64,000 bases of DNA from Bacteroidia bacterium (GTDB lineage Bacteria > Bacteroidota > Ignavibacteria > SZUA-365), in NCBI GenBank assembly GCA_027493955.1, contig JAOSJT010000001.1, positions 3,273,131 through 3,337,130 on the forward strand. The letters run 5' to 3'. Shown piece after piece: positions 1 to 64,000 of the stretch. Below the pieces are notes generated by a model. That model saw only the letters and a list, made by a program, of their open reading frames with translations, did not search any database and had not been told where the DNA came from. Position 1 is the first letter of the stretch, and each line of letters opens with the position of its first letter. The translations under genes were made by a program, and so were the position numbers.

Positions 1-181
1 ATGGATCCGGCGCGAAGCACTCATGCAGGAGGATGCATGGTCCCGTCGGAACATCCAATGGTATAATGCCTGCGCCGGCCGGTTTCGCACCTGTGCGACC
101 GTTCGCACAGGTCTGTACCCGATCCGGTGATCCCATCGCCGGCAGTATTGACGTCTGCCAGCAACGGAGGCAGTGCTGACG

Positions 182-1351
182 ATGAGCACACCGCAACTTC
201 TCCTATTCCTGATCGGCACATTGAGTGCGATCGCGATTCTTACGACATACGTCGTGTATCCTTTGCTCATTGCGTTGTACGCGCGTTTCTTCCCTCGCCG
301 ATGGAAAACAGATGAGAACGCGCTCCCGCCCGTAACCATGCTCGTCGCGGCATACAATGAAGCGGAGGTTCTGGAAGAAAAAATCCGGAACTTTCTGGCG
401 ATGGACTATCCTCCGGACCGGCTCAGACTGCTCATCGGCAGCGATGGCTCCACAGACGGGACACAGGAACTACTCGATCGGCTGTGTGATGGCGAGAGGG
501 TGCGCTATTTCGCCTTCGGTCGTGGCGGAAAAATGAAAACCGTCAATCAGCTCGCGACACAGGTCACGACGCCCTACATCATTTTTTCCGATGCCAACAC
601 GATGTATCACCCGCAAGCCGCGCGGAAACTGCTGCGCCACTTCGCGGACGACAGCATTGGCGGCGTATGCGGCAAACTGGTCTTGCGGCCCGTGAATGAA
701 AGCTCCGGAGGACGCGGGGAGCACACCTACTGGTCGTTCGAGAATCTGATCAAGCAGTGGGAAGGCAATGCCGCAACAACGCTCGGAGCCACGGGCGGCA
801 TCTACGCAATACGGACGGAGTTTTTTGAGCCGCAGCCGGAAGAAGGGTACGTGGCGGATGACTTCCTCCTCCCTATGCGCATTCTCCTGCGCGGGAAACG
901 CTTCGTTTTCGATGGCGAGGCGCTTGCGACGGAAGACACCATGCCCGATATGCGCAGGGAATACCACCGCAAGATCCGCGTCGCCATCAGCACCTTCAAT
1001 GCCATGCGCGAGCTTCGTCCACGACTGCACGAGCTGCCTTTTTCCGTACGGCTGATGCTGTTCGGCCACAAAACGCTGCGGTGGCTGGTACCATTTTTCC
1101 TCGTCGCAATTCTGTTGAGCGCGGCGCTGCTCGCTTCACTGCCGTGGGTATGGAACTGGGTGCTTATCCCATCAGTCATATTTTCGGTTCTTGCGCTGCT
1201 CGCCTATGTGGCGGAGAGTTTCGGCAAGCGTCTGGGCGTGCTCTCGTTGCCGCTGTACTTCATTTCCATAAACGTCGCATTACTCGTCGGCTGGTGGAAA
1301 TTCCTTTCGGGAGCCAAGGCCTCCACGTGGGAGCGTTCACCGAGATCGTAG
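182..1351 (+). CDS. Membrane-anchored family 2 glycosyltransferase
   Basis: Processive-type GT2 enzyme that would transfer sugars from nucleotide-sugar donors at the inner membrane. An N-terminal membrane segment (about residues 5-36) precedes the GT-A domain, which shows VTMLVAAYNE (51-60), GSDGSTDGT (86-94), SDANT (136-140), GATGGIYAIR (202-211) and an acidic pair DD (226-227). RKIRV (263-267) sits where a Q/RxxRW-type motif is expected. Three C-terminal membrane helices follow (about 300-320, 327-345, 355-375). I chose ATG 182 because GGAGG at 166-170 is well spaced for it; an upstream in-frame GTG at 173 is too close to that site. It precedes a methyltransferase-GT2 fusion on the same strand after about 120 bases, so both may build the same surface glycan. 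Substrate is unknown. Confidence 0.85.
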   Translation: MSTPQLLLFLIGTLSAIAILTTYVVYPLLIALYARFFPRRWKTDENALPPVTMLVAAYNEAEVLEEKIRNFLAMDYPPDRLRLLIGSDGSTDGTQELLDRLCDGERVRYFAFGRGGKMKTVNQLATQVTTPYIIFSDANTMYHPQAARKLLRHFADDSIGGVCGKLVLRPVNESSGGRGEHTYWSFENLIKQWEGNAATTLGATGGIYAIRTEFFEPQPEEGYVADDFLLPMRILLRGKRFVFDGEALATEDTMPDMRREYHRKIRVAISTFNAMRELRPRLHELPFSVRLMLFGHKTLRWLVPFFLVAILLSAALLASLPWVWNWVLIPSVIFSVLALLAYVAESFGKRLGVLSLPLYFISINVALLVGWWKFLSGAKASTWERSPRS

Positions 1352-1473
1352 TGCCGCACCCTGTTCCCGGTTTTCGCAATTGACTCCGTACAGCGTATCT
1401 TAAAAGTTTCTACCGGCGCGGACGGAAAATCCGCGACGGGCGCAACCGAAGAACGTACAGTCTCGAAGCAGCG

Positions 1474-2883
1474 ATGGACAAAAAGCGCACAATCATTGAT
1501 TTTTTCGACCGTGAAGCCCCTGCGCGCAGCAGAAAGCGGAAGCGCTTCGGCTACTTTTACCGGTTGACCGAAAATTATCTGCGCTTTTATGTGCCCGAAG
1601 GTTCGTCCGTCCTGCTCGTCGGCTGCGGCACCGGTGAGATGCTGCACGCGCTCAAGCCCTCCCGCGGCGTGGGCATTGATATCAGTGGGGGCATGATCGA
1701 GCAGGCGAGAAAGAACTTCCCGCAGTATGAATTCCACACCCAGGATGTCGAATCGTTGCATCTGGACGAGACTTTCGATGTGGTGATTTTTTCCGATGTC
1801 ATCGGGTATCTTAACGACATCCAGACGACGCTTTCGCGTATTCAGAGCGTTTGTGATGAAAACACGCGCGTGATGATCACCTATTTCAGCATTTTCTGGC
1901 AATTCCCGTTGCGACTGGCGGAAAAGGCCGGGCTGAAAATGACCTCGCCGTTTTTCGCCTGGCTGGAACCGGACGACATCGCGAATCTGCTGGATCTGGC
2001 CGGCTTCGACATCATCCGGAAAAATCTGAAAGTTCTTTTTCCTCTCTACATTCCGCTGTTGTCGTTCTTCTTCAACTTTTTTCTCGCAAACCTTCCCATC
2101 ATCCGGCGCCTCTGTCTGCTGGAAATCGTCTCCGCCCGCCTCCGTCCGTCCGGCGAGCGACACGAGAAGTCCGTCGCCGTTCTCATCCCCACACGGAACG
2201 AAAAAGGAAACATCGCTGCCGCTCTGGATCGTCTCCCTGCTCTCGGCAGTCACACCGAGGTGATTTTCGTGGATGGTCACAGCACCGACGGCACGCTGGA
2301 AGAGGTGGAGCGCCAGGCCGCGCTGCGTCCGCACATGGACATCAGCTGGTATTCCCAGGACGGCAAGGGCAAGGGCGACGCGGTGCGTAAGGGCTTTTCG
2401 CTCGCAAAAAGCGACATTCTGATGATTCTGGATGCGGACCTGACCGTCCCGCCCGAAGAATTACCGAAATTCTACGACGCACTCGTGCAGGGCAAGGGTG
2501 AGTTTATCAACGGCTCACGCATGGTGTATCCGATGGAAGACCGCGCCATGCGTTTTCTCAATGTGCTGGGAAACAAGTTTTTCAGCATCGTCTTCACCTG
2601 GCTGCTGGACCAGCGTTTCAAAGACACGCTGTGCGGCACCAAGGTGCTCACGCGTGAGAATTATCTCAAGGTTGCGGCGAACCGTTCGTATTTCGGAGAT
2701 TTTGATCCTTTCGGCGATTTCGACCTCATCTTCGGCGCGGCCAAGCTGAATCTGAAAATCACGGAAATTCCCATCCGCTATCGCGAACGCACCTACGGCA
2801 GCACCAACATCAGCCGCTTCCGTCACGGTCTGATCCTGCTCCGTATGTGTCTTTACGCCTACAAGAAGATCAAGATGATATGA
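1474..2883 (+). CDS. SAM methyltransferase-GT2 glycosyltransferase fusion
   Basis: One 469-residue frame carries two enzymes. The N-terminal half is a class I SAM methyltransferase: motif I VLLVGCGTG (46-54), acidic GVGIDIS (65-71), FDVVIFSDVIGYL (101-113). A hydrophobic stretch (about 185-215) links it to a soluble GT2 domain of the dolichyl-phosphate-mannose/undecaprenyl-phosphate type, with VAVLIPTRNEKGNI (234-247), VDGHSTDGT (267-275), LDADLTVPPEEL (319-330) and RYRERTYGSTNIS (435-447). The last motif matches the conserved end of DPM1-like transferases. The architecture suggests glycan or lipid-carrier modification in which methylation and sugar transfer are coupled, but the acceptor cannot be deduced. 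The hydrophobic linker may bring both domains to the membrane. Confidence 0.85.
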   Translation: MDKKRTIIDFFDREAPARSRKRKRFGYFYRLTENYLRFYVPEGSSVLLVGCGTGEMLHALKPSRGVGIDISGGMIEQARKNFPQYEFHTQDVESLHLDETFDVVIFSDVIGYLNDIQTTLSRIQSVCDENTRVMITYFSIFWQFPLRLAEKAGLKMTSPFFAWLEPDDIANLLDLAGFDIIRKNLKVLFPLYIPLLSFFFNFFLANLPIIRRLCLLEIVSARLRPSGERHEKSVAVLIPTRNEKGNIAAALDRLPALGSHTEVIFVDGHSTDGTLEEVERQAALRPHMDISWYSQDGKGKGDAVRKGFSLAKSDILMILDADLTVPPEELPKFYDALVQGKGEFINGSRMVYPMEDRAMRFLNVLGNKFFSIVFTWLLDQRFKDTLCGTKVLTRENYLKVAANRSYFGDFDPFGDFDLIFGAAKLNLKITEIPIRYRERTYGSTNISRFRHGLILLRMCLYAYKKIKMI

Positions 2884-3027
2884 CGCAACGTGCCGGCTCG
2901 GTGTACGCCATCCGCGGGGATATCCGGACCGAGATGGATGGTGTTTACTGACGGTGTTTCGCAACGGATGTGCGCAGGCATTGTGCTTCCTGGGAACCAC
3001 ACACGATCAGGAACGCCGACACGCTAG

Positions 3028-3813
3028 CTAGGTGCTCCACGTACTCTGCAACAGACACACATCCACACCATCCGAGGCGATGGCGTGTGTTGCAACAATG
3101 TGCCCGTCGCGCTGTTCCCACGCGCTGCGGGCGAAGACGGATCCCCCGTAACGCGTTTCCCGGCGATACTGAACCTGCAGCTTCGTCATGTTCCCGTGCT
3201 GCCGCATGTTTTCGGGCAATGCCTCCAGCGCCCACTCCACATAGCGGAGATTGTTCACGTGCCCGTTGTGATCGATGTCCGACATGCGCACACTGAATTC
3301 CCTTTCCTCCATGGCATGGGCAGGGGGAGGGAGGGCCGGAGGCATTGTGAGTTCCGGGGACTCGGCCGCGATGCCATAACCCGAAAACATCGCTTCATCG
3401 ATGCGCCGCGGCCTGCGCCGAACCGTGTCGATGTACACCCAATGCGAAAGCGCATCGACGCAACGCGACCCGTCTTCGCTGTCAATGGCGAAGCTGCGTG
3501 TGGCAAGCATGTTGCGAAACGCGAGCGGCCGCGTGTGCACCAGCGCGGTGGAGCCCAGCGTCGGGCGCTGGTGTATGACGATATCATACTGCGTCAGCAG
3601 CCAGGCGACGTTGTTCGCGGCGTAAAAATCCAGCCCGATTCCGCATTGCTCACTCTGAATCATCGCCATGTCTTCGAAATACCGCAGCATGCTGAACACC
3701 GTCTGCCGGCGACGGGCGTCGCAATCGTAATAGTGCAAAAAGTACTCCCGCGAAAAGGGAAGCCCCGCGGTGCCGTGATCCGCTGGAAGTACGGTGTCGT
3801 CAGTTTCTGTCAT
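3028..3813 (-). CDS. Acyl-ACP thioesterase (FatA/FatB-like, double hotdog)
   Basis: Likely hydrolyses acyl-ACP (or acyl-CoA) to free fatty acid in the cytoplasm. The 261-residue length fits two hotdog folds. The N-terminal fold carries the family signature SREYFLHYYDCD, then SMLRYFEDMA. The second carries DIDHNGHVNNLRYVEW, which holds the conserved Asp, Asn and His of the active site, followed by a beta-rich end (LQVQYRRETRYGG). The ATG at 3813 lies just before the first fold. It faces the preceding plus-strand gene tail-to-tail. A 4-hydroxybenzoyl-CoA-type thioesterase is less likely because those have one hotdog domain. Confidence 0.8.
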   Translation of the reverse strand: MTETDDTVLPADHGTAGLPFSREYFLHYYDCDARRRQTVFSMLRYFEDMAMIQSEQCGIGLDFYAANNVAWLLTQYDIVIHQRPTLGSTALVHTRPLAFRNMLATRSFAIDSEDGSRCVDALSHWVYIDTVRRRPRRIDEAMFSGYGIAAESPELTMPPALPPPAHAMEEREFSVRMSDIDHNGHVNNLRYVEWALEALPENMRQHGNMTKLQVQYRRETRYGGSVFARSAWEQRDGHIVATHAIASDGVDVCLLQSTWST

Positions 3814-3890
3814 AGCATAGATGGTCTGTGTGATCCTGCAGAATGCTTCCCGCCGCTCTTCGTCTCTATGCGCGTGCGTTGCCGGCGCGA

Positions 3891-4514
3891 TCAGGAGACG
3901 CCGTCACTGCGCTCCCGCATGCGCACGAGGCAGCCCGCGCGTGTCGGATGGTCTTCAACGAAAGCGTCGGGATGCACATCGCGTATGAGCCAGAGTATGA
4001 GCATGTCACCGCCCGCCGCGAAAATGAAGAACAGCGAGAATGCCAGTAAAGCCGCATCCCCGTTGAACAATGAAATGATTGCGGGAAGCACGCCTATCGC
4101 CAGCAGCGGCGTCGCGGCACCGATGCGGTACGCCCTGGCCGTGATGGGAACGGTGCAATGCGCATACGGCGTGATGGTCTTCCAGTCGAAGCCGAAACGT
4201 ATGGCGCGGAGAGGCAGGCGTGCGGCTCGCGCCCAGGCCAGGGCGTGCAATGCCTCATGGACGACGACGCCAACACCTAGCGCAAGCAGTAGGATTATGC
4301 CGGTGTCGGACGAACGAAACAAGGTCGCGATGCCGTCCAAACCCCAGACGGCATACCAAACAAGTCCCGGCAGCAGAATCGCCGGAAGCGCGAACACCAC
4401 CATGACGAAATTGGCGCGGAGCAGCGAAATGGATCTGTCCTCCGCCGGATATTCTGAAGCAGTCGCAGCTCCGTGTGTCGCGGTCATCGATGTGTCAGAA
4501 CCGTGATCGATCAT
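3891..4514 (-). CDS. DUF3267 integral-membrane zincin-like protein
   Basis: Multi-pass membrane protein of the DUF3267 family (putative zinc peptidases). The zinc motif HEALH lies inside VVHEALHALAW in a membrane segment, and the C-terminus carries the family signature GGDMLILWLIRDV...VEDHPTRAGC. Four or so hydrophobic helices can be counted. The family is thought to cleave within or near the membrane, but substrates are unknown. The first ATG (4514) is used here; a second Met nine residues in is an alternative and neither has a strong ribosome-binding site. It lies 15 bases downstream of the DinB-like gene and could be co-transcribed with it. Confidence 0.75.
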   Translation of the reverse strand: MIDHGSDTSMTATHGAATASEYPAEDRSISLLRANFVMVVFALPAILLPGLVWYAVWGLDGIATLFRSSDTGIILLLALGVGVVVHEALHALAWARAARLPLRAIRFGFDWKTITPYAHCTVPITARAYRIGAATPLLAIGVLPAIISLFNGDAALLAFSLFFIFAAGGDMLILWLIRDVHPDAFVEDHPTRAGCLVRMRERSDGVS

Positions 4515-4529
4515 GGGGACGGTCCGGTA

Positions 4530-5063
4530 TCACAGTAGCGGAAGGTAGCGCTCGTTGAGCACATTCAGGTGATGCCGCTCATGCCCCGCAAGTATGAAGG
4601 GAATGGCCCGTGCGGTAATGGAATTCCCGGCCGCTGTACCGCGTCGTGCCTGCACGGCCTCGCTCCACGTACTGAAGAGGAAAATGTTGGACATGCGGAG
4701 ATGCTCGAATTCACGGGCCAGCAATTCGTGGGGAATACTGTTGAAGTCCGCGCCGAGCACATAATCGTCCTGCTCGAAGCCCGGCAGCGGCGTATTGTCT
4801 CCGCGCGCGAAGCAAAGCCCGCGATAAGCGAAAATACGCTCCGTGTCGATGATGTGACCGATCACTTCCTTGATGCTCCACTTTCCGGGTGCATAGGAAA
4901 AACCCGCCTGTTCGTCACTGAGTCGGGCCAAAATACCGAGCGTCTCGCTCTTCTGCCGCTCAAGTATCTCCAGTATGTCGCCTTCAGACAGCAAACTGAT
5001 GTAGGTACGGTAATACGGGGCGTATTCGTCGGACAAAGGAGTACGGAATTGCGGGCTGCCCAT
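4530..5063 (-). CDS. DinB/YfiT-like four-helix-bundle protein
   Basis: Predicted DinB_2-superfamily protein of 177 residues. Members bind a divalent metal through three histidines; some transfer small thiols, many are uncharacterised. Visible features are GKWSIKEVIGHIIDTERIFAYR, which supplies the first His, and the C-terminal AGHERHHLNVL, which supplies an H-x3-H pair. The start is placed at ATG 5063 rather than the longer upstream frame because GGAGGT precedes it with 4-5 bases of spacing and homology begins there. No DNA-repair role should be assumed from the family name. Confidence 0.8.
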   Translation of the reverse strand: MGSPQFRTPLSDEYAPYYRTYISLLSEGDILEILERQKSETLGILARLSDEQAGFSYAPGKWSIKEVIGHIIDTERIFAYRGLCFARGDNTPLPGFEQDDYVLGADFNSIPHELLAREFEHLRMSNIFLFSTWSEAVQARRGTAAGNSITARAIPFILAGHERHHLNVLNERYLPLL

Positions 5064-5288
5064 GGGTGACCTCCGTGAGTTATAAAAAACGCTCGTCGGC
5101 TGGAGCGCTTCCGTAATGTACACAGCGGAAGAGTTTTTCCCATGCGAATGCATCGTGTCGCTCAAGCCGACGTATCGCAGATGCGGCTGGCACGTGGCAG
5201 GTGTGCGTTGCTCATGGCCAACTGTGCCGTGACGACTGCATTGCAGAGGAGCACCGCTCGTGCAATTCCCTTGCGAACTGCGGCTCCC

Positions 5289-5990
5289 TCAGCTCGCACC
5301 CTTGTTCAGCCGGCGCCGGTTTGCGTCATAGCGAAGCTGCAGCAACTCGACGCCGAGCGCAAACCCCATCGGGAGATAAATGTACGCCTTGGGCACATGT
5401 TGATGCAGCCCTTCTATGAAAATTGTGACGCCTATGGTGATGAGAAAGGAGAGCGCCAGAATCTTGATCGTCGGCGTCCGCATGATGAAATCGCCGATGG
5501 GCTTGGCGAAGAACAGCACACCCACGAAGGACACCAATACCGAGGTGACGATAATCCAGACCTCATGGGTCAGGCCCACAGCGGTGATAACGGAGTCAAT
5601 GGAAAACACAATGTCCAGCAGCACAATTTGCGTGATGACGGCAGCGAAGGTTGCTCCCTTCCCCGCTTGTGGATGCGCGTCGTGCATCTCCACTGTGTGA
5701 TGGATTTCCCTTGCGGCCTTGTACAGCAGGAACAACCCTCCCGCCAGTAACAGCAGATCACGGACCGAAAAATCGAATAAGACTGGGTCGGTCAGACCTG
5801 TGAGCGCGAGCACGAGCAGCAGCATAAGCAAGCGCGCGACAAGCGCGAGACTCAGACCCAGGATGCGCGCGAAATTCCGCTTCGATTCTTCGAGCCGTGA
5901 TACGAAAATTGAAATAACGAGAATGTTGTCGACACCGAGCACCAGTTCGAGGCCGATCAACAGGGCGAGTAGTCCCAAAGCATCTGTCAT
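5289..5990 (-). CDS. TerC-family integral membrane protein
   Basis: TerC/YkoY-type inner-membrane protein with about seven helices in 233 residues. The two diagnostic intramembrane acidic motifs are present: ELVLGVDNILVISI near the N-terminus and VLLDIVFSIDSVITAVGL in the middle. Family members are associated with tellurite resistance or with manganese efflux and metalation of exported proteins; which applies here cannot be told. A basic, Arg-rich end (RYDANRRRLNKGAS) would face the cytoplasm. The gene stands alone between a DinB-like gene and a lipoprotein hydrolase gene on the same strand. Confidence 0.88.
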   Translation of the reverse strand: MTDALGLLALLIGLELVLGVDNILVISIFVSRLEESKRNFARILGLSLALVARLLMLLLVLALTGLTDPVLFDFSVRDLLLLAGGLFLLYKAAREIHHTVEMHDAHPQAGKGATFAAVITQIVLLDIVFSIDSVITAVGLTHEVWIIVTSVLVSFVGVLFFAKPIGDFIMRTPTIKILALSFLITIGVTIFIEGLHQHVPKAYIYLPMGFALGVELLQLRYDANRRRLNKGAS

Positions 5991-6041
5991 GAGTGGAAAT
6001 CGTTGCTTTCTGATTCGTGCGCCGTCGCGACGACGGGCGCG

Positions 6042-6950
6042 CTATTTTTTTGCGGGATGCGTTCTGATGTAATTGATCGCCGTGGTCAGATTCGCCATGA
6101 AGAGTTCGGGATCCTCGAGCATTACGAAATGTCCCAATCCCGGCATGGTCGTCATTGCCGCATAGGGAAGAAGTCTCCGCAGTGGTGCAAGGTTCGTTGG
6201 CCAGTGATCCGAATTCAACAGATACGCCGGCAGTCCGATCTCCGCAAAACCCGCTTCATGATGGTACCAGGTGTACTGCCGAAAAGCGTTGACAGCAACG
6301 CGGGGATCGGCGCTGGACATGTCCTCGACGATGCGCGCCCTAAGTGACGAGTCGGCGCTCTCACTGAACATACCGCGAATCCACGGCCTCGTAGTGCCTT
6401 TGAAATCACGACGCATCGCAAGGATGAAAGAATCCACCTCGGCGCTCCGCCAACTCGCGGTGATATCGTGATACGTGTCCACACCTATCAACCCGAGCAC
6501 GCGAGCAGGCATCTGCCTGGCCGCTTCGAGCACTGCGGCACCACCCATGGAGTGCCCGGCCAAAATCAACGAACGAAGACCTTCTTTCTCGATGACGGCA
6601 CGAATATCCGAGCCGAACGCTTGCATCGTGAACTGCTCCCGTTCATCACCGGATTCGCCGTGTCCCGCGAGATCAATGGCTACTACTGTGTACTGCTCGG
6701 CCAATACATCGAACTGTTCGCGCCAATATGTCCTGTCGCAGGACCACCCGTGTACCAGGACAATCACGGGATAGCCGCCGCCTTTGATCTGATAGGCGAT
6801 CTCCACCCCGTCCTCGGATTCCGCCATGGCGGTGTGCAGCACTGCGGGATCACGCTTTGCCTCCGCTTCAGAGTCGCCGCAGGACGTAGTGATAAAAACA
6901 AGCAGAAAAACAGCGGGGATGATTCGAAACAGGGCTGCCAGATTCGGCAT
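6042..6950 (-). CDS. Alpha/beta-hydrolase lipoprotein
   Basis: Exported serine hydrolase. The first ~25 residues form a signal peptide ending in FITTSC, a plausible lipobox, so the enzyme is probably lipid-anchored in the cell envelope. The catalytic set is visible: oxyanion region LVHGWSCDRTYW, nucleophile elbow GHSMGGA, Asp in LLNSDHWPTN and His in MPGLGHFVML. ATG 6950 was chosen over an upstream frame because GAGGT precedes it and the signal peptide starts there. Substrate unknown; the fold covers esterases, haloperoxidases and epoxide hydrolases. A strong inverted repeat lies just upstream (6977-7010). Confidence 0.82.
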   Translation of the reverse strand: MPNLAALFRIIPAVFLLVFITTSCGDSEAEAKRDPAVLHTAMAESEDGVEIAYQIKGGGYPVIVLVHGWSCDRTYWREQFDVLAEQYTVVAIDLAGHGESGDEREQFTMQAFGSDIRAVIEKEGLRSLILAGHSMGGAAVLEAARQMPARVLGLIGVDTYHDITASWRSAEVDSFILAMRRDFKGTTRPWIRGMFSESADSSLRARIVEDMSSADPRVAVNAFRQYTWYHHEAGFAEIGLPAYLLNSDHWPTNLAPLRRLLPYAAMTTMPGLGHFVMLEDPELFMANLTTAINYIRTHPAKK

Positions 6951-6976
6951 GAAGACCTCATGTTGGAGAAATGCAC

Positions 6977-7010
6977 ATGCGCCACGGTGAAAAGTAACAC
7001 CGTGGCGCAT
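6977..7010 (-). terminator. Perfect 13-bp inverted repeat between mscL and hydrolase gene
   Basis: The arms 6977-6989 and 6998-7010 are perfectly complementary (ATGCGCCACGGTG and its reverse complement) around an eight-base loop. The hairpin lies 12 bases beyond the mscL stop in the direction of transcription and 27 bases before the start of the hydrolase gene. There is no clean T-run, so it may terminate weakly, protect the mscL 3' end, or limit read-through rather than act as a standard intrinsic terminator. Confidence 0.55.
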
Positions 7011-7022
7011 GAATGCAAATGC

Positions 7023-7430
7023 CTATCCGTTCTGCTTTTTGAGCAAATCCCGGATTTCCGTGAGCAGAACCTCTTCCGCCGGAGGAGCAGGCGGCGCCGC
7101 GGGAGCTTCCACTTCCTTTTTCTTCATGGAATTCATTCCCTTTACGACAAGGAAGATAGCGAAGGCGATGATGACGAAGTCAATCACTTTCTGAATGAAA
7201 ATACCCCAGTTTAACGTCACTGCGGGTGCCTCACCCTCCGCCGCCTTGAGCATCAGACTCAATGCGGAAAAATCAACCCCGCCCATGAGCAAACCCAAAG
7301 GTGGCGTCAGGACGTCGTTGACAAAAGAAGAAACGATACCGCCGAACGCGGCACCGATCACGATACCGACAGCCATGTCAATGACATTGCCGCGCATCGC
7401 AAAATCCTTGAACTCCTTGATCATGCTCAT
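7023..7430 (-). CDS. mscL: Large-conductance mechanosensitive channel MscL
   Basis: Homopentameric inner-membrane channel that opens under membrane tension to release solutes during osmotic downshock. The 135-residue protein has the amphipathic N-terminus [17 protein letters not shown]1 [22 protein letters not shown] with the gate glycines, the loop, TM2 [14 protein letters not shown], and the cytoplasmic helix [15 protein letters not shown]. An Ala/Pro-rich linker ([10 protein letters not shown]) separates TM2 from that helix. ATG 7430 follows a GGAG site seven bases upstream; a Met two residues later is also possible. Confidence 0.97.
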
Positions 7431-7597
7431 CGAGTTGCTCCGATAATGGTGAAGACGTGATAGTTCGGACGATGGAAGAGGCTCCCTGAGTTCACACCAA
7501 GAGAACGTGTGCCCCGGGATAACCGTGTACAAAGCGATAGTCTCGTCGAAAAGATAGAAAAACTGCGGACGGGACACAATTATCAAATGTTCCGTTT

Positions 7598-7996
7598 CTA
7601 CTCCTTTGGAGTGGGGATTTCGTACAGCACGGCGACGGCACCACCCGGATCGCGTATCACGCAGTATCGCCCTATCGAACCGCCGCCGCGTATTCCTCCG
7701 AGTATGCTGCCTCCCAGCGCTTCGCAACGCGCCACGCGCTCGTCCAGTTTGTCCACATTGATGTACACGAGCCACTGTGCAGGCAAACCCGCATTGGCGC
7801 CGCGCGCATGACAAATGCCTGCCGCACCCCGGCCCTCGACATCCTTCATCACATAATCTTCGTACTTTCCCATGCTGAGGCCCTCAAAAGTCCATCCGGC
7901 TACCTCCGCGTAAAAGTCGCGTATGCGCTCGGCATCGGGAACGGTCAGATCCGTCCAGGTAATGGATCCAGGGATCGGTGTATTGTCGGTGCTCAT
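7598..7996 (-). CDS. VOC-family (glyoxalase/bleomycin-resistance-like) protein
   Basis: Single-domain vicinal-oxygen-chelate protein of 132 residues with two beta-alpha-beta-beta-beta units. It opens with [26 protein letters not shown] and ends with [13 protein letters not shown], both typical of VOC proteins of the lactoylglutathione-lyase-like group. Reaction unknown; members may be lyases, dioxygenases or binding proteins. The start at 7996 is where homology begins, preceded by a weak AGAGAA site. It lies 26 bases downstream of the SDR gene on the same strand, so the two are probably co-transcribed. Confidence 0.85.
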
Positions 7997-8022
7997 GGTG
8001 TTTTCTCTTTTTTGAAATGCAT

Positions 8023-8679
8023 TCAGACAGGAACGCCCGGCACGGTCAATTGCCGGCCGTTGTCCTTTGCGGTGATGCCGAGCAGAAAAGGTGCCGACCG
8101 CTCCGCCCATTCCTCGGGCGAAGGGTAGGCTGCCGCGTTGTCCGGCCAACAGGTGCGGAGCATATCGGTGTTGATGACGCCGGGATTGAGCGATACCGCC
8201 GCGAAGCCCGGCGGCAATTCCTCCGCCAGCGCCTGTGTCAATCCCTCCACCGCCCATTTCGATGCGCAATACGGCGCCATGCCCGCGTCCGCGGAGCGTC
8301 CCCAGCCCGAGGAAACGTTGACGACAATCCCGCGCCCGAGTCGCAACATGCCCGGTAAAAATGCACGAATCGTATGAACCACCCCCATGACATTGATGCG
8401 CATGAGATCGTCGAAAGCTACGGGATCAATCTCCCACAACGGGGCGGGTTCGTTGATCACGGCGGCATTGTTGATGATGAGATCGGGAATACAACCCTCT
8501 GCCTCCAACGACTCCGCCCAGCGCTCGAGCGCGCCCGCGTCAGAGACGTCCACGAGCGCAGTGTCCTCGCCCCCGTTGCGCGCGCAACCATGTACGGTAT
8601 GGCCGAGTGCGCGAAAGCGTCCAAGCAACGCAAGGCCCAACCCCCGGCTCGCCCCGGTCACAATAATGTGTCTTTGCAT
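8023..8679 (-). CDS. Short-chain dehydrogenase/reductase
   Basis: NAD(P)-dependent classical SDR of 218 residues. The cofactor glycine motif TGASRGLG opens the protein; the structural motif NNAA, catalytic Ser in VNVSSGWG, YCASK (Tyr-x3-Lys) and NPG follow in order. Arg in the glycine motif and the basic CARNG after beta-2 would favour NADP. Substrate unknown. The start is set at ATG 8679 because the Rossmann fold begins immediately; the open frame extends upstream without homology. It leads a two-gene unit with the VOC protein. Confidence 0.88.
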   Translation of the reverse strand: MQRHIIVTGASRGLGLALLGRFRALGHTVHGCARNGGEDTALVDVSDAGALERWAESLEAEGCIPDLIINNAAVINEPAPLWEIDPVAFDDLMRINVMGVVHTIRAFLPGMLRLGRGIVVNVSSGWGRSADAGMAPYCASKWAVEGLTQALAEELPPGFAAVSLNPGVINTDMLRTCWPDNAAAYPSPEEWAERSAPFLLGITAKDNGRQLTVPGVPV

Positions 8680-9005
8680 ACTTCGATCCGCTGTGGAAGA
8701 GCAACTTAGAATGTTCGAGCATGATGTGCAAGAATCGGCTGCTTGATCCGCTGTCATGCGCCCGGCATGCTTGTTTCTGCGTTCTCTTGTGTATCCGAGC
8801 TGCCCGCAGTCCGCCTCATTGCGCGCATCATCGTATTCGATGACTCTCTGACCCGTTGCAAGAAAAATACGCTGTTCCCCTGGTCCGCCGGCGTGTGCCC
8901 GTTTCCGATTTGACCCAGACGCGCTTCGGTGTTACATTCGCGCTGTGAGCACTCAACAACAATTCACGCGGCAAGGACGCTGGCGCTGATCCTGAATTTC
9001 CTCGC
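8680..9005. other. Divergent intergenic region, SDR / lipid kinase
   Basis: Non-coding spacer of 326 bases between the minus-strand SDR gene and the plus-strand lipid kinase-like gene. It holds the promoter candidate listed at 8910-8938. I see no other convincing element. Confidence 0.6.
8910..8938 (+). promoter_or_regulatory. Sigma-70-like promoter for the DagK-family gene
   Basis: TTGACC (8910-8915) and TACATT (8933-8938) are separated by 17 bases, a good match to a primary sigma-factor promoter. The expected transcription start (about 8945) gives a leader of roughly 60 bases before ATG 9006. Inferred by pattern only. Confidence 0.5.
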
Positions 9006-9932
9006 ATGCAAACACAAGCCACACTGCACCTCATCGTCAATCCCGCCGCTGGTAGGGGACGCGGCGGACGCGTGCATCGTGAGGTGCTGAAGAAAGCGCA
9101 TGATCACGGATGGCATGTCAATGAGTACGTCACTGGCGGCCGCGGTCACGCCACCACCATCGCCGCCAAACTCCCGGATGACGAAGCACCACTGCTTGTG
9201 CTCGGGGGCGACGGAACGATGAACGAGGTGATCAACGGATTACGCCATCGCTCGCATCCCGTCGGACTCGTCCCCATTGGTACCGGAAACGACTTTGCGC
9301 GGCTGCTCCGCCTCCGCGACACGGACGATGCGCTGCATGCGTTGCGTGAAGGCAAACGTCGTGTGGTGGATACCGCGCTGGTGGACGTGGTGAACGAGGA
9401 TGGAACGGTAGAGCGCCGGCGCTTTATCAACAGCATGGGTATTGGCTTCGATGCCGCCGTTGCTGTGGATGTGGCGAATGTGCGTCTGGGCAGCGGCATG
9501 CTTCCCTATCTTATTTCGGTGTTCCGCGTGCTCCGGACCTATGAAGCGGTGCCGTCAACCATCACCTTCAGTAATGTCGAAATCTCATCTACCTTGTTCC
9601 TGGCCTGCATCGGCAACGGCACCACCAGCGGTGGCGGTTTCCGACTGACACCCCACGCCCACGCGGACGATGGTCTCCTCGATCTCTGTCACGTCAGGTC
9701 TACTCCGATGCGCCGCATCCTCGCGGTACTACCGAAAGCGCTTTCTGGAACGCACGTGCATGCGCCGGAGGTGCGTATGGAACGCGCGGCACATTTCAAT
9801 GTGGCACTCGATTTTCCCTTACCCGTTCATCTTGACGGCGAGATTCTCACCCGGCAGGCGCGCCGTCTCGTAGTGACCTGTCTCCCGGGCGTATTCGAGT
9901 TCTTCATCCCGCCCGATTCAGCCCTGATGTGA
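9006..9932 (+). CDS. Diacylglycerol/sphingosine kinase-like lipid kinase
   Basis: Soluble or peripheral ATP-dependent lipid kinase of the DAGK_cat (DgkB/YegS/LCB5) family, 308 residues. The N-terminal domain shows LIVNPAAGRGRGG, the nucleotide-binding GGDGTMNEV and PIGTGNDFARLL. The C-terminal beta-sandwich includes NSMGIGFDAAVA, then ACIGNGTTSGGGFRLTPHA and a DGLLDLCHV segment. The natural substrate could be diacylglycerol, another lipid alcohol, or unknown. It is preceded by a good promoter and no tight partner gene. Confidence 0.88.
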   Translation: MQTQATLHLIVNPAAGRGRGGRVHREVLKKAHDHGWHVNEYVTGGRGHATTIAAKLPDDEAPLLVLGGDGTMNEVINGLRHRSHPVGLVPIGTGNDFARLLRLRDTDDALHALREGKRRVVDTALVDVVNEDGTVERRRFINSMGIGFDAAVAVDVANVRLGSGMLPYLISVFRVLRTYEAVPSTITFSNVEISSTLFLACIGNGTTSGGGFRLTPHAHADDGLLDLCHVRSTPMRRILAVLPKALSGTHVHAPEVRMERAAHFNVALDFPLPVHLDGEILTRQARRLVVTCLPGVFEFFIPPDSALM

Positions 9933-10091
9933 ACGACATCCTAGCCCGACGTCGCGCCTCCGTCCACACCCTCACATTGTCGTACATCCCTGTCCACCCG
10001 CTGGCGAGCAGTGGCGGCTTTCTGCCTTGTACCGAGTGCGACCACCTATATATCTTAAAGTTCGTTCTTTTCACTGCTTAGGGAGCATTTT

Positions 10092-10904
10092 GTGAAACGA
10101 CTTAAAGAACTCAGTACCCGCCGCGTGCGGGAGTACGACTATTCGAAGCTGTCGAAGCATCTCGTCGTGTTCAAGACCAGGAAGAATGCCGAGATCCTCG
10201 GAACGACGAAAGACGGCATCACCACGCTCAGCGACGCCGGACGCGCATTTCTCGATGTGCTCGGTCAGGCGTTGCAGAATTTCCCGTGCATTCGTCTTCA
10301 TGAACTGAACATTCGTCCCTCCGAGGTGGAGCTGGCGTTGGAGATCACGGAAGTCCGGAATCCCCGGAAAGCGCCGCCGGAGGACAGTGACGAATGGCTA
10401 TACTACCGGCGCATCATGACACTGCCGGAGTTCATGGGGTATCTGAAGATGAACAGCGCGCATCGCATCAACGCGTTGTTCGGCAGGAACGGCGGCGCAG
10501 TCTGGGCGCGGCGTTATGCATCATGCGTTCTGGAGGACGAGGACGTATTGACCCGCGTGTACGCGGAGTTGCGGGAGGAGTGGAGCCATGTGGTGGTGGA
10601 TCCCGCGCAGCAGACGAAGAAGGGGAAGCAGGCCTCCACCTTGGCCGATGTTCTTGCATCGGAATTCGGCGGCACGGGTGCGCTGTCCGTAAATGGACGC
10701 AAAGGGCGTGCGGTATCGGATCAGCTCGCCGGGGCGATGCTTCTCGGCCGCGTACTGCTGCTGACGGGCGCGCGGAGAGATGAAGCGGTACGCACTGCAT
10801 CCAAGAAGGGCGTCGCGCGTGGGGGAGGCGCCGGTGGCATGGCGGGCAGGCGAGGCTCGGTGGTCCGGTGCCTGGGTCCGGCACGGATTTTTCTTTCCGA
10901 GTAA
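10092..10904 (+). CDS. RAYT (REP-associated transposase)-like protein, apparently catalytically dead
   Basis: The 270-residue protein follows the layout of IS200-like REP-associated tyrosine transposases: GITTLSDAGRAF (42-53), NFPCIRLHELNI (63-74), FMGYLKMNSAHRIN (114-127), GGAVWARRYAS (134-144) and VLEDEDVLTRVYAELREEW. Where active members have the MPNHxH metal motif, this one has RPSEVEL (75-81), so both histidines are gone. The helix that should carry the nucleophilic Tyr reads KMNSAHRIN, with Ser where I would align the Tyr. The C-terminal third is basic and Gly-rich with no clear homology. The start is GTG 10092 after GGGAG. REP-like palindromes lie about 220 bases downstream. It may be a domesticated binding protein or a decaying transposase. 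Confidence 0.7.
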   Translation: MKRLKELSTRRVREYDYSKLSKHLVVFKTRKNAEILGTTKDGITTLSDAGRAFLDVLGQALQNFPCIRLHELNIRPSEVELALEITEVRNPRKAPPEDSDEWLYYRRIMTLPEFMGYLKMNSAHRINALFGRNGGAVWARRYASCVLEDEDVLTRVYAELREEWSHVVVDPAQQTKKGKQASTLADVLASEFGGTGALSVNGRKGRAVSDQLAGAMLLGRVLLLTGARRDEAVRTASKKGVARGGGAGGMAGRRGSVVRCLGPARIFLSE

Positions 10905-11616
10905 GCGGAAGCCGAAGAGCACATTTTTTTATCGCAAGGAGACAGGGACAGCGCCCCGGGACGACAGACGTCAGGCGGAGAGGGGAAGCTCTGTGCATTT
11001 GTCTGGATTTGGGTCCGTCTGTTGAGGGATGATGGTCGGAAATGGAGGAGTGTGGTGGTTTGGGTGGTGGTTTTGAGGGCTGGGACCTGGTGTGGCGGGG
11101 GTGTTTCCGGGTCCTGGGGAGAAATTGGGCGATACATGAATCGCCCAATTTCGGATTCGGCCGTACCCGCGTGGCGATACATGAATCGCCCAATTTCGGA
11201 TTCGGCCGTACCCGCGTGGCGATACATGAATCACCCAATTCTGGTTTTCAGGATGCGCTCGGATGGCAATACATGAATCGCCCGAATCGCCTCCGAGACG
11301 CTCTCGTATCGGGTATCATCGGTCGCACAAACCCACCAGCACGCATCTTCCCTCCTCCGTCAATCCTCAACCAGAGTTCTCGATCCCCGAGTACGACTTG
11401 GCTGCCTGTCAGACACCGGTATTCTCGAATGCGCGTTGTACGCCGTCATTCGACTGAGATCCAATTTTTTCGGCGATGACTCCTGTGAGAACTATTTGGA
11501 TAAGATATGGATATCTCTATCCGCGTTCCGCAGTGTTCCGTGTGCTCGCTGTCGAAAGCGCACGATTTTCTGTATCTTCCTGTGTTCCGCTCTGTTCACG
11601 AATCGAATGAGGAAAC
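10905..11616. other. Intergenic region with REP-like palindromes
   Basis: About 710 bases with no supported gene. It holds the palindrome array at 11122-11290, flanked by low-complexity G/T-rich sequence (about 11030-11110). Short open frames here are products of the repeats. The final 100 bases should contain the promoter of the M24 peptidase gene, but I see no clear consensus. Confidence 0.6.
11122..11290. repeat. REP-like palindrome array (four units)
   Basis: Four units share the core ACATGAATC. Unit 1 (11122-11151) is a perfect inverted repeat with 12-base arms (AAATTGGGCGAT and its complement) around the loop ACATGA. Units 2 and 3 follow at exact 45-base steps, so 11129-11173 and 11174-11218 are near-identical direct repeats. 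Unit 3 carries a G-to-A change in its right arm, and unit 4 (about 11263-11281), 47 bases further, is more diverged. Head-to-tail palindromes next to a RAYT-like gene are the hallmark of REP/BIME elements. I found no other copy in this window. Confidence 0.85.
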
Positions 11617-12807
11617 ATGGATCTCACTGCCATTCAATCCGCTCTTCGCGAGGCCGGTCTCGACGGCTGGCTGTTTTACGACTTTCATAACCGCGACGCC
11701 ATTGCTGCGCGAATCCTTAAAATGGATACCAGCCGCTTCGCCTCGCGCCGCTGGTTCTACTTCATTCCCGCACAGGGCGAAGCACAGAAACTTGTGCACC
11801 GCATCGAACCCTGGCGCTGCGATCATCTGCCGGGCGAAAAGCATGTGTACCTGCCCTGGCCGCAACTCCGCCAACTCCTGAAGGATATGCTCGGCGATGC
11901 AAAGAAAGTGGCCATGCAGTACTCGCCGCTCAACAATATTCCCTACGTCTCCATCGTGGATGCCGGCACCGTAGACCTTATCCGCAGCTTCGGCGTCGAA
12001 GTGGTTTCCAGCGGCGACCTTGTGGGGCGTTTCGAAGCGCATCTCTCCATGGACGACTGGGATAGCCACAAAGAAGCCGGTGAGGTCATGCAGATGGTGA
12101 AGGACGAGACCTTCCGCGAGGTCGCCCGCCGTATCAAGGCCGGCCAGCGTCCGCGCGAGGTGGAGATCCAACATTTTATGCACGATCTGATGCGTACCAA
12201 CGGCATGCACTGGGAAGACGGTCCCATCGTCGCTATCAATGAGCATGCCGCTGATCCGCATTTCGAGCCGACGGAGGAGAACAGTGTGGAAATGAAGGAA
12301 GGCGATCTTCTTCTGCTCGACCTCTGGGCCAAGAAAAACAAACCGGGAGCCATTTATTACGATATCACCTGGATGGGCTACATCGGTACCGATGTGCCAC
12401 AGCGTATCACGGACATTTTCAACGTCGCGCGTGACGCCCGCAATGCAGGTCTGCAGATGGTACGGGAACGCTTCGCCTCCGGGACACAGCTCGCTGGTTG
12501 GGAAGTGGACGACGCGGTGCGTAAGGTGATCGTGGACGCCGGTTACGGCGAGTATTTCGTACATCGCACCGGTCACAACATCGGCCTCGAAGTACATGGA
12601 AACGGCGGCCACATTGATAACCTGGAAACCATGGACGAGCGCCTCATCCTGCCGGGCACCTGCTTCAGCATTGAACCCGGCATTTACATGGAGCATGAGA
12701 AGCTCGGCTTCCGCACAGAAATCGATGTCTTCGTTACAGACGAGGGCGCCGTCGAAGTAACTGGTGCGATACAGGAGCACGTCATCCCCATTCTCACTCT
12801 CTCGTAA
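11617..12807 (+). CDS. M24-family metallopeptidase (Xaa-Pro aminopeptidase-like)
   Basis: Cytoplasmic dinuclear-metal peptidase of 396 residues with a creatinase-like N-terminal domain (to about 150) and a pita-bread catalytic domain. The metal ligands are visible in order: LLLDLWAKK and YYDITW (two Asp), HRTGHNIGLEVHG (His), CFSIEPGIYM (Glu) and FRTEIDVFV (Glu). This set fits Xaa-Pro aminopeptidase or dipeptidase activity rather than a catalytically dead M24 homolog. GAGG lies 4-5 bases before ATG 11617. A hairpin at 12825 separates it from the following symporter gene, which might import the substrates or products. Confidence 0.88.
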   Translation: MDLTAIQSALREAGLDGWLFYDFHNRDAIAARILKMDTSRFASRRWFYFIPAQGEAQKLVHRIEPWRCDHLPGEKHVYLPWPQLRQLLKDMLGDAKKVAMQYSPLNNIPYVSIVDAGTVDLIRSFGVEVVSSGDLVGRFEAHLSMDDWDSHKEAGEVMQMVKDETFREVARRIKAGQRPREVEIQHFMHDLMRTNGMHWEDGPIVAINEHAADPHFEPTEENSVEMKEGDLLLLDLWAKKNKPGAIYYDITWMGYIGTDVPQRITDIFNVARDARNAGLQMVRERFASGTQLAGWEVDDAVRKVIVDAGYGEYFVHRTGHNIGLEVHGNGGHIDNLETMDERLILPGTCFSIEPGIYMEHEKLGFRTEIDVFVTDEGAVEVTGAIQEHVIPILTLS

Positions 12808-12824
12808 CATCTCACACGATTGTG

Positions 12825-12855
12825 CGGGGGACGGCGGCCGGCTGTCCCCCGTTTC
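12825..12855 (+). terminator. Hairpin between peptidase and symporter genes
   Basis: CGGGGGAC (12825-12832) pairs with GTCCCCCG (12844-12851) around a GC-rich loop, followed by TTTCCTTT. It sits 18 bases after the peptidase stop and 20 bases before the symporter ATG, so it could partly terminate the upstream transcript or set the ratio of the two genes. Confidence 0.55.
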
Positions 12856-12870
12856 CTTTCACACCCTTTG

Positions 12871-14361
12871 ATGGATGCGCCTATGTACACCTACATGTTC
12901 GTGATTCTGGCCTATCTGATCGCTCTCACGGCCTACAATTTTTACCAGGCTCGCAAGGTCAAAACGCAGGACGACATGATGGTCGCGGGCCGTAGTCTCG
13001 GCGTGACCAAAATGGTCTTCACGCTTGTCTGTACCTGGATTGGTTCGGGGACTTTCATCGCCGGAGCAGAGTACGCGTTCCGCGCGGGCTGGAGCTCCAT
13101 GTGGATGCCTGCCGGTGCCTGGGCGGGGATCGCCATCATCTACTTTCTCGCCGCGAAAATCCGCACCTTCGGGCAATACACTATCGGCGATATCCTCGAG
13201 GAACGGTACGGTAAGTTCGCGCGACTCTTCGGTGCCGTCGTGCTGGTCATCGCCTTCACTACTATCGTCTCCTATCAGTTCCGTGCCGGTGGGTACATTC
13301 TCAATGTTATCACCGACGGAGCAATCAGTGTGGAAATGGGACAAGCACTCGCCGCGGCCTTCGTGATTCTGTTTACCGCTATCGGCGGCATGATCGCTGT
13401 GGCACATACGGATTTGCCAAACGGCATAATCATCGTGCTGGCATGTATTATCGCGGTACCGTTTGTGGTGGTCACCGCCGGGGGATTTGGCGCGCCCGCA
13501 GAAGTGCTTCCCGCTTCGCACATGATGCTGATATCGCCGGAGTTCGGGCAGTATCCGTTCCTGAAGGGCTTCAGTTATTTCCTGGCCACGATGTTTCTGC
13601 TGCTTGGCGTGCAAAGCATGTATCAGAAGTTCTACAGTGCCAAGACCGCAGCGGACGCAAAAAAGGCGGTGGCGTTGTGGATTGTCGGAACGATTGTGGT
13701 CGAGACCGTGGTCATTGTGATCGCGATTTATGCCGCCAGTTATTTCTGGAACGATACTTCCATCGATCCCGCCGCTATCGTGCTGCACGCAGCACGGAAC
13801 ATGGTGCCCGCGCCCGTGGGCTTGTTACTGCTCGGAGCGGCTGTGGTCGTGGTACTCTCCACCGGCATGAATTATCTGTTGAGTCCGTCCACGAATCTCA
13901 TGCGCGATATCTATCAGCGCTTCATCAATCCCGACGCGCCGCAGCAACGCATGGTGGCGTTGCAGAAAGTCCTTATCGTCGTTCTGGGCTTCGCTGCCTT
14001 TCTGATGATTTTCATACCGACGGTGCTGAAATCAGAAATCTCCGTGCTCAAATACGCGTACTTCGCGTACACCTTGTATGGGGTCGCCATCACACCGGCG
14101 CTGCTCGCCGCTCTCGCATGGAAGCGCGCCACAAAAATGGGCGGGCTTGCAAGTATCATTTCCGGTGCGTTCATGGCCATCGTATTCGACATAGTCATCC
14201 CGTACGGTTTTCCGCAGGTGATGGTGTCGGGGGATCCGTGGGGGATTCCGAGCATCTATCCCGCGCTTTTTGTTTCCATCAGCGCGCTGGTCATTGTCAG
14301 CTACATGACACCGAAACCGGACGCGAAACTTCTGGAGAAGCTGTTTCCACAGCAGACCTGA
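12871..14361 (+). CDS. Sodium:solute symporter (SSF family)
   Basis: Inner-membrane Na+-coupled transporter of about 497 residues with roughly 13 helices, in the SSS family with pantothenate, proline and sugar carriers. Typical segments include VAGRSLGVTKMVFTLVCTWIGSGTFIAGAEYAFRAG (TM2-TM3 with the unwound region), TIGDILEERYGK, IGGMIAVAHTDLPNG and a TM8 region VVLSTGMNYLLSPSTNLMRDIYQRF, where Ser/Thr residues line the sodium site. Substrate unknown. The start is ambiguous: ATG 12871 or 12883, neither with a clear ribosome-binding site; an upstream GTG is in non-homologous sequence. A strong terminator follows. Confidence 0.88.
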   Translation: MDAPMYTYMFVILAYLIALTAYNFYQARKVKTQDDMMVAGRSLGVTKMVFTLVCTWIGSGTFIAGAEYAFRAGWSSMWMPAGAWAGIAIIYFLAAKIRTFGQYTIGDILEERYGKFARLFGAVVLVIAFTTIVSYQFRAGGYILNVITDGAISVEMGQALAAAFVILFTAIGGMIAVAHTDLPNGIIIVLACIIAVPFVVVTAGGFGAPAEVLPASHMMLISPEFGQYPFLKGFSYFLATMFLLLGVQSMYQKFYSAKTAADAKKAVALWIVGTIVVETVVIVIAIYAASYFWNDTSIDPAAIVLHAARNMVPAPVGLLLLGAAVVVVLSTGMNYLLSPSTNLMRDIYQRFINPDAPQQRMVALQKVLIVVLGFAAFLMIFIPTVLKSEISVLKYAYFAYTLYGVAITPALLAALAWKRATKMGGLASIISGAFMAIVFDIVIPYGFPQVMVSGDPWGIPSIYPALFVSISALVIVSYMTPKPDAKLLEKLFPQQT

Positions 14362-14390
14362 CCGTGAAACTTTCTTCTTGATCATCAACC

Positions 14391-14438
14391 CACAGGGGTA
14401 GGCGATGCCGCGGCAAAGCGTACCCCTGTGTCTTTTTT
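14391..14438 (+). terminator. Intrinsic terminator after the symporter gene
   Basis: CACAGGGGTA (14391-14400) and its exact complement TACCCCTGTG (14421-14430) flank a 20-base loop and are followed by TCTTTTTT (14431-14438). It ends the symporter transcript 30 bases past the stop codon. Confidence 0.85.
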
Positions 14439-14630
14439 ATGAGGATGGACCGGTAGTGATAATCCGCCTCCTGCTGTGGGACGAGAGAAGCAACGACACG
14501 GGACTCAGGCCTCTATGTGTCCCGACTGGAATTCCCGGCATCTCTCGATTCACCAACACACCTGCACGTCCGCTTCTCGCATTTGTGCATTGCGCCTCTT
14601 ATATTCCAATTGACCAATTTCTGGTGATGT

Positions 14631-17330
14631 ATGTCTGCCCTTTCCCCTTTGACCCTCGCGATGCCTTTCGCGCTTCTCGTGGTGCTGCTTGCGCCTGCGA
14701 TTGATGCACAGACGGATTTCACTGATGTGGAGCGCCGAAGCGGTTATGCGCTGCGCGGTGATACTGCAGTGTTTCTCTTTGATGAAATGGTCCATGGCGA
14801 GCGTCCCGGCATCGTCAGCGTCACAGGAAGTATGCGTGCTTGGTCGCAGGACATGAACGAGAGTCCCTGGCTGCTTCACTCCGTGACCGGATCCGGACTC
14901 TGGTTGCTGCGAATGCCCGGGCGAAGCGATGCGCTTCGTGACACGGAATTTAAGTTTCGCACGGATGAAGGGAAATGGATACCGCCACCACCTGCTGCGC
15001 TGAATGTGCGGTCCGGCAATCTTGTGTTCGATCCGCAAGAGCAACGCCCGGAATATCGAGCCGAAATCGTCGCGCCCCGGCATATTCGCTTCTTTCTTCT
15101 TCGCGGAGAGGCTGAACTTCAACTGGATCCGGCCGCCTACGAGATCGAAACCGCGCAGGGACGACGCATCGCCGTGCTGTCGCTGTTCTGGACCGGACGC
15201 AACACGCTTCAGATCTATCCCGCCGAGGATCTTGACATTCGCCGTGTCCATTTCCTCCGGGTGAATAGCAAAGGCCTCCGCCTGCTTTGTTCCTTCGACG
15301 GCTGGCTGCGCCATACCTACACACCGCTGGAACTGGGGGCACGCTATCATACCAATACTGATTCCACGGTATTCCGCATCATTGCTCCACGCGCAGACAG
15401 CGTCGTGCTCTACCTGTACAGCGAACGCACTGGTGCGCACACCGCCCGTCACCCGATGCGGCGCAACAGCGACGGGAGCTGGGAGCATGCACGTAATGGT
15501 GACCTGGAGGGCAGCTGGTACGATTTCACCGTGCACGGTCCGCCGGACCCGGGAAATGAGTTTTTCGAACAGATGCCGGTGCACATTAGTGATCCCTGGG
15601 CACGGGTGAGTGACGACAGCTTCGGGCGCTCCCGCGTTCGTCGTCCCGAGACTCCCCCACCTCCGGTGAAAGGCGGACGACCGAAAATGGAAGATGTCAT
15701 CGCCTACGAAGTACATCTGGAAGATTTCACGCTGACGCTTCCCGGACTCGCGGGGGAAAAGCGCGGCAGCTTCGCGGGCTTCATCGAAAGCGGACTGTAC
15801 AATAAACGCGGCGAAGCGGTCGGCTTCGACTATCTCGTGAATCTGGGTATCAATGTTGTCCACCTGCTGCCTGTGCAGGAATTCCTGCACTACCCCGACG
15901 ACGAGTGGCGAAGCGCCTTTATGAACGACGCCTACATGCGCGAGCAAATGGTGGCCGAAAGTAATTACCAGTGGGGCTACCGCACCTCCCATGCCATGGC
16001 GCTCGAATCGCGCTACCGCACACGCGGCAGTGACTTCGGGTCCCAAAACCGCGATTTCCGAAATCTTGTCGCCGCATTCCATGAGAAAGGCATCGCCGTG
16101 ATCGTGGACCTCGTCTTCAATCACACCGCCGAGCGCATGGATAGCCGGGAGATGTACTTTCACTTTCGCGTGCTGGACAGACATCTGTGGTATCGCACAG
16201 GTGATGATCTGAATTTCATCGGCGAATACGGTACGGAAACCAAGTCCGAGGATCGTCCCATGACCGCGCGCTGGATATACGACCAATGCGAACTCCTCGT
16301 GCGGGAATACGGTGTGGATGGTTTCCGCATTGACCTGGCAGGGCTCACAGACAAGCTGACCCTCCATGAATTACGTCGACGGCTGGGACCGGACATTATC
16401 ATTTATGGCGAACCCTGGATAGCATCTTCCGATCCCGATTATGAGGCTAATCCCGATTGGAACTGGTACAAGGAAGATGCGCCTATCACCTTCTTCCAGG
16501 ATGATACCCGAAACGCGCTCTGTGGTCCGCCGGACAATCCGCGCGATAAAAGAACCGATCGCGGCTACGCTGGTGGTAACGGGAACCGCGAAGCGGCCAA
16601 GCATGCCCTCGCCAATACCTTCGAACACGAAGACAGTCCCAACAAGGGTATCAATTACCTCGACATACACGACAACTGGGCACTTGCGGACCGCTTCGCC
16701 GAACGTGACTGGAATGGTCTGCTTGGTGTTGATGAAGGCCCGTACCGCATCGCCGCCGCGATGTTGTTCACCTCGCTCGGCCCGATAGTTCTGCATGGCG
16801 GCAGCGAATTCATGCGCAGCAAAGGCGCCACACCGCTGGTCAGTTACGTCAAGCACACAGCGACCGGACCAGTCTATATCCATGGTAAACGTGACACGTA
16901 CAATTTGCGGAAACCGAATCTCTTTGACTGGGATGTACTGGGCACGAACCGCGCAGACGGGGCAGCGTGCAATTACGGACAGATGGCGGCATACTGGAAG
17001 GGACTCATCGCTTTGCGAAAAAGTTCGTGGGGGAAGGTCTTCCGCATTGATAAGGGAATTTCAAAGGATTATATTCGCTGGACAGAACCTGACAATCCCA
17101 TGGTGCTCGGGTACGTTGTTGGAGGCAGCGTTGCGGTCGCTGTCAATACGGCCGATACGCCATGTATCGTAGATTCCTTTACACTGCCCGCGGGATCGTG
17201 GGAGCTTGTCGTGAACGACGAGCGGGCAGGAACTGAAACGATTTCGGGCTACCCGGAATCTTCACTCCATGGAGGATCGGTTACCCTCACCCTTCCTCCG
17301 CAATCCGTGCGTATCTGGGTACGGCGGTAG
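14631..17330 (+). CDS. Exported GH13 alpha-glucan hydrolase (type I pullulanase-like)
   Basis: An 899-residue secreted or periplasmic glycoside hydrolase. A signal peptide (about residues 1-26, ending AIDAQ) is followed by beta-sandwich modules (about 30-350) and a GH13 barrel. The four conserved regions are visible: DLVFNHTAE (I), VDGFRIDLAG with the nucleophile Asp (II), IIIYGEPWIA with the acid/base Glu (III) and YLDIHDNWAL (IV). YQWGYRT corresponds to the pullulanase-type YNWGY signature. A short beta domain closes the protein. Expected action is on alpha-1,6 links of pullulan, glycogen or starch, but alpha-1,4 activity cannot be excluded. It ends 18 bases before the stress protein gene. 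Confidence 0.88.
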   Translation: MSALSPLTLAMPFALLVVLLAPAIDAQTDFTDVERRSGYALRGDTAVFLFDEMVHGERPGIVSVTGSMRAWSQDMNESPWLLHSVTGSGLWLLRMPGRSDALRDTEFKFRTDEGKWIPPPPAALNVRSGNLVFDPQEQRPEYRAEIVAPRHIRFFLLRGEAELQLDPAAYEIETAQGRRIAVLSLFWTGRNTLQIYPAEDLDIRRVHFLRVNSKGLRLLCSFDGWLRHTYTPLELGARYHTNTDSTVFRIIAPRADSVVLYLYSERTGAHTARHPMRRNSDGSWEHARNGDLEGSWYDFTVHGPPDPGNEFFEQMPVHISDPWARVSDDSFGRSRVRRPETPPPPVKGGRPKMEDVIAYEVHLEDFTLTLPGLAGEKRGSFAGFIESGLYNKRGEAVGFDYLVNLGINVVHLLPVQEFLHYPDDEWRSAFMNDAYMREQMVAESNYQWGYRTSHAMALESRYRTRGSDFGSQNRDFRNLVAAFHEKGIAVIVDLVFNHTAERMDSREMYFHFRVLDRHLWYRTGDDLNFIGEYGTETKSEDRPMTARWIYDQCELLVREYGVDGFRIDLAGLTDKLTLHELRRRLGPDIIIYGEPWIASSDPDYEANPDWNWYKEDAPITFFQDDTRNALCGPPDNPRDKRTDRGYAGGNGNREAAKHALANTFEHEDSPNKGINYLDIHDNWALADRFAERDWNGLLGVDEGPYRIAAAMLFTSLGPIVLHGGSEFMRSKGATPLVSYVKHTATGPVYIHGKRDTYNLRKPNLFDWDVLGTNRADGAACNYGQMAAYWKGLIALRKSSWGKVFRIDKGISKDYIRWTEPDNPMVLGYVVGGSVAVAVNTADTPCIVDSFTLPAGSWELVVNDERAGTETISGYPESSLHGGSVTLTLPPQSVRIWVRR

Positions 17331-17348
17331 CACACACAAGGAGGCGCC

Positions 17349-18185
17349 ATGAGTAAACGTATTGTAGTCGGCCTGGACGGTTCTCCCTACTCCAAAAGCG
17401 CGATCGAAATGGCAATCCGTCGTTCGCGTCTGTATGAAGGAACTATCATCGGCGTGGCCGTTATCGACAGACCGAGCATTGAAGGACTTGCGGCCGGTGC
17501 CCAGCCCGGGGCCTTTCAAATGTCCGAATCCGCTGTCTCGACGATGCTCAATGATGCAAAGCACCATGCCGAGGAGTTGATCGCACAATTCCGTATGACC
17601 TGTGATGTCGCGAATGTTCAACACGAAGACGTCATTTATACGGGAACGCCCTTTGAAGGTCTTCTTGACGAGGGCAAAACCGCCGATCTGATCATTACAG
17701 GTCTACGAACATTTTTCCACTATCCCACACATGAAGGTCCCGGAGACACCCTTGAGATGCTTCTCAAGGATCCTGTCTGTCCGGTGCTCGCCGTTCCGGA
17801 AAAGCTCGAACTCCCGCGCAATGTCGTCATCGCATACGATGGAACGCTCGGTGCTGCAAGGGCTTTGCAGTCCTACGCGCATGTGACTCCGGATATCCCG
17901 AATATCTATCCCGTCACGCTGCTGTGTGTGGCCATGGAATATGACAAACATAAATACGACCTTGAAAAGGCGGTCAAATTCCTGCAATCCCATGGCATCG
18001 AAGCGCGGATCATGCTGCGTACAGGTAAAGCAGCCACAGCCATACTTCAGGTGGCGAAGGAACTGCATCCGGCGCTGGTGATTCTGGGCAGACCCATCCG
18101 ACGCGGCATTACCGAGTATCTTTTCGGCAGCACTTCGAAACAGATCATCAATGCAGGCAACGTGCCGGTATTCGTGTTTCATTGA
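17349..18185 (+). CDS. Tandem universal stress protein
   Basis: Cytoplasmic protein of 278 residues made of two UspA folds. The first begins KRIVVGLDGSPYSKSAIEMA and the second NVVIAYDGTLGAARAL. The second ends with ILGRPIRRGITEYLFGSTSKQII, close to the G-x2-G-x9-G-S/T ATP-binding signature; the first lacks a full version (ITGLRTFFHYPTHEGPG), so perhaps only one half binds ATP. A textbook AAGGAGG (17338-17344) precedes ATG 17349. Close spacing to the glucan hydrolase gene suggests co-transcription. Role unknown. Confidence 0.88.
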   Translation: MSKRIVVGLDGSPYSKSAIEMAIRRSRLYEGTIIGVAVIDRPSIEGLAAGAQPGAFQMSESAVSTMLNDAKHHAEELIAQFRMTCDVANVQHEDVIYTGTPFEGLLDEGKTADLIITGLRTFFHYPTHEGPGDTLEMLLKDPVCPVLAVPEKLELPRNVVIAYDGTLGAARALQSYAHVTPDIPNIYPVTLLCVAMEYDKHKYDLEKAVKFLQSHGIEARIMLRTGKAATAILQVAKELHPALVILGRPIRRGITEYLFGSTSKQIINAGNVPVFVFH

Positions 18186-18309
18186 CGCCGGCAGCGACTC
18201 CGGCTCTCGAGCGGTGTCGATCAATATCACTGATGCACAGGAGGGGGATCCCGGTCGCTGCGGACCGTTTCAGTGTTTCCAGGAGCGCACAGAGGGGCAC
18301 GTGACCGCG

Positions 18310-19176
18310 CTACTCCTGTGTGTTGGTATGCGCGTGTTCACGCGGCCGATCCTCTCTGATACCTCGTATGGCGGGACGGGACAATGCGAGGAAACGGATA
18401 TCCCTGAAACCGTACACTGTGAGCGCAGCGGCGCATTCCCCCATCGTCGCTCCGGTGGTCACAAGGTCATCCACAAGAATGACCGGTCGCGACTGATACG
18501 AACCAGCCAGTGATTCATTCACCGCGAAGGCGTCGAGCATATTGCCCCGGCGCTGATCTCGGTGCAAGCGTGCCGCGGATTGAGAAATCGTGTACCTTCG
18601 TCGCACAAGCAGCGCAGGGAGATGCTCGAGTTCGCATTCCGCGGCAAGTCCTCGGCACAGCATCTCCGCCTGATTATAGCCGCGCTCGAGCCGTTTGACG
18701 GTATGCAGCGGAACGGGAATGAGCAACGGTTGTCCCTGCACCAGAGGCGTGTCGTGTAAACGCTCGCCCAGAAGGCGCCCCAGCCAGACACCAATACGGT
18801 GCATGCCCTGATACTTCAGCGCATGGATGCAGGCCTCGAGTGCGCCGCCCGTCTCATGTTCATAACCCACAAACATCATACTGGCATCCGAGGGAAAACT
18901 GAGTGACGACAAATGCAGGTGTGATTCGTCCAAGGTCATCGGTAACGGGAGTATCCCCGCGAGACAGCGCGGACAGAGAACATCCTGAAAATGGATGCTG
19001 TTGCCACACCCAAGACATCGTGGGGGGAACACCACATCCTGAATCGCTGTCAGACAAATCCGCAGTACCGCCGGCACGATGTGCTGTAACCGAGTCCATC
19101 CGCTACCGACATCATGATGGGACCTCGTCTCATCCCCACCCGGAAGTTCTCCGGGCACGCCCTGTGCTGTGTGCAT
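18310..19176 (-). CDS. ComF-family phosphoribosyltransferase-like protein
   Basis: A 288-residue ComF-type protein. The N-terminus carries a zinc-ribbon-like CLGCG...CPRC, then IHALKYQGMHRIG, PVPLHTVKRLERGYNQAE, the segment RRRYTISQSAARLHRDQRRGNMLDAF, and the PRPP-binding loop VILVDDLVTTGATM. In competent bacteria ComF homologs act in DNA uptake, but the family is widespread and its reaction is unproven in most. GGAGC six bases before ATG 19176 supports the start. Last gene of the minus-strand run that begins with the metH-like gene. Confidence 0.9.
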   Translation of the reverse strand: MHTAQGVPGELPGGDETRSHHDVGSGWTRLQHIVPAVLRICLTAIQDVVFPPRCLGCGNSIHFQDVLCPRCLAGILPLPMTLDESHLHLSSLSFPSDASMMFVGYEHETGGALEACIHALKYQGMHRIGVWLGRLLGERLHDTPLVQGQPLLIPVPLHTVKRLERGYNQAEMLCRGLAAECELEHLPALLVRRRYTISQSAARLHRDQRRGNMLDAFAVNESLAGSYQSRPVILVDDLVTTGATMGECAAALTVYGFRDIRFLALSRPAIRGIREDRPREHAHTNTQE

Positions 19177-19269
19177 TGCTTGCTCCCTGAAAATGTTGTG
19201 AAACGGGAAGGGTGATGTTCTCTCCCGCCTGACGAAACCCGAACCGTAATCCCTTGGCCCGGGCCGTAT

Positions 19270-20412
19270 TTATCCCGCGTGTTCCTTGTGCTCCTCAGGA
19301 ACGAATTTCAGCGCTTCCTCGTAGACGGCGTCAATAATTTCTTCTTCCTTCAATCGCCGCACTACTTCGCCCTTTCGATACAAAATTCCGACGCCTTTTC
19401 CGGCGGCGATGCCGATGTCGGCTTCACTGGCTTCACCCGGCCCATTCACGACACAACCGAGCAAGGCGATTTTTAATGGTTTTTTCAAACCCGCCAGACG
19501 TTCCTCGAGCTCGTTCGTGATTTTAAAAAGATCTACCTCCAGCCGTCCGCAGGTGGGACAGGCGATGATCTCCACATTTCTCGTGGCGAGTCCGAGCGAG
19601 CGGAGAATTTCTTTCCCGACCTCAACTTCCTTATATGGTTCGTCGGTGAGGGAAACGCGAATCGTGTCGCCTATGCCCTCCGCGAGCAGGGTCCCAATCC
19701 CAACTGCGGATTTGATCGTCCCAATTTTGGTCGTTCCGGCTTCGGTGACCCCGAGATGCAGTGGATAGTCGGTGCGTTCGGCAAGGTAGCGATAGGCCTC
19801 GATCATCAGCCGCGTATCGGTGGATTTGACGGAGATGATGACATCGCTGAATCCGAAATCTTCGCAAATCCCCGCATGGCGCATGGCGCTTTCAAACAGG
19901 GCCTCCGCGGTAGGATAGCCGTGCTTATCCAAAATGTCCTCTTCGAGCGATCCGCTGTTCACACCGATGCGGATCGGGACATTCCGTTCCTTCGCGAGCT
20001 TCAGCACCTCGTGAATTCTGTCGATGGAACCGATGTTACCGGGATTGATGCGTACTTTGGCAACGCCCGCCTTGAGTGACTCCAGAGCAAAAATATGATT
20101 GAAGTGTATATCGGCGACGACGGGGATGGGAGAGCCCTTGACGATGTCGGCCATAGCCGCTGCCGCTTGCTTGTCGTTCACCGTAATGCGTACGATATCG
20201 CAACCCGCCTCTGCGGCCATGCGGATCTGCTCCAGCGTGGCCGCGACATCGGCGGTCTTGGTTTTGGTCATCGTCTGAACGGAAATGGGAGCGTCGCCAC
20301 CGACCGGGACGCCGCCTACCCACACTTTTCGGGTGCGGCGGCGGATGGTTTTTACCTGAGGGGGCTGCCAGACCGGAGCGTCGGGATTCTGTATTACTGG
20401 TATTTCAATCAT
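19270..20412 (-). CDS. ispG: 4-hydroxy-3-methylbut-2-enyl diphosphate synthase IspG
   Basis: Iron-sulfur enzyme of the non-mevalonate isoprenoid pathway that reductively converts MEcPP to HMBPP. The 380-residue protein has the TIM-barrel start (VGGVPVGGDAPISVQTMTKT), KVRINPGN, and the C-terminal [4Fe-4S] ligands in CPTCGR and GCVVNGPGE. This is the compact two-domain bacterial form. ATG 20412 is chosen; an in-frame GTG 39 bases upstream is less likely. It sits between the rhomboid and comF genes on the same strand. Confidence 0.96.
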   Translation of the reverse strand: MIEIPVIQNPDAPVWQPPQVKTIRRRTRKVWVGGVPVGGDAPISVQTMTKTKTADVAATLEQIRMAAEAGCDIVRITVNDKQAAAAMADIVKGSPIPVVADIHFNHIFALESLKAGVAKVRINPGNIGSIDRIHEVLKLAKERNVPIRIGVNSGSLEEDILDKHGYPTAEALFESAMRHAGICEDFGFSDVIISVKSTDTRLMIEAYRYLAERTDYPLHLGVTEAGTTKIGTIKSAVGIGTLLAEGIGDTIRVSLTDEPYKEVEVGKEILRSLGLATRNVEIIACPTCGRLEVDLFKITNELEERLAGLKKPLKIALLGCVVNGPGEASEADIGIAAGKGVGILYRKGEVVRRLKEEEIIDAVYEEALKFVPEEHKEHAG

Positions 20413-20480
20413 GTTGTCTGTTGTCTCGTTATTGGAGCCATGAAATAACACAAGAATCCCGTCGGAGATTCCGTCGTCCG

Positions 20481-21413
20481 CTATTCCCCATTGCCGTCAG
20501 GATGAATCCTCTTACTCGCTTCAAGAAGAATGCGCTTCTCCCTCTCGGTGAGACTCGAATAGCCTGAAACGCTGATTTTGTCCAAAATCTCGTCTATGGT
20601 CTTTTGTGAAGCGAGAATCTCGCTTTCGTCCACGGGCTGCTTGTGGGTCGGGGTCATCTCGTAAAATTTCGCTTCACGCACGGAAGTGTTTCCGGACCAG
20701 CCACCCTGCGCGCCACCGGACCGACGCGTGTCGAACCGTCGCAGCATGCGGTCGATAACACCGCGCATTTCGAGCAACACCCACACCGCACCGATAACTG
20801 CGCCGCCAAGGTGCGCTATGTGCGCTATGCCCTGCCGCGTTCCGAACACACCGTTGAACAACTCGAGGACAACGAAAAAGGTGATCAGGTATTTGGCGCG
20901 GACGGGCACGAAGAAATACAGAAACACGTAGCGATTCGGAAACATCATGGCAAAGGCCACAAGTACCGCGTACACGCCACCGGAAGCGCCGACTGTCGGG
21001 CCGGTTCCGGTAAATATCGGAGCGATGAACAAATTGGCAAGTCCCGCCGCAACACCCGCGACCATGTAGAAAATCAGGAACTTCCGCGATCCCCACAGAT
21101 TCTCTATCTCCATGCCGAACATCCACAGCATCAGCATGTTGAAAAAGATGTGCATGAGATCACCGTGCAGAAACATGTAGGTGATCAGCTGCCAGACGAA
21201 GAAATTTTCTCCGAGGGGATGCAGATAGAACAGACGGGCAAACCAATAGGATATTTCAACGCCTTGATAGGTAAGCCCACTCCCCATCACCAACCACTGC
21301 AGAATGAACACAGCGACATTGGCGATGAGCAATCCCTTGATGACTGGTGGGAAAAAGCTGAAGCCCCCGAACTGGGGTCTGTAATCTCCGCCGCCGTACG
21401 ATCTTCGCAACAT
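20481..21413 (-). CDS. Rhomboid intramembrane serine protease with C-terminal tail domain
   Basis: Six-helix rhomboid of 310 residues that would cleave transmembrane substrates in the inner membrane. The catalytic Ser is in TVGASGGVYAVL and the His in IAHIAHLGGAVIG; the HGDLMHIFFNMLML segment gives the conserved His/Asn pair. After the membrane part a basic linker leads to a tail SEILASQKTIDEILDKISVSGYSSLTEREKRILLEASK, which resembles the DUF6576-type tail of Bacteroidota rhomboids. ATG 21413 is used because the frame upstream overlaps pgk and has no homology. Confidence 0.92.
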   Translation of the reverse strand: MLRRSYGGGDYRPQFGGFSFFPPVIKGLLIANVAVFILQWLVMGSGLTYQGVEISYWFARLFYLHPLGENFFVWQLITYMFLHGDLMHIFFNMLMLWMFGMEIENLWGSRKFLIFYMVAGVAAGLANLFIAPIFTGTGPTVGASGGVYAVLVAFAMMFPNRYVFLYFFVPVRAKYLITFFVVLELFNGVFGTRQGIAHIAHLGGAVIGAVWVLLEMRGVIDRMLRRFDTRRSGGAQGGWSGNTSVREAKFYEMTPTHKQPVDESEILASQKTIDEILDKISVSGYSSLTEREKRILLEASKRIHPDGNGE

Positions 21414-21465
21414 CAGTTTCTTCTCTTGTTTGTACGGAACACCAAACCGGTGCTCCACTAGAATA

Positions 21466-22665
21466 TTACACCCGATCGTTGAGCGCCGCAACACCGGGAA
21501 GAATTTTACCCTCAAGCAGCTCGAGCGAGGCTCCACCACCGGTGGACACATGGCTCACCGCGTTTTCCAAGCCCGCTTGTGCTATTGCCGCGGCCGAGTC
21601 TCCGCCGCCAATGACGGTTACAGCACCCTTTCTCGTTGCCTCCACCATCGCATGGGCTATCTCCAAAGTGCCCCGTGCGAACGAAGGCATTTCAAATACG
21701 CCCATCGGACCGTTCCACACCACCGTGTTCGACGCGAGAATGTGCTCTGAGAAAAGTGAGACGCTTTCAGGGCCGATGTCAAGACCCATCATATCCGAAG
21801 GGATGTCCTGCACCGCAACAGTACGCGTTTCCGTGTCGTTGGCGAACTCGCGCCCGACAACCGTGTCCACAGGGAGAAGCAATTTCTTCCCTGTTCTTTC
21901 CGCCTCAGCCAGCAATTGCGCAGCCAGCTCAACTTTGTCTTCCTCGAGAAGACTGCTCCCGATCTCCAGGCCTTTCGCCTTGAGAAAAGTGAACATCATT
22001 CCGCCGCCTATGAGTAAGGTATCCACCTTCTGCAGCAAATTCTGTATGACATCTATCTTTCCTGAGATTTTTGCGCCCCCGAGAATAGCCGTGTACGGCC
22101 TCGCGGGATTCCCGACCGCCCGACCGAGATAATCGATTTCCTTTTGCATCAGCAATCCGGCGACGGAGGGTGAGAGGTAATGCGTCACACCTTCGGTGGA
22201 TGCGTGGGCACGATGCGCACTGCCGAAGGCATCGTTCACATACGCATCACCCAACGAGGCGAGCGCGGCCGCGAAATCGGTATCGTTCGCTTCTTCCCCG
22301 GCATGGAAACGAAGGTTTTCCAGCAGCAATACATCCCCCGGCTGCAATGCCGCTGCCATGGCTTGTGCCTCGCTGCCGATGCAATCCGGCGCAAAACGTA
22401 CGCTCCGACCCAACAGTGTACTCAGTCGTTCGGCAACCGGACGTAAGCTGTACTCGGTCTTGGGCTTTCCCTTCGGCCTCCCCAGATGACTCATGAGAAT
22501 AACCATCGCACCGGCATCGATCATCATGCGTATGGTCGGAAGGCACGCCACGATGCGTGTATCATCCGTGATGCTCTGATGCTCGTCGAGAGGTACGTTG
22601 AAGTCCACACGCGTCAGGACCCGCTTTCCGTTGAGGTCAATGTCCTGTATGCTGAGCTTGTTCAT
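21466..22665 (-). CDS. pgk: Phosphoglycerate kinase
   Basis: Glycolytic kinase interconverting 1,3-bisphosphoglycerate plus ADP with 3-phosphoglycerate plus ATP. The 399-residue protein has the family start [14 protein letters not shown], the substrate loop [45 protein letters not shown], and the nucleotide region [11 protein letters not shown] plus [14 protein letters not shown] eight bases before ATG 22665 sets the start. It follows gap by 108 bases on the same strand, the usual order for these two glycolytic genes. Confidence 0.98.
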
Positions 22666-22773
22666 CGAGGAATCTCCATCGCATGTTCTGTGAGAGTGGA
22701 ATCGAAACAAAGCAAAAAACAAGTGGCGACCCGAAGGAGATCCCGCAGGCCGCCGGTTCCGTACTGGAGTCGA

Positions 22774-25231
<2,458 letters not shown>

Positions 25232-25262
25232 TTCTCTGATAAACCTCGATATGATAGGCGTT

Positions 25263-27092
25263 TCAGCCTTTCACGTTGAAATATTTTGCTTCCGGATGAT
25301 GAACGATGATGGCGCTGGTGCTTTGCTCGGGGACCAGTTGATACTCTTCGGTCAGAACGACACCGATGCGTTCCGGTTGCAAAAGAGTGAACAGCTGGCG
25401 ATGGTCTTCAAGATTCGGGCAGGCAGGGTAGCCGAAGGAATACCGCGAACCCTGATACCCCTGCGAGAAGAGCTTCCGTATCTCCGGAGCGTCCTGACCG
25501 GCAATACCGAGTTCAATGCGTATTGATCGGTGCCAGTATTCCGCCAACGCTTCGGCGCATTCGACGGTCAACCCGTGCACGTACAAATACTCCTGGTACT
25601 TGTCGTCCCGGAACAGCGCTGCCGTGTACTCGCTCGCATACGCTCCCATCGTCACGAGGTGGAATGCGCAAACATCTGCGACTCCGCCGTCAACCGGACG
25701 GAAAAAGTCGGCTATACAAAGATAACGGTCTCCACTCTGACGGGGAAATGAAAATCGCTGCCATTCGACATACGTATCCAGGGCGTTGGACTGCCCGGGC
25801 CAGATGCCGTATAATTCTGCGTCGTTCAGATTCCGTGGACGAAACACCACGAGTTCGTCTCCGTCACTGGCGCAGGGGAAGTAACCGTACACGACGGCGG
25901 GACGCAGCACCGCCTCACGCTTGAGTCGCAATTTGAGCTCTTCAAATCGGGGTCTGATCACCTCCCGTAGCTCGCGTTCCTGCTCCTCGACGCTGCGACT
26001 CCCCCGACGAAATTGCCACTGACCGCGGAATAAGGCCGCTTCGTTGATGTACTCGTAGATTTTTTCCACGGCGATGTCCGTGACGACCTTCGTTCCGAAA
26101 AACGGTGCGGCAGGTATCGCCGCGTCCGGCGACACAGCGCTGCGCACCGTAAAAGTGGGATGACCTGTTTTGGTCGCCGCGATGACGGGTCGCTGACCCG
26201 CCCGGTGCTCCTGCACTTCGCGGAGGTGCATGGCCGACTCCATGGATGCACCGCCCGGCGCCTCGATGATGCTTCCCTCGGATTGCGTCTGTTCTTTCGC
26301 CTCTTCCTCCTCCGAAATGTCGACGGTGTCCAAAGCGCGCCCGTAGGTAAGGGATTCCATGAAACGAAGGCCGTCAAAAGCGTCGCGCGCATACTGGAGT
26401 TTCCCCTCGTAGAGCGGTCGCAAATCCTCCTCGACGAAGCGCCGAGTCAGCGCCGCTCCACCGAAAACAACCGGAAGATGAATGCCGCGATGCCGCATGA
26501 GCTCGAGATTCTCCTTCATAACCAGCGTGGATTTCACGAGCAACCCGCTCATGCCCAGCGCATGCGCATGATGCTCCTCCACCGCCGAGAGCATGGTCTC
26601 GATAGGGACTTTGATGCCAAGGTTTATGACGCGATAGCCGTTGTTGGTGAGAATGATATCAACGAGGTTTTTTCCGATGTCATGCACATCGCCTTTGACC
26701 GTGGCGAGTACGATGGTGCCCAGGGCCGTGTCTCCTGAACGCTCCATCAGTGGTTCGAGCCATGCAACGGCCGCTTTCATTGTCTCGGCCGATTGCAGCA
26801 CAAACGGAAGCTGCATCTGCCCCGATCCGAACAATTCGCCGACGGTCTTCATGCCGTCCAGCAAGATGCCGTTGATGATGTCCAGCGCGTCGTGGGTCTT
26901 CAGCGCTTCTTCGAGGTCGGCCTCCAGGCCGATGCTGTCGCCGTCGACGATGCGGGCGGCAAGCCGCTCCTCCACGCGCATCGTTTCCCGCTCGGCCCGG
27001 ACGGGCCGGGATTCGGTCGCAGCGGAGCTGTAATGCGCCATGAACGCGGTGAGCGGATCGTAGAGACAGGCACGGGAGGATTCGGAACTCAT
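25263..27092 (-). CDS. Partial cobalamin-dependent methionine synthase (B12-binding plus activation modules only)
   Basis: The 609-residue protein carries only the C-terminal half of MetH. Residues about 43-125 are the helical cap (GMKTVGELFGSGQMQLPFVLQSAE), about 125-255 the cobalamin domain with DVHDIGKN (His137 ligand) and MSGLLVKST, and about 350-609 the SAM-dependent activation domain ending in EQSTSAIIVHHPEAKYF. The homocysteine- and folate-binding modules are missing, yet residues 11-20 (YDPLTAFMAH) look like the tail of the folate module, so the gene seems cut exactly at the module border. The frame stays open upstream to a TGA at about 27183 but has no Met and no homology. The missing half may lie elsewhere. 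Divergent from the Rrf2 gene. Confidence 0.85.
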   Translation of the reverse strand: MSSESSRACLYDPLTAFMAHYSSAATESRPVRAERETMRVEERLAARIVDGDSIGLEADLEEALKTHDALDIINGILLDGMKTVGELFGSGQMQLPFVLQSAETMKAAVAWLEPLMERSGDTALGTIVLATVKGDVHDIGKNLVDIILTNNGYRVINLGIKVPIETMLSAVEEHHAHALGMSGLLVKSTLVMKENLELMRHRGIHLPVVFGGAALTRRFVEEDLRPLYEGKLQYARDAFDGLRFMESLTYGRALDTVDISEEEEAKEQTQSEGSIIEAPGGASMESAMHLREVQEHRAGQRPVIAATKTGHPTFTVRSAVSPDAAIPAAPFFGTKVVTDIAVEKIYEYINEAALFRGQWQFRRGSRSVEEQERELREVIRPRFEELKLRLKREAVLRPAVVYGYFPCASDGDELVVFRPRNLNDAELYGIWPGQSNALDTYVEWQRFSFPRQSGDRYLCIADFFRPVDGGVADVCAFHLVTMGAYASEYTAALFRDDKYQEYLYVHGLTVECAEALAEYWHRSIRIELGIAGQDAPEIRKLFSQGYQGSRYSFGYPACPNLEDHRQLFTLLQPERIGVVLTEEYQLVPEQSTSAIIVHHPEAKYFNVKG

Positions 27093-27336
27093 AAAAAATC
27101 TCATTAGATTTTGGTATCTGAAACTTTCAAGACTGCTCCGTATGTTGTAATTTATTGAGTCGCATTTCGACTTTCGCGAGTCTCATTCACTCGAAGCACC
27201 TCAAAAGATTTTTACGGACGTTAAAATTTTTTTTGAAAAGCCCTTGCTATTTCAAGGAAAACCCCGTACTTTTCTTACAATAAGGTAATCAAATCTTAAT
27301 TTATTAATAGCCAACATCACAATCGGAGGTCCCTCC
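27093..27336. promoter_or_regulatory. A/T-rich divergent control region, metH-like / rrf2
   Basis: A 244-base spacer, clearly richer in A/T than its surroundings, must hold both divergent promoters. Three short dyads are visible: AGTCG-n5-CGACT (27158-27172), CCTTG-n6-CAAGG (27242-27257) and TTAAT-n2-ATTAA (27296-27307). A TTGCTA (27244) and TACTTT (27268) pair with 18-base spacing could serve the regulator gene. The 27242 dyad overlaps that -35 element and is my best guess for an autoregulatory operator; this is inference. Confidence 0.4.
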
Positions 27337-27978
27337 ATGCTGTATTCCAAAACCGCACAGTACTCCATCCAGTCGATGCTGTTCATCGCGGCCAACTCTT
27401 CCGAGCAGAACATTCTCGTGCGCGACGTCGCCCGCGAATTGGGTCTGCCCTCGTCCTTCCTGAGCAAAATTCTCCAGACGCTCAGCCGTTACGGTTTTCT
27501 GAATTCGGTCAAAGGTCCGAAGGGCGGCTTCTCGCTGTCCGAGAAAGGCGCGAACTCGACGATTGCCGAGCTCGTTGCCGTTGTGGACGGACCGATGAAT
27601 TTCGACATGTGTCTCGCGGGCTTCACGCCGTGCAGCGAAGAGAATGCCTGCCCATTCCATCATGAGTGGAAGCGCATTCGTGAAGAGATTCGTGAGCTGG
27701 TCAACAGCCGCGACATTCATGAGCTGGCTGTTGAAATGCCCGTGCGCTACCGCGTGCTGCTGACCGGCAAGGCCACCCCTGTCAAGAAGATGAAAAAGGA
27801 AGCCCCGAAAGCCGAGACCAAGCCCGCCAAAGCCGCGAAAGCTCCCGCGAAAGCTGCCAAGCCCGTGAAGGCCGCCGCGAAACCGGCACCCAAAGCTGCC
27901 GCGAAACCCGCACCCAAGGCCGCACCGAAAGCCGCGGCGAAGGCTGCGCCGAAAGCCAAAGCGGCGAAGAAAAAATAA
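27337..27978 (+). CDS. Rrf2-family Fe-S-type regulator with histone H1-like C-terminal tail
   Basis: Residues 1-145 form a winged-helix Rrf2 regulator: KTAQYSIQSMLFIA, recognition region LGLPSSFLSKILQTLSRYGFL (36-56), wing GPKGGFSL, and three cysteines C92-x6-C99-x5-C105 followed by His108 in CPFH. That arrangement closely resembles the cluster ligands of IscR (three Cys plus His). Residues about 147-213 are an unrelated tail made almost only of Ala, Lys and Pro (repeats like KPAPKAAA), as in histone H1 and AlgP-type tails. Ordinary Rrf2 proteins end near residue 150-165. GGAGGT seven bases before ATG 27337 supports the start and a terminator follows. Likely senses Fe-S status, redox or NO. 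Confidence 0.9.
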   Translation: MLYSKTAQYSIQSMLFIAANSSEQNILVRDVARELGLPSSFLSKILQTLSRYGFLNSVKGPKGGFSLSEKGANSTIAELVAVVDGPMNFDMCLAGFTPCSEENACPFHHEWKRIREEIRELVNSRDIHELAVEMPVRYRVLLTGKATPVKKMKKEAPKAETKPAKAAKAPAKAAKPVKAAAKPAPKAAAKPAPKAAPKAAAKAAPKAKAAKKK

Positions 27979-28003
27979 TACGTCGTTTGACGTATATCTC
28001 TGT

Positions 28004-28038
28004 ACCGGGAGGGCCATGTGGCTTCTCCCGGTTTTTTT
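28004..28038 (+). terminator. Intrinsic terminator after the Rrf2 gene
   Basis: ACCGGGAG (28004-28011) pairs with CTCCCGGT (28025-28032), with further GCCA/TGGC pairing inside, and seven T residues follow (28032-28038). Confidence 0.88.
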
Positions 28039-28197
28039 ACTCCTGCGCCACACACTGTGGCGGCGAAGCACTATTGCTGTCCTGCTGTATGCGCTGGAGA
28101 CGCTGTATTCGCTTGATTCTGCCAAACTGTCTATCTAACTTTCAATCTTGAGAAAAAATATACTTCATAAATCTGACAATTTGACATATACCACGCG

Positions 28198-29523
28198 ATG
28201 AACAGAAAAATCTACATAGAAACGTACGGCTGCCAGATGAATGTGGCGGACACGGAAATCGTGAACGGCATTCTCAAGGAGCAAGGCTACGAGCTTTCAG
28301 CCGAGGTCGACAGCGCTGACGCGATTTTCATGAACACCTGCGCCATTCGCGACAATGCCGAACAGCGCATTTATGGACGGCTCTCCAATTTCGAGCACCT
28401 GAAAAAACGGAATCCCCATCTCGTGGTCGGAATACTCGGCTGTATGGCCGAGCGTCTGCGCAAGAATCTGCTCGAATCCAACAGCATGCTCGATATCGTC
28501 TGCGGTCCGGATGAGTACCGCAAGCTGCCGGAATTGATTGATCAGGCCTTCGAAGGGGAGAAGGGTATCCGCACGCAACTTTCACGTGTCGAAACCTACG
28601 ACGACATCGTCCCGTTGCGCACCGAGGGCATCAGCGCCTGGGTGAGTGTCATGCGCGGCTGTGACAAATTCTGCACGTTCTGCGTCGTGCCCTTCACCCG
28701 CGGCCGCGAACGCAGCCGCTCTCTCCAGGGTGTCGTACGGGAGGTGGAAGAGCTGGTGGGCCACGGTTTTCGCGAGGTGACGCTCCTTGGTCAGAACGTC
28801 AATTCCTACAGCGATGAGCAGGGGGACTTTGCGGATCTTCTCGTTGCCGTCGCCGCCGTGCATCCCGCACTGCGTGTGCGCTTCACCACCTCGCATCCGC
28901 AGGATATGTCCGACAAGCTTATTCAGGCCATTGCAGACCACCAGAACATCTGCAATTATATCCATCTGCCGTTCCAGAGCGGCTCGGACAGAATTCTCGA
29001 ACTGATGAACCGTACGTATTCACGGGCACATTACCTCGATCTCGTCAAACGCATCAAGCAGGCCATACCGAATGTCGCGCTTTCCACAGACGTCATCGCC
29101 GGCTTCCCCACCGAAACGGAACAGGATCATCACGATACGCTTTCTCTCATGGAGGAAGTACGCTTTGACGGCGCATACATGTTCAAGTACTCCCCGCGAG
29201 AGAACACCAAAGCCTGGAAAATGGGTGACGACATTCCGGACGATGTGAAAGGGCGCAGACTGGAAGAAATCATCGAGCTGCAGCGCCGAATATCTCTCGA
29301 GGTAAACCGCAGCAGTGTCGGACGGACGGAAAGCATATTGCTTGAGGGGCCGAGTAAACGATCGGAAGAGGAGTGGATCGGTCGCACCGACACGAACAAA
29401 TCGGTTATCGTCGCTCGGGGCGATTTCTCAATCGGTGACTATGTGACAGTGCGCATCACCAGCGCCACTTCGGCGACACTCTTCGGGACGGTACTGCCGC
29501 ATGCCGCCTCCGAGGCTGCCTGA
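28198..29523 (+). CDS. miaB: tRNA-2-methylthio-N6-dimethylallyladenosine synthase MiaB
   Basis: Radical-SAM methylthiotransferase that modifies A37 of tRNAs reading UNN codons. The 441-residue protein has the N-terminal UPF0004 domain with auxiliary-cluster cysteines (ETYGCQMN, NTCAIRDNA, GILGCMAER), the radical-SAM motif RGCDKFCTFCVVPFTRG, and a C-terminal TRAM domain (about 375-435). A TTGATT/TAACTT pair (28113-28141, 17-base spacer) is a possible promoter. It heads a tightly spaced plus-strand cluster that runs to 34201. In Bacteroidota miaB is often followed by a sigma-54 activator gene and lptE, as here. Confidence 0.96.
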   Translation: MNRKIYIETYGCQMNVADTEIVNGILKEQGYELSAEVDSADAIFMNTCAIRDNAEQRIYGRLSNFEHLKKRNPHLVVGILGCMAERLRKNLLESNSMLDIVCGPDEYRKLPELIDQAFEGEKGIRTQLSRVETYDDIVPLRTEGISAWVSVMRGCDKFCTFCVVPFTRGRERSRSLQGVVREVEELVGHGFREVTLLGQNVNSYSDEQGDFADLLVAVAAVHPALRVRFTTSHPQDMSDKLIQAIADHQNICNYIHLPFQSGSDRILELMNRTYSRAHYLDLVKRIKQAIPNVALSTDVIAGFPTETEQDHHDTLSLMEEVRFDGAYMFKYSPRENTKAWKMGDDIPDDVKGRRLEEIIELQRRISLEVNRSSVGRTESILLEGPSKRSEEEWIGRTDTNKSVIVARGDFSIGDYVTVRITSATSATLFGTVLPHAASEAA

Positions 29524-29538
29524 CACCCGGAAATACCT

Positions 29539-30237
29539 ATGCGTGCGTCCATCATTTTTCTGGCCCTCCTCGCTCTGCTGCCATCCGTTCTCGCGGCACA
29601 GTCGGCAAACGATGTACACGCCCTCGTCGCGCGCGTACGTATCGGTGATGGACCCGAAGTGGAAAAACTGCTCCCGCAGCTCGAGAAGGCACGGCCCCGC
29701 GATCCGGGCGTTCTCTTCCTCAAGGCGCTGCTCGAGAGCAGCGCGGAAAAGGCGGTGGAGCTGTATCAGCGCATAGCCGACGAGCACGCGGACAGCGAAT
29801 GGGCTGATGACGCGCTGTACCGGCTCTATCAGTACAGCTACGCGGTCGGTGCCTACCGCACGGCACGGGCACATCTCGACCGTCTCACCGCCCGCTACCC
29901 GAGATCCCCCTTCGCGGGCAGGGAAAAGAACGAAGCCGCAGCAGGAACGACTGTTCCCGTTTCCGCGAAATCCGGCACATCGGTGTCGGCAGAATCTCCA
30001 ACTGCGGAGGGGTACTCCGTTCAGGTGGGAGCATACTCGAAAGCTGCCGACGCGGAAAAGCAGGTGGCGGAACTGAAGAGCAAAGGATATACCGCCGTCG
30101 TGAGGATGAAGGAAGTGAGCGGCAAACAGGTCCACGCCGTCTGGCTGGGCAGGTTCACCTCCTTCGAACAGGCTAAGGCCTTCGCGGCACGACTCAAACA
30201 GCAGCAGAATATTGATGCTCTCGTGGTGAAACGCTGA
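29539..30237 (+). CDS. Exported TPR-like protein with C-terminal SPOR domain
   Basis: A 232-residue secreted or periplasmic protein. Signal peptide (about 1-19, ending VLAAQ), helical repeats resembling TPR units (about 25-130: EVEKLLPQLEKARPRDPGVLFLKALL, AYRTARAHLDRLTARYP), a Ser/Thr-rich linker, and a SPOR domain (about 155-232, SVQVGAYSKAADAEKQVAELKSKGY). SPOR domains bind denuded glycan strands of septal peptidoglycan, so a role at division sites or in wall remodelling is likely. Sixteen bases after miaB and eleven before the next gene. Confidence 0.85.
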   Translation: MRASIIFLALLALLPSVLAAQSANDVHALVARVRIGDGPEVEKLLPQLEKARPRDPGVLFLKALLESSAEKAVELYQRIADEHADSEWADDALYRLYQYSYAVGAYRTARAHLDRLTARYPRSPFAGREKNEAAAGTTVPVSAKSGTSVSAESPTAEGYSVQVGAYSKAADAEKQVAELKSKGYTAVVRMKEVSGKQVHAVWLGRFTSFEQAKAFAARLKQQQNIDALVVKR

Positions 30238-30248
30238 ACGGAAAACGT

Positions 30249-31016
30249 ATGACCATCACGTTCATCGGTACCGCATCCGGCGTCCCGGTCCCGCATCGGA
30301 GGCATTCGTGCGTCCTCGTCGAGCATGGGGAAGTCGCAGAACTCATCGATGCAGGCGAAGGGTGTGCCGCGGGCCTTGTATCGCTTGACCGGGACACTCA
30401 GCGTATACGCAGCGTCTGGGTTTCGCACACCCACGCAGACCATGTCAGCGGTCTCCCGCTGCTGCTGCAGCACATGCACCTCCGCGGACGCACTGAACAC
30501 CTGGACATTCTGGTGCCACCTGGCCGGGAGCCCTGGTTCCTGAACTGGCTGCAGGGCATGTACATCTTCCAGGAAAAATGGTCGTTCCCGTTTTGCATCA
30601 AAGCGCTGGAACACATCACAACCGCAGGTGGATTGCGCATCCAGCCCGTACCGAACACGCATTTGGACAAGTCACGGGAGCTTGCCGCGCGGCATGGAGT
30701 TCCGGCGCAAGCCTGGTCTTTCGTGCTCATGTGCGACGAAACCTCCGTGCTCCTGTCGTCGGACATTGCGGGTATCGCGGATGTGGAGGAGTACGCACGC
30801 AACGTACAGCTGGCCATTCTGGATGTCGCGCATGTTCCGATGGACGATGTATTCCGTTTGGCGGAGCGCTGTACCGACCTCGAGATTTTCTGTACTCACA
30901 TCCCGCCGGAGCTGGAAACGAAGCTCGTGTCGCTGTGCAAACGCAGCGTCCAGGACCACGGAGGGCGAATTCACTTTGCGGAGGACGGGATGCGCGTCGC
31001 TCCGGGACGCGGCTGA
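30249..31016 (+). CDS. Metallo-beta-lactamase-fold hydrolase (RNase Z-like)
   Basis: A 255-residue MBL-fold hydrolase with the dinuclear zinc signature SHTHADHVSG, the opening TFIGTASGVPVPHRRHSCVLVEHG typical of the RNase Z/ElaC and AtsA group, an SSDIAG metal-bridging Asp, and a late His in FCTHIPPE. It lacks a clear RNase Z exosite arm, so tRNA 3' processing is not certain. Eleven bases after the SPOR gene and 17 before the activator gene, so part of one transcript. Confidence 0.8.
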   Translation: MTITFIGTASGVPVPHRRHSCVLVEHGEVAELIDAGEGCAAGLVSLDRDTQRIRSVWVSHTHADHVSGLPLLLQHMHLRGRTEHLDILVPPGREPWFLNWLQGMYIFQEKWSFPFCIKALEHITTAGGLRIQPVPNTHLDKSRELAARHGVPAQAWSFVLMCDETSVLLSSDIAGIADVEEYARNVQLAILDVAHVPMDDVFRLAERCTDLEIFCTHIPPELETKLVSLCKRSVQDHGGRIHFAEDGMRVAPGRG

Positions 31017-31033
31017 ACGAAAAAGAAAGCACT

Positions 31034-32173
31034 ATGGAAGCATCGCAGGTACAGGATAGAAAGGACTTTCAACGCAGACATGGTATTGTCGGCAACTCGC
31101 TCGAGCTCAGAGAAGTCGTTGAAACCATCATGCAAGTGGCACCGACGGACATCACCGTGTTGATCACCGGCGAGAGCGGAACCGGCAAGGAAGTCATGGC
31201 GAAAGCGATCCACGCGGCCAGCGCTCGCCGTAACCGTCGCTTCGTCGCCGTGAATTGCGGCGCCATTCCCGAGGGTATTCTGGAAAGCGAGCTGTTCGGT
31301 CACGAAAAAGGTGCCTTTACCGGTGCGGTGGAAACCCGCAAAGGCTATTTCGAAATGGCGGACGGTGGTACGATTTTCCTCGATGAGATCGGCGACACCC
31401 CGATTTCAACACAGGTGAAACTGCTGCGTGTCCTCGAGAGCGGTGAGTACATGCGTGTGGGAAGCGCCGAACCCCGCTTCGTGAACGTGCGCGTCATTAC
31501 CGCCACAAATAAAAATCTTGAAGACGAAGTGCGGAGCAAGCGCTTCCGGCAGGATCTCTATTTTCGCCTCCGCTCGGTCAACATCCGCATTCCACCGCTG
31601 CGCAGCCGCCGGTCCGACATACAATTACTCGTACGTCACTTCCTGCGCAATGAATCCTCCGATCCCCGGGAATCCATACTGCTGACGGACGACGGAATGG
31701 ATGCGCTTGTCCGGCACAATTGGCCCGGGAACGTACGAGAGCTGAAAAATATTGTAGAGAGCATTTCAGTGCTGGAACGAGGCAATGTCGTGGACGAACG
31801 CGTCGTCTCGAAATATCTCCACACCGAAGAAGAGCACGATCACCGGGCGTTGCCTGTCCATCTCGGGAAATCCCCGGATCAGGCGGAGCGTGAAGTGATA
31901 TTCCGTCTGCTTGTGGAGATGCGCGGGGAAATGCTGCAGCTCCGGGCACTGATAGAATCCCTGCGTGAAAAACCTCTGCCGCAATTGCCTCCCTCCGACG
32001 AGTCGCGGGAAAGCACAAACATCGATCTGGACTCCATGACGATGCGACGCATGGAAGAGCTGCTGATAAACCACACGCTGAAGCGTCTCAACGGCAACCG
32101 GCGCCTCGCCGCCGAAGCCCTGGACATCAGCCAGCGCACGTTGTACCGAAAAATCAAGGACTACGGATTGTGA
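31034..32173 (+). CDS. Sigma-54-dependent transcriptional activator without receiver domain
   Basis: AAA+ enhancer-binding protein of 379 residues. Walker A GESGTGKE (46-53), the sigma-54 contact loop GAFTGA (93-98), Walker B GGTIFLDEIG and the arginine-finger region are all intact. The C-terminus is a Fis-type helix-turn-helix (about 335-379, NRRLAAEALDISQRTLYRKIKDYGL). Only about 18 residues precede the AAA+ domain, so there is no receiver or sensory module and control must come by expression, by a partner protein, or not at all. Its stop overlaps the start of lptE (GTGA), which ties it to the envelope genes downstream. Confidence 0.93.
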   Translation: MEASQVQDRKDFQRRHGIVGNSLELREVVETIMQVAPTDITVLITGESGTGKEVMAKAIHAASARRNRRFVAVNCGAIPEGILESELFGHEKGAFTGAVETRKGYFEMADGGTIFLDEIGDTPISTQVKLLRVLESGEYMRVGSAEPRFVNVRVITATNKNLEDEVRSKRFRQDLYFRLRSVNIRIPPLRSRRSDIQLLVRHFLRNESSDPRESILLTDDGMDALVRHNWPGNVRELKNIVESISVLERGNVVDERVVSKYLHTEEEHDHRALPVHLGKSPDQAEREVIFRLLVEMRGEMLQLRALIESLREKPLPQLPPSDESRESTNIDLDSMTMRRMEELLINHTLKRLNGNRRLAAEALDISQRTLYRKIKDYGL

Positions 32174-32697
32174 TCAGAACCTTGTGTTGCTATTCGAATA
32201 TCTCGTATTTTTACATTGTCTTGACCTGTGCGGCCTTGTGCTCCGGTTGCGCCTATTCGTTTACCGGAGCCTCCGTGCCCGAGCACTGGAAAAGCATTGC
32301 CATACCGCTGTTCGACGATGACAGCAACTACGGTCAGCCCTCGCTGCGTGAGAATCTGACGAACATGATGATCGAGAAAATGCAGCAGGACAATACCTTG
32401 CGGTTGGCGGACCAATCGTCGGCCAGCGTCGAACTCCGGGGCGTGATCACCTCCGTACTCCCCGACCAGCCGATATCGGTTGCTCAGGGCACTCAGGCCT
32501 CGCGTCTTCAAATTCGATTGACGGTCCGGGCAACACTGATTGACAACGCGAACAACAAGGAAGTTTGGTCGAAAAATCTCAGCGCGAGCGGAGATTACCC
32601 CGCATCCTCCGGTTTGTCCGGTCGTGAAGCCGGTTTGAGGCAGGCCATGGAAAACTTGACGGACGACTTGTTGCTGGAGACAGTTTCCGCGTGGTAA
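32170..32697 (+). CDS. lptE: LptE-family LPS-assembly lipoprotein
   Basis: Outer-membrane lipoprotein of 175 residues expected to plug LptD and help insert lipopolysaccharide. A signal peptide ends in the lipobox ALCSGC, then GCAYSFTGASVPEHWKSIAIPLFDDDS, the family opening. Mid-protein beta strands (SVELRGVITSVLP, LQIRLTVRATLID) fit the LptE sandwich. The start is a GTG at 32170 overlapping the activator stop codon by two bases, implying translational coupling. Family assignment is by pattern and gene context. Confidence 0.82.
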   Translation: MIRTLCCYSNISYFYIVLTCAALCSGCAYSFTGASVPEHWKSIAIPLFDDDSNYGQPSLRENLTNMMIEKMQQDNTLRLADQSSASVELRGVITSVLPDQPISVAQGTQASRLQIRLTVRATLIDNANNKEVWSKNLSASGDYPASSGLSGREAGLRQAMENLTDDLLLETVSAW

Positions 32698-32740
32698 CTT
32701 TGTAGATATTCTTTCCACTCCCGAGGAACAACCTTTTACT

Positions 32741-34201
32741 ATGGAAAATTTTATACTGGGTGCATACGTGTTCTCGCTGAGCATCCTGTTCTTGTTTGGA
32801 TCGCACGGATTCGTGATGATCTATTACTACTTTAAAAACAAGGACAAGCGTCCAGTCGGGAGGGAGCTATCAGACGATAAACCCATCGTCACGGTACAAC
32901 TCCCCGTGTACAACGAGCTCTACGTTGTCGAGCGGCTCATCGATTCTGTCTGTGAAATGGATTATCCCAAAGACAGACTCGAGATTCAGGTCCTTGACGA
33001 TTCCACGGATGAAACGGTCGAAGTAATCGCGGCCGCCGTCGCACGAAAGAGTGCGCTGGGTTTTGACATCAAGCATGTGCGCCGGGATAACCGCGTCGGC
33101 TTCAAAGCCGGTGCGCTTCGATACGGCATGGGTATCGCGCGAGGCGAATTCATTGCGATCTTTGATGCTGATTTCGTCCCCAAGCCGAGTTTCCTGAACG
33201 ATACATTGCAGCATTTCACGAATGATCGAATCGGCATGGTGCAGACGCGTTGGGAGCATCTCAACAACGAGTTTTCCCTGCTGACACGCGCCCAGGGCAT
33301 AGCGCTCGACGGTCATTTCGTGATAGAACAGCAGGTACGGAACAAATCCGGATTTTTCATCAATTTCAACGGCACTGCCGGTGTATGGCGCCGAAGCTGT
33401 ATCGAGGACGCCGGAAATTGGGAAGACGACACGCTCACCGAGGATTTGGATCTGAGTTACCGAGCGCAGCTCAAGGGGTGGAAATTTGTGTTTCTCAATG
33501 ACGTCACCTCTCCCGCCGAACTCCCCTCCGAGATAAATGCACTGAAGTCGCAGCAATTCCGGTGGACCAAAGGCGCCATCGAAACCTCGAAAAAAATTCT
33601 TCCGCGTGTCTGGAAGGCAAAACTGCCGCTTCGCGTGAAGCTGCAGTCCACCGTGCATCTGACGAATAATCTCGTGTTCCCTTTCATCCTGCTCACAGGC
33701 ATTCTCAATGTACCGCTGATATTTATCAAGCAGACCGGACATCACGACACATTTTTCGCGTTCATGTCCGTCTTCGTCCTGGCCTTTATCAGTTCCTTCC
33801 TCTTCTATCTTTACTCACAGAAGGATGTGTACACGGACTGGAAGAAGAGAATTTTTCTGTTCCCGCTGTTCATGTCCGGCAGCATGGGATTTTCCGTGAA
33901 CAATTCCCGCGCTGTCATTGAAGGGCTGTTCAATAAAAAGAGTGCTTTTATCCGTACACCGAAATTCAGAATCGAGACGGAAAAAGACAGCTGGCAGAAT
34001 AAAAAATACCGTGCGTCCAAACGTATCAGTTTTGGGGTCATTCTTGAGCTGGTGCTCGCGTTGTACTGCCTCATCGGTGTGGGCGCATCCCTGTATTTTC
34101 TGGAAATCGCGGCATTGCCGTTTCAGCTTCTGTTCTGTCTCGGTTTCGGCTTGGTCGGTTGGCTGTCCATACGGCACGCCCTCGCCCCGCAACAATCATA
34201 G
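32741..34201 (+). CDS. Multi-pass GT2 glycosyltransferase (cellulose-synthase-like)
   Basis: Processive-type inner-membrane glycosyltransferase of 486 residues. One N-terminal helix, then a GT-A domain with VQLPVYNELYVVERLIDSV, DDSTDET, IFDADFVP, TEDLDLSYRA and QQFRW (the QxxRW acceptor-site motif), then four or five C-terminal helices. The full D, DxD, TED, QxxRW set fits cellulose synthase-like or ceramide-glucosyltransferase-like enzymes. Product unknown. Follows lptE by 43 bases and closes the tight cluster that began with miaB. Confidence 0.88.
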   Translation: MENFILGAYVFSLSILFLFGSHGFVMIYYYFKNKDKRPVGRELSDDKPIVTVQLPVYNELYVVERLIDSVCEMDYPKDRLEIQVLDDSTDETVEVIAAAVARKSALGFDIKHVRRDNRVGFKAGALRYGMGIARGEFIAIFDADFVPKPSFLNDTLQHFTNDRIGMVQTRWEHLNNEFSLLTRAQGIALDGHFVIEQQVRNKSGFFINFNGTAGVWRRSCIEDAGNWEDDTLTEDLDLSYRAQLKGWKFVFLNDVTSPAELPSEINALKSQQFRWTKGAIETSKKILPRVWKAKLPLRVKLQSTVHLTNNLVFPFILLTGILNVPLIFIKQTGHHDTFFAFMSVFVLAFISSFLFYLYSQKDVYTDWKKRIFLFPLFMSGSMGFSVNNSRAVIEGLFNKKSAFIRTPKFRIETEKDSWQNKKYRASKRISFGVILELVLALYCLIGVGASLYFLEIAALPFQLLFCLGFGLVGWLSIRHALAPQQS

Positions 34202-34307
34202 GAACAGCACGTTCCCGCTTCCCGCAACGTTTTGCGGCTGACATGGACAGTTCGCCACGGAGGTACATCGTCCGTGGCGTTCCATTTGCATTGAGCGCAG
34301 TTCTCGT

Positions 34308-35084
34308 ATGACACAGGACAAGAATCGACAGAACGATCAGACGCTCCGACTGCTCGAGCGGCATGTTGCCGAGCATCCGGGCTCTCCTGCGTATCTTCGT
34401 CTCGCAGCATTGCTCTTGGAGATGCAGCGTCCCGAGGAAGCGCTGAAGCGTTGCCTTCTCGGCATCAAACGAACGCCCGATCATCCGACCGCTCTTCTGT
34501 TGATGGCACGCGCACAAGTGATGCTGCGTCACTATAACGATGCACGCGAATCTCTGCGCGTACTGCTCAGCGCCGTTCCCGGTGGTATCGCCGCCCGGCA
34601 GTTGCTCGAGAAAATCCCGGAACTCGAACTGGCGTATCCCCCTGCCGTGGCGTCAGCCATCGATGCCTTTTCGCTGCCCCGTCGTGAGGTTCAGGCAGAG
34701 ACTCGCTGGAGCCGTCAGGAGAACATTTTACCGACGCTGCCGCGCGTCGGACCCGCAAGCCAGACGCCCGCGCCGGACGAAGGACCAACCGTCGCCGTTC
34801 CAGTGCTGGACCTGTCGGCACTGGCTGCGCGGCTGGAACATGCGCGCATTCCGGCGCTCGCGAATGACCTCGAGGAGGACATTGCAGCCGATGAAGATGA
34901 CATCGAGACCGTCAATCTGCAGCTGCGACCGCAAACGGAAACTCTTGCCCGCATCTATTCTTCGCAAGGCCGCTATCGGGAAGCCATAGACGCCTTTCGC
35001 TCTCTGTCCGGTCTGCATCCCGACAGGGCAGCGGAATTCGAACAACACATCCGCGAACTCGAACGCAAGCTTGCCGAATCCTGA
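34308..35084 (+). CDS. TPR-repeat protein
   Basis: A 258-residue soluble protein with no signal peptide. The N-terminal TPRs (about 10-110) read LERHVAEHPGSPAYLRLAALLLEMQRPEEALKR and ALLLMARAQVMLRHYNDARESL. A Pro/Ala-rich, acidic central stretch (about 130-210) leads to a last TPR (ETLARIYSSQGRYREAIDAFRSL). Probably a protein-protein interaction module; no partner can be assigned. It lies 106 bases after the glycosyltransferase gene, which may leave room for a separate promoter. Confidence 0.75.
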   Translation: MTQDKNRQNDQTLRLLERHVAEHPGSPAYLRLAALLLEMQRPEEALKRCLLGIKRTPDHPTALLLMARAQVMLRHYNDARESLRVLLSAVPGGIAARQLLEKIPELELAYPPAVASAIDAFSLPRREVQAETRWSRQENILPTLPRVGPASQTPAPDEGPTVAVPVLDLSALAARLEHARIPALANDLEEDIAADEDDIETVNLQLRPQTETLARIYSSQGRYREAIDAFRSLSGLHPDRAAEFEQHIRELERKLAES

Positions 35085-35175
35085 TTGACGACGGCGCCGG
35101 ATCGTTCGACCTTGAGCGTTTCCCCCGCCGCGCGTATCCTCCATCGTTTTCTCAACCATCTATTCCCGGTGCGCC

Positions 35176-35715
35176 ATGATCGATCGTAAACACACTCTTC
35201 TGCTCGTCGTTGACATTCAGGGAAAACTCGCGGAGATCGCACACGAGTCCGCACACCTCCTGCGCAACGCCCGCATCTTGATTGAGGGGGCAAAGATCCT
35301 CGGAATTCCCATCGTATACACGGAGCAATATCCGAAGGGATTGGGACCGACAGAATCCAACCTGGCGGAACTGCTCGCAGATGCAATACGAATCGAAAAA
35401 GACAGCTTCAGCTGCTGCGGCGCGTTTGAATTTGAGGTGAAACTGACAGAGCTCCACAAAACCGACATCCTGCTCTGTGGTATCGAGGCCCATGTTTGCG
35501 TCTACCAAACGGCGCGCGATCTGATCGGCCTGGGTTATAACGTACATGTCGTATCCGACGCCGTGTCGAGCCGTACCCCCGCCAATCGCGAGCTGGGCAT
35601 CCACGCGATGGAGCAGCTCGGAGCGAAGCGTACCGGCACCGAAATGGCGCTGTTTGAACTGTTACAGGTTTCGGGTACAGACGAGTTCAAGGCGATCTCC
35701 AGGTTGGTGAAATAA
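35176..35715 (+). CDS. Isochorismatase-like cysteine hydrolase
   Basis: Cytoplasmic 179-residue hydrolase of the isochorismatase superfamily. The triad is visible as Asp in LLVVDIQGKL, Lys in IEKDSFSC and Cys in GIEAHVCVYQTA. This sub-type (YcaC/nicotinamidase-like) hydrolyses amide or related bonds in small molecules; the true substrate is unknown. No strong ribosome-binding site precedes ATG 35176. Confidence 0.87.
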   Translation: MIDRKHTLLLVVDIQGKLAEIAHESAHLLRNARILIEGAKILGIPIVYTEQYPKGLGPTESNLAELLADAIRIEKDSFSCCGAFEFEVKLTELHKTDILLCGIEAHVCVYQTARDLIGLGYNVHVVSDAVSSRTPANRELGIHAMEQLGAKRTGTEMALFELLQVSGTDEFKAISRLVK

Positions 35716-35899
35716 TCCACCGATCCTGTATCGACGATGGGTGCGGCACAGGCAACGCACCCACACGGGCATACCGTGGCGCTCCCCGCAGAGAGCTACG
35801 CGCCTTTGTGAATAATCCGGAGTCTCGTCCTTTGTCGGATGTCATACCGAAGAGAAACCATCGCAGCGAGCAGCGGCAGAATTGCGGCAGCAAATCTCC

Positions 35900-35930
35900 A
35901 AAAAAACGGCCCCGAAATCGGGGCCGTTTT
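35900..35930 (-). terminator. Intrinsic terminator, probably bidirectional
   Basis: A perfect 11-base stem (AACGGCCCCGA and its complement) around a two-base AA centre, flanked by seven T on the minus strand and four on the plus strand. It lies 17 bases after the stop of the minus-strand gene at 35947 and could also stop plus-strand transcripts from the isochorismatase-like gene. Confidence 0.85.
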
Positions 35931-35946
35931 CCAAATCGGTGGCTGC

Positions 35947-36738
35947 TTAACGCGCGTTCTTGAACCACTCGTAATACGTCGTTTCCAGTTCATGCGCACT
36001 GGGCATGGGGAAGAACAGCATGTCGCCGCTCTGATCGAAGAACCAGAATCCGTGCCGCAGCACCCGGTAAGAAATATTGTGCAGAACGGACGAGAGACTG
36101 ATGGTCTTGACTTTTTTCTCGGGCAGCTGATGCATCTCCAGCAGACAGTCGAGAAGGTGATAGGGATTGCTGTCGGGAATCGGCGATACGATGATCTCCC
36201 GATTTCTGCTCTCGGCGAGAAATTCCTCGATATTCAAATCGATCTGCGTGAAACAGAAACGCGAGGCACCCTTCGCCGAATCGGATGTGATATATTTTCC
36301 GAATTCGCGCTGATCCAGTCGCGAGGCGATGAGATTGGAAACCGGCGCGATTTCCTGGAATATGCGGATCAGACCGGGGACGTTCTCGGCAGTGTAGGGA
36401 GCGGGAGACAACTCGAGCGCTTTCCCGCTGACAGTAACGAGATAGAGTTTCTGTATCGCGGAGAAGGGAATGTGTTCCAAAACGCGGTACGATGAGATGA
36501 ATTTGGTGCGTTTGGGACTCCCATCCTCGTGCGGAACCGTCTTTTCCAGATACTCCTCGATCTTGAAATAAGGATCACGGAAGTTGATGTCGATTTCCGC
36601 AAAAACGACCTTACCCTGAAAATGCCGCGCGCTGCCGATGGTATAGTGTTGTGCGAAAGCCGCAGGTTCGAGTTGCGATGAAACCAGTGCGTTGATCGGG
36701 AACACGATCATGTAGAGGTGTTTCGGATAATCTGCCAT
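35947..36738 (-). CDS. Conserved-looking cytoplasmic protein of unknown function
   Basis: A 263-residue protein I do not recognise. It has no signal peptide or membrane helix, is balanced in charge, and mixes beta-rich (LYMIVFPINALVSSQ, KVVFAEIDINFRDPYF) and helical parts. Two internal halves look loosely alike: ARHFQGKVVFAEIDINF near residue 40 and ASRFCFTQIDLNIEEF near residue 160, so it could be an internal duplication. ATG 36738 is chosen because the upstream frame is low complexity. It is divergent from the methyltransferase gene and followed by a strong terminator, arguing that it is a real transcribed gene. Confidence 0.7.
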   Translation of the reverse strand: MADYPKHLYMIVFPINALVSSQLEPAAFAQHYTIGSARHFQGKVVFAEIDINFRDPYFKIEEYLEKTVPHEDGSPKRTKFISSYRVLEHIPFSAIQKLYLVTVSGKALELSPAPYTAENVPGLIRIFQEIAPVSNLIASRLDQREFGKYITSDSAKGASRFCFTQIDLNIEEFLAESRNREIIVSPIPDSNPYHLLDCLLEMHQLPEKKVKTISLSSVLHNISYRVLRHGFWFFDQSGDMLFFPMPSAHELETTYYEWFKNAR

Positions 36739-36899
36739 TCTCGTTCTTTTGAATATGTGGAAATGCCGGAGCTGGTAATGTATCAAATATGGCGCTGACC
36801 CGCAACCGGTCCGCACGATGTCGTATGAGATGCTTCAGCAATTGGGAGTTCGGTCGGATAGGAGTATATTTTAGTTTGTCCAAAACGGAACAAAGCGCA

Positions 36900-37655
36900 A
36901 TGCGATTTGACGATATTGTTTCTCACCTCCAGAATGTACCCCACATCCCGCCTGATAGAGGCCGGTTGCTCTACGACTTCATCATGGAGACCAAGCCCGC
37001 ACGTATTCTCGAGCTGGGCTTCGCACATGGCACCTCCGCCTGCTACATGGCCGCCGCACTCGATGAACTCGGGGCCGGGGAGATTCTGACGATTGACAAT
37101 CAGGAAGCGAAGAAGCGGTCTCCGGATATTCATGACCTCATGACGCGCACCGGTCTTGCCTCCCGCATCCGACCCGTGTTTGCCCAGCGCTCGTACACTT
37201 GGGAATTATTGCACCTGCTCGAAGCGCACACCAACGAGGGACGGACGGAACCACAATTCGATTTCGTGTTCATCGACGGCGGACACACCTGGGATTCCGA
37301 TGGCTTTTCGTTTTTACTTGCCGACCGTCTGCTTCGTCCGGGCGGCTGGGTGTTGTTTGACGACATGACGTGGACTCCCGCCATGTGCGCGGGCGAACCC
37401 TGGGTGGAAGCGATGCCCGAGGAGGAGCGCAATGTCGCACAAGTGGAGAAGGTGTATCAGCTGCTCGTCATCCCCAATCCCGCGTATCAGGATTTCTCAT
37501 ATGACGGCGTGTGGGGCTGGGCAAGAAAAAAATCCGGTCTTGCCGAAGATCAGAACCGCGCGGAACTGCTTCGTACACTGTACGCAAGATCCAGCGCGGC
37601 GCGGCGTTCCTATCTCATCAGACGCTATGTAAAGAAACTGTTCCGACTCTCCTGA
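36900..37655 (+). CDS. Class I SAM-dependent methyltransferase (Methyltransf_24-like)
   Basis: A 251-residue methyltransferase. SAM motif I is ARILELGFAHGTSACYMAAAL, then ILTIDNQEAKK, FDFVFIDGGHTWDSDGFSF (post-motif with Asp and His typical of surface-polysaccharide-linked O-methyltransferases) and LRPGGWVLFDDMTW. The C-terminus is basic (RRSYLIRRYVKKLFRLS). Methyl acceptor unknown. ATG 36900 is preferred over an upstream frame start because the SAM fold begins soon after; a TATATT (36864-36869) lies at promoter distance. Confidence 0.82.
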   Translation: MRFDDIVSHLQNVPHIPPDRGRLLYDFIMETKPARILELGFAHGTSACYMAAALDELGAGEILTIDNQEAKKRSPDIHDLMTRTGLASRIRPVFAQRSYTWELLHLLEAHTNEGRTEPQFDFVFIDGGHTWDSDGFSFLLADRLLRPGGWVLFDDMTWTPAMCAGEPWVEAMPEEERNVAQVEKVYQLLVIPNPAYQDFSYDGVWGWARKKSGLAEDQNRAELLRTLYARSSAARRSYLIRRYVKKLFRLS

Positions 37656-37700
37656 CCGACACCCGGACTCAACCGCGACGTCCCGCGGCAATCATCCGGC

Positions 37701-39191
37701 TCACTGCGGGATGTCCCTTGCATCCTTCGGGCGAAACAGGAGGTAGTGCTCGGTTGACGCGTCCGGCCGCAGACCCGGAGGTTGTACGCCGACCGGCACA
37801 AGAACCAGACCGCGTCGCTGCCACGCCTCCATGCTGTCCGGCACATTCATGCTCCCGTAGGCATCATCGTGATAGGAGGTGATAGCGGCATCGGGATAAT
37901 AGGGACGGAGCTGCGGATACACGCTTCTTGGCAGTGTCATCGCTGAAGGCTTTTCCGCGGCAACCAGCTTGTGCAGGCTTATCAGCTCGGAATAGTCGGG
38001 TTTGGGGACGAGAAACAGTGCGCTGACAAAGAGCACCGTCGCTGCGACACCGATCGGCACGGGTCGCTGCAGACCCCAATTCCCGAAAATCTGCGAGACG
38101 ACGAAAGGAAGGAAAAACAACATGATGCCGCTGACCGGAAACAGATACCAGCGGTACACCAGTGTCGGATTCATCTGAAGGTACAGCAGGGCAAGACTGA
38201 AACCTGTCGCGATACACACGCTCCCGTGCCGTAGCATCGTCCGCGCACGCAGCAGAACGATGATGAGCAATGTAGGGATGAGGAGCAACTCGAACGGATT
38301 GGCGTTCCATTTATCGAAGAGCAACTCCCACCAATTATCGAACGCCACCGTCTCGGACGGCAACCGAAACACGGCTATGTAGATCACGAACACCCAGTTC
38401 TTCAGAAGATTCAGTGTGAGCAGCGAAGCCGGCCACAGCAGCAGCAGAAATCCCGCAACCCAGACCACCGACCGCCCGACACGACGAAGAAAGGCAAAGC
38501 GCGATGTGCTTTTCCAGAACCGCCAGAATAAAAACAGCACCGTAAAAAACACCACGAACATGCCGTACGCTACGGTCACCAGCGTCGCAGCAAAGAACAG
38601 CTGCGTGAGTCGGAGCATGGATGCTTCTCCGCCGCGTTCATACAAATACAGGCAGAACAGAAAAAGCGTCAGCATCAGGCCGAAGGGAAGGTGCATGTTG
38701 AAACCCACCACCGCCATGGCATAGGCGGACGATGCCGGCAGCAGAAGCAGCAGCGGCGTTCGAGCGCTATCGTGTCTCCATCCTATTACGCCGATCACCG
38801 CTATCCAGAGCAACACCCAGAAGAGATTCGACAGTCGCAGTTGCCAGTGCAGCGGCATGCCGCCGGTAACGTGCGAAAGGGCAATCGCCGGATAGAAGGC
38901 GAGCGGCGGATGATAATGCCGCAGAAACATGGTGCTCCCCGACCCGCGGATATAATCGGACAGTCGCGCACGGGCTTCCGCGTCACCCAAAGCGTCCATA
39001 CCCATGCGCACAAATTCGGTGAGCGGCAGATCATCATGGTCTGTCCAATTCACCCAAAAGCCCCGCTGTACCGCCAGATAGTAATCCCCTTCGTCATAGG
39101 TCAGGGGATACTCGGCCTGGTGCAGGAAAAATCCCGCCACACCGGCGGCTACGGAGAGCAGAATGATGAGCAGGAAGGAGCGCTGTGTCAT
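37701..39191 (-). CDS. GT-C-fold membrane glycosyltransferase (ArnT/PMT-like)
   Basis: A 496-residue integral membrane protein with 10-12 helices. The first extracytoplasmic loop has YPLTYDEGDYY, the acidic Asp-Glu pair typical of GT39/GT83-type enzymes that use polyprenyl-phosphate sugars, and a later HYHPPLAFYPAIAL segment (HPP motif). A soluble C-terminal domain (about 410-496) is periplasmic. It may decorate a lipid, protein or glycan at the outer face of the inner membrane; donor and acceptor are unknown. Tail-to-tail with the methyltransferase gene. Confidence 0.75.
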   Translation of the reverse strand: MTQRSFLLIILLSVAAGVAGFFLHQAEYPLTYDEGDYYLAVQRGFWVNWTDHDDLPLTEFVRMGMDALGDAEARARLSDYIRGSGSTMFLRHYHPPLAFYPAIALSHVTGGMPLHWQLRLSNLFWVLLWIAVIGVIGWRHDSARTPLLLLLPASSAYAMAVVGFNMHLPFGLMLTLFLFCLYLYERGGEASMLRLTQLFFAATLVTVAYGMFVVFFTVLFLFWRFWKSTSRFAFLRRVGRSVVWVAGFLLLLWPASLLTLNLLKNWVFVIYIAVFRLPSETVAFDNWWELLFDKWNANPFELLLIPTLLIIVLLRARTMLRHGSVCIATGFSLALLYLQMNPTLVYRWYLFPVSGIMLFFLPFVVSQIFGNWGLQRPVPIGVAATVLFVSALFLVPKPDYSELISLHKLVAAEKPSAMTLPRSVYPQLRPYYPDAAITSYHDDAYGSMNVPDSMEAWQRRGLVLVPVGVQPPGLRPDASTEHYLLFRPKDARDIPQ

Positions 39192-39349
39192 GGACGACTC
39201 TTGACTGTGTGTTCATGATAAATATGCAAGAAATCGGATTAACGGTAAACGTACCTCCGGAACAGCTGCGCATGAGCGGCTGATAGCAACATTCAGCTGT
39301 CGGCTTCGTATTATGGAGTTGCATTTTCACAGTCCTGGGCCCAGGCGGA

Positions 39350-40453
39350 ATGAATCCTGACGGTACACAACAGAGTTTGCGGGACACGCTTCGCAGCGAC
39401 TTCCGCACTATGGATTTGAAGGAGGGCATTCAGCGCGATTATCGGGAGATGATGGCGCTCTTTTTAACAGAGGAACAGAAACAGGCTCTGCAGCGCATGG
39501 GGATGCTGCGGAAATTGCTGTTCATCCCGCTGTGGATTTTCCGTGCGATGCTCCTGCGTCTGACGCCGGTGCGGCGCTTCCTTCTGCTTGTCGGTGTCCT
39601 GCTGCTGATCTTTACGCAAGACGGTCAATCCTCGGGCATGAGCGGTGGACAAGTTCTCGGCGCATTTCTCTTTGTCTTCATTCTGATACTCGAGCTCAAG
39701 GACAAGCTCCTGGCACGCGACGAGCTCGAGGCCGGTCGCGCGGTGCAAATGGCGTTGATGCCGGAAGAGCATCCACGCTTCCGGGGCTGGGATATTTTCC
39801 TGTTTTCTCGTCCCGCCAACGATGTGGGCGGTGATCTCGTGGATTACATCTATGTGCATGAGAACCGTCTGGGACTCTCACTTGGCGATGTGGCCGGCAA
39901 GGGACTCGGCGCCGCCCTGTTCATGGCGAAGCTGCAGGCAACAATCCGGGCACTCGCACCGGGGCGTGAATCTGTTGCCGCTCTGGGAACCCAGCTCAGT
40001 GAGATCTTTGATCGCGATGGATTGCCGAACCGTTTCGCTTCACTCGTGTACCTGGAGGCCGTCAAAGACAGCGGCGACATCGAACTGCTCAATGCCGGTC
40101 ATATGCCGCCCATGCTCTTTCGCGGTGGAGAACTCGAAATACTCCGCAGGGGAGGCCCTGCTCTGGGCTTGCTGTGTCACCGGGATTATGAAGCGCTGAA
40201 GCTCTCGCTTGAAGCAGGAGATACTCTGGTCGTCTATTCCGATGGCGTAACCGAAGCACGCAATCCGGAGGGGGAATTCTACGGGGACGAACGCTTGCAA
40301 AAGCTTCTCTCCCGCTACCGTGAACTGAGCGTCTGCGATCTCGGAAAATTGCTCGTCGAACGCGTGGATCATTTCTGCGCCGACGCTCCACGCCACGACG
40401 ACCTTTCCCTGCTGCTCATCCGTCGGACGCCGGCAGACATCGTCGCCGGGTAA
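39350..40453 (+). CDS. SpoIIE/RsbU-type PP2C serine phosphatase with N-terminal membrane helices
   Basis: A 367-residue protein: cytoplasmic N-terminus, two or three hydrophobic helices (about 55-115), then a PPM phosphatase domain (about 130-360). Metal-binding motifs are present: NDVGGDLVDY, LGDVAGKGLGAALFM, VYSDGVTEARN and RHDDLSLLLI. Such enzymes dephosphorylate anti-sigma-factor antagonists in partner-switch systems. No STAS-domain or anti-sigma kinase gene is nearby, so its target must be elsewhere. No PAS, GAF or HAMP module is visible; the membrane part may be the only sensor. Confidence 0.88.
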   Translation: MNPDGTQQSLRDTLRSDFRTMDLKEGIQRDYREMMALFLTEEQKQALQRMGMLRKLLFIPLWIFRAMLLRLTPVRRFLLLVGVLLLIFTQDGQSSGMSGGQVLGAFLFVFILILELKDKLLARDELEAGRAVQMALMPEEHPRFRGWDIFLFSRPANDVGGDLVDYIYVHENRLGLSLGDVAGKGLGAALFMAKLQATIRALAPGRESVAALGTQLSEIFDRDGLPNRFASLVYLEAVKDSGDIELLNAGHMPPMLFRGGELEILRRGGPALGLLCHRDYEALKLSLEAGDTLVVYSDGVTEARNPEGEFYGDERLQKLLSRYRELSVCDLGKLLVERVDHFCADAPRHDDLSLLLIRRTPADIVAG

Positions 40454-40608
40454 ATCCTTCCATCGTTGCCATCGCTGCATCGAGCGTTCTCCGGGATGTG
40501 CGACCGGACAGGAAAGTCCGTTTCACCTTTTGCCTGTGTCACATATATTGTAGGGATGTTTCCGCTCCCGCGGAAGCGACTCATCCCCGACACAGCCCAC
40601 CTGATGCC

Positions 40609-43600
40609 ATGGCAATGTTCAGACAGTACCTCGCTCTCACGAGTTTCGCGCTCGCTCTTTTCTCCACCACCGCATTTTCGCAGTACACCGAAAATCAGAT
40701 TCAGGAGTTGCGCCTCCGATCCGAGATTTTGGATCTGCAGTGGCAACGCGACCGTTCCGAGGCGGAAATCCGCGCTGTGCTTAGCGGAATGCCGCTTCGC
40801 ATCGTGCGGGAAGATGGTCGCATCATGGAGCTTCAACGCTTTGTCAACAACCGTCCGGAGTACTTCATCACCGACAATGCCGTCTCGGCCGCAACCATCT
40901 CCTCATCGCGACTGCACCCGGGGGGAACTCTCGGTCTGTCGCTGACGGGAGCGGGGATCTCCATCGCCGAATGGGACGGCGGAAAGGTGCGAACAACGCA
41001 TCAGGAATTCGGAAATCGCGTCACGCAAATGGACAACACCTCGTCGCAGTCGGATCATGCGACCCACGTGGCCGCGACCATGATTGCTGCCGGAGTGAAA
41101 GCCGAAGCGAAAGGCATGGCGCCCGAGGGTTTGCTGCTGGCGCATGACTGGAACAGCGATCTCTCGGAAATGACCGCCCGCGCCGCCGACGGGGTGCAGG
41201 TATCCAATCACTCCTACGGCAGTGTCACGGGCTGGATTAACAACTACCGCAACGACGGCCGCTGGGCCTGGTTCGGCGTTCCGGGTGATACACCGGTGGA
41301 GGACAGAAACTTCGGCCGTTACGAGGAAAGGGCGAGGCAGTGGGATCAGCTGGTCATGAGCGCCCAATACTACCTTCCGGTGAAGTCCGCCGGCAATGAC
41401 CGCGGCGAGGGCCCATCGTCGCAACCCGTTTCTCACTGGATCAATCAAAACGGCAACTGGTCGCTCAGCACGACTGTCCGGCCGAAAGACGGTGGTACCG
41501 ACGGGTATGACTGTGTCACCAGTTACGGCAACGCGAAAAACATTCTCACCGTGGGCGCTGTCGAAGACATCCCCGGAGGGTACCGTGCCCCGGGCGATGT
41601 GCGCATGAGCTCTTTCAGCGGATGGGGCCCCACCGACGATGGCCGCATCAAACCGGACATCGTAGCGAATGGTGTCGGTTTATATTCCGCTATCCGGTCG
41701 TCCAACACCGCCTATGCGACCTACAACGGGACCTCCATGTCCGCCCCGAGTGTGACCGGATCCATTGCCCTGCTGCTGCAGCACCAGAAAAATCTGCATG
41801 GCTCGCAGCGCCTGCGCGCTTCCACCATCAAGGGCCTCCTTCTCCATACCGCCGATGAGGCCGGTCCCGCGCCCGGACCGGATTTCATGCATGGCTGGGG
41901 TCTCATGAATACCGCATCCGCCGCAAAGCTGATGTCCGCGAAAGCGCAGAACAATCCCTCAGTGCTCATTCTGGAAGAGGATTTACGCAACGGGCAGACC
42001 ATATCGAAGCAGATCTACAGTCCCGGTCGGGGACCGCTCAAGGTCACTATTTGCTGGACGGATCCCGCAGGCTCGGTACAACCCGAGAAAGTGGATCCTA
42101 CGAATCGCGTTCTTATCAACGATCTCGACCTGCGTCTCATCGATCCTTCCACCGGACAGCATCTGCCCTGGGTACTGAGCGCCGCGAATCCCGCCGCTCC
42201 GGCAGGACGCGATGACAATATCGCCGACAACATCGAGCAGGTGTATATCCAGACCCCGGACGAAGGCAATTACATCATCCGCATTACGCACAAAGGGACG
42301 CTGCAGGGTGAGTCGCAGTGGGTATCGATCATCGCGAGCGTGACGAATCAGGTTTCCCTGCTGTCACCGCCCAATGGACTTGTCAATTCCAGCGTCACTC
42401 CGGCCTTACTCTGGAATCAGGCAAGAGGCGCTCAGACCTATGAGTTGCAGGTTGCGGAGACTTCGGACTTCGCGAATCCCGTTGTCAATGCCACGGGCCT
42501 GACACAATTCTGGTACGACACACCGGGATTGAAGAAGAATGCGCTCTTTTACTGGAGGGTCCGCGCACGCGATCCGCAGGGAGTGAGTGACTGGTCCGAT
42601 GTGTGGACCTTCGCCACGGGGGGCAATACGACACAGGCGGGTCACGCGCTGGAGTTCGATGGTACGGACGACCACGTCGTGCGTACTGATGTTGCCGGTT
42701 TCGATGTGCTGGAGCAGCAAGACGCCGTCAGCATCGAGGCATGGGTGTATCCGCGTGGTTGGGTCAACGGCGCATTCGTCGTCGCATCCAAGCACAATAG
42801 CAACAGCGGTCAGAGCTGGTCGCTGCGCTTGAAGAGCAATGCCATCGAGTTTCATCCCGCGGGTGTGGTGAGCTGCGCCACCACCATTCCTCTGAACGCC
42901 TGGACGCACGTTGCCGTGACCTACAGCAAGGCCTCGGGTAAAGTGCGGTTCTACGTAAACGGCGCACGTCGCTGCGAGCAGAATTTCGCGGGTGACCTGC
43001 AGTCCACCGCCGGTGGACCGCTGTATCTCGGTTACGTCCCCTCCACCTCACCGGCTGCGGCCTACGGCATTATGGATGAGGTGAGAGTCTGGAGCACGGT
43101 CCGGACGGAAGAGGAAATTACTCTGGGCATGTTCGGCGGCTTGAGCGGGACGGAAGCGGGACTGCTCGCACAGTATGTTTTTGATGATGCGTCCGGACTC
43201 ACGACAAACGCTATGCCCGGAAATAAAAAAGCCGAACTCGTGCAAGGACCCGCGTGGGTGGTGTCCGGAGTTCCCATGGCCCGCCCCCCCGCGCCGGTGC
43301 TCACGTATCCGGCCAATAACAGCGCGAACATTCCTATCGCCACGACGGCCGTCTGGCAGCAAGCAACGTCGGCGCTGCGCTATCGTGTGCAGCTCTCGCG
43401 TGAGGCCAATTTCTCGAACCTGCTGATGGATGCAAAGGACGTCACCGCGACGACACAGGCCTTCCCGCAGCTTTTGCCGGAAACCGGTTATTACTGGCGC
43501 GCGAATTCCTCGAATGCATCGGGGATCAGCGATTGGTCCACGCCGCATTACTTCACGACTGCCGTCGCTCCGCCGGATGCGCCCCGCCTCGTCACTCCGA

Positions 43601-45294
43601 AAAACGGAGCCAAGGATCAGCCGTTGCTGCTCACGATATTGTGGGATCCCCCCGCACGAACGCTGCGCTATCACGTGCAGGTCTCCACGGATTCGCTGTT
43701 CGAAGGTGGCTTCCTCGTAGACAATACCGACGTACAGTCGCCCTCGCTCAACGTCCCCGACCTCGGGAACAATCAGCCGTGCTACTGGCGTGTGCGCGCA
43801 GTCAACGCCGGAGGTTCGAGCCCGTGGTCCGAGCGCTGGGTGTTTACCACCATACCCGCCGAACCGGAAGCGCCGATACTTCTCACTCCGGAAGCCGAAG
43901 CCCGCGGAGTTTCCGTCAATCCTTCGTTCACCTGGGAGACGTCGGAAGGCGCGACCGCCTATCACATTCAGTTATCCACCGACACCGCCTTCCAGGTAAA
44001 ACTGCTCGACGCGGCGGCCATTCCATTCGCCCGCTACGCCGCAGCGAATCTTGCCCGCGGGACCTGGCATTACTGGCGCGTCCGCGCAACAAATGCCGCC
44101 GGCGCCAGCGAGTGGTCCGAAGTGCGGCGCTTCCTCACAGAGCGTGATCTGCCGGAGGCGGTACAACTCGTCGCGCCACAGCATAAGGCCACGAAAGTTG
44201 AACTGCATCCGGATTTCCAATGGCTGCCGCTTGTTTCCGCCGAGACCTACACCTTGCAGCTTTCCACGGACGAGCAGTTCTCCGGCACACTGCTGAACGA
44301 GACGGGTCTTACCGGCGACAGCTGGAAGCCCGCTCAGGCTCTTCCGGCGGAGAGCGAAGTGTTCTGGAGAGTGCGCGCAAGCAATGAGCGCGGCGATGGT
44401 CCGTGGAGCGAAATATGGAGCTTCACCACCGGAACAGAACCTTTGGCGGCACCGGAACTGCGCTTGCCTCCTCATGGAAGCGTGCAAGCTCCGGAGCAGG
44501 TGGATTTTGTCTGGACAGCCGTCGCAAGTGCCGATGCGTACACACTCGAACTCGGCACCGATTCGCTCGCCGCATCGGCGTATGACGCATCGAACACGTT
44601 TGTATCCCGCACGGATCTCGCTGAAGAGCGCGAGCACTTCTGGCGTGTGCGCGCCCGACGCGGCGGCGACGAGGGGCCATGGTCCGCATGGTGGAGCTTT
44701 ACCACGACGCTGCGTCTCCCGGATGTGGTAACACTGCTCGCCCCGCTGAATGGCAGCGTCATGCAAAGCGATACTGTACAGTTTGTCTGGACCCGTTCCC
44801 AGCCGCAGATTGATCGCTACTGGTTCGAGTACGCATTCGAGGGCTTCCTCGGACAAACGACCGTGGACAGCTCGCGTACCGATACGAGCCTGACCATACC
44901 GCTCGCGGCGCTTGCCTCGCCCTGCTACTGGCGTGTGCGCGCGGGTAACAGTGCGGGCTGGGGACCCTTCAGCGCATCCGGCAGCTTCATTCCGCTCGTG
45001 CTTTCTGCGGAAGGCACGCAATCGAAACCAACGACGATGACGCTGGGATCCGTCTGGCCGAATCCCGCCGGAGCCCGCAGCGTGGTGTTGCTTTCCCTGC
45101 CTAAACGATCACATGCCACGCTCGAATTGCGTGATGTGCTCGGTCGCGAAATCGCCGTCATGCACGATGGTATGCTCGATGCCGGAACACACGCCCTTCC
45201 GCTGGATCTCTCGCAGTTGCATCCGGGTCAGTATACCCTGCTGCTGCGCGGAGACGGCGCGTTGGCGACACAGACAATTATCGTCCTGCGATAA
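40609..45294 (+). CDS. Secreted subtilisin-like protease with FN3/LamG modules and T9SS sorting domain
   Basis: A 1561-residue exported S8 protease. Signal peptide (1-25), then a subtilase domain with the triad Asp in ISIAEWDGGKV, His in SDHATHVAATMIAAG and Ser in NGTSMSAPSVTGS, then a jelly-roll domain (ICWTDPAGSV...NDLDLRLIDP) as in KP-43-type proteases. One FN3-like repeat, a LamG-like domain (LEFDGTDDHVV...VSIEAWVYPR) and six more FN3-like repeats follow; most end in YWRVRA-x-N-x-x-G-x-s-x-WS. The last ~75 residues (WPNPAGARSVVLLSLP...LELRDVLGREIAVMHDGMLDAG) match type A T9SS sorting domains, so the protein should be secreted and surface-attached. ATG 40609 is chosen as the signal-peptide start. 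Confidence 0.92.
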   Translation: MAMFRQYLALTSFALALFSTTAFSQYTENQIQELRLRSEILDLQWQRDRSEAEIRAVLSGMPLRIVREDGRIMELQRFVNNRPEYFITDNAVSAATISSSRLHPGGTLGLSLTGAGISIAEWDGGKVRTTHQEFGNRVTQMDNTSSQSDHATHVAATMIAAGVKAEAKGMAPEGLLLAHDWNSDLSEMTARAADGVQVSNHSYGSVTGWINNYRNDGRWAWFGVPGDTPVEDRNFGRYEERARQWDQLVMSAQYYLPVKSAGNDRGEGPSSQPVSHWINQNGNWSLSTTVRPKDGGTDGYDCVTSYGNAKNILTVGAVEDIPGGYRAPGDVRMSSFSGWGPTDDGRIKPDIVANGVGLYSAIRSSNTAYATYNGTSMSAPSVTGSIALLLQHQKNLHGSQRLRASTIKGLLLHTADEAGPAPGPDFMHGWGLMNTASAAKLMSAKAQNNPSVLILEEDLRNGQTISKQIYSPGRGPLKVTICWTDPAGSVQPEKVDPTNRVLINDLDLRLIDPSTGQHLPWVLSAANPAAPAGRDDNIADNIEQVYIQTPDEGNYIIRITHKGTLQGESQWVSIIASVTNQVSLLSPPNGLVNSSVTPALLWNQARGAQTYELQVAETSDFANPVVNATGLTQFWYDTPGLKKNALFYWRVRARDPQGVSDWSDVWTFATGGNTTQAGHALEFDGTDDHVVRTDVAGFDVLEQQDAVSIEAWVYPRGWVNGAFVVASKHNSNSGQSWSLRLKSNAIEFHPAGVVSCATTIPLNAWTHVAVTYSKASGKVRFYVNGARRCEQNFAGDLQSTAGGPLYLGYVPSTSPAAAYGIMDEVRVWSTVRTEEEITLGMFGGLSGTEAGLLAQYVFDDASGLTTNAMPGNKKAELVQGPAWVVSGVPMARPPAPVLTYPANNSANIPIATTAVWQQATSALRYRVQLSREANFSNLLMDAKDVTATTQAFPQLLPETGYYWRANSSNASGISDWSTPHYFTTAVAPPDAPRLVTPKNGAKDQPLLLTILWDPPARTLRYHVQVSTDSLFEGGFLVDNTDVQSPSLNVPDLGNNQPCYWRVRAVNAGGSSPWSERWVFTTIPAEPEAPILLTPEAEARGVSVNPSFTWETSEGATAYHIQLSTDTAFQVKLLDAAAIPFARYAAANLARGTWHYWRVRATNAAGASEWSEVRRFLTERDLPEAVQLVAPQHKATKVELHPDFQWLPLVSAETYTLQLSTDEQFSGTLLNETGLTGDSWKPAQALPAESEVFWRVRASNERGDGPWSEIWSFTTGTEPLAAPELRLPPHGSVQAPEQVDFVWTAVASADAYTLELGTDSLAASAYDASNTFVSRTDLAEEREHFWRVRARRGGDEGPWSAWWSFTTTLRLPDVVTLLAPLNGSVMQSDTVQFVWTRSQPQIDRYWFEYAFEGFLGQTTVDSSRTDTSLTIPLAALASPCYWRVRAGNSAGWGPFSASGSFIPLVLSAEGTQSKPTTMTLGSVWPNPAGARSVVLLSLPKRSHATLELRDVLGREIAVMHDGMLDAGTHALPLDLSQLHPGQYTLLLRGDGALATQTIIVLR

Positions 45295-45318
45295 TTCTCC
45301 CGACAGCAACGAACCCCG

Positions 45319-45354
45319 AGGAGTCCGCGCTTGGCGCGGACTCCTTCGTTTTTC
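45319..45354 (+). terminator. Intrinsic terminator after the subtilase gene
   Basis: GGAGTCCGCGC (45320-45330) and its exact complement GCGCGGACTCC (45334-45344) enclose a three-base loop, followed by TTCGTTTTT. It lies 25 bases after the stop codon. Confidence 0.9.
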
Positions 45355-45458
45355 TCCCACACTGCCGCACACCGAACGCCGTACACCACGGACCTTGAAG
45401 GGATTTCCCTACACAGGCCGCGGTGTTTCGGCTGACAGGATTTTCAGAGGAATTCGTA

Positions 45459-45487
45459 TTGGACACGGTGCTCCGGTATTCTATATT
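45459..45487 (+). promoter_or_regulatory. Sigma-70-like promoter for the amt operon
   Basis: TTGGAC (45459-45464) and TATATT (45482-45487) are 17 bases apart. The start site would fall near 45494, giving a leader of about 70 bases before the amt ATG. No NtrC- or sigma-54-type site was seen here. Confidence 0.5.
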
Positions 45488-45563
45488 CGGAGAGATCTAT
45501 CCGATGCGCTTCGTCCCGGATACAACAGCGGGCGGCGCTCTGTACCTTTTTACTGGAGTAGCT

Positions 45564-46781
45564 ATGTTCGACACCGGAAACACCGGCTTCATGCTGGTTG
45601 CCACGAGCCTGGTCATGCTGATGACGCCCGGGCTCGCATTTTTTTACGGAGGATTGGTCGGGCGAAAGAACGTCCTCAGCATTATGATTCAGAGTTTCGT
45701 GTCCATGGGTGTGACCACGGTGCTGTGGTTTGCCGTGGGCTATTCGCTCTGTTTCAGCGGAGATATCGGCGGTATCGTCGGGAATCTGGACCATGCGTTC
45801 ATGCAGGGTGTTTCTGTGACCGATGTCTTCGGCAGCGAAACACACCGCATCCCACTCATGGTTTTCATCGCATATCAGATGATGTTCGCCATCATCACAC
45901 CCGCGCTGATCACCGGAGCATTCACCAATCGCGTCACCTTCAAAGCATATCTGATTTTTCTGGTCGTGTGGCTGTTGTTCGTGTACTTCCCCTTCGTACA
46001 CATGGTATGGGGCGGAGGATTGCTGGCACAGTGGGGTGTGCTGGATTTCGCGGGCGGCATCGTGGTGCATGCGACGGCGGGTATGGCTGCCCTGGCCGCC
46101 GTGTTCTTTGTCGGTAAGCGGCGCGTGGAAGAACAGGGACCGCACAGCATACCGCTCGTGGCACTCGGCACGGGACTGTTGTGGTTCGGATGGTACGGCT
46201 TCAATGCGGGCAGCGAACTCCGCGTGGACGAAATCACCGCCCTGGCTTTTCTGAACACCGACATCGCGGCCTCCTTTGCCGGAGTGACCTGGCTTATCCT
46301 GGCGTGGACCATCGAGAAGAAACCAAAATTCGTCGGTCTCCTCACGGGGGCTGTCGCCGGACTCGCAACCATCACTCCCGCTGCGGGCTTCGTGTCCACA
46401 AGCAGCGCCGTTATTATCGGCATCTCTTCGGGCGTTATTTGCTATTTCGCCGTCAGCATGAAAAATCGTCTCAAGTGGGATGATGCGCTCGATGTCTGGG
46501 GCGTCCATGGTGTAGGCGGCATTCTCGGCACCATTTGCCTCGGCCTCTTCGGCAGCACGGCCATCAATGCCGCCGGTGCCGATGGATTGCTTTTCGGCGG
46601 TGCGGGCTTCTTTTTCAAGCAGGTCTTCGCCGTACTCGGCGCATCAGCATACGCCTTCCTCTTTACCTATGGGGCTCTCAAGCTCATCAATTTCATCACA
46701 CCGGTGCGCACGAGCGATTCTGAAGAAAGCAGTCTCGACGAATCCCTGCACGGTGAAGTCGCCTACGTCGAAGGAGTTTGA
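45564..46781 (+). CDS. amt: Ammonium transporter Amt
   Basis: Trimeric inner-membrane ammonium channel of 405 residues with about 11 helices. The conserved pore pair is visible as His in FPFVHMVWGGG and His in WGVHGVGGILGT; the N-terminal FYGGLVGRKNVL and ITGAFTNRVTF are also diagnostic. ATG 45564 follows GGAG with six bases spacing; this form has no cleaved signal peptide. No glnK/PII gene is adjacent, which is unusual because amt is often paired with one. Its stop is one base from the start of an outer-membrane protein gene, so the two are translationally coupled. Confidence 0.95.
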   Translation: MFDTGNTGFMLVATSLVMLMTPGLAFFYGGLVGRKNVLSIMIQSFVSMGVTTVLWFAVGYSLCFSGDIGGIVGNLDHAFMQGVSVTDVFGSETHRIPLMVFIAYQMMFAIITPALITGAFTNRVTFKAYLIFLVVWLLFVYFPFVHMVWGGGLLAQWGVLDFAGGIVVHATAGMAALAAVFFVGKRRVEEQGPHSIPLVALGTGLLWFGWYGFNAGSELRVDEITALAFLNTDIAASFAGVTWLILAWTIEKKPKFVGLLTGAVAGLATITPAAGFVSTSSAVIIGISSGVICYFAVSMKNRLKWDDALDVWGVHGVGGILGTICLGLFGSTAINAAGADGLLFGGAGFFFKQVFAVLGASAYAFLFTYGALKLINFITPVRTSDSEESSLDESLHGEVAYVEGV

Positions 46782-46782
46782 C

Positions 46783-47889
46783 ATGAGACAATGTTCACTG
46801 CTACTATTGCTGCTCACCGCATTACTGACACACAATCTGCACGCGCAGGATGCCAAATGGTATGATGGGATCACGCTGCACGGAATGGCGGCCTCGTCCT
46901 TCACCTGGAATTTCAACACTCCCGCTTCGGGCGAAAACGGCTACCGCATTTTCGATAAAAAGCACAACAGTTTTACGCCGGATGTGTTTCAACTCGCAAT
47001 TGCAAAGGACGCGGAAAATAGCGGCGACGCCGGCTTCCGCGCCGATGTCATCACCGGTATGCTGCCGATGTACACGGCCTCGGCAGGCATGTTCGGCTCG
47101 ACCAACATCGACCTGCTACAGGCCTATGCCAGCTATGTGGCTCCCATAGGCAGCGGACTACGGCTCGACATGGGCAAATTCACGACGCACATGGGCTATG
47201 AACTGATCGAGGGCTGCGACGGCTACAACGACAACATCAGTCGCAGCTTCCTGTTCGGTTATGCGATACCCTTCGCCCATACCGGACTCCGCGCCCGCTA
47301 CGCTTTCTCCGACGCCGTGTCGGGTATGCTGATGGTGGCCAATGGCTGGGACAATGCTGTCGAGAACAACAGCAACAAGACCATCGGCGCGCAGCTCGCG
47401 GTGGCACCCATGGAGCAACTGTCCCTGTTCGCAAACGTGATTCACGGAACCGAATTCGCCGATAACAACAGCGACGCAACAACCGTCATGGATTTCGTTG
47501 CGGTGTGGTCGCTGAGCGAGTTGCTCTCCGTCGGTGCGAATGTCGATCTCGGCTCAGCCGCCGGTGCCGCCGCCGAAGGCGAGGATGCGGCATGGACCGG
47601 CTTCGCGGGCTATGTGCGTCTGAACCTGCACGAGCAGTTCTCGCTCGCGCTGCGCGGCGAGATGTTTGACGACACCGACGGGTTGCGCACCGGTATGAAG
47701 CAGAAATTGACCGAGATTACCGTGACGCCGGAGTTCCGTCCTGCGGAGCAATTCGTAATCCGCGCGGACCTACGCTATGACATGTCCGATCAGAAGGTCT
47801 TCGAAGATGGCGATTCCTTTGAGAGCGTCACTCTGGAAAACGCGGATTCCCAATTCACGTTTGGACTTCAAATGCTCTTCCTCTTCTAA
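46783..47889 (+). CDS. Outer-membrane beta-barrel protein (BBP2-like porin)
   Basis: A 368-residue exported barrel: signal peptide (1-22, ending HNLHAQ), then alternating beta strands with aromatic girdles (GITLHGMAASSFTWNF, LRLDMGKFTTHMGYELIEG) and a final QFTFGLQMLFLF strand ending in Phe, the usual outer-membrane insertion signal. The MGKF..HMGYE and FGYAIPFAHTGLRA patterns match porin-like BBP2 proteins. AAGGAG six bases before ATG 46783, one base after the amt stop. The context suggests it lets ammonium or small nitrogen compounds through the outer membrane; that is inference. Confidence 0.85.
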   Translation: MRQCSLLLLLLTALLTHNLHAQDAKWYDGITLHGMAASSFTWNFNTPASGENGYRIFDKKHNSFTPDVFQLAIAKDAENSGDAGFRADVITGMLPMYTASAGMFGSTNIDLLQAYASYVAPIGSGLRLDMGKFTTHMGYELIEGCDGYNDNISRSFLFGYAIPFAHTGLRARYAFSDAVSGMLMVANGWDNAVENNSNKTIGAQLAVAPMEQLSLFANVIHGTEFADNNSDATTVMDFVAVWSLSELLSVGANVDLGSAAGAAAEGEDAAWTGFAGYVRLNLHEQFSLALRGEMFDDTDGLRTGMKQKLTEITVTPEFRPAEQFVIRADLRYDMSDQKVFEDGDSFESVTLENADSQFTFGLQMLFLF

Positions 47890-47913
47890 TCCCACCTCTC
47901 ACTGAGCGCGATC

Positions 47914-47957
47914 ACTGCGGCCGCCCCATCCCACCCGGGCGGCCGCAGTTTTTATTT
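47914..47957 (+). terminator. Intrinsic terminator after the barrel-protein gene
   Basis: CTGCGGCCGCCC (47915-47926) pairs perfectly with GGGCGGCCGCAG (47937-47948) and is followed by TTTTTATTT. It ends the amt-porin unit. Confidence 0.92.
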
Positions 47958-48016
47958 CCGCTCTCCCGGTCCGATCTTGTGGTGAGCTCCGTTTCACGTA
48001 CAGCCTTACAGCGACT

Positions 48017-50074
48017 ATGAAATTCCGCGCGACACTACTGCTTCTGCTGCTGTTCACCACCGGCGCGGTGGCGCAGGACGATTTGCTCAACTCGGCGCTC
48101 AAGCGCTTCAATCGGGACTCGAGCAATGTAGGATACAGACCGCATCCCGCGTGGAATCCCACCGGTCCGGCGGATCCCTATCGCCTGCCCTGGTTCGACG
48201 CTCTGCTTGCACGTCCGCTGAAAATCCCCTCTTTCACGCGCGAGATGCTGTGGCGCTACCGTATGTGGATGCTGGGCGACAGCAGTAATTTTCCGCGACC
48301 GCTGCTCGCGCAGGTACGTCCGCTTGCCGGACTGATATTCAACTCCGGCCGAAATCTCGGATACAATATCGGACGATATGGGTTCGACTATACACCGGAG
48401 ACGGCAAAAGAGCAGCCCCTGCTGCATGCCATTGAACGACTGTATCGTGAGCGCTCGCAGGATTTGGGAAACCTCATTGTGTATCCGCTGCCTACGCAAC
48501 ATTGGACGGACAGGGAGCAGGAGTTTGCCCGTCTGATTGCACCGCTACCTGAAGATTTGCAGCGCTCCATCGCAAGAATCGTCACCGCCATTGCCGAAGC
48601 GGCCTCCTGGCGCAACCGCTCCCTGGCGCGTATCTCGTCAGCGCAGTTTGCGCACATCTTCTCCTCCACCACGCTGGAGGAGTCACAATGCGACGCGCAT
48701 ACCTTTGACCAAATCGTGTACGATGCAGCAGTGGCCTTTGACGGACACTCCGCCTCCTGGGGCGCAACCATGCTGGCGCAGGCGGTGGAGAAGGAATTCG
48801 ATCTCCTGCGCCGCTATGCGGGAGCGAAATACGCATTTGATATTCCCACGCCGCTCGGGCGCCTGCTCCTGCGCGACGGCGACAACAATGCCCATTATGC
48901 ACAGGATTGTGCCTTGCTCATCGATCTCGGCGGAGACGATGTGTACTACGGCGCGGTGGCCGCCACCTCCCCCACATTGCCCGTTTCCGTGTGCATCGAC
49001 GTCGATGGCGATGACCGTTACATCAACGAACATGCGGGTATTCCCTCGCAGGGCGCGGGCGTACTCGGCATTGCGTTGCTGGCCGATTTGCAGGGCAACG
49101 ACAGCTACAGCTCCCGCACGTTTTCGCAGGGTTGCGGACGTTTCGGCGTCGGCGTGCTGTACGATACGGAGGGCGACGACCGCTACGCCTCGCTCGGCTT
49201 CAGCCAGGGCGCGGGCTTGTACGGCATCGGTGTGCTGTTCGACAGAAGCGGCGACGATGCCTATCACACCGTGTACTACGCACAGGGCTACGGCTTTTCC
49301 AAGGGGCTCGGTTTGCTGGCCGACGCGCGGGGCAACGACAAGTACATTGCGGACGATACCGATCTCATACACACCGGCGATGAAACTCCCCTGCACAACG
49401 AAAGCGACGCGCAGGGCTTTGGTTCGGGCCGGCGCGCCGATCATACCGACGGCCACGACATGTCCGGAGGGATTGGCATTCTCACCGATCTTGAGGGCGA
49501 CGACGAGTATTCCGCGGGAGTGTTCGCTCAGGCCAGCGGCTATTGGTATGGCATGGGCGTGCTGCACGACGCCGCGGGCAACGACAAGTACCGCGGCGTG
49601 TTCTTCAATCTCGGGGCCGCAGCACATTACGCCATCGGCGTGCTGCTCGAGGATGGCGGCGACGACGAATCCGATCTCGTGATGACGCTGGGCTTCGGCA
49701 CGGCGCATGACTGTTCGGCCGCTTTTTACATCGATGCCGGCGGCAATGACCGCTACACCATGAGCAGGGGCGACGAGCGGGCATGCAGTTTCGGCAGCGC
49801 GCTGAACAGCAGCTTCGCCTTGTTCGCCAACATTCGCGGCGACGACAGCTACGCGCCCGTGGGCAACGCCTTCGGGTACGCCACCATGCGCCGGGGCGGC
49901 GAGTGGCGCGAGTACGCCCCCTCCACCGGCCTGTTTTTCGATATCGGCGGCAAAGACACCTACAAGCATACCCGCGCGGCTGACAACAGCGAGTGGATAC
50001 AGACGGAGTCCCCGGGCCAGCACGGCTACGGCGTGGATGCACCCGCGGGTATGATTCGATTTGAGCAGGAGTAG
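48017..50074 (+). CDS. Exported GDDxY-repeat protein of unknown function
   Basis: A 685-residue protein with a signal peptide (1-19). Residues 20-290 are mixed alpha/beta with no family I recognise. From 300 on it is a chain of about 12 repeats of roughly 25-29 residues, each with a strand like GIGVLxD, a turn G-[D/N]-D-x-Y and a [S/A]QG-x-G segment. The turn falls at 306, 331, 360, 386, 412, 439, 494, 521, 548 (degenerate), 576, 608 and 645. The acidic turns could bind calcium, and the regular period suggests a beta-solenoid or propeller. I do not know an experimentally studied member. It stands alone after the amt-porin terminator. Confidence 0.85.
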   Translation: MKFRATLLLLLLFTTGAVAQDDLLNSALKRFNRDSSNVGYRPHPAWNPTGPADPYRLPWFDALLARPLKIPSFTREMLWRYRMWMLGDSSNFPRPLLAQVRPLAGLIFNSGRNLGYNIGRYGFDYTPETAKEQPLLHAIERLYRERSQDLGNLIVYPLPTQHWTDREQEFARLIAPLPEDLQRSIARIVTAIAEAASWRNRSLARISSAQFAHIFSSTTLEESQCDAHTFDQIVYDAAVAFDGHSASWGATMLAQAVEKEFDLLRRYAGAKYAFDIPTPLGRLLLRDGDNNAHYAQDCALLIDLGGDDVYYGAVAATSPTLPVSVCIDVDGDDRYINEHAGIPSQGAGVLGIALLADLQGNDSYSSRTFSQGCGRFGVGVLYDTEGDDRYASLGFSQGAGLYGIGVLFDRSGDDAYHTVYYAQGYGFSKGLGLLADARGNDKYIADDTDLIHTGDETPLHNESDAQGFGSGRRADHTDGHDMSGGIGILTDLEGDDEYSAGVFAQASGYWYGMGVLHDAAGNDKYRGVFFNLGAAAHYAIGVLLEDGGDDESDLVMTLGFGTAHDCSAAFYIDAGGNDRYTMSRGDERACSFGSALNSSFALFANIRGDDSYAPVGNAFGYATMRRGGEWREYAPSTGLFFDIGGKDTYKHTRAADNSEWIQTESPGQHGYGVDAPAGMIRFEQE

Positions 50075-50484
50075 GCGGCGACGGCGGATATTACGCATGT
50101 AGGTCCGGGTATGAGTATCCCGTACCGCAGGTTTGCCATGTTATTATAAAGGATTGCCTGACTAAGAGGATCCTGCGCAGGTTCGGGGAATGGCGCATTA
50201 TAACCAGACAGATCATATCCTATTTACCGATTATTCTGTCCTCTGTGATTTATTATCACTCGCGATCACTCGTGCAAAGTTGTCACGCGCATAGTGGCAT
50301 TTATTCACGTATTTGCGGCATCGCAGGCTCAAGTATATTATGAGCTGTAATCCGCATATTGTTCAATATCATAATGTTACCCCCCCCATTTAGGATGTGT
50401 ATTTCGTATTCTGGCCCAATATTTGCTGCTTTAATTGTATCCAGGTTAACTGGCTCTTTTTATACACATTCCAGAGAGGTGAGA
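50075..50484. other. A/T-rich non-coding spacer
   Basis: About 410 bases, visibly richer in A/T than the genes before it, with many TATTA/ATAAT stretches and a run of eight C (about 50382-50389). No gene, terminator hairpin or repeat is convincing. It should hold the promoter of the small exported protein that follows. Confidence 0.5.
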
Positions 50485-50889
50485 ATGAAACGGGTTGTGA
50501 TGCGAATCGTAATCGCCATTGCCTTGATGATGGCTGGCACAATGGTCTCCGCCAATCCCCTACCTGGCGAGAGAAAGGAGGAGAAGCAATCACTGGAAAA
50601 CAGCATCAGTCTGTCTACTGCTGACATGCTCGGGATTCCGGCCTCCATTGATGGTCATGCGTGGTTGAAGGGCTTCGAGGGTAATTGGACCATATGGGTA
50701 TGTAAGCCTCCATATAACGTCAAGTGTGCCACGTGGGAATTCACAGCAACAGGTGTCAGAAATGTCGTCATCGACCCGGAAGGCAACACCATCGGTCCCA
50801 TCTACTATCCCGTAGCACTCTATCAGGAAGTAGAAGGCGGAGCGGACGGAACCGAATATTGGTTCAATGAGGCGGATTACGTAGAATAG
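50485..50889 (+). CDS. Small exported protein of unknown function
   Basis: A 134-residue protein with a classical signal peptide (MKRVVMRIVIAIALMMAGTMVSA). The mature part is acidic and contains one likely disulfide pair in WVCKPPYNVKCATWEF and a Gly/Tyr-rich end (GPIYYPVALYQEVEGG). ATG 50485 has AGAGGTGAG just upstream. I recognise no family. It lies 64 bases before a larger exported protein on the same strand, and both sit in an A/T-richer patch, so they probably arrived or act together. Confidence 0.65.
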   Translation: MKRVVMRIVIAIALMMAGTMVSANPLPGERKEEKQSLENSISLSTADMLGIPASIDGHAWLKGFEGNWTIWVCKPPYNVKCATWEFTATGVRNVVIDPEGNTIGPIYYPVALYQEVEGGADGTEYWFNEADYVE

Positions 50890-50953
50890 TGAACGAGTCA
50901 CCCGGTACGGCCACATGATTGCATGCGGGCGTACCATAATGCAAGGTACCAGC

Positions 50954-52594
50954 ATGAAAAGCTTTTCCACAGTCTTTGCAGGTCTCCTGTTTTTATTTAC
51001 CACCGGAATTGCACAGGGAAACATTCAGGAGTCCCGACCGTACGACCTGCTCGTTGCGGCGATGAGGACTTCTTCGCAGAAAGAGTGCTCTGCGAATCTT
51101 GCATTCTTTGTGAAGCCCAACCGCAGTTGCGTCAAATGCAGCATTCAGCTCGAATTACTTCAGAATCGGATCACGGAGAAAGTATCGACACTGTGTATGG
51201 CGAATGTGATCGTATGCGACAGATTGGTGGAGGCCAGAAATATTTCTAAAGGAATGTCGAACAGGAGCAACGTGACGGCCATCCCCGATGACGGAACGAT
51301 GCTCTCAGTGTACTTTCCCGACAGAACCCGGACGAATGTTCTTTGGTGGCTCTATATCGACGAAGCGGCGGAAATGTTCAGATCGGGAGTGATAAGCGAA
51401 ATTGATTTTGATGATACTCAATTGTTATCTCTTATCGATTCCGTCGACCGCAAGCGACGCGAAGTGCAACCCGCGTCTCTTCTGACTCTTGCGGAGATAC
51501 CCGGCCTGGAAATGTCTCAGCCCCGTCTCGGGAATACCATGTTCGACTCTCTCTTCCTGGTCTACGATACGAGTATACCGACGATCGCAGTGTATGAAAT
51601 CGAACATGGCTCGTTGCTGCATGCGGTTTCCCTCGATACCGCCAGGATAGAGTTAGCGTGCGTATCGGGAGAGTCGCTGTACAAGGATAAGAATGGGCTG
51701 CATCCCACGGTAGAAATCGGCGGCCTGGTTGCGGATTCGGCCGGAATGATACACATATTCTTTAACGCGATGTTGCAACGCGAGCGAGACGAGGGCGGAT
51801 CGAAGGTCATGGGTGTGTACCGTGCTCCCATGCATGTCGTGTATGACTATATCAGAAAAAGATTTGTATCGATTTTCAGATTCGGGGACAATTACTCCGG
51901 TGTCGAATCCAATCCATCCATTCTGGGAAGCAGTCTCTATCTGTCCGGACAGAAATACACAGGCGCCACCTTCCCTATAGAAAATTACGACAGCTTGTTT
52001 TCCGCCTTCGAGTTCAACCTGAGTGACTATACACTGAAACCTGTGCTGACCTCTGACTCAGTGTACCGCAACTGTCGATTGGGCCTTAATTTCCTCAACA
52101 CGTATTCGGCTGTAAGCGGAAATTCTGTGTTCGCCGTGCAGACGCTGGGCAGCAGAATATACAATCTGTCCAAGGACAAGAGCGAAGCAATCGTGACCAA
52201 GGATTACATTCTGCCCGAAGAGCATCTGCTCGTCAACGGCATGTGCGATGACGCGAGTGTTAATATCCTGGCTGCATTAATGAGGAACCCTCCGAAAACA
52301 AGTATTGACGGACTCTTTTCAATTTCGGACACCGTACTCATGGTTATTGTCGTTGACCGGTCGTATACCGATGGTGGAAGGAAGAACACGTTTCGGTATC
52401 ACCTGGAATTCCTGTCCGCCGTGACGTTGAGTGGCATCGCGACAAGGTATATAAGCACCTCCGAGGCAGACGGTCACATCCGCGGATACTGCATTGCCAG
52501 GATGCAGCAGCTGGGAGCGACGAAGCCACGCTTGTTGGCTTTGTACAAGAATAGGAAAGGACTGTTTATACGTTGCTATGATTTGTCATGGTAG
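50954..52594 (+). CDS. Exported protein, possible thioredoxin-like N-domain plus beta-propeller
   Basis: A 546-residue protein with a signal peptide (1-20). Near residue 55 it has RSCVKCSIQLELLQNRI, a CxxC followed by a helix, and strands before and after it that could form a degenerate thioredoxin fold. The rest (about 180-546) is beta-rich with repeated strand patterns (FLVYDTSIPTIAVYEIEHGS, HVVYDYIRKRFVSIFRFGDNYSG), which would fit a beta-propeller. No family is certain. Codons AGA, AGG and ATA are more common than in neighbours. ATG 50954 follows AAGG. A perfect palindrome terminator lies 80 bases downstream. Confidence 0.6.
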   Translation: MKSFSTVFAGLLFLFTTGIAQGNIQESRPYDLLVAAMRTSSQKECSANLAFFVKPNRSCVKCSIQLELLQNRITEKVSTLCMANVIVCDRLVEARNISKGMSNRSNVTAIPDDGTMLSVYFPDRTRTNVLWWLYIDEAAEMFRSGVISEIDFDDTQLLSLIDSVDRKRREVQPASLLTLAEIPGLEMSQPRLGNTMFDSLFLVYDTSIPTIAVYEIEHGSLLHAVSLDTARIELACVSGESLYKDKNGLHPTVEIGGLVADSAGMIHIFFNAMLQRERDEGGSKVMGVYRAPMHVVYDYIRKRFVSIFRFGDNYSGVESNPSILGSSLYLSGQKYTGATFPIENYDSLFSAFEFNLSDYTLKPVLTSDSVYRNCRLGLNFLNTYSAVSGNSVFAVQTLGSRIYNLSKDKSEAIVTKDYILPEEHLLVNGMCDDASVNILAALMRNPPKTSIDGLFSISDTVLMVIVVDRSYTDGGRKNTFRYHLEFLSAVTLSGIATRYISTSEADGHIRGYCIARMQQLGATKPRLLALYKNRKGLFIRCYDLSW

Positions 52595-53020
52595 GACATG
52601 TCACTCACCCGATCTTTGCGTGGTGCGAACGTACCGATTCCTGCATAGATCATATCGGTGATAGGATTCCCAAAAGAACACGCGCCGGCCGGCGCGTGTT
52701 TTCATTCAAGCTTCCGCTTCTCTTGTTCCCACAACCGTCCGCCTGACGGACTTCCTCCATCAGTCCGAAACGGCTTCCAAAAATTCTGACTATTCCATGT
52801 CGGGATACGGCGGGAATAGCTTCTTGATGAAGAGCAGCGATTCCGACGGGCTGTTTTGTGTTCGCTTGTGCTTCAGACTCCAACCCCGAAGGAAACTCCG
52901 TCAGGAGCGTTCATCTTTGCTCTCATCTCCATTGAGCCGCGTTTTCCGATGGACAGAACTTTTCGTAATATTAAAAATTGTAACCGTTTCACATTTCTCG
53001 TCTCCCGGTAAGCGTACACC
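52595..53020. other. Non-coding spacer before glyS
   Basis: About 425 bases. It holds the terminator at 52672-52706 and then sequence with short open frames on both strands that lack homology or ribosome-binding sites. The last 80 bases are A/T-rich and should carry the glyS promoter, but no consensus pair with good spacing is visible. Confidence 0.5.
52672..52706 (+). terminator. Palindromic terminator closing the A/T-rich islet
   Basis: A perfect 24-base palindrome (52677-52700, arm AACACGCGCCGG) followed by TTCATT and preceded by A-rich sequence. It ends transcription from the exported-protein gene. Confidence 0.75.
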
Positions 53021-54505
53021 ATGGCAAAAGCACAGCAAGGCACTCTCGAAAAAATCGTCTCCCTGTCCAAGCGTCGGGGGTTCATCTTTCAATCATCGGA
53101 AATCTACAGCGGGTTGAACGGCTGTTGGGATTACGGTCCATTGGGCGTGGAGCTGCTGCGCAACGTGAAGGACTCCTGGTGGCGCGCGATGACCTATCGC
53201 GACGATATCGAGGGGCTGGACGCATCCATACTGATGCACCCGCGGGTGTGGGAAGCTTCAGGACATGTGGAAAACTTTACCGATCCCATGGTGGACTGCA
53301 AGCAGTGCAAAAGCCGCTATCGCCTGGATGTGCTGTACGAAAGCTACAACGAGAAGCGCCGCAAGAAAATCGTGACGGCGTGGACGGCATTGCTGACCGA
53401 CGAAGCGCGCGACGGCATCGCAGCGATGAGCGAAGAGGAGAAGCACGAAGCCGCCGGCAACGCGCTGGTGGATGATGCGGCCATCTTCGAAAATCTGAAC
53501 GAACAGCAGCTTCTCGTGTGTCCGAACTGCGGTGCGACGGGGACGTTTACGCTGCCGAGAAAATTCAACCTGATGTTCAAGACCTTTATCGGCCCCGTGG
53601 AGGACAGCAGCGCGACGGTGTTTCTGCGTCCCGAAACCGCGCAGGGAATTTTCGTGAATTTCTCCAACGTCCTGCAGGCCACGCGGCAGAAAGTGCCCTT
53701 CGGCATTGCCCAGATCGGCAAGGCCTTCCGCAACGAGATCAACACGAAGAACTTCCTCTTCCGCACCCGAGAATTCGAGCAGATGGAAATGCAGTTCTTC
53801 GTGCGTCCAGGCAGCGACGACGAATGGTACGAGCAATGGCGCGAGATGCGCATGAACTGGTTCGTCGAAAACGGCATGCGCAAGGACAAGCTCCGCTTCC
53901 ATCCGCATGCGCCCGAGAAGCTCGCGCATTATGCCAAGGCGGCGGTGGACATCGAGTACGAGTTTCCCTTCGGCTGGGGAGAAATCGAAGGCATTCATAA
54001 CCGCACGAATTTCGATCTCTCCCGCCACACCGAATATTCGGGAAAAGGCCTGGACTATTTCGACACCGAGACACAAGAAAAATACATCCCCTTCGTGATC
54101 GAGACGTCCGCGGGCGCGAGCCGTTCGCTCATGGCGTTTCTTGTGGACGCGTACGACGAAGAGGAAGTGGAAGGCGAGGTGCGCACCGTGCTGCGCTTCC
54201 ATCCGAAGCTCGCTCCCTTCAAGGCCGCCGTCCTGCCGCTGGTCAATCGCGACGGCATGGACGAACTCGGCCTCGCGCTCTACCGCGATCTGCAGAAAGA
54301 CCTCAAGGTGTTCTATGACGACAGCGGCTCCGTCGGCCGCCGCTACCGTCGCCAAGGACGAAATCGGCACCCCTTCGCTTTCACGATTGACTCACAGACG
54401 CTCGAAGACCGCACCGTCACCGTACGCGAACGCGACAGCATGCAGCAGGAGCGCATCGGCATGGATAATGTGCGGGCGTATTTGCTGGAGAGGTTGAAAG
54501 GGTAG
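53021..54505 (+). CDS. glyS: Glycyl-tRNA synthetase (dimeric type) with compensating frameshifts
   Basis: Class II synthetase of the alpha-2 type, 494 residues, charging tRNA-Gly. Visible: SSEIYSGLNGCWDYGPLGVELLRN, HPRVWEASGHVENFTDP, two zinc-type pairs (DCKQCKSRY, LVCPNCGATG), RPETAQGIFVNF, FRNEINTKNFLFRTREFEQMEMQFF and the C-terminal anticodon-binding domain. In that domain the near-invariant RRYRRQDEIGTPF reads RRYRRQGRNRHPF (residues 446-451 altered). The +1 frame of the same bases encodes DEIGTP, so one extra G near 54356 and one missing C near 54371 shift the frame out and back. This is either a sequencing error pair or a real mutation. ATG 53021 lies 11 bases after a GGTAAG. Confidence 0.92.
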   Translation: MAKAQQGTLEKIVSLSKRRGFIFQSSEIYSGLNGCWDYGPLGVELLRNVKDSWWRAMTYRDDIEGLDASILMHPRVWEASGHVENFTDPMVDCKQCKSRYRLDVLYESYNEKRRKKIVTAWTALLTDEARDGIAAMSEEEKHEAAGNALVDDAAIFENLNEQQLLVCPNCGATGTFTLPRKFNLMFKTFIGPVEDSSATVFLRPETAQGIFVNFSNVLQATRQKVPFGIAQIGKAFRNEINTKNFLFRTREFEQMEMQFFVRPGSDDEWYEQWREMRMNWFVENGMRKDKLRFHPHAPEKLAHYAKAAVDIEYEFPFGWGEIEGIHNRTNFDLSRHTEYSGKGLDYFDTETQEKYIPFVIETSAGASRSLMAFLVDAYDEEEVEGEVRTVLRFHPKLAPFKAAVLPLVNRDGMDELGLALYRDLQKDLKVFYDDSGSVGRRYRRQGRNRHPFAFTIDSQTLEDRTVTVRERDSMQQERIGMDNVRAYLLERLKG

Positions 54506-54510
54506 GATCG

Positions 54511-54583
54511 TGAAAAGGTAAAAAGGAGAAAAGGTAAAAAGGTAAGAGTGCATATCGGATAGCATCTTACCTTTTCTCCTTTT
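54511..54583. repeat. A/G-rich low-complexity inverted repeat
   Basis: AAAAGGAGAAAAGGTAA (54521-54537) is exactly complementary to 54567-54583 across a 29-base spacer. The left side also repeats AAGGTAAAAAGG units. It lies just past glyS and may act as a terminator-like hairpin or be an unstable microsatellite. Confidence 0.7.
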
Positions 54584-54607
54584 CATCCCGCCGCAGCGAG
54601 TCTTCGA

Positions 54608-54690
54608 CTGTTCACGATCCCACCCTTTTCACCTCTTCACCTTTTTTCCTTTTCACCATCTCACCTTCTCACGATCCTCCACCCTTCTCA
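54608..54690. repeat. C/T-rich low-complexity tract
   Basis: Runs of TTCACC, CCTTTT and a repeated CACGATCCTCC (two copies near 54670 and 54690) continue the purine/pyrimidine asymmetry seen at 54511. It reaches the 3' end of the small membrane-protein gene on the minus strand. Confidence 0.6.
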
Positions 54691-54987
54691 CGATCCTCCG
54701 GTACGTGCGAGGCGATTGTTCAAACTGTCGATGACTTCACGGGCGAGGGGACGGAGGTCTGGGCGGACGACGGCAAGCGACTCGGCGCTGCGTATACGAC
54801 GCTCCGCGAGGATACGGGAAAATGTCAGGGAATAATCCATTCTGTCGTTGAGGTAGAGCTCCAGGGCTTCCTCCGGTGTTCGCGATTCGCGAGTGTTTTC
54901 CGAAACATGCGCAGGGCGCCAAAGAATGACGACGCCGAGAACGATGACGGACACAATGCCTGTATAGAGAAAGATTTTTTTTGCCAT
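54688..54987 (-). CDS. Small single-pass membrane protein
   Basis: A 99-residue protein with one N-terminal helix (KIFLYTGIVSVIVLGVVILW) and a helical, charged extracytoplasmic or cytoplasmic remainder (TPEEALELYLNDRMDYSLTFSRILAERRI). No family recognised. ATG 54987 directly precedes the helix; the longer upstream frame adds an unrelated Cys-rich stretch. Divergent from the NtrC-type regulator gene. Its end runs into the C/T-rich repeat, so the C-terminus may not be conserved. Confidence 0.55.
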   Translation of the reverse strand: MAKKIFLYTGIVSVIVLGVVILWRPAHVSENTRESRTPEEALELYLNDRMDYSLTFSRILAERRIRSAESLAVVRPDLRPLAREVIDSLNNRLARTGGS

Positions 54988-55312
54988 AACTCGCACGAGT
55001 GGAACCGCGCACCCACAGTGTGCGGATGCGTATCTACAAAATAGCGATTCGGGACGCAACTTTCGCGTTCCCCGCAGCTATCCGGAGAACACCAGTGCGT
55101 TATTGCTCGCGCCCAAGCCTCCGAACCGGAAATCACGCAGGGTTCCCACATCATGTGCGCAACGGCCTCCGTATCTCACGTGAAGTCCCGACATCCTGTA
55201 CGTTGACCGTCGGTACAAGCCGGCGTTCATTGGGGATACTCGGGAATTCGGAGGATTTTGTGTATACTATGTGCATAGGCATCCTGGCCCTCCCCATCAC
55301 GAATGACATCTT
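54988..55312. other. Divergent spacer before the NtrC-type regulator
   Basis: About 325 bases between divergent genes. A TATACTATG (about 55263-55271) some 45 bases before the regulator ATG is a possible -10 region, without a good -35. No hairpins or repeats seen. Confidence 0.4.
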
Positions 55313-56698
55313 ATGGGTAGCCATCTCATCTTTATCACTGATGATGATTATTCGTTGCGCCGTCTCCTCGAAGTGACCATCACTTCGTGGGGCTACGAAA
55401 CGAAAAGTTTCAACACCGGCGAAGCGTTGCTTCGTAGTCTGGACGAGCGACCGGACGTCGTGCTCCTCGACCACATGTTGCCGGGAATGTCCGGTCTCGA
55501 AGTACTGGGTGCGCTGCGCAAGGAAATTCCGGATCTGCCCGTCATCATGCTCTCGGCACAGTCCAAGATTGACGTCGCCGTGGAAATCATGCGGTCCGGT
55601 GCCACAGATTATTTCAGCAAGCCGGTGGATCTCAAACGTCTGCAGCTGTCGCTGCAGAATGCCGTGCATCTCCATACGCTGCGCGAAAAGGTCAGGGAAT
55701 TGCAGGACACACTCGAGAAGAATGTGCGCTACGACAATATCGTGTCGAGCTCGGGAGTGATGCAGGACGTATTGAAAATGGTGGAGCGGGCATCACGCAG
55801 CGACATCACCGTGCTCATCGAAGGAGAGAGCGGTACCGGTAAGGAGCTGATCGCGCGGGCCATTCACTACAACGGCGTACGCAAAGACGGTCCGTTCATC
55901 ATCATCAATTGCGCGGCCATCCCGCGCGATCTGCTCGAGAGCGAGCTGTTCGGCCATGAGCGCGGCGCGTTCACCGGCGCGATTGAGAGAAAGATCGGAA
56001 AATTCGAGGCCGCGCATGGCGGAACCATTTTTCTTGATGAAATCGGTGAAATGGATGCCACGCTGCAGGCCAAGCTCCTGCGTGTGATACAGGAGCGCCA
56101 ATTCGAACGCGTCGGCGGCGTTGATACCATCCGCACGGACGTACGCATCATCTCGGCGACGAACAGAAATCTGCGCACCATGGCCGCGGAGCGTCAGTTC
56201 CGCGAAGATCTGTACTACCGTTTATCCACATTTCCGATTATTATCCCGCCTTTGCGCGACCGTGCCGTCGAGATCCCGCTGCTCGCGGATCACTTTCTCA
56301 ACCTCTTCGCCACGCGTGAAGGTAAGGCCCCGATGCGCATTACCCCCGCCGCCTACGACATATTAAAGACCTACCCCTGGCCGGGGAACGTCCGTGAATT
56401 GCAGAGCGTCATTGAACGCAGTGTGATACTCAGCGATGACAATGTGATCGGAGAGGACGACCTGCCGCTTTCGCTGTATCAGCCCGAGGAGAGCAGTCCG
56501 TACGATCCGGATGCACCGTTGCTTTTCCGGAGCAGGAACGACATCATTTCTCTGGAAAAAATCAAGGAGAGCGCGCTGCGCCGCGCCTTGCTGCTGTGCG
56601 ACGGCAATGCGTCCGAAGCTGCGCGATTGCTGGAAATCGGTCGAACGACGTTGTATGACCTCGTAAAAAAATACGGTATTCCTCTCGAGCGCGCGTGA
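55313..56698 (+). CDS. NtrC-family sigma-54 response regulator
   Basis: A 461-residue response regulator: receiver (about 4-118) with acidic DDD at 10-12, phospho-acceptor Asp53 in LLDHMLPG and Lys103 in FSKPVD; AAA+ domain with Walker A GESGTGKE (171-178), GAFTGA (218-223) and GGTIFLDEIGEM; and a C-terminal Fis-type helix-turn-helix (ASEAARLLEIGRTTLYDLVKKYGI). It activates sigma-54 promoters when phosphorylated. No classic cognate sensor kinase is directly adjacent; the REC-histidine kinase 180 bases downstream on the other strand is a candidate partner. No clear ribosome-binding site at ATG 55313. Confidence 0.93.
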   Translation: MGSHLIFITDDDYSLRRLLEVTITSWGYETKSFNTGEALLRSLDERPDVVLLDHMLPGMSGLEVLGALRKEIPDLPVIMLSAQSKIDVAVEIMRSGATDYFSKPVDLKRLQLSLQNAVHLHTLREKVRELQDTLEKNVRYDNIVSSSGVMQDVLKMVERASRSDITVLIEGESGTGKELIARAIHYNGVRKDGPFIIINCAAIPRDLLESELFGHERGAFTGAIERKIGKFEAAHGGTIFLDEIGEMDATLQAKLLRVIQERQFERVGGVDTIRTDVRIISATNRNLRTMAAERQFREDLYYRLSTFPIIIPPLRDRAVEIPLLADHFLNLFATREGKAPMRITPAAYDILKTYPWPGNVRELQSVIERSVILSDDNVIGEDDLPLSLYQPEESSPYDPDAPLLFRSRNDIISLEKIKESALRRALLLCDGNASEAARLLEIGRTTLYDLVKKYGIPLERA

Positions 56699-56879
56699 GT
56701 GCGCCCCTACTCCACAGAGCAAATAGTATCGGTACAGACATTTCTTTGGATGTTCGCTGCCCCGGATGCGGGACAGCCGTGCCGGGACAGTCGCTGCCGG
56801 CAACCACCCTCTCTCCTGTCAACAACCATTTTCACGAGAAGCCGACAGCGAAGCGACTGATGTACCGGCAGAGGAGATT

Positions 56880-57977
56880 TTATTCCGCTTCGTAGGGCAA
56901 AAGCACCGTTACCGTGGTCGAGCGTCCGGGTTGGCTTTTGATGGCCATGCGTCCGCCGTGAAGATCGACAATGGAATGCACGAGGGCCAGGCCCAGCCCG
57001 ACGCCCTTCTGTTCGAAGTGCGCCCTTTCGAATTGCATGTATGCACCGATCGAACGGATTTGCTCCTCCGTCATACCGCGCCCCTTGTCGTGTACCACGA
57101 TTTCATACCATCCTTCGGAACATGCGGCGGTGACCGTGATGGGAGTGCCGTCGAGACTGAACTTGCAGGCGTTGTCCATCAATTCCTCCAGCAGCTTCTC
57201 CAGATTCGGCGCGCTGATGCGCAGCGTTGCTGCTTCCGCATGGACGACGATATCCTTCGCGCGTTTTGCCCGTTCTCCCAGCACGCGCACGAGATCGGGG
57301 ATGAGGAATTCCGGAGATTCCACGAACTCTTCGAGCAGAGCCGCGCGGCGAACATCATCATAACGAAGATTCTCGAGTTCCGAAAAGCGGAGATAATTCT
57401 GCACCAGGCGCAGCAGCCGCTGTCCGGCCTGATTCACATGCCGCAACATCTCGAGAACTTCATCCGGGGAGAAGTCCTTCATATGATCGTGCAGCAGATT
57501 GGAGAGACCGAGAATGGAATTGAGCGGCGTCAGGAATTCATGCGGCAAAGAGCGGCTGATGGATTCGCGCACTTCCTCCAGCGCGCCATGCAGACGCTGT
57601 TGCTGGCTTTGCTGCTTGCGCAGGCGCGCTTCCACGGCTTCGAGCAATTCTTCCTTGGAAAACGGTTTGGTGAGGTAGTCATCCGCGCCTGACTGCATTC
57701 CCTTGCGGAGATCGCTTTTTTCCGAAAGTGCCGAGAGAAAGATAAATGGAATCAGTTCCGTTGTCGTGTCTTTTCGGATGTATTCCAGCACACCGAAGCC
57801 GCCGAGACTGGGCATCATCACATCGCAGAGCACGAGATCGGGCTTGTGCTCCCTGATCAATTCAATGCCCTGCATGCCGTTTTCCGCATATACCACGTCG
57901 TAGCCGGCTTCGGTCAGCCGCTCGACTATGCTTTCCCTGACAATGACTTCGTCCTCGATGACCGCGATTTTTTTCAT
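56880..57977 (-). CDS. Receiver-histidine kinase hybrid (REC-HisKA-HATPase)
   Basis: A 365-residue cytoplasmic protein with an N-terminal receiver (Asp52 in LCDVMMPSLGG, Lys104 in YLTKPFS), a coiled linker (QQQRLHGALEEV), and a kinase core: His146 in SLPHEFLTPLNSILG, N-box LMDNACKFS, DKGRGM and GVGLGLALV. With no membrane or sensory domain, input must come by phosphotransfer to the receiver. This makes it a relay component. ATG 57977 follows GGAGA. Faces the NtrC-type regulator gene tail-to-tail. Confidence 0.93.
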   Translation of the reverse strand: MKKIAVIEDEVIVRESIVERLTEAGYDVVYAENGMQGIELIREHKPDLVLCDVMMPSLGGFGVLEYIRKDTTTELIPFIFLSALSEKSDLRKGMQSGADDYLTKPFSKEELLEAVEARLRKQQSQQQRLHGALEEVRESISRSLPHEFLTPLNSILGLSNLLHDHMKDFSPDEVLEMLRHVNQAGQRLLRLVQNYLRFSELENLRYDDVRRAALLEEFVESPEFLIPDLVRVLGERAKRAKDIVVHAEAATLRISAPNLEKLLEELMDNACKFSLDGTPITVTAACSEGWYEIVVHDKGRGMTEEQIRSIGAYMQFERAHFEQKGVGLGLALVHSIVDLHGGRMAIKSQPGRSTTVTVLLPYEAE

Positions 57978-58070
57978 GCTGTCTCCAGGTGCAGAGGGTG
58001 AAGAACGAATGTAGGCATTGCGCGCTTGCCTCACAACTCGGAGTGCGGACGACAAGAAAAGCAGTGGGTT

Positions 58071-58126
58071 GAGAATCGGGATTCGTGAATCGGGAATCGA
58101 GAATCGGGAATCGAGAATCGGGAATC
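58071..58126. repeat. 14-base tandem repeat, four units
   Basis: Four head-to-tail copies of GAGAATCGGGAATC; units 1 and 2 differ by one base each and units 3 and 4 are identical. It lies about 95 bases upstream of the hybrid kinase start on the minus strand. Confidence 0.9.
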
Positions 58127-58271
58127 GGTCCGCCAGGCGGAGTGAATCGATCTGCGGTAGGATTTGGCACGGTGGCGGTATAGATCAGTTCCGACAGAGA
58201 GCATTCGCGCCGGCAGCGGCTCCGACGGCCAGGCTACTGTTCCTTGCGTTTCAGCATCCTCGCGCTGGTCC

Positions 58272-58296
58272 CTGAGCGGGCTTCGACTACGCTCAG
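58272..58296. repeat. Dispersed hairpin element, copy 1
   Basis: CTGAGCG and CGCTCAG form the stem, enclosing CTTCGACTA. A second near-identical 16-base core (CTTCGACTTCGCTCAG) occurs at 58393-58408. Such elements are common interspersed repeats in many bacterial genomes. Confidence 0.65.
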
Positions 58297-58392
58297 CCAC
58301 CGTCGAAGGGCTGCGCATCTGCGTTAGATTCCCCTCTTCTGTCTGTTCTGTCTCTTCTGTGGTCTCGGGAAGGATCAAACGCAGAGACGCAC

Positions 58393-58408
58393 CTTCGACT
58401 TCGCTCAG
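58393..58408. repeat. Dispersed hairpin element, copy 2
   Basis: CTTCGACTTCGCTCAG differs by one base from the core at 58281-58296, 112 bases upstream. Confidence 0.6.
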
Positions 58409-58498
58409 GGTCCGTGTGGCGGTACGCAATGAGCACGTTCGTAGTACCGCGGTCGAGGTCGGGAGTCAGTACAACATCGAGAGACCCAGTAGAAACGT

Positions 58499-58561
58499 GC
58501 TCTCTGCTCTCTGCTCTCTGCTCTCTGCTCTCTGCTCTCTGCTCTTTGCTCTCTGCTCTCT
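58499..58561. repeat. Heptanucleotide tandem repeat, nine units
   Basis: Nine consecutive copies of GCTCTCT; the seventh reads GCTCTTT. The tract ends 75 bases before the DUF134 gene. A perfect 7-mer tract is prone to slippage, so copy number may vary between strains and alter promoter spacing; that effect is inference. Confidence 0.92.
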
Positions 58562-58636
58562 GCCTGTACTTCATCTCTGTATCATCAACTTCATTCCGGC
58601 ACTTGCACATTAATGAGCATATGCCCATATTACAAC

Positions 58637-59134
58637 ATGAAACAGTCACGCGGAAGACCGACATGCAGACGCATCGTGAGCGAAACACCCGAGCATCGCT
58701 ATTTCAAGCCGGCGGGTATACCGATGCATCTGCTTCGTGAAATCACGCTCTCCGTGGATGAATTCGAGGCGCTGCGGCTTGCCGATATTCTCGGTCTGTA
58801 TCAGGATGAAGCGGCGCGCAGCATGGGTGTGAGCCGGGCGACGTTCGGGCGCATCGTAGAAACGGCGCGACGCAAAACCGCGGAGGCGCTGCTGCACGGT
58901 CAGGCGTTACGCATCGAAGGAGGTAGTTATATGGAAAGCAAACATCATGCCGGAGCGGCAAAGGCACAATGCATTTGTCCGAAATGCGGAGTTACCGTCG
59001 CGCATCAGCGGGGCATTCCGTGCAGAGAGACGCGCTGCCCGGCATGCAACACCGTCATGCTGCGCGAGGGATCCGAGCACCATCAGGCCTTGCTCGACAA
59101 AAAACAGAAAAAACAAACCGGAGAAACACAATGA
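58637..59134 (+). CDS. DUF134 DNA-binding protein with C-terminal zinc-ribbon
   Basis: A 165-residue protein. The N-terminal DUF134 domain shows SRGRPTCRRIVSETP, FKPAGIP, LSVDEFEALRLADILGLYQDEAARSMGVSRATFGRIVETARRK and IEGG, a sigma-70 region-4-like helix-turn-helix. An added tail carries CICPKCG...CRETRCPAC, a zinc-ribbon-like set of cysteines that many DUF134 proteins lack. Start is ambiguous between ATG 58637 and 58613. The stop overlaps the next start (ATGA), so it is translationally coupled to the NifX-like protein and probably works with it. Confidence 0.88.
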   Translation: MKQSRGRPTCRRIVSETPEHRYFKPAGIPMHLLREITLSVDEFEALRLADILGLYQDEAARSMGVSRATFGRIVETARRKTAEALLHGQALRIEGGSYMESKHHAGAAKAQCICPKCGVTVAHQRGIPCRETRCPACNTVMLREGSEHHQALLDKKQKKQTGETQ

Positions 59135-59586
59135 AGATCGCAATCGCATCAGACGATGGCATACACGTCGCAGGGCATGCAGGCAGATCGGAAGGATTCG
59201 TCGTCATGGAATACGACGGACATGCCGTGACGCAGCGCGAGTACCGCACATCCCCAATGCCGGGGCATGTCCATGCCGGAGAGCATCATCCTGACGCACA
59301 TGGCCACCACCATGCACACGCGGATACGGTCAGCGGGTCTCAGCATATGCATCGCCACGGCGGCGACTTCAGCGACGCGCATGCGCAGAAACATGCGCGG
59401 ATTCGCGCCGCTCTGGCCGGCTGCGATATACTGATTTGCGGCGGCATGGGACATCGCCTGCAGACGGATTTACACCAAGCCGGGATCACCGTTCGCCTGA
59501 CAACGCTCGGAAACGTCGAGGACGCATTTCAGGCGTGGCGCGACGGTCGGCTGGAAGAGCAACTCCAGGGCTTCTGCCGCCACTGA
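59131..59586 (+). CDS. NifX/NifB-like Fe-S-cofactor-binding protein with histidine-rich insert
   Basis: A 151-residue protein of the dinitrogenase iron-molybdenum cofactor family (NifX/NafY/MTH1175 fold): KIAIASDDGIHVAGHAGRSEGFVVMEYDG at the start and AALAGCDILICGGMGHRLQTDLHQAGITV plus VEDAFQAWRDG at the end. Between them about 45 residues contain 14 histidines (HHPDAHGHHHAHAD and similar), far above the family norm. No nif structural genes are visible, so it more likely carries another metal or Fe-S species. GGAG eight bases before ATG 59131. Ends ten bases from the stop of the hybrid kinase gene on the opposite strand. Confidence 0.9.
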   Translation: MKIAIASDDGIHVAGHAGRSEGFVVMEYDGHAVTQREYRTSPMPGHVHAGEHHPDAHGHHHAHADTVSGSQHMHRHGGDFSDAHAQKHARIRAALAGCDILICGGMGHRLQTDLHQAGITVRLTTLGNVEDAFQAWRDGRLEEQLQGFCRH

Positions 59587-59596
59587 GTTGGTGACC

Positions 59597-62500
59597 TCAG
59601 GAACGCAGCAACGTCATCTCCAACGCCGCGAGTGAGGTGTCGAAGCAATGCTGCAGTGCCGGCACCACCGCCTCTGCGCGGGCGAAGTCGCCGTCCTGCG
59701 CCGCGTGCTCGACACGCAAGCATTGCTCGGCGAAGAGCTTCGCCCCAAGATTCAACGCAGAACCCTTGAGCGTGTGCGCAGCTCTCTCGAGCGCGTCGGC
59801 GTCGCGGCGCTCCAGGGCAGCGTAGATATCCGCGAGCAGTACGGGTGATTGCGAGCGGAAAATTTCTATCAACTCGAGCAGAATTTCGTCGTTCGCGGTT
59901 TTTTTCAGCTCACGAAGCATGTCTATAGTCTGCGGCTCGAGCAGGTCGGCGACGGTGGTGGACGTTATGACGGGTGTCGTCAGCCGCGGTCGCGACTCAA
60001 ACCAGTGCAGAATTCGCTCCTGCAGTTCTTCGATGCGAATGGGCTTGCTCAGATAGTCGTCCATGCCGGCGTCGAGACAATTCTGGCGATCGTCACCCAT
60101 CGCATTCGCGGTAATGGCGATGATGACGGGCCCAGGATTCTCGCCATGCTCGGCACGAATCTGCAGTGTCGCTTCGAGCCCATCCATCTCGGGCATCTGC
60201 ACATCCATGAGCACCAGATCGTACGGCTGCCGGTGCATGGCATCCAGCACTTCATACCCGTTGGCGGCAATATCCGGGCGATATCCCATCTGCTCGAGAA
60301 TTCTGACAATGAGCCGCGAATTGATGGCATTGTCCTCTGCAACGAGAACGTGCAGAGGATAGCGTTCGGCAAGGTGCTGATCCACCTTGGGGCGTGCGCG
60401 TACTTTTTCCGGTCGCGCGGTGCCGGGTGCGAGAACGTTCACAATCGCGTCGAAAAGCTGCGAATGCTTCACTGGCTTGGTCAGGATGGCTGTGAATAAC
60501 TGCGTCCGTTCGGTTCGCATATCCTGACGGCCCAGGGAAGTAAGAAGGATAATGGGTAGGTCCGCATATCCCGCCATGCCCTTGATGGATGCCGCGAGCT
60601 GCGAGCCGTCCATTTCCGGCATCAGCATATCGAGGACGGCAAGATCGAACTCCGGCGCTTCGCCAAGTGCGATAAGTGCCTCCGCGCCGGATGCCAGTAC
60701 AGTACTGCGCATTTTCCAACGGTCGAACAGCACGCTGAGAATACGGCGATTGGTCTGATTGTCGTCAACGACCAGAATGCGCTTCCCGGGGAGTTCCGGA
60801 GTAGGAGGGAAGGGATCGAGATTATCGGCTTCGGCCCTGATCGTGAAAAAGAAGGAAGATCCGGAGCCGGGCACACTCTTCACCCAGATCTTTCCACCCA
60901 TCATCTCCACGAGTTTCTGACTGATGGCGAGTCCCAGGCCGGATCCACCGTATTTCCGGGTGGTTGATGAATCGAGCTGCGTGAAGGACTGGAACAGGTG
61001 TCCGATTCGCTCCGCCGGTATACCGATGCCGGTATCGCGGACCTCGAACAGCAGCTCGATATGTCTGTCGTCTATCGATGAACGGGAGACGGCCACGAAT
61101 ACTTCACCGCGATCCGTGAATTTGACGGCATTTCCGATGAGGTTGACGAGCACCTGTCGCAGTCTCGTGACGTCGCCACGAATGCTGCGGGGTACGGCAT
61201 TGTCCACGAGGTACAGCAGTTCGATGCTTTTGTCACCGATATTCGGTGAGATCAAATCGAGGGCTTCTTCGACACACGGGCGGACTTCAAACAGCAGCTG
61301 CTCGATTTCCAGACGTCCTGATTCGATTTTGGAGAAATCAAGAATGTCATTGATGATGGTGAGTAAGGAATCGCCGCTGAGGCGGATGGTTTCCACGTAC
61401 TCCCGCTGCTCCTGCGTAAGCGGAGTTTCCAGGAGAAGACCGGTCATGCCGATCACCCCGTTCATCGGGGTCCGGATTTCATGGCTCATGGAAGCAAGGA
61501 ACTCGCTCTTTGCTCGGTCCGCCCTTTCGGCGGCTTCCTTCGCGATTACCAGGGCATCGGAGTAATCACGACGCTCTTCTTCCACCATCTGGTCGTCAAT
61601 AAAGCGACCGATGCTTCGCGCCATCAGTTCGATGATCTCGATTTCACGAGGGGAGAAATCCTGCGGCCGTAACCGGCCGGATAAAAAGCTGAGCGTACCG
61701 TAAATCTGATCCCGCACAAAAATCGGAGTGCCGAGATACGATTCGAGCTGGAGATTGATGTACACGGGATGGGTTCGCATTTCCGGATCACTGCCGACAT
61801 GCGTATAGCAGACGGTGGATGCTGTGCGCACGACACGGTCGCAATAGGTATCCGCCACCGCGAAGGTACTTCCCGGTGCGAGGGCATGCAGCGGTGAAAT
61901 TGCGGCGTGAATCGTGAACTTGTCCGTGTCAATCTTGCTGATGACCCCGGTTTCCATACCGAGTATGCCGATGCCGGTCTGCAGGTAATCCTCGAACAAT
62001 TCCTCGAACAAGGTGTAGGACGTCGTATGCAACCGGTGGATTTGCTTGAGTTGCTCGCTGAAGCGAAGGAGGCGTTGTTCGGCAAGTTTGCGCTCACTGA
62101 TATCGTAGGAAATGGCGACAATACCGGCGGGCGCTCCGTCTATCACGAGCTGTGTTGCCGTCATGTGCACCCAGAACTCTTCACCCCGGACGGAGATCAA
62201 GAGCACGTCGCCTTTCCATGTCCCCGTGGCGACAGTTGCGTACACGTCGTCGCGCAGATTTGCGGGATTGGCGGGAGAGAGCAACACCCGGCCTTGCAGA
62301 CCGATCAGTTCATCCCGCGCATAGCCGAGGCGCTCCAGAACCGCGTTGTTGACATACTCGATTTTCCCGTTCAGGTCCATCATGACGATGAGATCGTTGA
62401 CGGAGCTGACCACCTGCGCGAGGCGCGTGATCTGTGCGGAGATACTGCGACGTTCCGTGACATCGCGCGTCGTGACCACAATACCCTTGATACTTGGCAG

Positions 62501-63913
62501 ATGCAGATAATTTTTTGCCACCGCTTCAAGCGTTCGCCAGCTCCCATTCACATGCGCGTGACGGAATTCAATTTTCTCCTCCCGTTCCGGAGCGGAGAGC
62601 ACAAGCTTCGAGGTCCTGTACACAAGTTCCACATCATCGGGATGGATGTAGTCGAAGACCAGCCTTCCGAGGCGCTGGCGTGTGCTGAAGCCGGTCATGC
62701 GTTCGGCGGCCACGGTCTCGTACTGAATAATACCGTCGCTGTCGAGTACCGTTATGGCGTCACTGAGATTCTGCAGCAACGACCGGTAGCGCCGCTCATT
62801 CTCCTGCACCGTCTGTTCGGCGTCGTGACGCGCAAGCCGGCCGCCGAGAATGCCGCTCATGACATGGAGTATCGCTTCCTCTTGCTCTTCCCAAACGCGC
62901 ATACCGTGACAGTCGTCAAATCCGATAAACCCCCAGAATTTGTTATCCGAAAACACGGGAACAACCATCATGGAGAGAATGTCCTGCGATCGCAGCATTT
63001 CATGTTCAATCTCGGGAAAAGTCTGAACGTCGCCCTTAACGGCAAGACCCGTGCTGAGGTGCTGATACCATCGCTCCAGTGTCGGCTTGTAGGGGTAGTG
63101 TTGCAGCGAGGTGTTGTCTATCTGTGGTATGATGCCCTCGGCGACCCATTCGTTGATCTGCCGCATGAACAACTCGCCACTCCCGGTATCAGAGTCGTTT
63201 TGAAAGAGATACACGCGATCCACCTTCGTCGCCTCACCGAGCACACGGAGCGCGGAGTTTATAGCGGCATCGAGATCGGGAGAGGCAAGGAGGATGTCGG
63301 AGCAGCGGGCAACGGCTTGCAGCAGTGTGTCGCGTTTCTGCAGTTGCTCTAACGCCCTCACCCGTACCGTGATATTCCTGAGGAAGATGAGGACTTGGCC
63401 TTCAACAGCAGGCACGATACTCGCCTCGAAGAGGATGTCATCCGTTCCGTCTGTGGCGCTGATCTGCCCGCTCACCGGTCCCAATATGTTACGTGCTTGT
63501 GCAAGAAGCTGCGACAGTATCGGATCGGCGACAAAGGATTGCGTCTCCGTCAAAACACGCCCGGTGACGTCCCCGGGATCGGCGGGGAGACCCGGTGACC
63601 TGCCGGCAATTTCGAGAATGGTATTCTCGCCATCCAGTCGGAGAAACACATCCGGGACGTTGTGGCTTATCGCCCGCAGATCCGCTGCGGCATGAAAGAG
63701 CTCCATCGCATTTCTTTCGATGATAGAGCGGAGGGCCGCGATTTCCTCCGCCTGGCGCGAAAACGCATTTTCGACATCCCGGAGAAAGGTTTCCCATTTC
63801 TTACCTGTCGGCGGTGCGCCCTGAAATGCCGTCTCGATCAGTGCGCGCAGCGCCAGTGCGGGATCTCTTTCAGGCATTGTTCCGGATTCACGGATATCAG
63901 GGGAAGCGTCCAT
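59597..63913 (-). CDS. Multi-PAS/GAF hybrid sensor histidine kinase with two receivers and Hpt
   Basis: A soluble hybrid kinase of about 1438 residues with no membrane helix. Order: PAS (about 80-185), GAF (190-365), PAS (375-490), PAS (495-610), GAF (630-775), HisKA with His811 in [12 protein letters not shown], HATPase ([22 protein letters not shown]), two receivers ([11 protein letters not shown] and [12 protein letters not shown]) and a C-terminal Hpt domain ([16 protein letters not shown]). All phosphorelay residues look intact, so it can run a His-Asp-His-Asp relay to a separate regulator. The start is uncertain among Met codons at 63952, 63913 and 63877; none has a clear ribosome-binding site. 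Output partner unknown, perhaps the NtrC-type regulator at 55313. Confidence 0.92.
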
Positions 63914-64000
63914 CGATGCTACTCGGCTACAGAGAGGAATAACAATTAACATACGAAAATTCGCGTCCCCAATCAGGATGTCATCCGCTGCGAACCACTG

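Follow-up and report, generated by a model that had tools for sequence, protein, structure and literature searches.

What does a REP-associated tyrosine transposase (RAYT) still do once its catalytic residues are gone and its palindromes have stayed beside it? The question is raised by a gene in the 64-kb stretch of DNA analysed here (the window), which a preliminary description took to encode a domesticated hairpin-binding protein. Binding remains the most economical reading of this locus. The idea of a single domesticated gene has to be replaced, as the gene belongs to a dispersed, multi-copy cassette family. We consider it probable that a selected hairpin-binding protein has spread together with its array as a gene-plus-array cassette, the movement of which would need catalysis from outside. 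The other copies, a C-terminal extension, a G-rich spacer and the largely cassette-bound distribution of the palindromes all go beyond the preliminary description.

The RAYT fold and its lost catalytic residues

The open reading frame at 10092-10904 (forward strand) has 270 codons and starts with GTG. It is preceded by a ribosome binding site, AGGGAG (10080..10085, forward strand), which reads AGGGAGCAT or GGGAGCAT in all nine copies of its subfamily (A, see below). Further upstream, TTTCTGCCTTG (10019-10029) and TATCTT (10051-10056) form a promoter-like left boundary (10019..10056, forward strand). A similar version of this motif is found ahead of the other A copies, while the surrounding sequence diverges, which suggests that it may serve as a promoter.

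The 270-residue product is a catalytically dead RAYT-like protein (10092..10904, forward strand) according to alignment, an AlphaFold2 model and Foldseek. All three agree on the RAYT scaffold of about 165 residues that had been proposed from the sequence, which is alignable over approximately residues 11-165. Block means of the model are mostly 85-98 for residues 21-160, fall to 59-62 in the loop 91-110 and lie below 50 for residues 193-270; the model was built from an alignment of active relatives, a bias towards the RAYT/Y1 fold. Foldseek matched the model to ISDra2 TnpA, IS608 TnpA and the REP-bound RAYT 4er8. Database profiles are less telling: Pfam Y1_Tnp gives 14.8 bits, below its 23-bit cut-off, the whole protein showed no known domain in NCBIfam, PHROGs or PADLOC, and the profile of alignment A1 found only weak, unrelated matches in the PDB (E 0.12 or more).

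HuH and Tyr make up the catalytic centre of these enzymes, the latter being Y115 in TnpAEc, according to PMC8266576. Relatives read MP[ND]HxH where the window protein has RPSEVEL (residues 75-81; 10314..10334, forward strand), and alignment with them bears out the earlier assignment, with H78 and H80 both replaced by Glu. In an alignment of 58 of 80 homologue loci fetched by name from GTDB contigs, the window protein has Glu in each of the near-invariant His, His and Tyr columns, at residues 78, 80 and 159. The HUH count in the name-fetched loci (80/80) was excluded as evidence because the search patterns themselves include the HUH motif. The homologue profile also aligns with the E. coli RAYT 4er8, where the Tyr column corresponds to the DYIYINP stretch, a YIxxN-type motif. 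The nucleophile column is thus occupied by Glu159 (10566..10568, forward strand) and not by Ser122, as was first suggested. Ser122 lies in the KMNS helix (residues 110-129, TLPEFMGYLKMNSAHRINAL; 10419..10478, forward strand; alignment and AlphaFold2 model), which is the best conserved core stretch across subfamilies A and B. It is invariant in both, is also Ser in several active relatives and was rejected as nucleophile.

Alignment A1 contains no conserved His, and an intact His-x-His (HUH) or Tyr was not found elsewhere in the fold. The combination noted at the outset, in which fold and array persist but every catalytic group is gone, therefore holds for E78, E80 and E159, and the window protein most likely no longer cuts DNA. 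Could Glu have taken over from the histidines in an active transposase with new chemistry? This would be compatible with the three Glu residues that fill the catalytic columns in the window copy, with the invariance of E80 and D149 in alignment A1 and with the fact that copies went on spreading. However, the acidic replacements remarked on earlier are a property of the window copy and follow no general rule: across the A and B copies, E, S or C occurs at residue 78 and E, A or R at residue 159, leaving only E80 invariant among the three. Because E78 and E159 vary, we regard a Glu-based active site as very unlikely; in addition, the Tyr column holds no conserved nucleophile and the GTAG guide of the palindromes is gone.

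Residues 171-270 and the stop codon (10602..10904, forward strand) form a C-terminal extension. It shows no known domain in Pfam, is without database match and was seen only in this genome's family.

Cassette copies, selection and insertion sites

The source genome (G000) is a single contig of 5,237,942 bases with 16 matching places. These comprise nine copies of subfamily A (L001-L008 and L019, 68-100% identical), five of subfamily B (L020-L024, 35-38% identical in this search and 32-38% identical overall), the distant gene L025 and one fragment. HUH is present in none of the 14 A and B copies (0/14), and Tyr is likewise absent from all of them.

Several other loci of the same genome resemble these copies in part. 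L025 (G000:C1:3209136-3212591) is a further RAYT-like gene that looks dead too, because by reading it has LPASAH at the HUH site and Leu at the Tyr column. It carries GTGGGAGCTTCATGGAACGCCCAC-type palindromes on both sides, ahead of the gene and, in many units, downstream (2380-3456). L031 and L033 (G000 near 1004600 and 888200) are intact RAYTs with HUH and YIxxN; they score below the Pfam cut-off, and their palindromes differ from those of the cassettes and are GTAG-tagged. L027 (G000:C1:4215650; 1980-2810) encodes an IS200-type transposase above the Pfam cut-off, followed by a long run of a different palindrome, CCCCACACTTACGTATGGGG, that alternates with a GAAGTGTCGTCCTGCGG-like unit.

Matches were found in 11 of 61 genomes, namely the source genome and 60 relatives. 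At E 1e-9, the A+B profile matched 57 of 391 genomes of the class; its C-terminal part matched the source genome only. At E 1e-12, 17 of 395 genomes of the phylum were matched, and the extension appeared in no other. Searches of GTDB contigs and IMG/VR with alignment A1 returned no other genome bearing the family, though these searches use short conserved peptides and may miss the family or omit its own genome. Every RAYT homologue that we read from relatives keeps HUH. A motif check of 42 fetched loci, the best-scoring among the matches and chosen before nine phylum loci were newly fetched, gave a matching ORF in 41, with MPxHxH in 41/41 and the Tyr motif in 38/41; these 41 rows represent 38 distinct loci (three are repeats), two of which, L031 and L033, come from the source genome itself.

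Are the dead copies simply decaying? Codon 3 of L003 is a stop, L024 ends early and has an internal deletion, and the fragment L026 (G000:C1:723308-723526) is a deletion derivative in which the 30 initial codons of an A gene are followed within ~70 nt by two A palindromes. These three would suit a decaying pseudogene family. Against this, the reading frame is uninterrupted in 12 of the 14 A and B copies and dN/dS is well below 1, which leads us to reject decay as hardly credible. For residues 1-170, dN/dS (Nei-Gojobori, NG86) lies between 0.04 and 0.29 in 41 of 42 pairs (0.05-0.22 for A pairs, 0.04-0.29 for B pairs); in the exceptional pair, L008-L019, this part differs by one synonymous change and nothing else. 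In the extension, values are 0.16-0.65, with 1.55 on five changes for L008-L019. These values indicate that the dead RAYT domains are under purifying selection. As measured here, between the genome's own paralogues, this selection may act at the level of the element and not of the host.

Masking the HUH and active-Tyr positions and leaving L025 out gives a tree in which the A and B copies group in a single clade (SH-aLRT 99). With L025 included, the dead set receives an SH-aLRT of 91 under the same masking, and the position of L025 depends on a long branch. A sister relationship of the dead clade to the active relatives L009/L010 hinges on L025: it is supported when L025 is included (99/95, and 93 in the masked tree) and loses its support when L025 is removed (34). 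The single A+B clade makes it most likely that catalysis was lost before the family spread. A loss predating the A/B split accounts most simply for the shared RPxx[VI]E, and most insertions would then have occurred after catalytic death. Identity between copies is mosaic. L008 and L019 are 97-100% identical over the gene and diverge just upstream, L021 and L022 alternate between 79% and 99%, and L001 and L006 between 94-96% and 50-76%. Gene conversion is the likely cause, and identity between copies therefore understates their age.

The window copy lies between two genes, ~1685 nt apart, that we take by reading to encode a diacylglycerol kinase-like and an Xaa-Pro peptidase-like protein. In seven relatives with both flanks, the aligned ends are 89-328 nt apart and there is no RAYT match between them; two further relatives are without the first flanking gene at this site. 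Around L021, a B copy, the flanking genes are ~1555 nt apart in the source genome. In nine relatives, the corresponding ends are 2-160 nt (six genomes) or ~600-730 nt (three genomes) apart, again with no RAYT match. The L008 site is uninformative, because its neighbours are not syntenic in relatives. The comparison of these genomes indicates that the cassette is inserted at two sites that are empty in relatives, as would be seen for a mobile element. Its left limit is not fixed, lying anywhere from about -13 to about -80 depending on the pair compared.

Purifying selection, a promoter-like motif kept at each copy and mosaic identity between copies would also be compatible with paralogous regulators domesticated by the host, which arose by ordinary duplication, were kept for host functions at each site and underwent gene conversion. 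We consider such an origin improbable. The family is present in only one of the 12 genomes searched within its taxonomic family, the neighbours of its copies are unrelated, relatives have empty sites and several copies have decayed.

The G-rich spacer and the palindromes

Between the stop codon and the core of the first palindrome lies a spacer of 223 nt (10905..11127, forward strand) with a G content of 0.43 and a C content of 0.16. Its length is kept at 220-223 nt in the nine A copies and at 198-212 nt in the five B copies. In all 14 cassettes (14/14), the first 195 nt of the spacer have a GC skew of 0.44-0.57, whereas the equivalent stretch after 37 active RAYT genes averages 0.00 and reaches no more than 0.31. 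Across the 64-kb window, the skew lies beyond 0.38 in eight of 3191 intervals, seven of them from this spacer. This strand bias may mean that the transcript, or an R-loop, has a function.

The spacer also contains a two-stem hairpin (10954..10980, forward strand) that can be aligned between A and B with registers set by hand. Over 11 rows, 97 of 99 pairs are standard, against a mean of 87.9 with arms exchanged, and one in 5000 shuffles reaches as high. The signal comes from the inner stem (43/44; 1/5000) and not from the outer (54/55; 1071/5000). The hairpin is suggestive only, because the registers were set by hand for each subfamily and one row was dropped. Rfam gave no match to the spacer above gathering scores, and an RNA fold of the entire 3' region was unremarkable (z -1.4).

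The palindromic array, which had been placed about 220 bases downstream, indeed starts 223 nt past the stop codon. A palindrome search revealed four units, none of them assigned to a strand. The first (11121..11152, core 11128-11145) has 16-nt arms and folds as single-stranded DNA with -14.3 kcal/mol (z -5.6). The core of the second is at 11173..11190 and that of the third, which has one stem mismatch, at 11218..11235; these two imperfect units fold no better than shuffles. The degenerate core of the fourth (11265..11282) marks the right limit of the array. Each of the 14 A and B loci (14/14) has its own array beside it, built from GGCGATACATGAATCGCC in A and TTCGATTCATGAATCGAA in B. The stem differs between the subfamilies, and the CATGAA centre is common to both and to some active relatives.

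Many copies elsewhere in the genome had been proposed as a sign of a recruited function. Numerous copies do exist, as the A palindrome occurs 66 times when one mismatch is allowed, against none in a backwards control and 0-1 in each of 11 genomes of the same family. However, they are mostly or wholly bound to cassettes. Among the exact A palindromes listed, 33 of 48 lie in the arrays of the nine A genes and of L026, and the B palindrome has 9/9 of its copies 3' of the five B genes and none in the 11 relatives. The remaining 15 exact A palindromes are spread over six other places, mostly within longer tandem units. Four orphan arrays with the A palindrome (L052, L053, L054 and L055; G000 near 2625800, 3435000, 4368900 and 4783300) consist of tandem units of ~118-151 bp, and no RAYT gene was noticed in the stretch fetched around each.

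Near active RAYTs, 38 of 73 palindromes have a GTAG foot, spread over 24 of 37 loci, compared with one of 41 cassette palindromes; the two sets were detected by different rules. For the systems tested, PMC8266576 describes GTAG as needed for cleavage.

How, then, do the cassettes move? They may be non-autonomous selfish elements that an intact RAYT or IS200-type transposase mobilises in trans, with the dead protein as an end-binding accessory or repressor. Suitable enzymes are encoded in the same genome (L031, L033 and L027), the cassettes are dispersed insertions, and the decay of L003, L024 and L026 is as in a selfish family. The conserved linkage of gene and palindromes could also arise if it preserved element ends required for movement in trans. 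Nevertheless, we think this unlikely, if worth serious attention. The palindromes of L031 and L033 are different and GTAG-tagged and those of L027 different again, whereas the cassette palindromes are without GTAG and are found only on the 3' side of the A and B genes.

Proposed function and relation to known systems

In the reading that we favour, the cassette would comprise a promoter, the gene for a dead RAYT whose C-terminal extension is new, ~220 nt of G-rich spacer and one or more palindromes specific to the subfamily. Because the fold is under selection although both catalytic groups and the guide are lost, binding is the function that was probably retained, and the match between subfamily and palindrome suggests that the target is the array of the same cassette. 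The dead RAYT would most likely bind the palindromes beside its own gene once these have folded, whether as hairpins of single-stranded DNA or of RNA. Their exposure could be aided by the G skew of the spacer, for instance if an R-loop forms during transcription. Palindrome binding would then regulate or protect the cassette, and gene conversion would keep its copies alike. As new intergenic sites were most likely reached after catalytic loss, the moving step would fall to other enzymes. A bolder version, which we find rather doubtful, is that the gene-plus-array cassettes kept colonising the chromosome without HUH chemistry after catalysis and cleavage guide were lost. Candidate routes would include copying tied to transcription and to R-loops formed in the G-rich spacer, where the dead protein would act as a hairpin-binding chaperone, as well as borrowed host enzymes or a replaced active site.

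The closest known systems are TnpAREP/RAYT proteins (E. coli TnpAREP, PDB 4er8; groups 2 and 3), which share the fold, the alignable core and the linkage to a palindromic array. In contrast to these, the cassette family is without HUH, Tyr and the palindrome GTAG, has a C-terminal extension and is multi-copy rather than single-copy. TnpA proteins of IS200/IS605 (ISDra2, IS608) share the Y1 HUH fold, but the dead RAYT is without the catalytic residues, stays below the Y1_Tnp gathering score and has palindromes on one side only, not hairpins at both ends. In REP/REPIN populations, short palindromes are likewise tied to a RAYT-type gene; those of the cassettes, however, are mostly confined to the arrays. 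TldR is an IS200/IS605-type nuclease in which catalysis is lost and nucleic-acid recognition kept. Its parallel to the dead RAYT is one of working principle only: the proteins are unrelated, and RNA guidance and repression are described for TldR. PMC13418256 presents TldRs as nuclease-dead, TnpB-like RNA-guided repressors.

RAYTs are characterised in PMC8049555 as single-copy, vertically inherited and not self-copying, with unknown function. In a superfamily survey (PMC6006769), 722 of 924 sequences were retained because they had both motifs, and sequences without HuH and Y were set aside as probably non-functional. Our literature search, with subscription journals mostly outside it, found no recognised report of an amplified dead RAYT family.

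Taken together, a dead, selected and amplified RAYT family would amount to a natural experiment that separates hairpin binding from cutting, and would provide an HUH-side counterpart to the nuclease-dead TnpB repressors. What a domesticated RAYT contributes to its carrier, a long-standing question, may thereby become directly testable.
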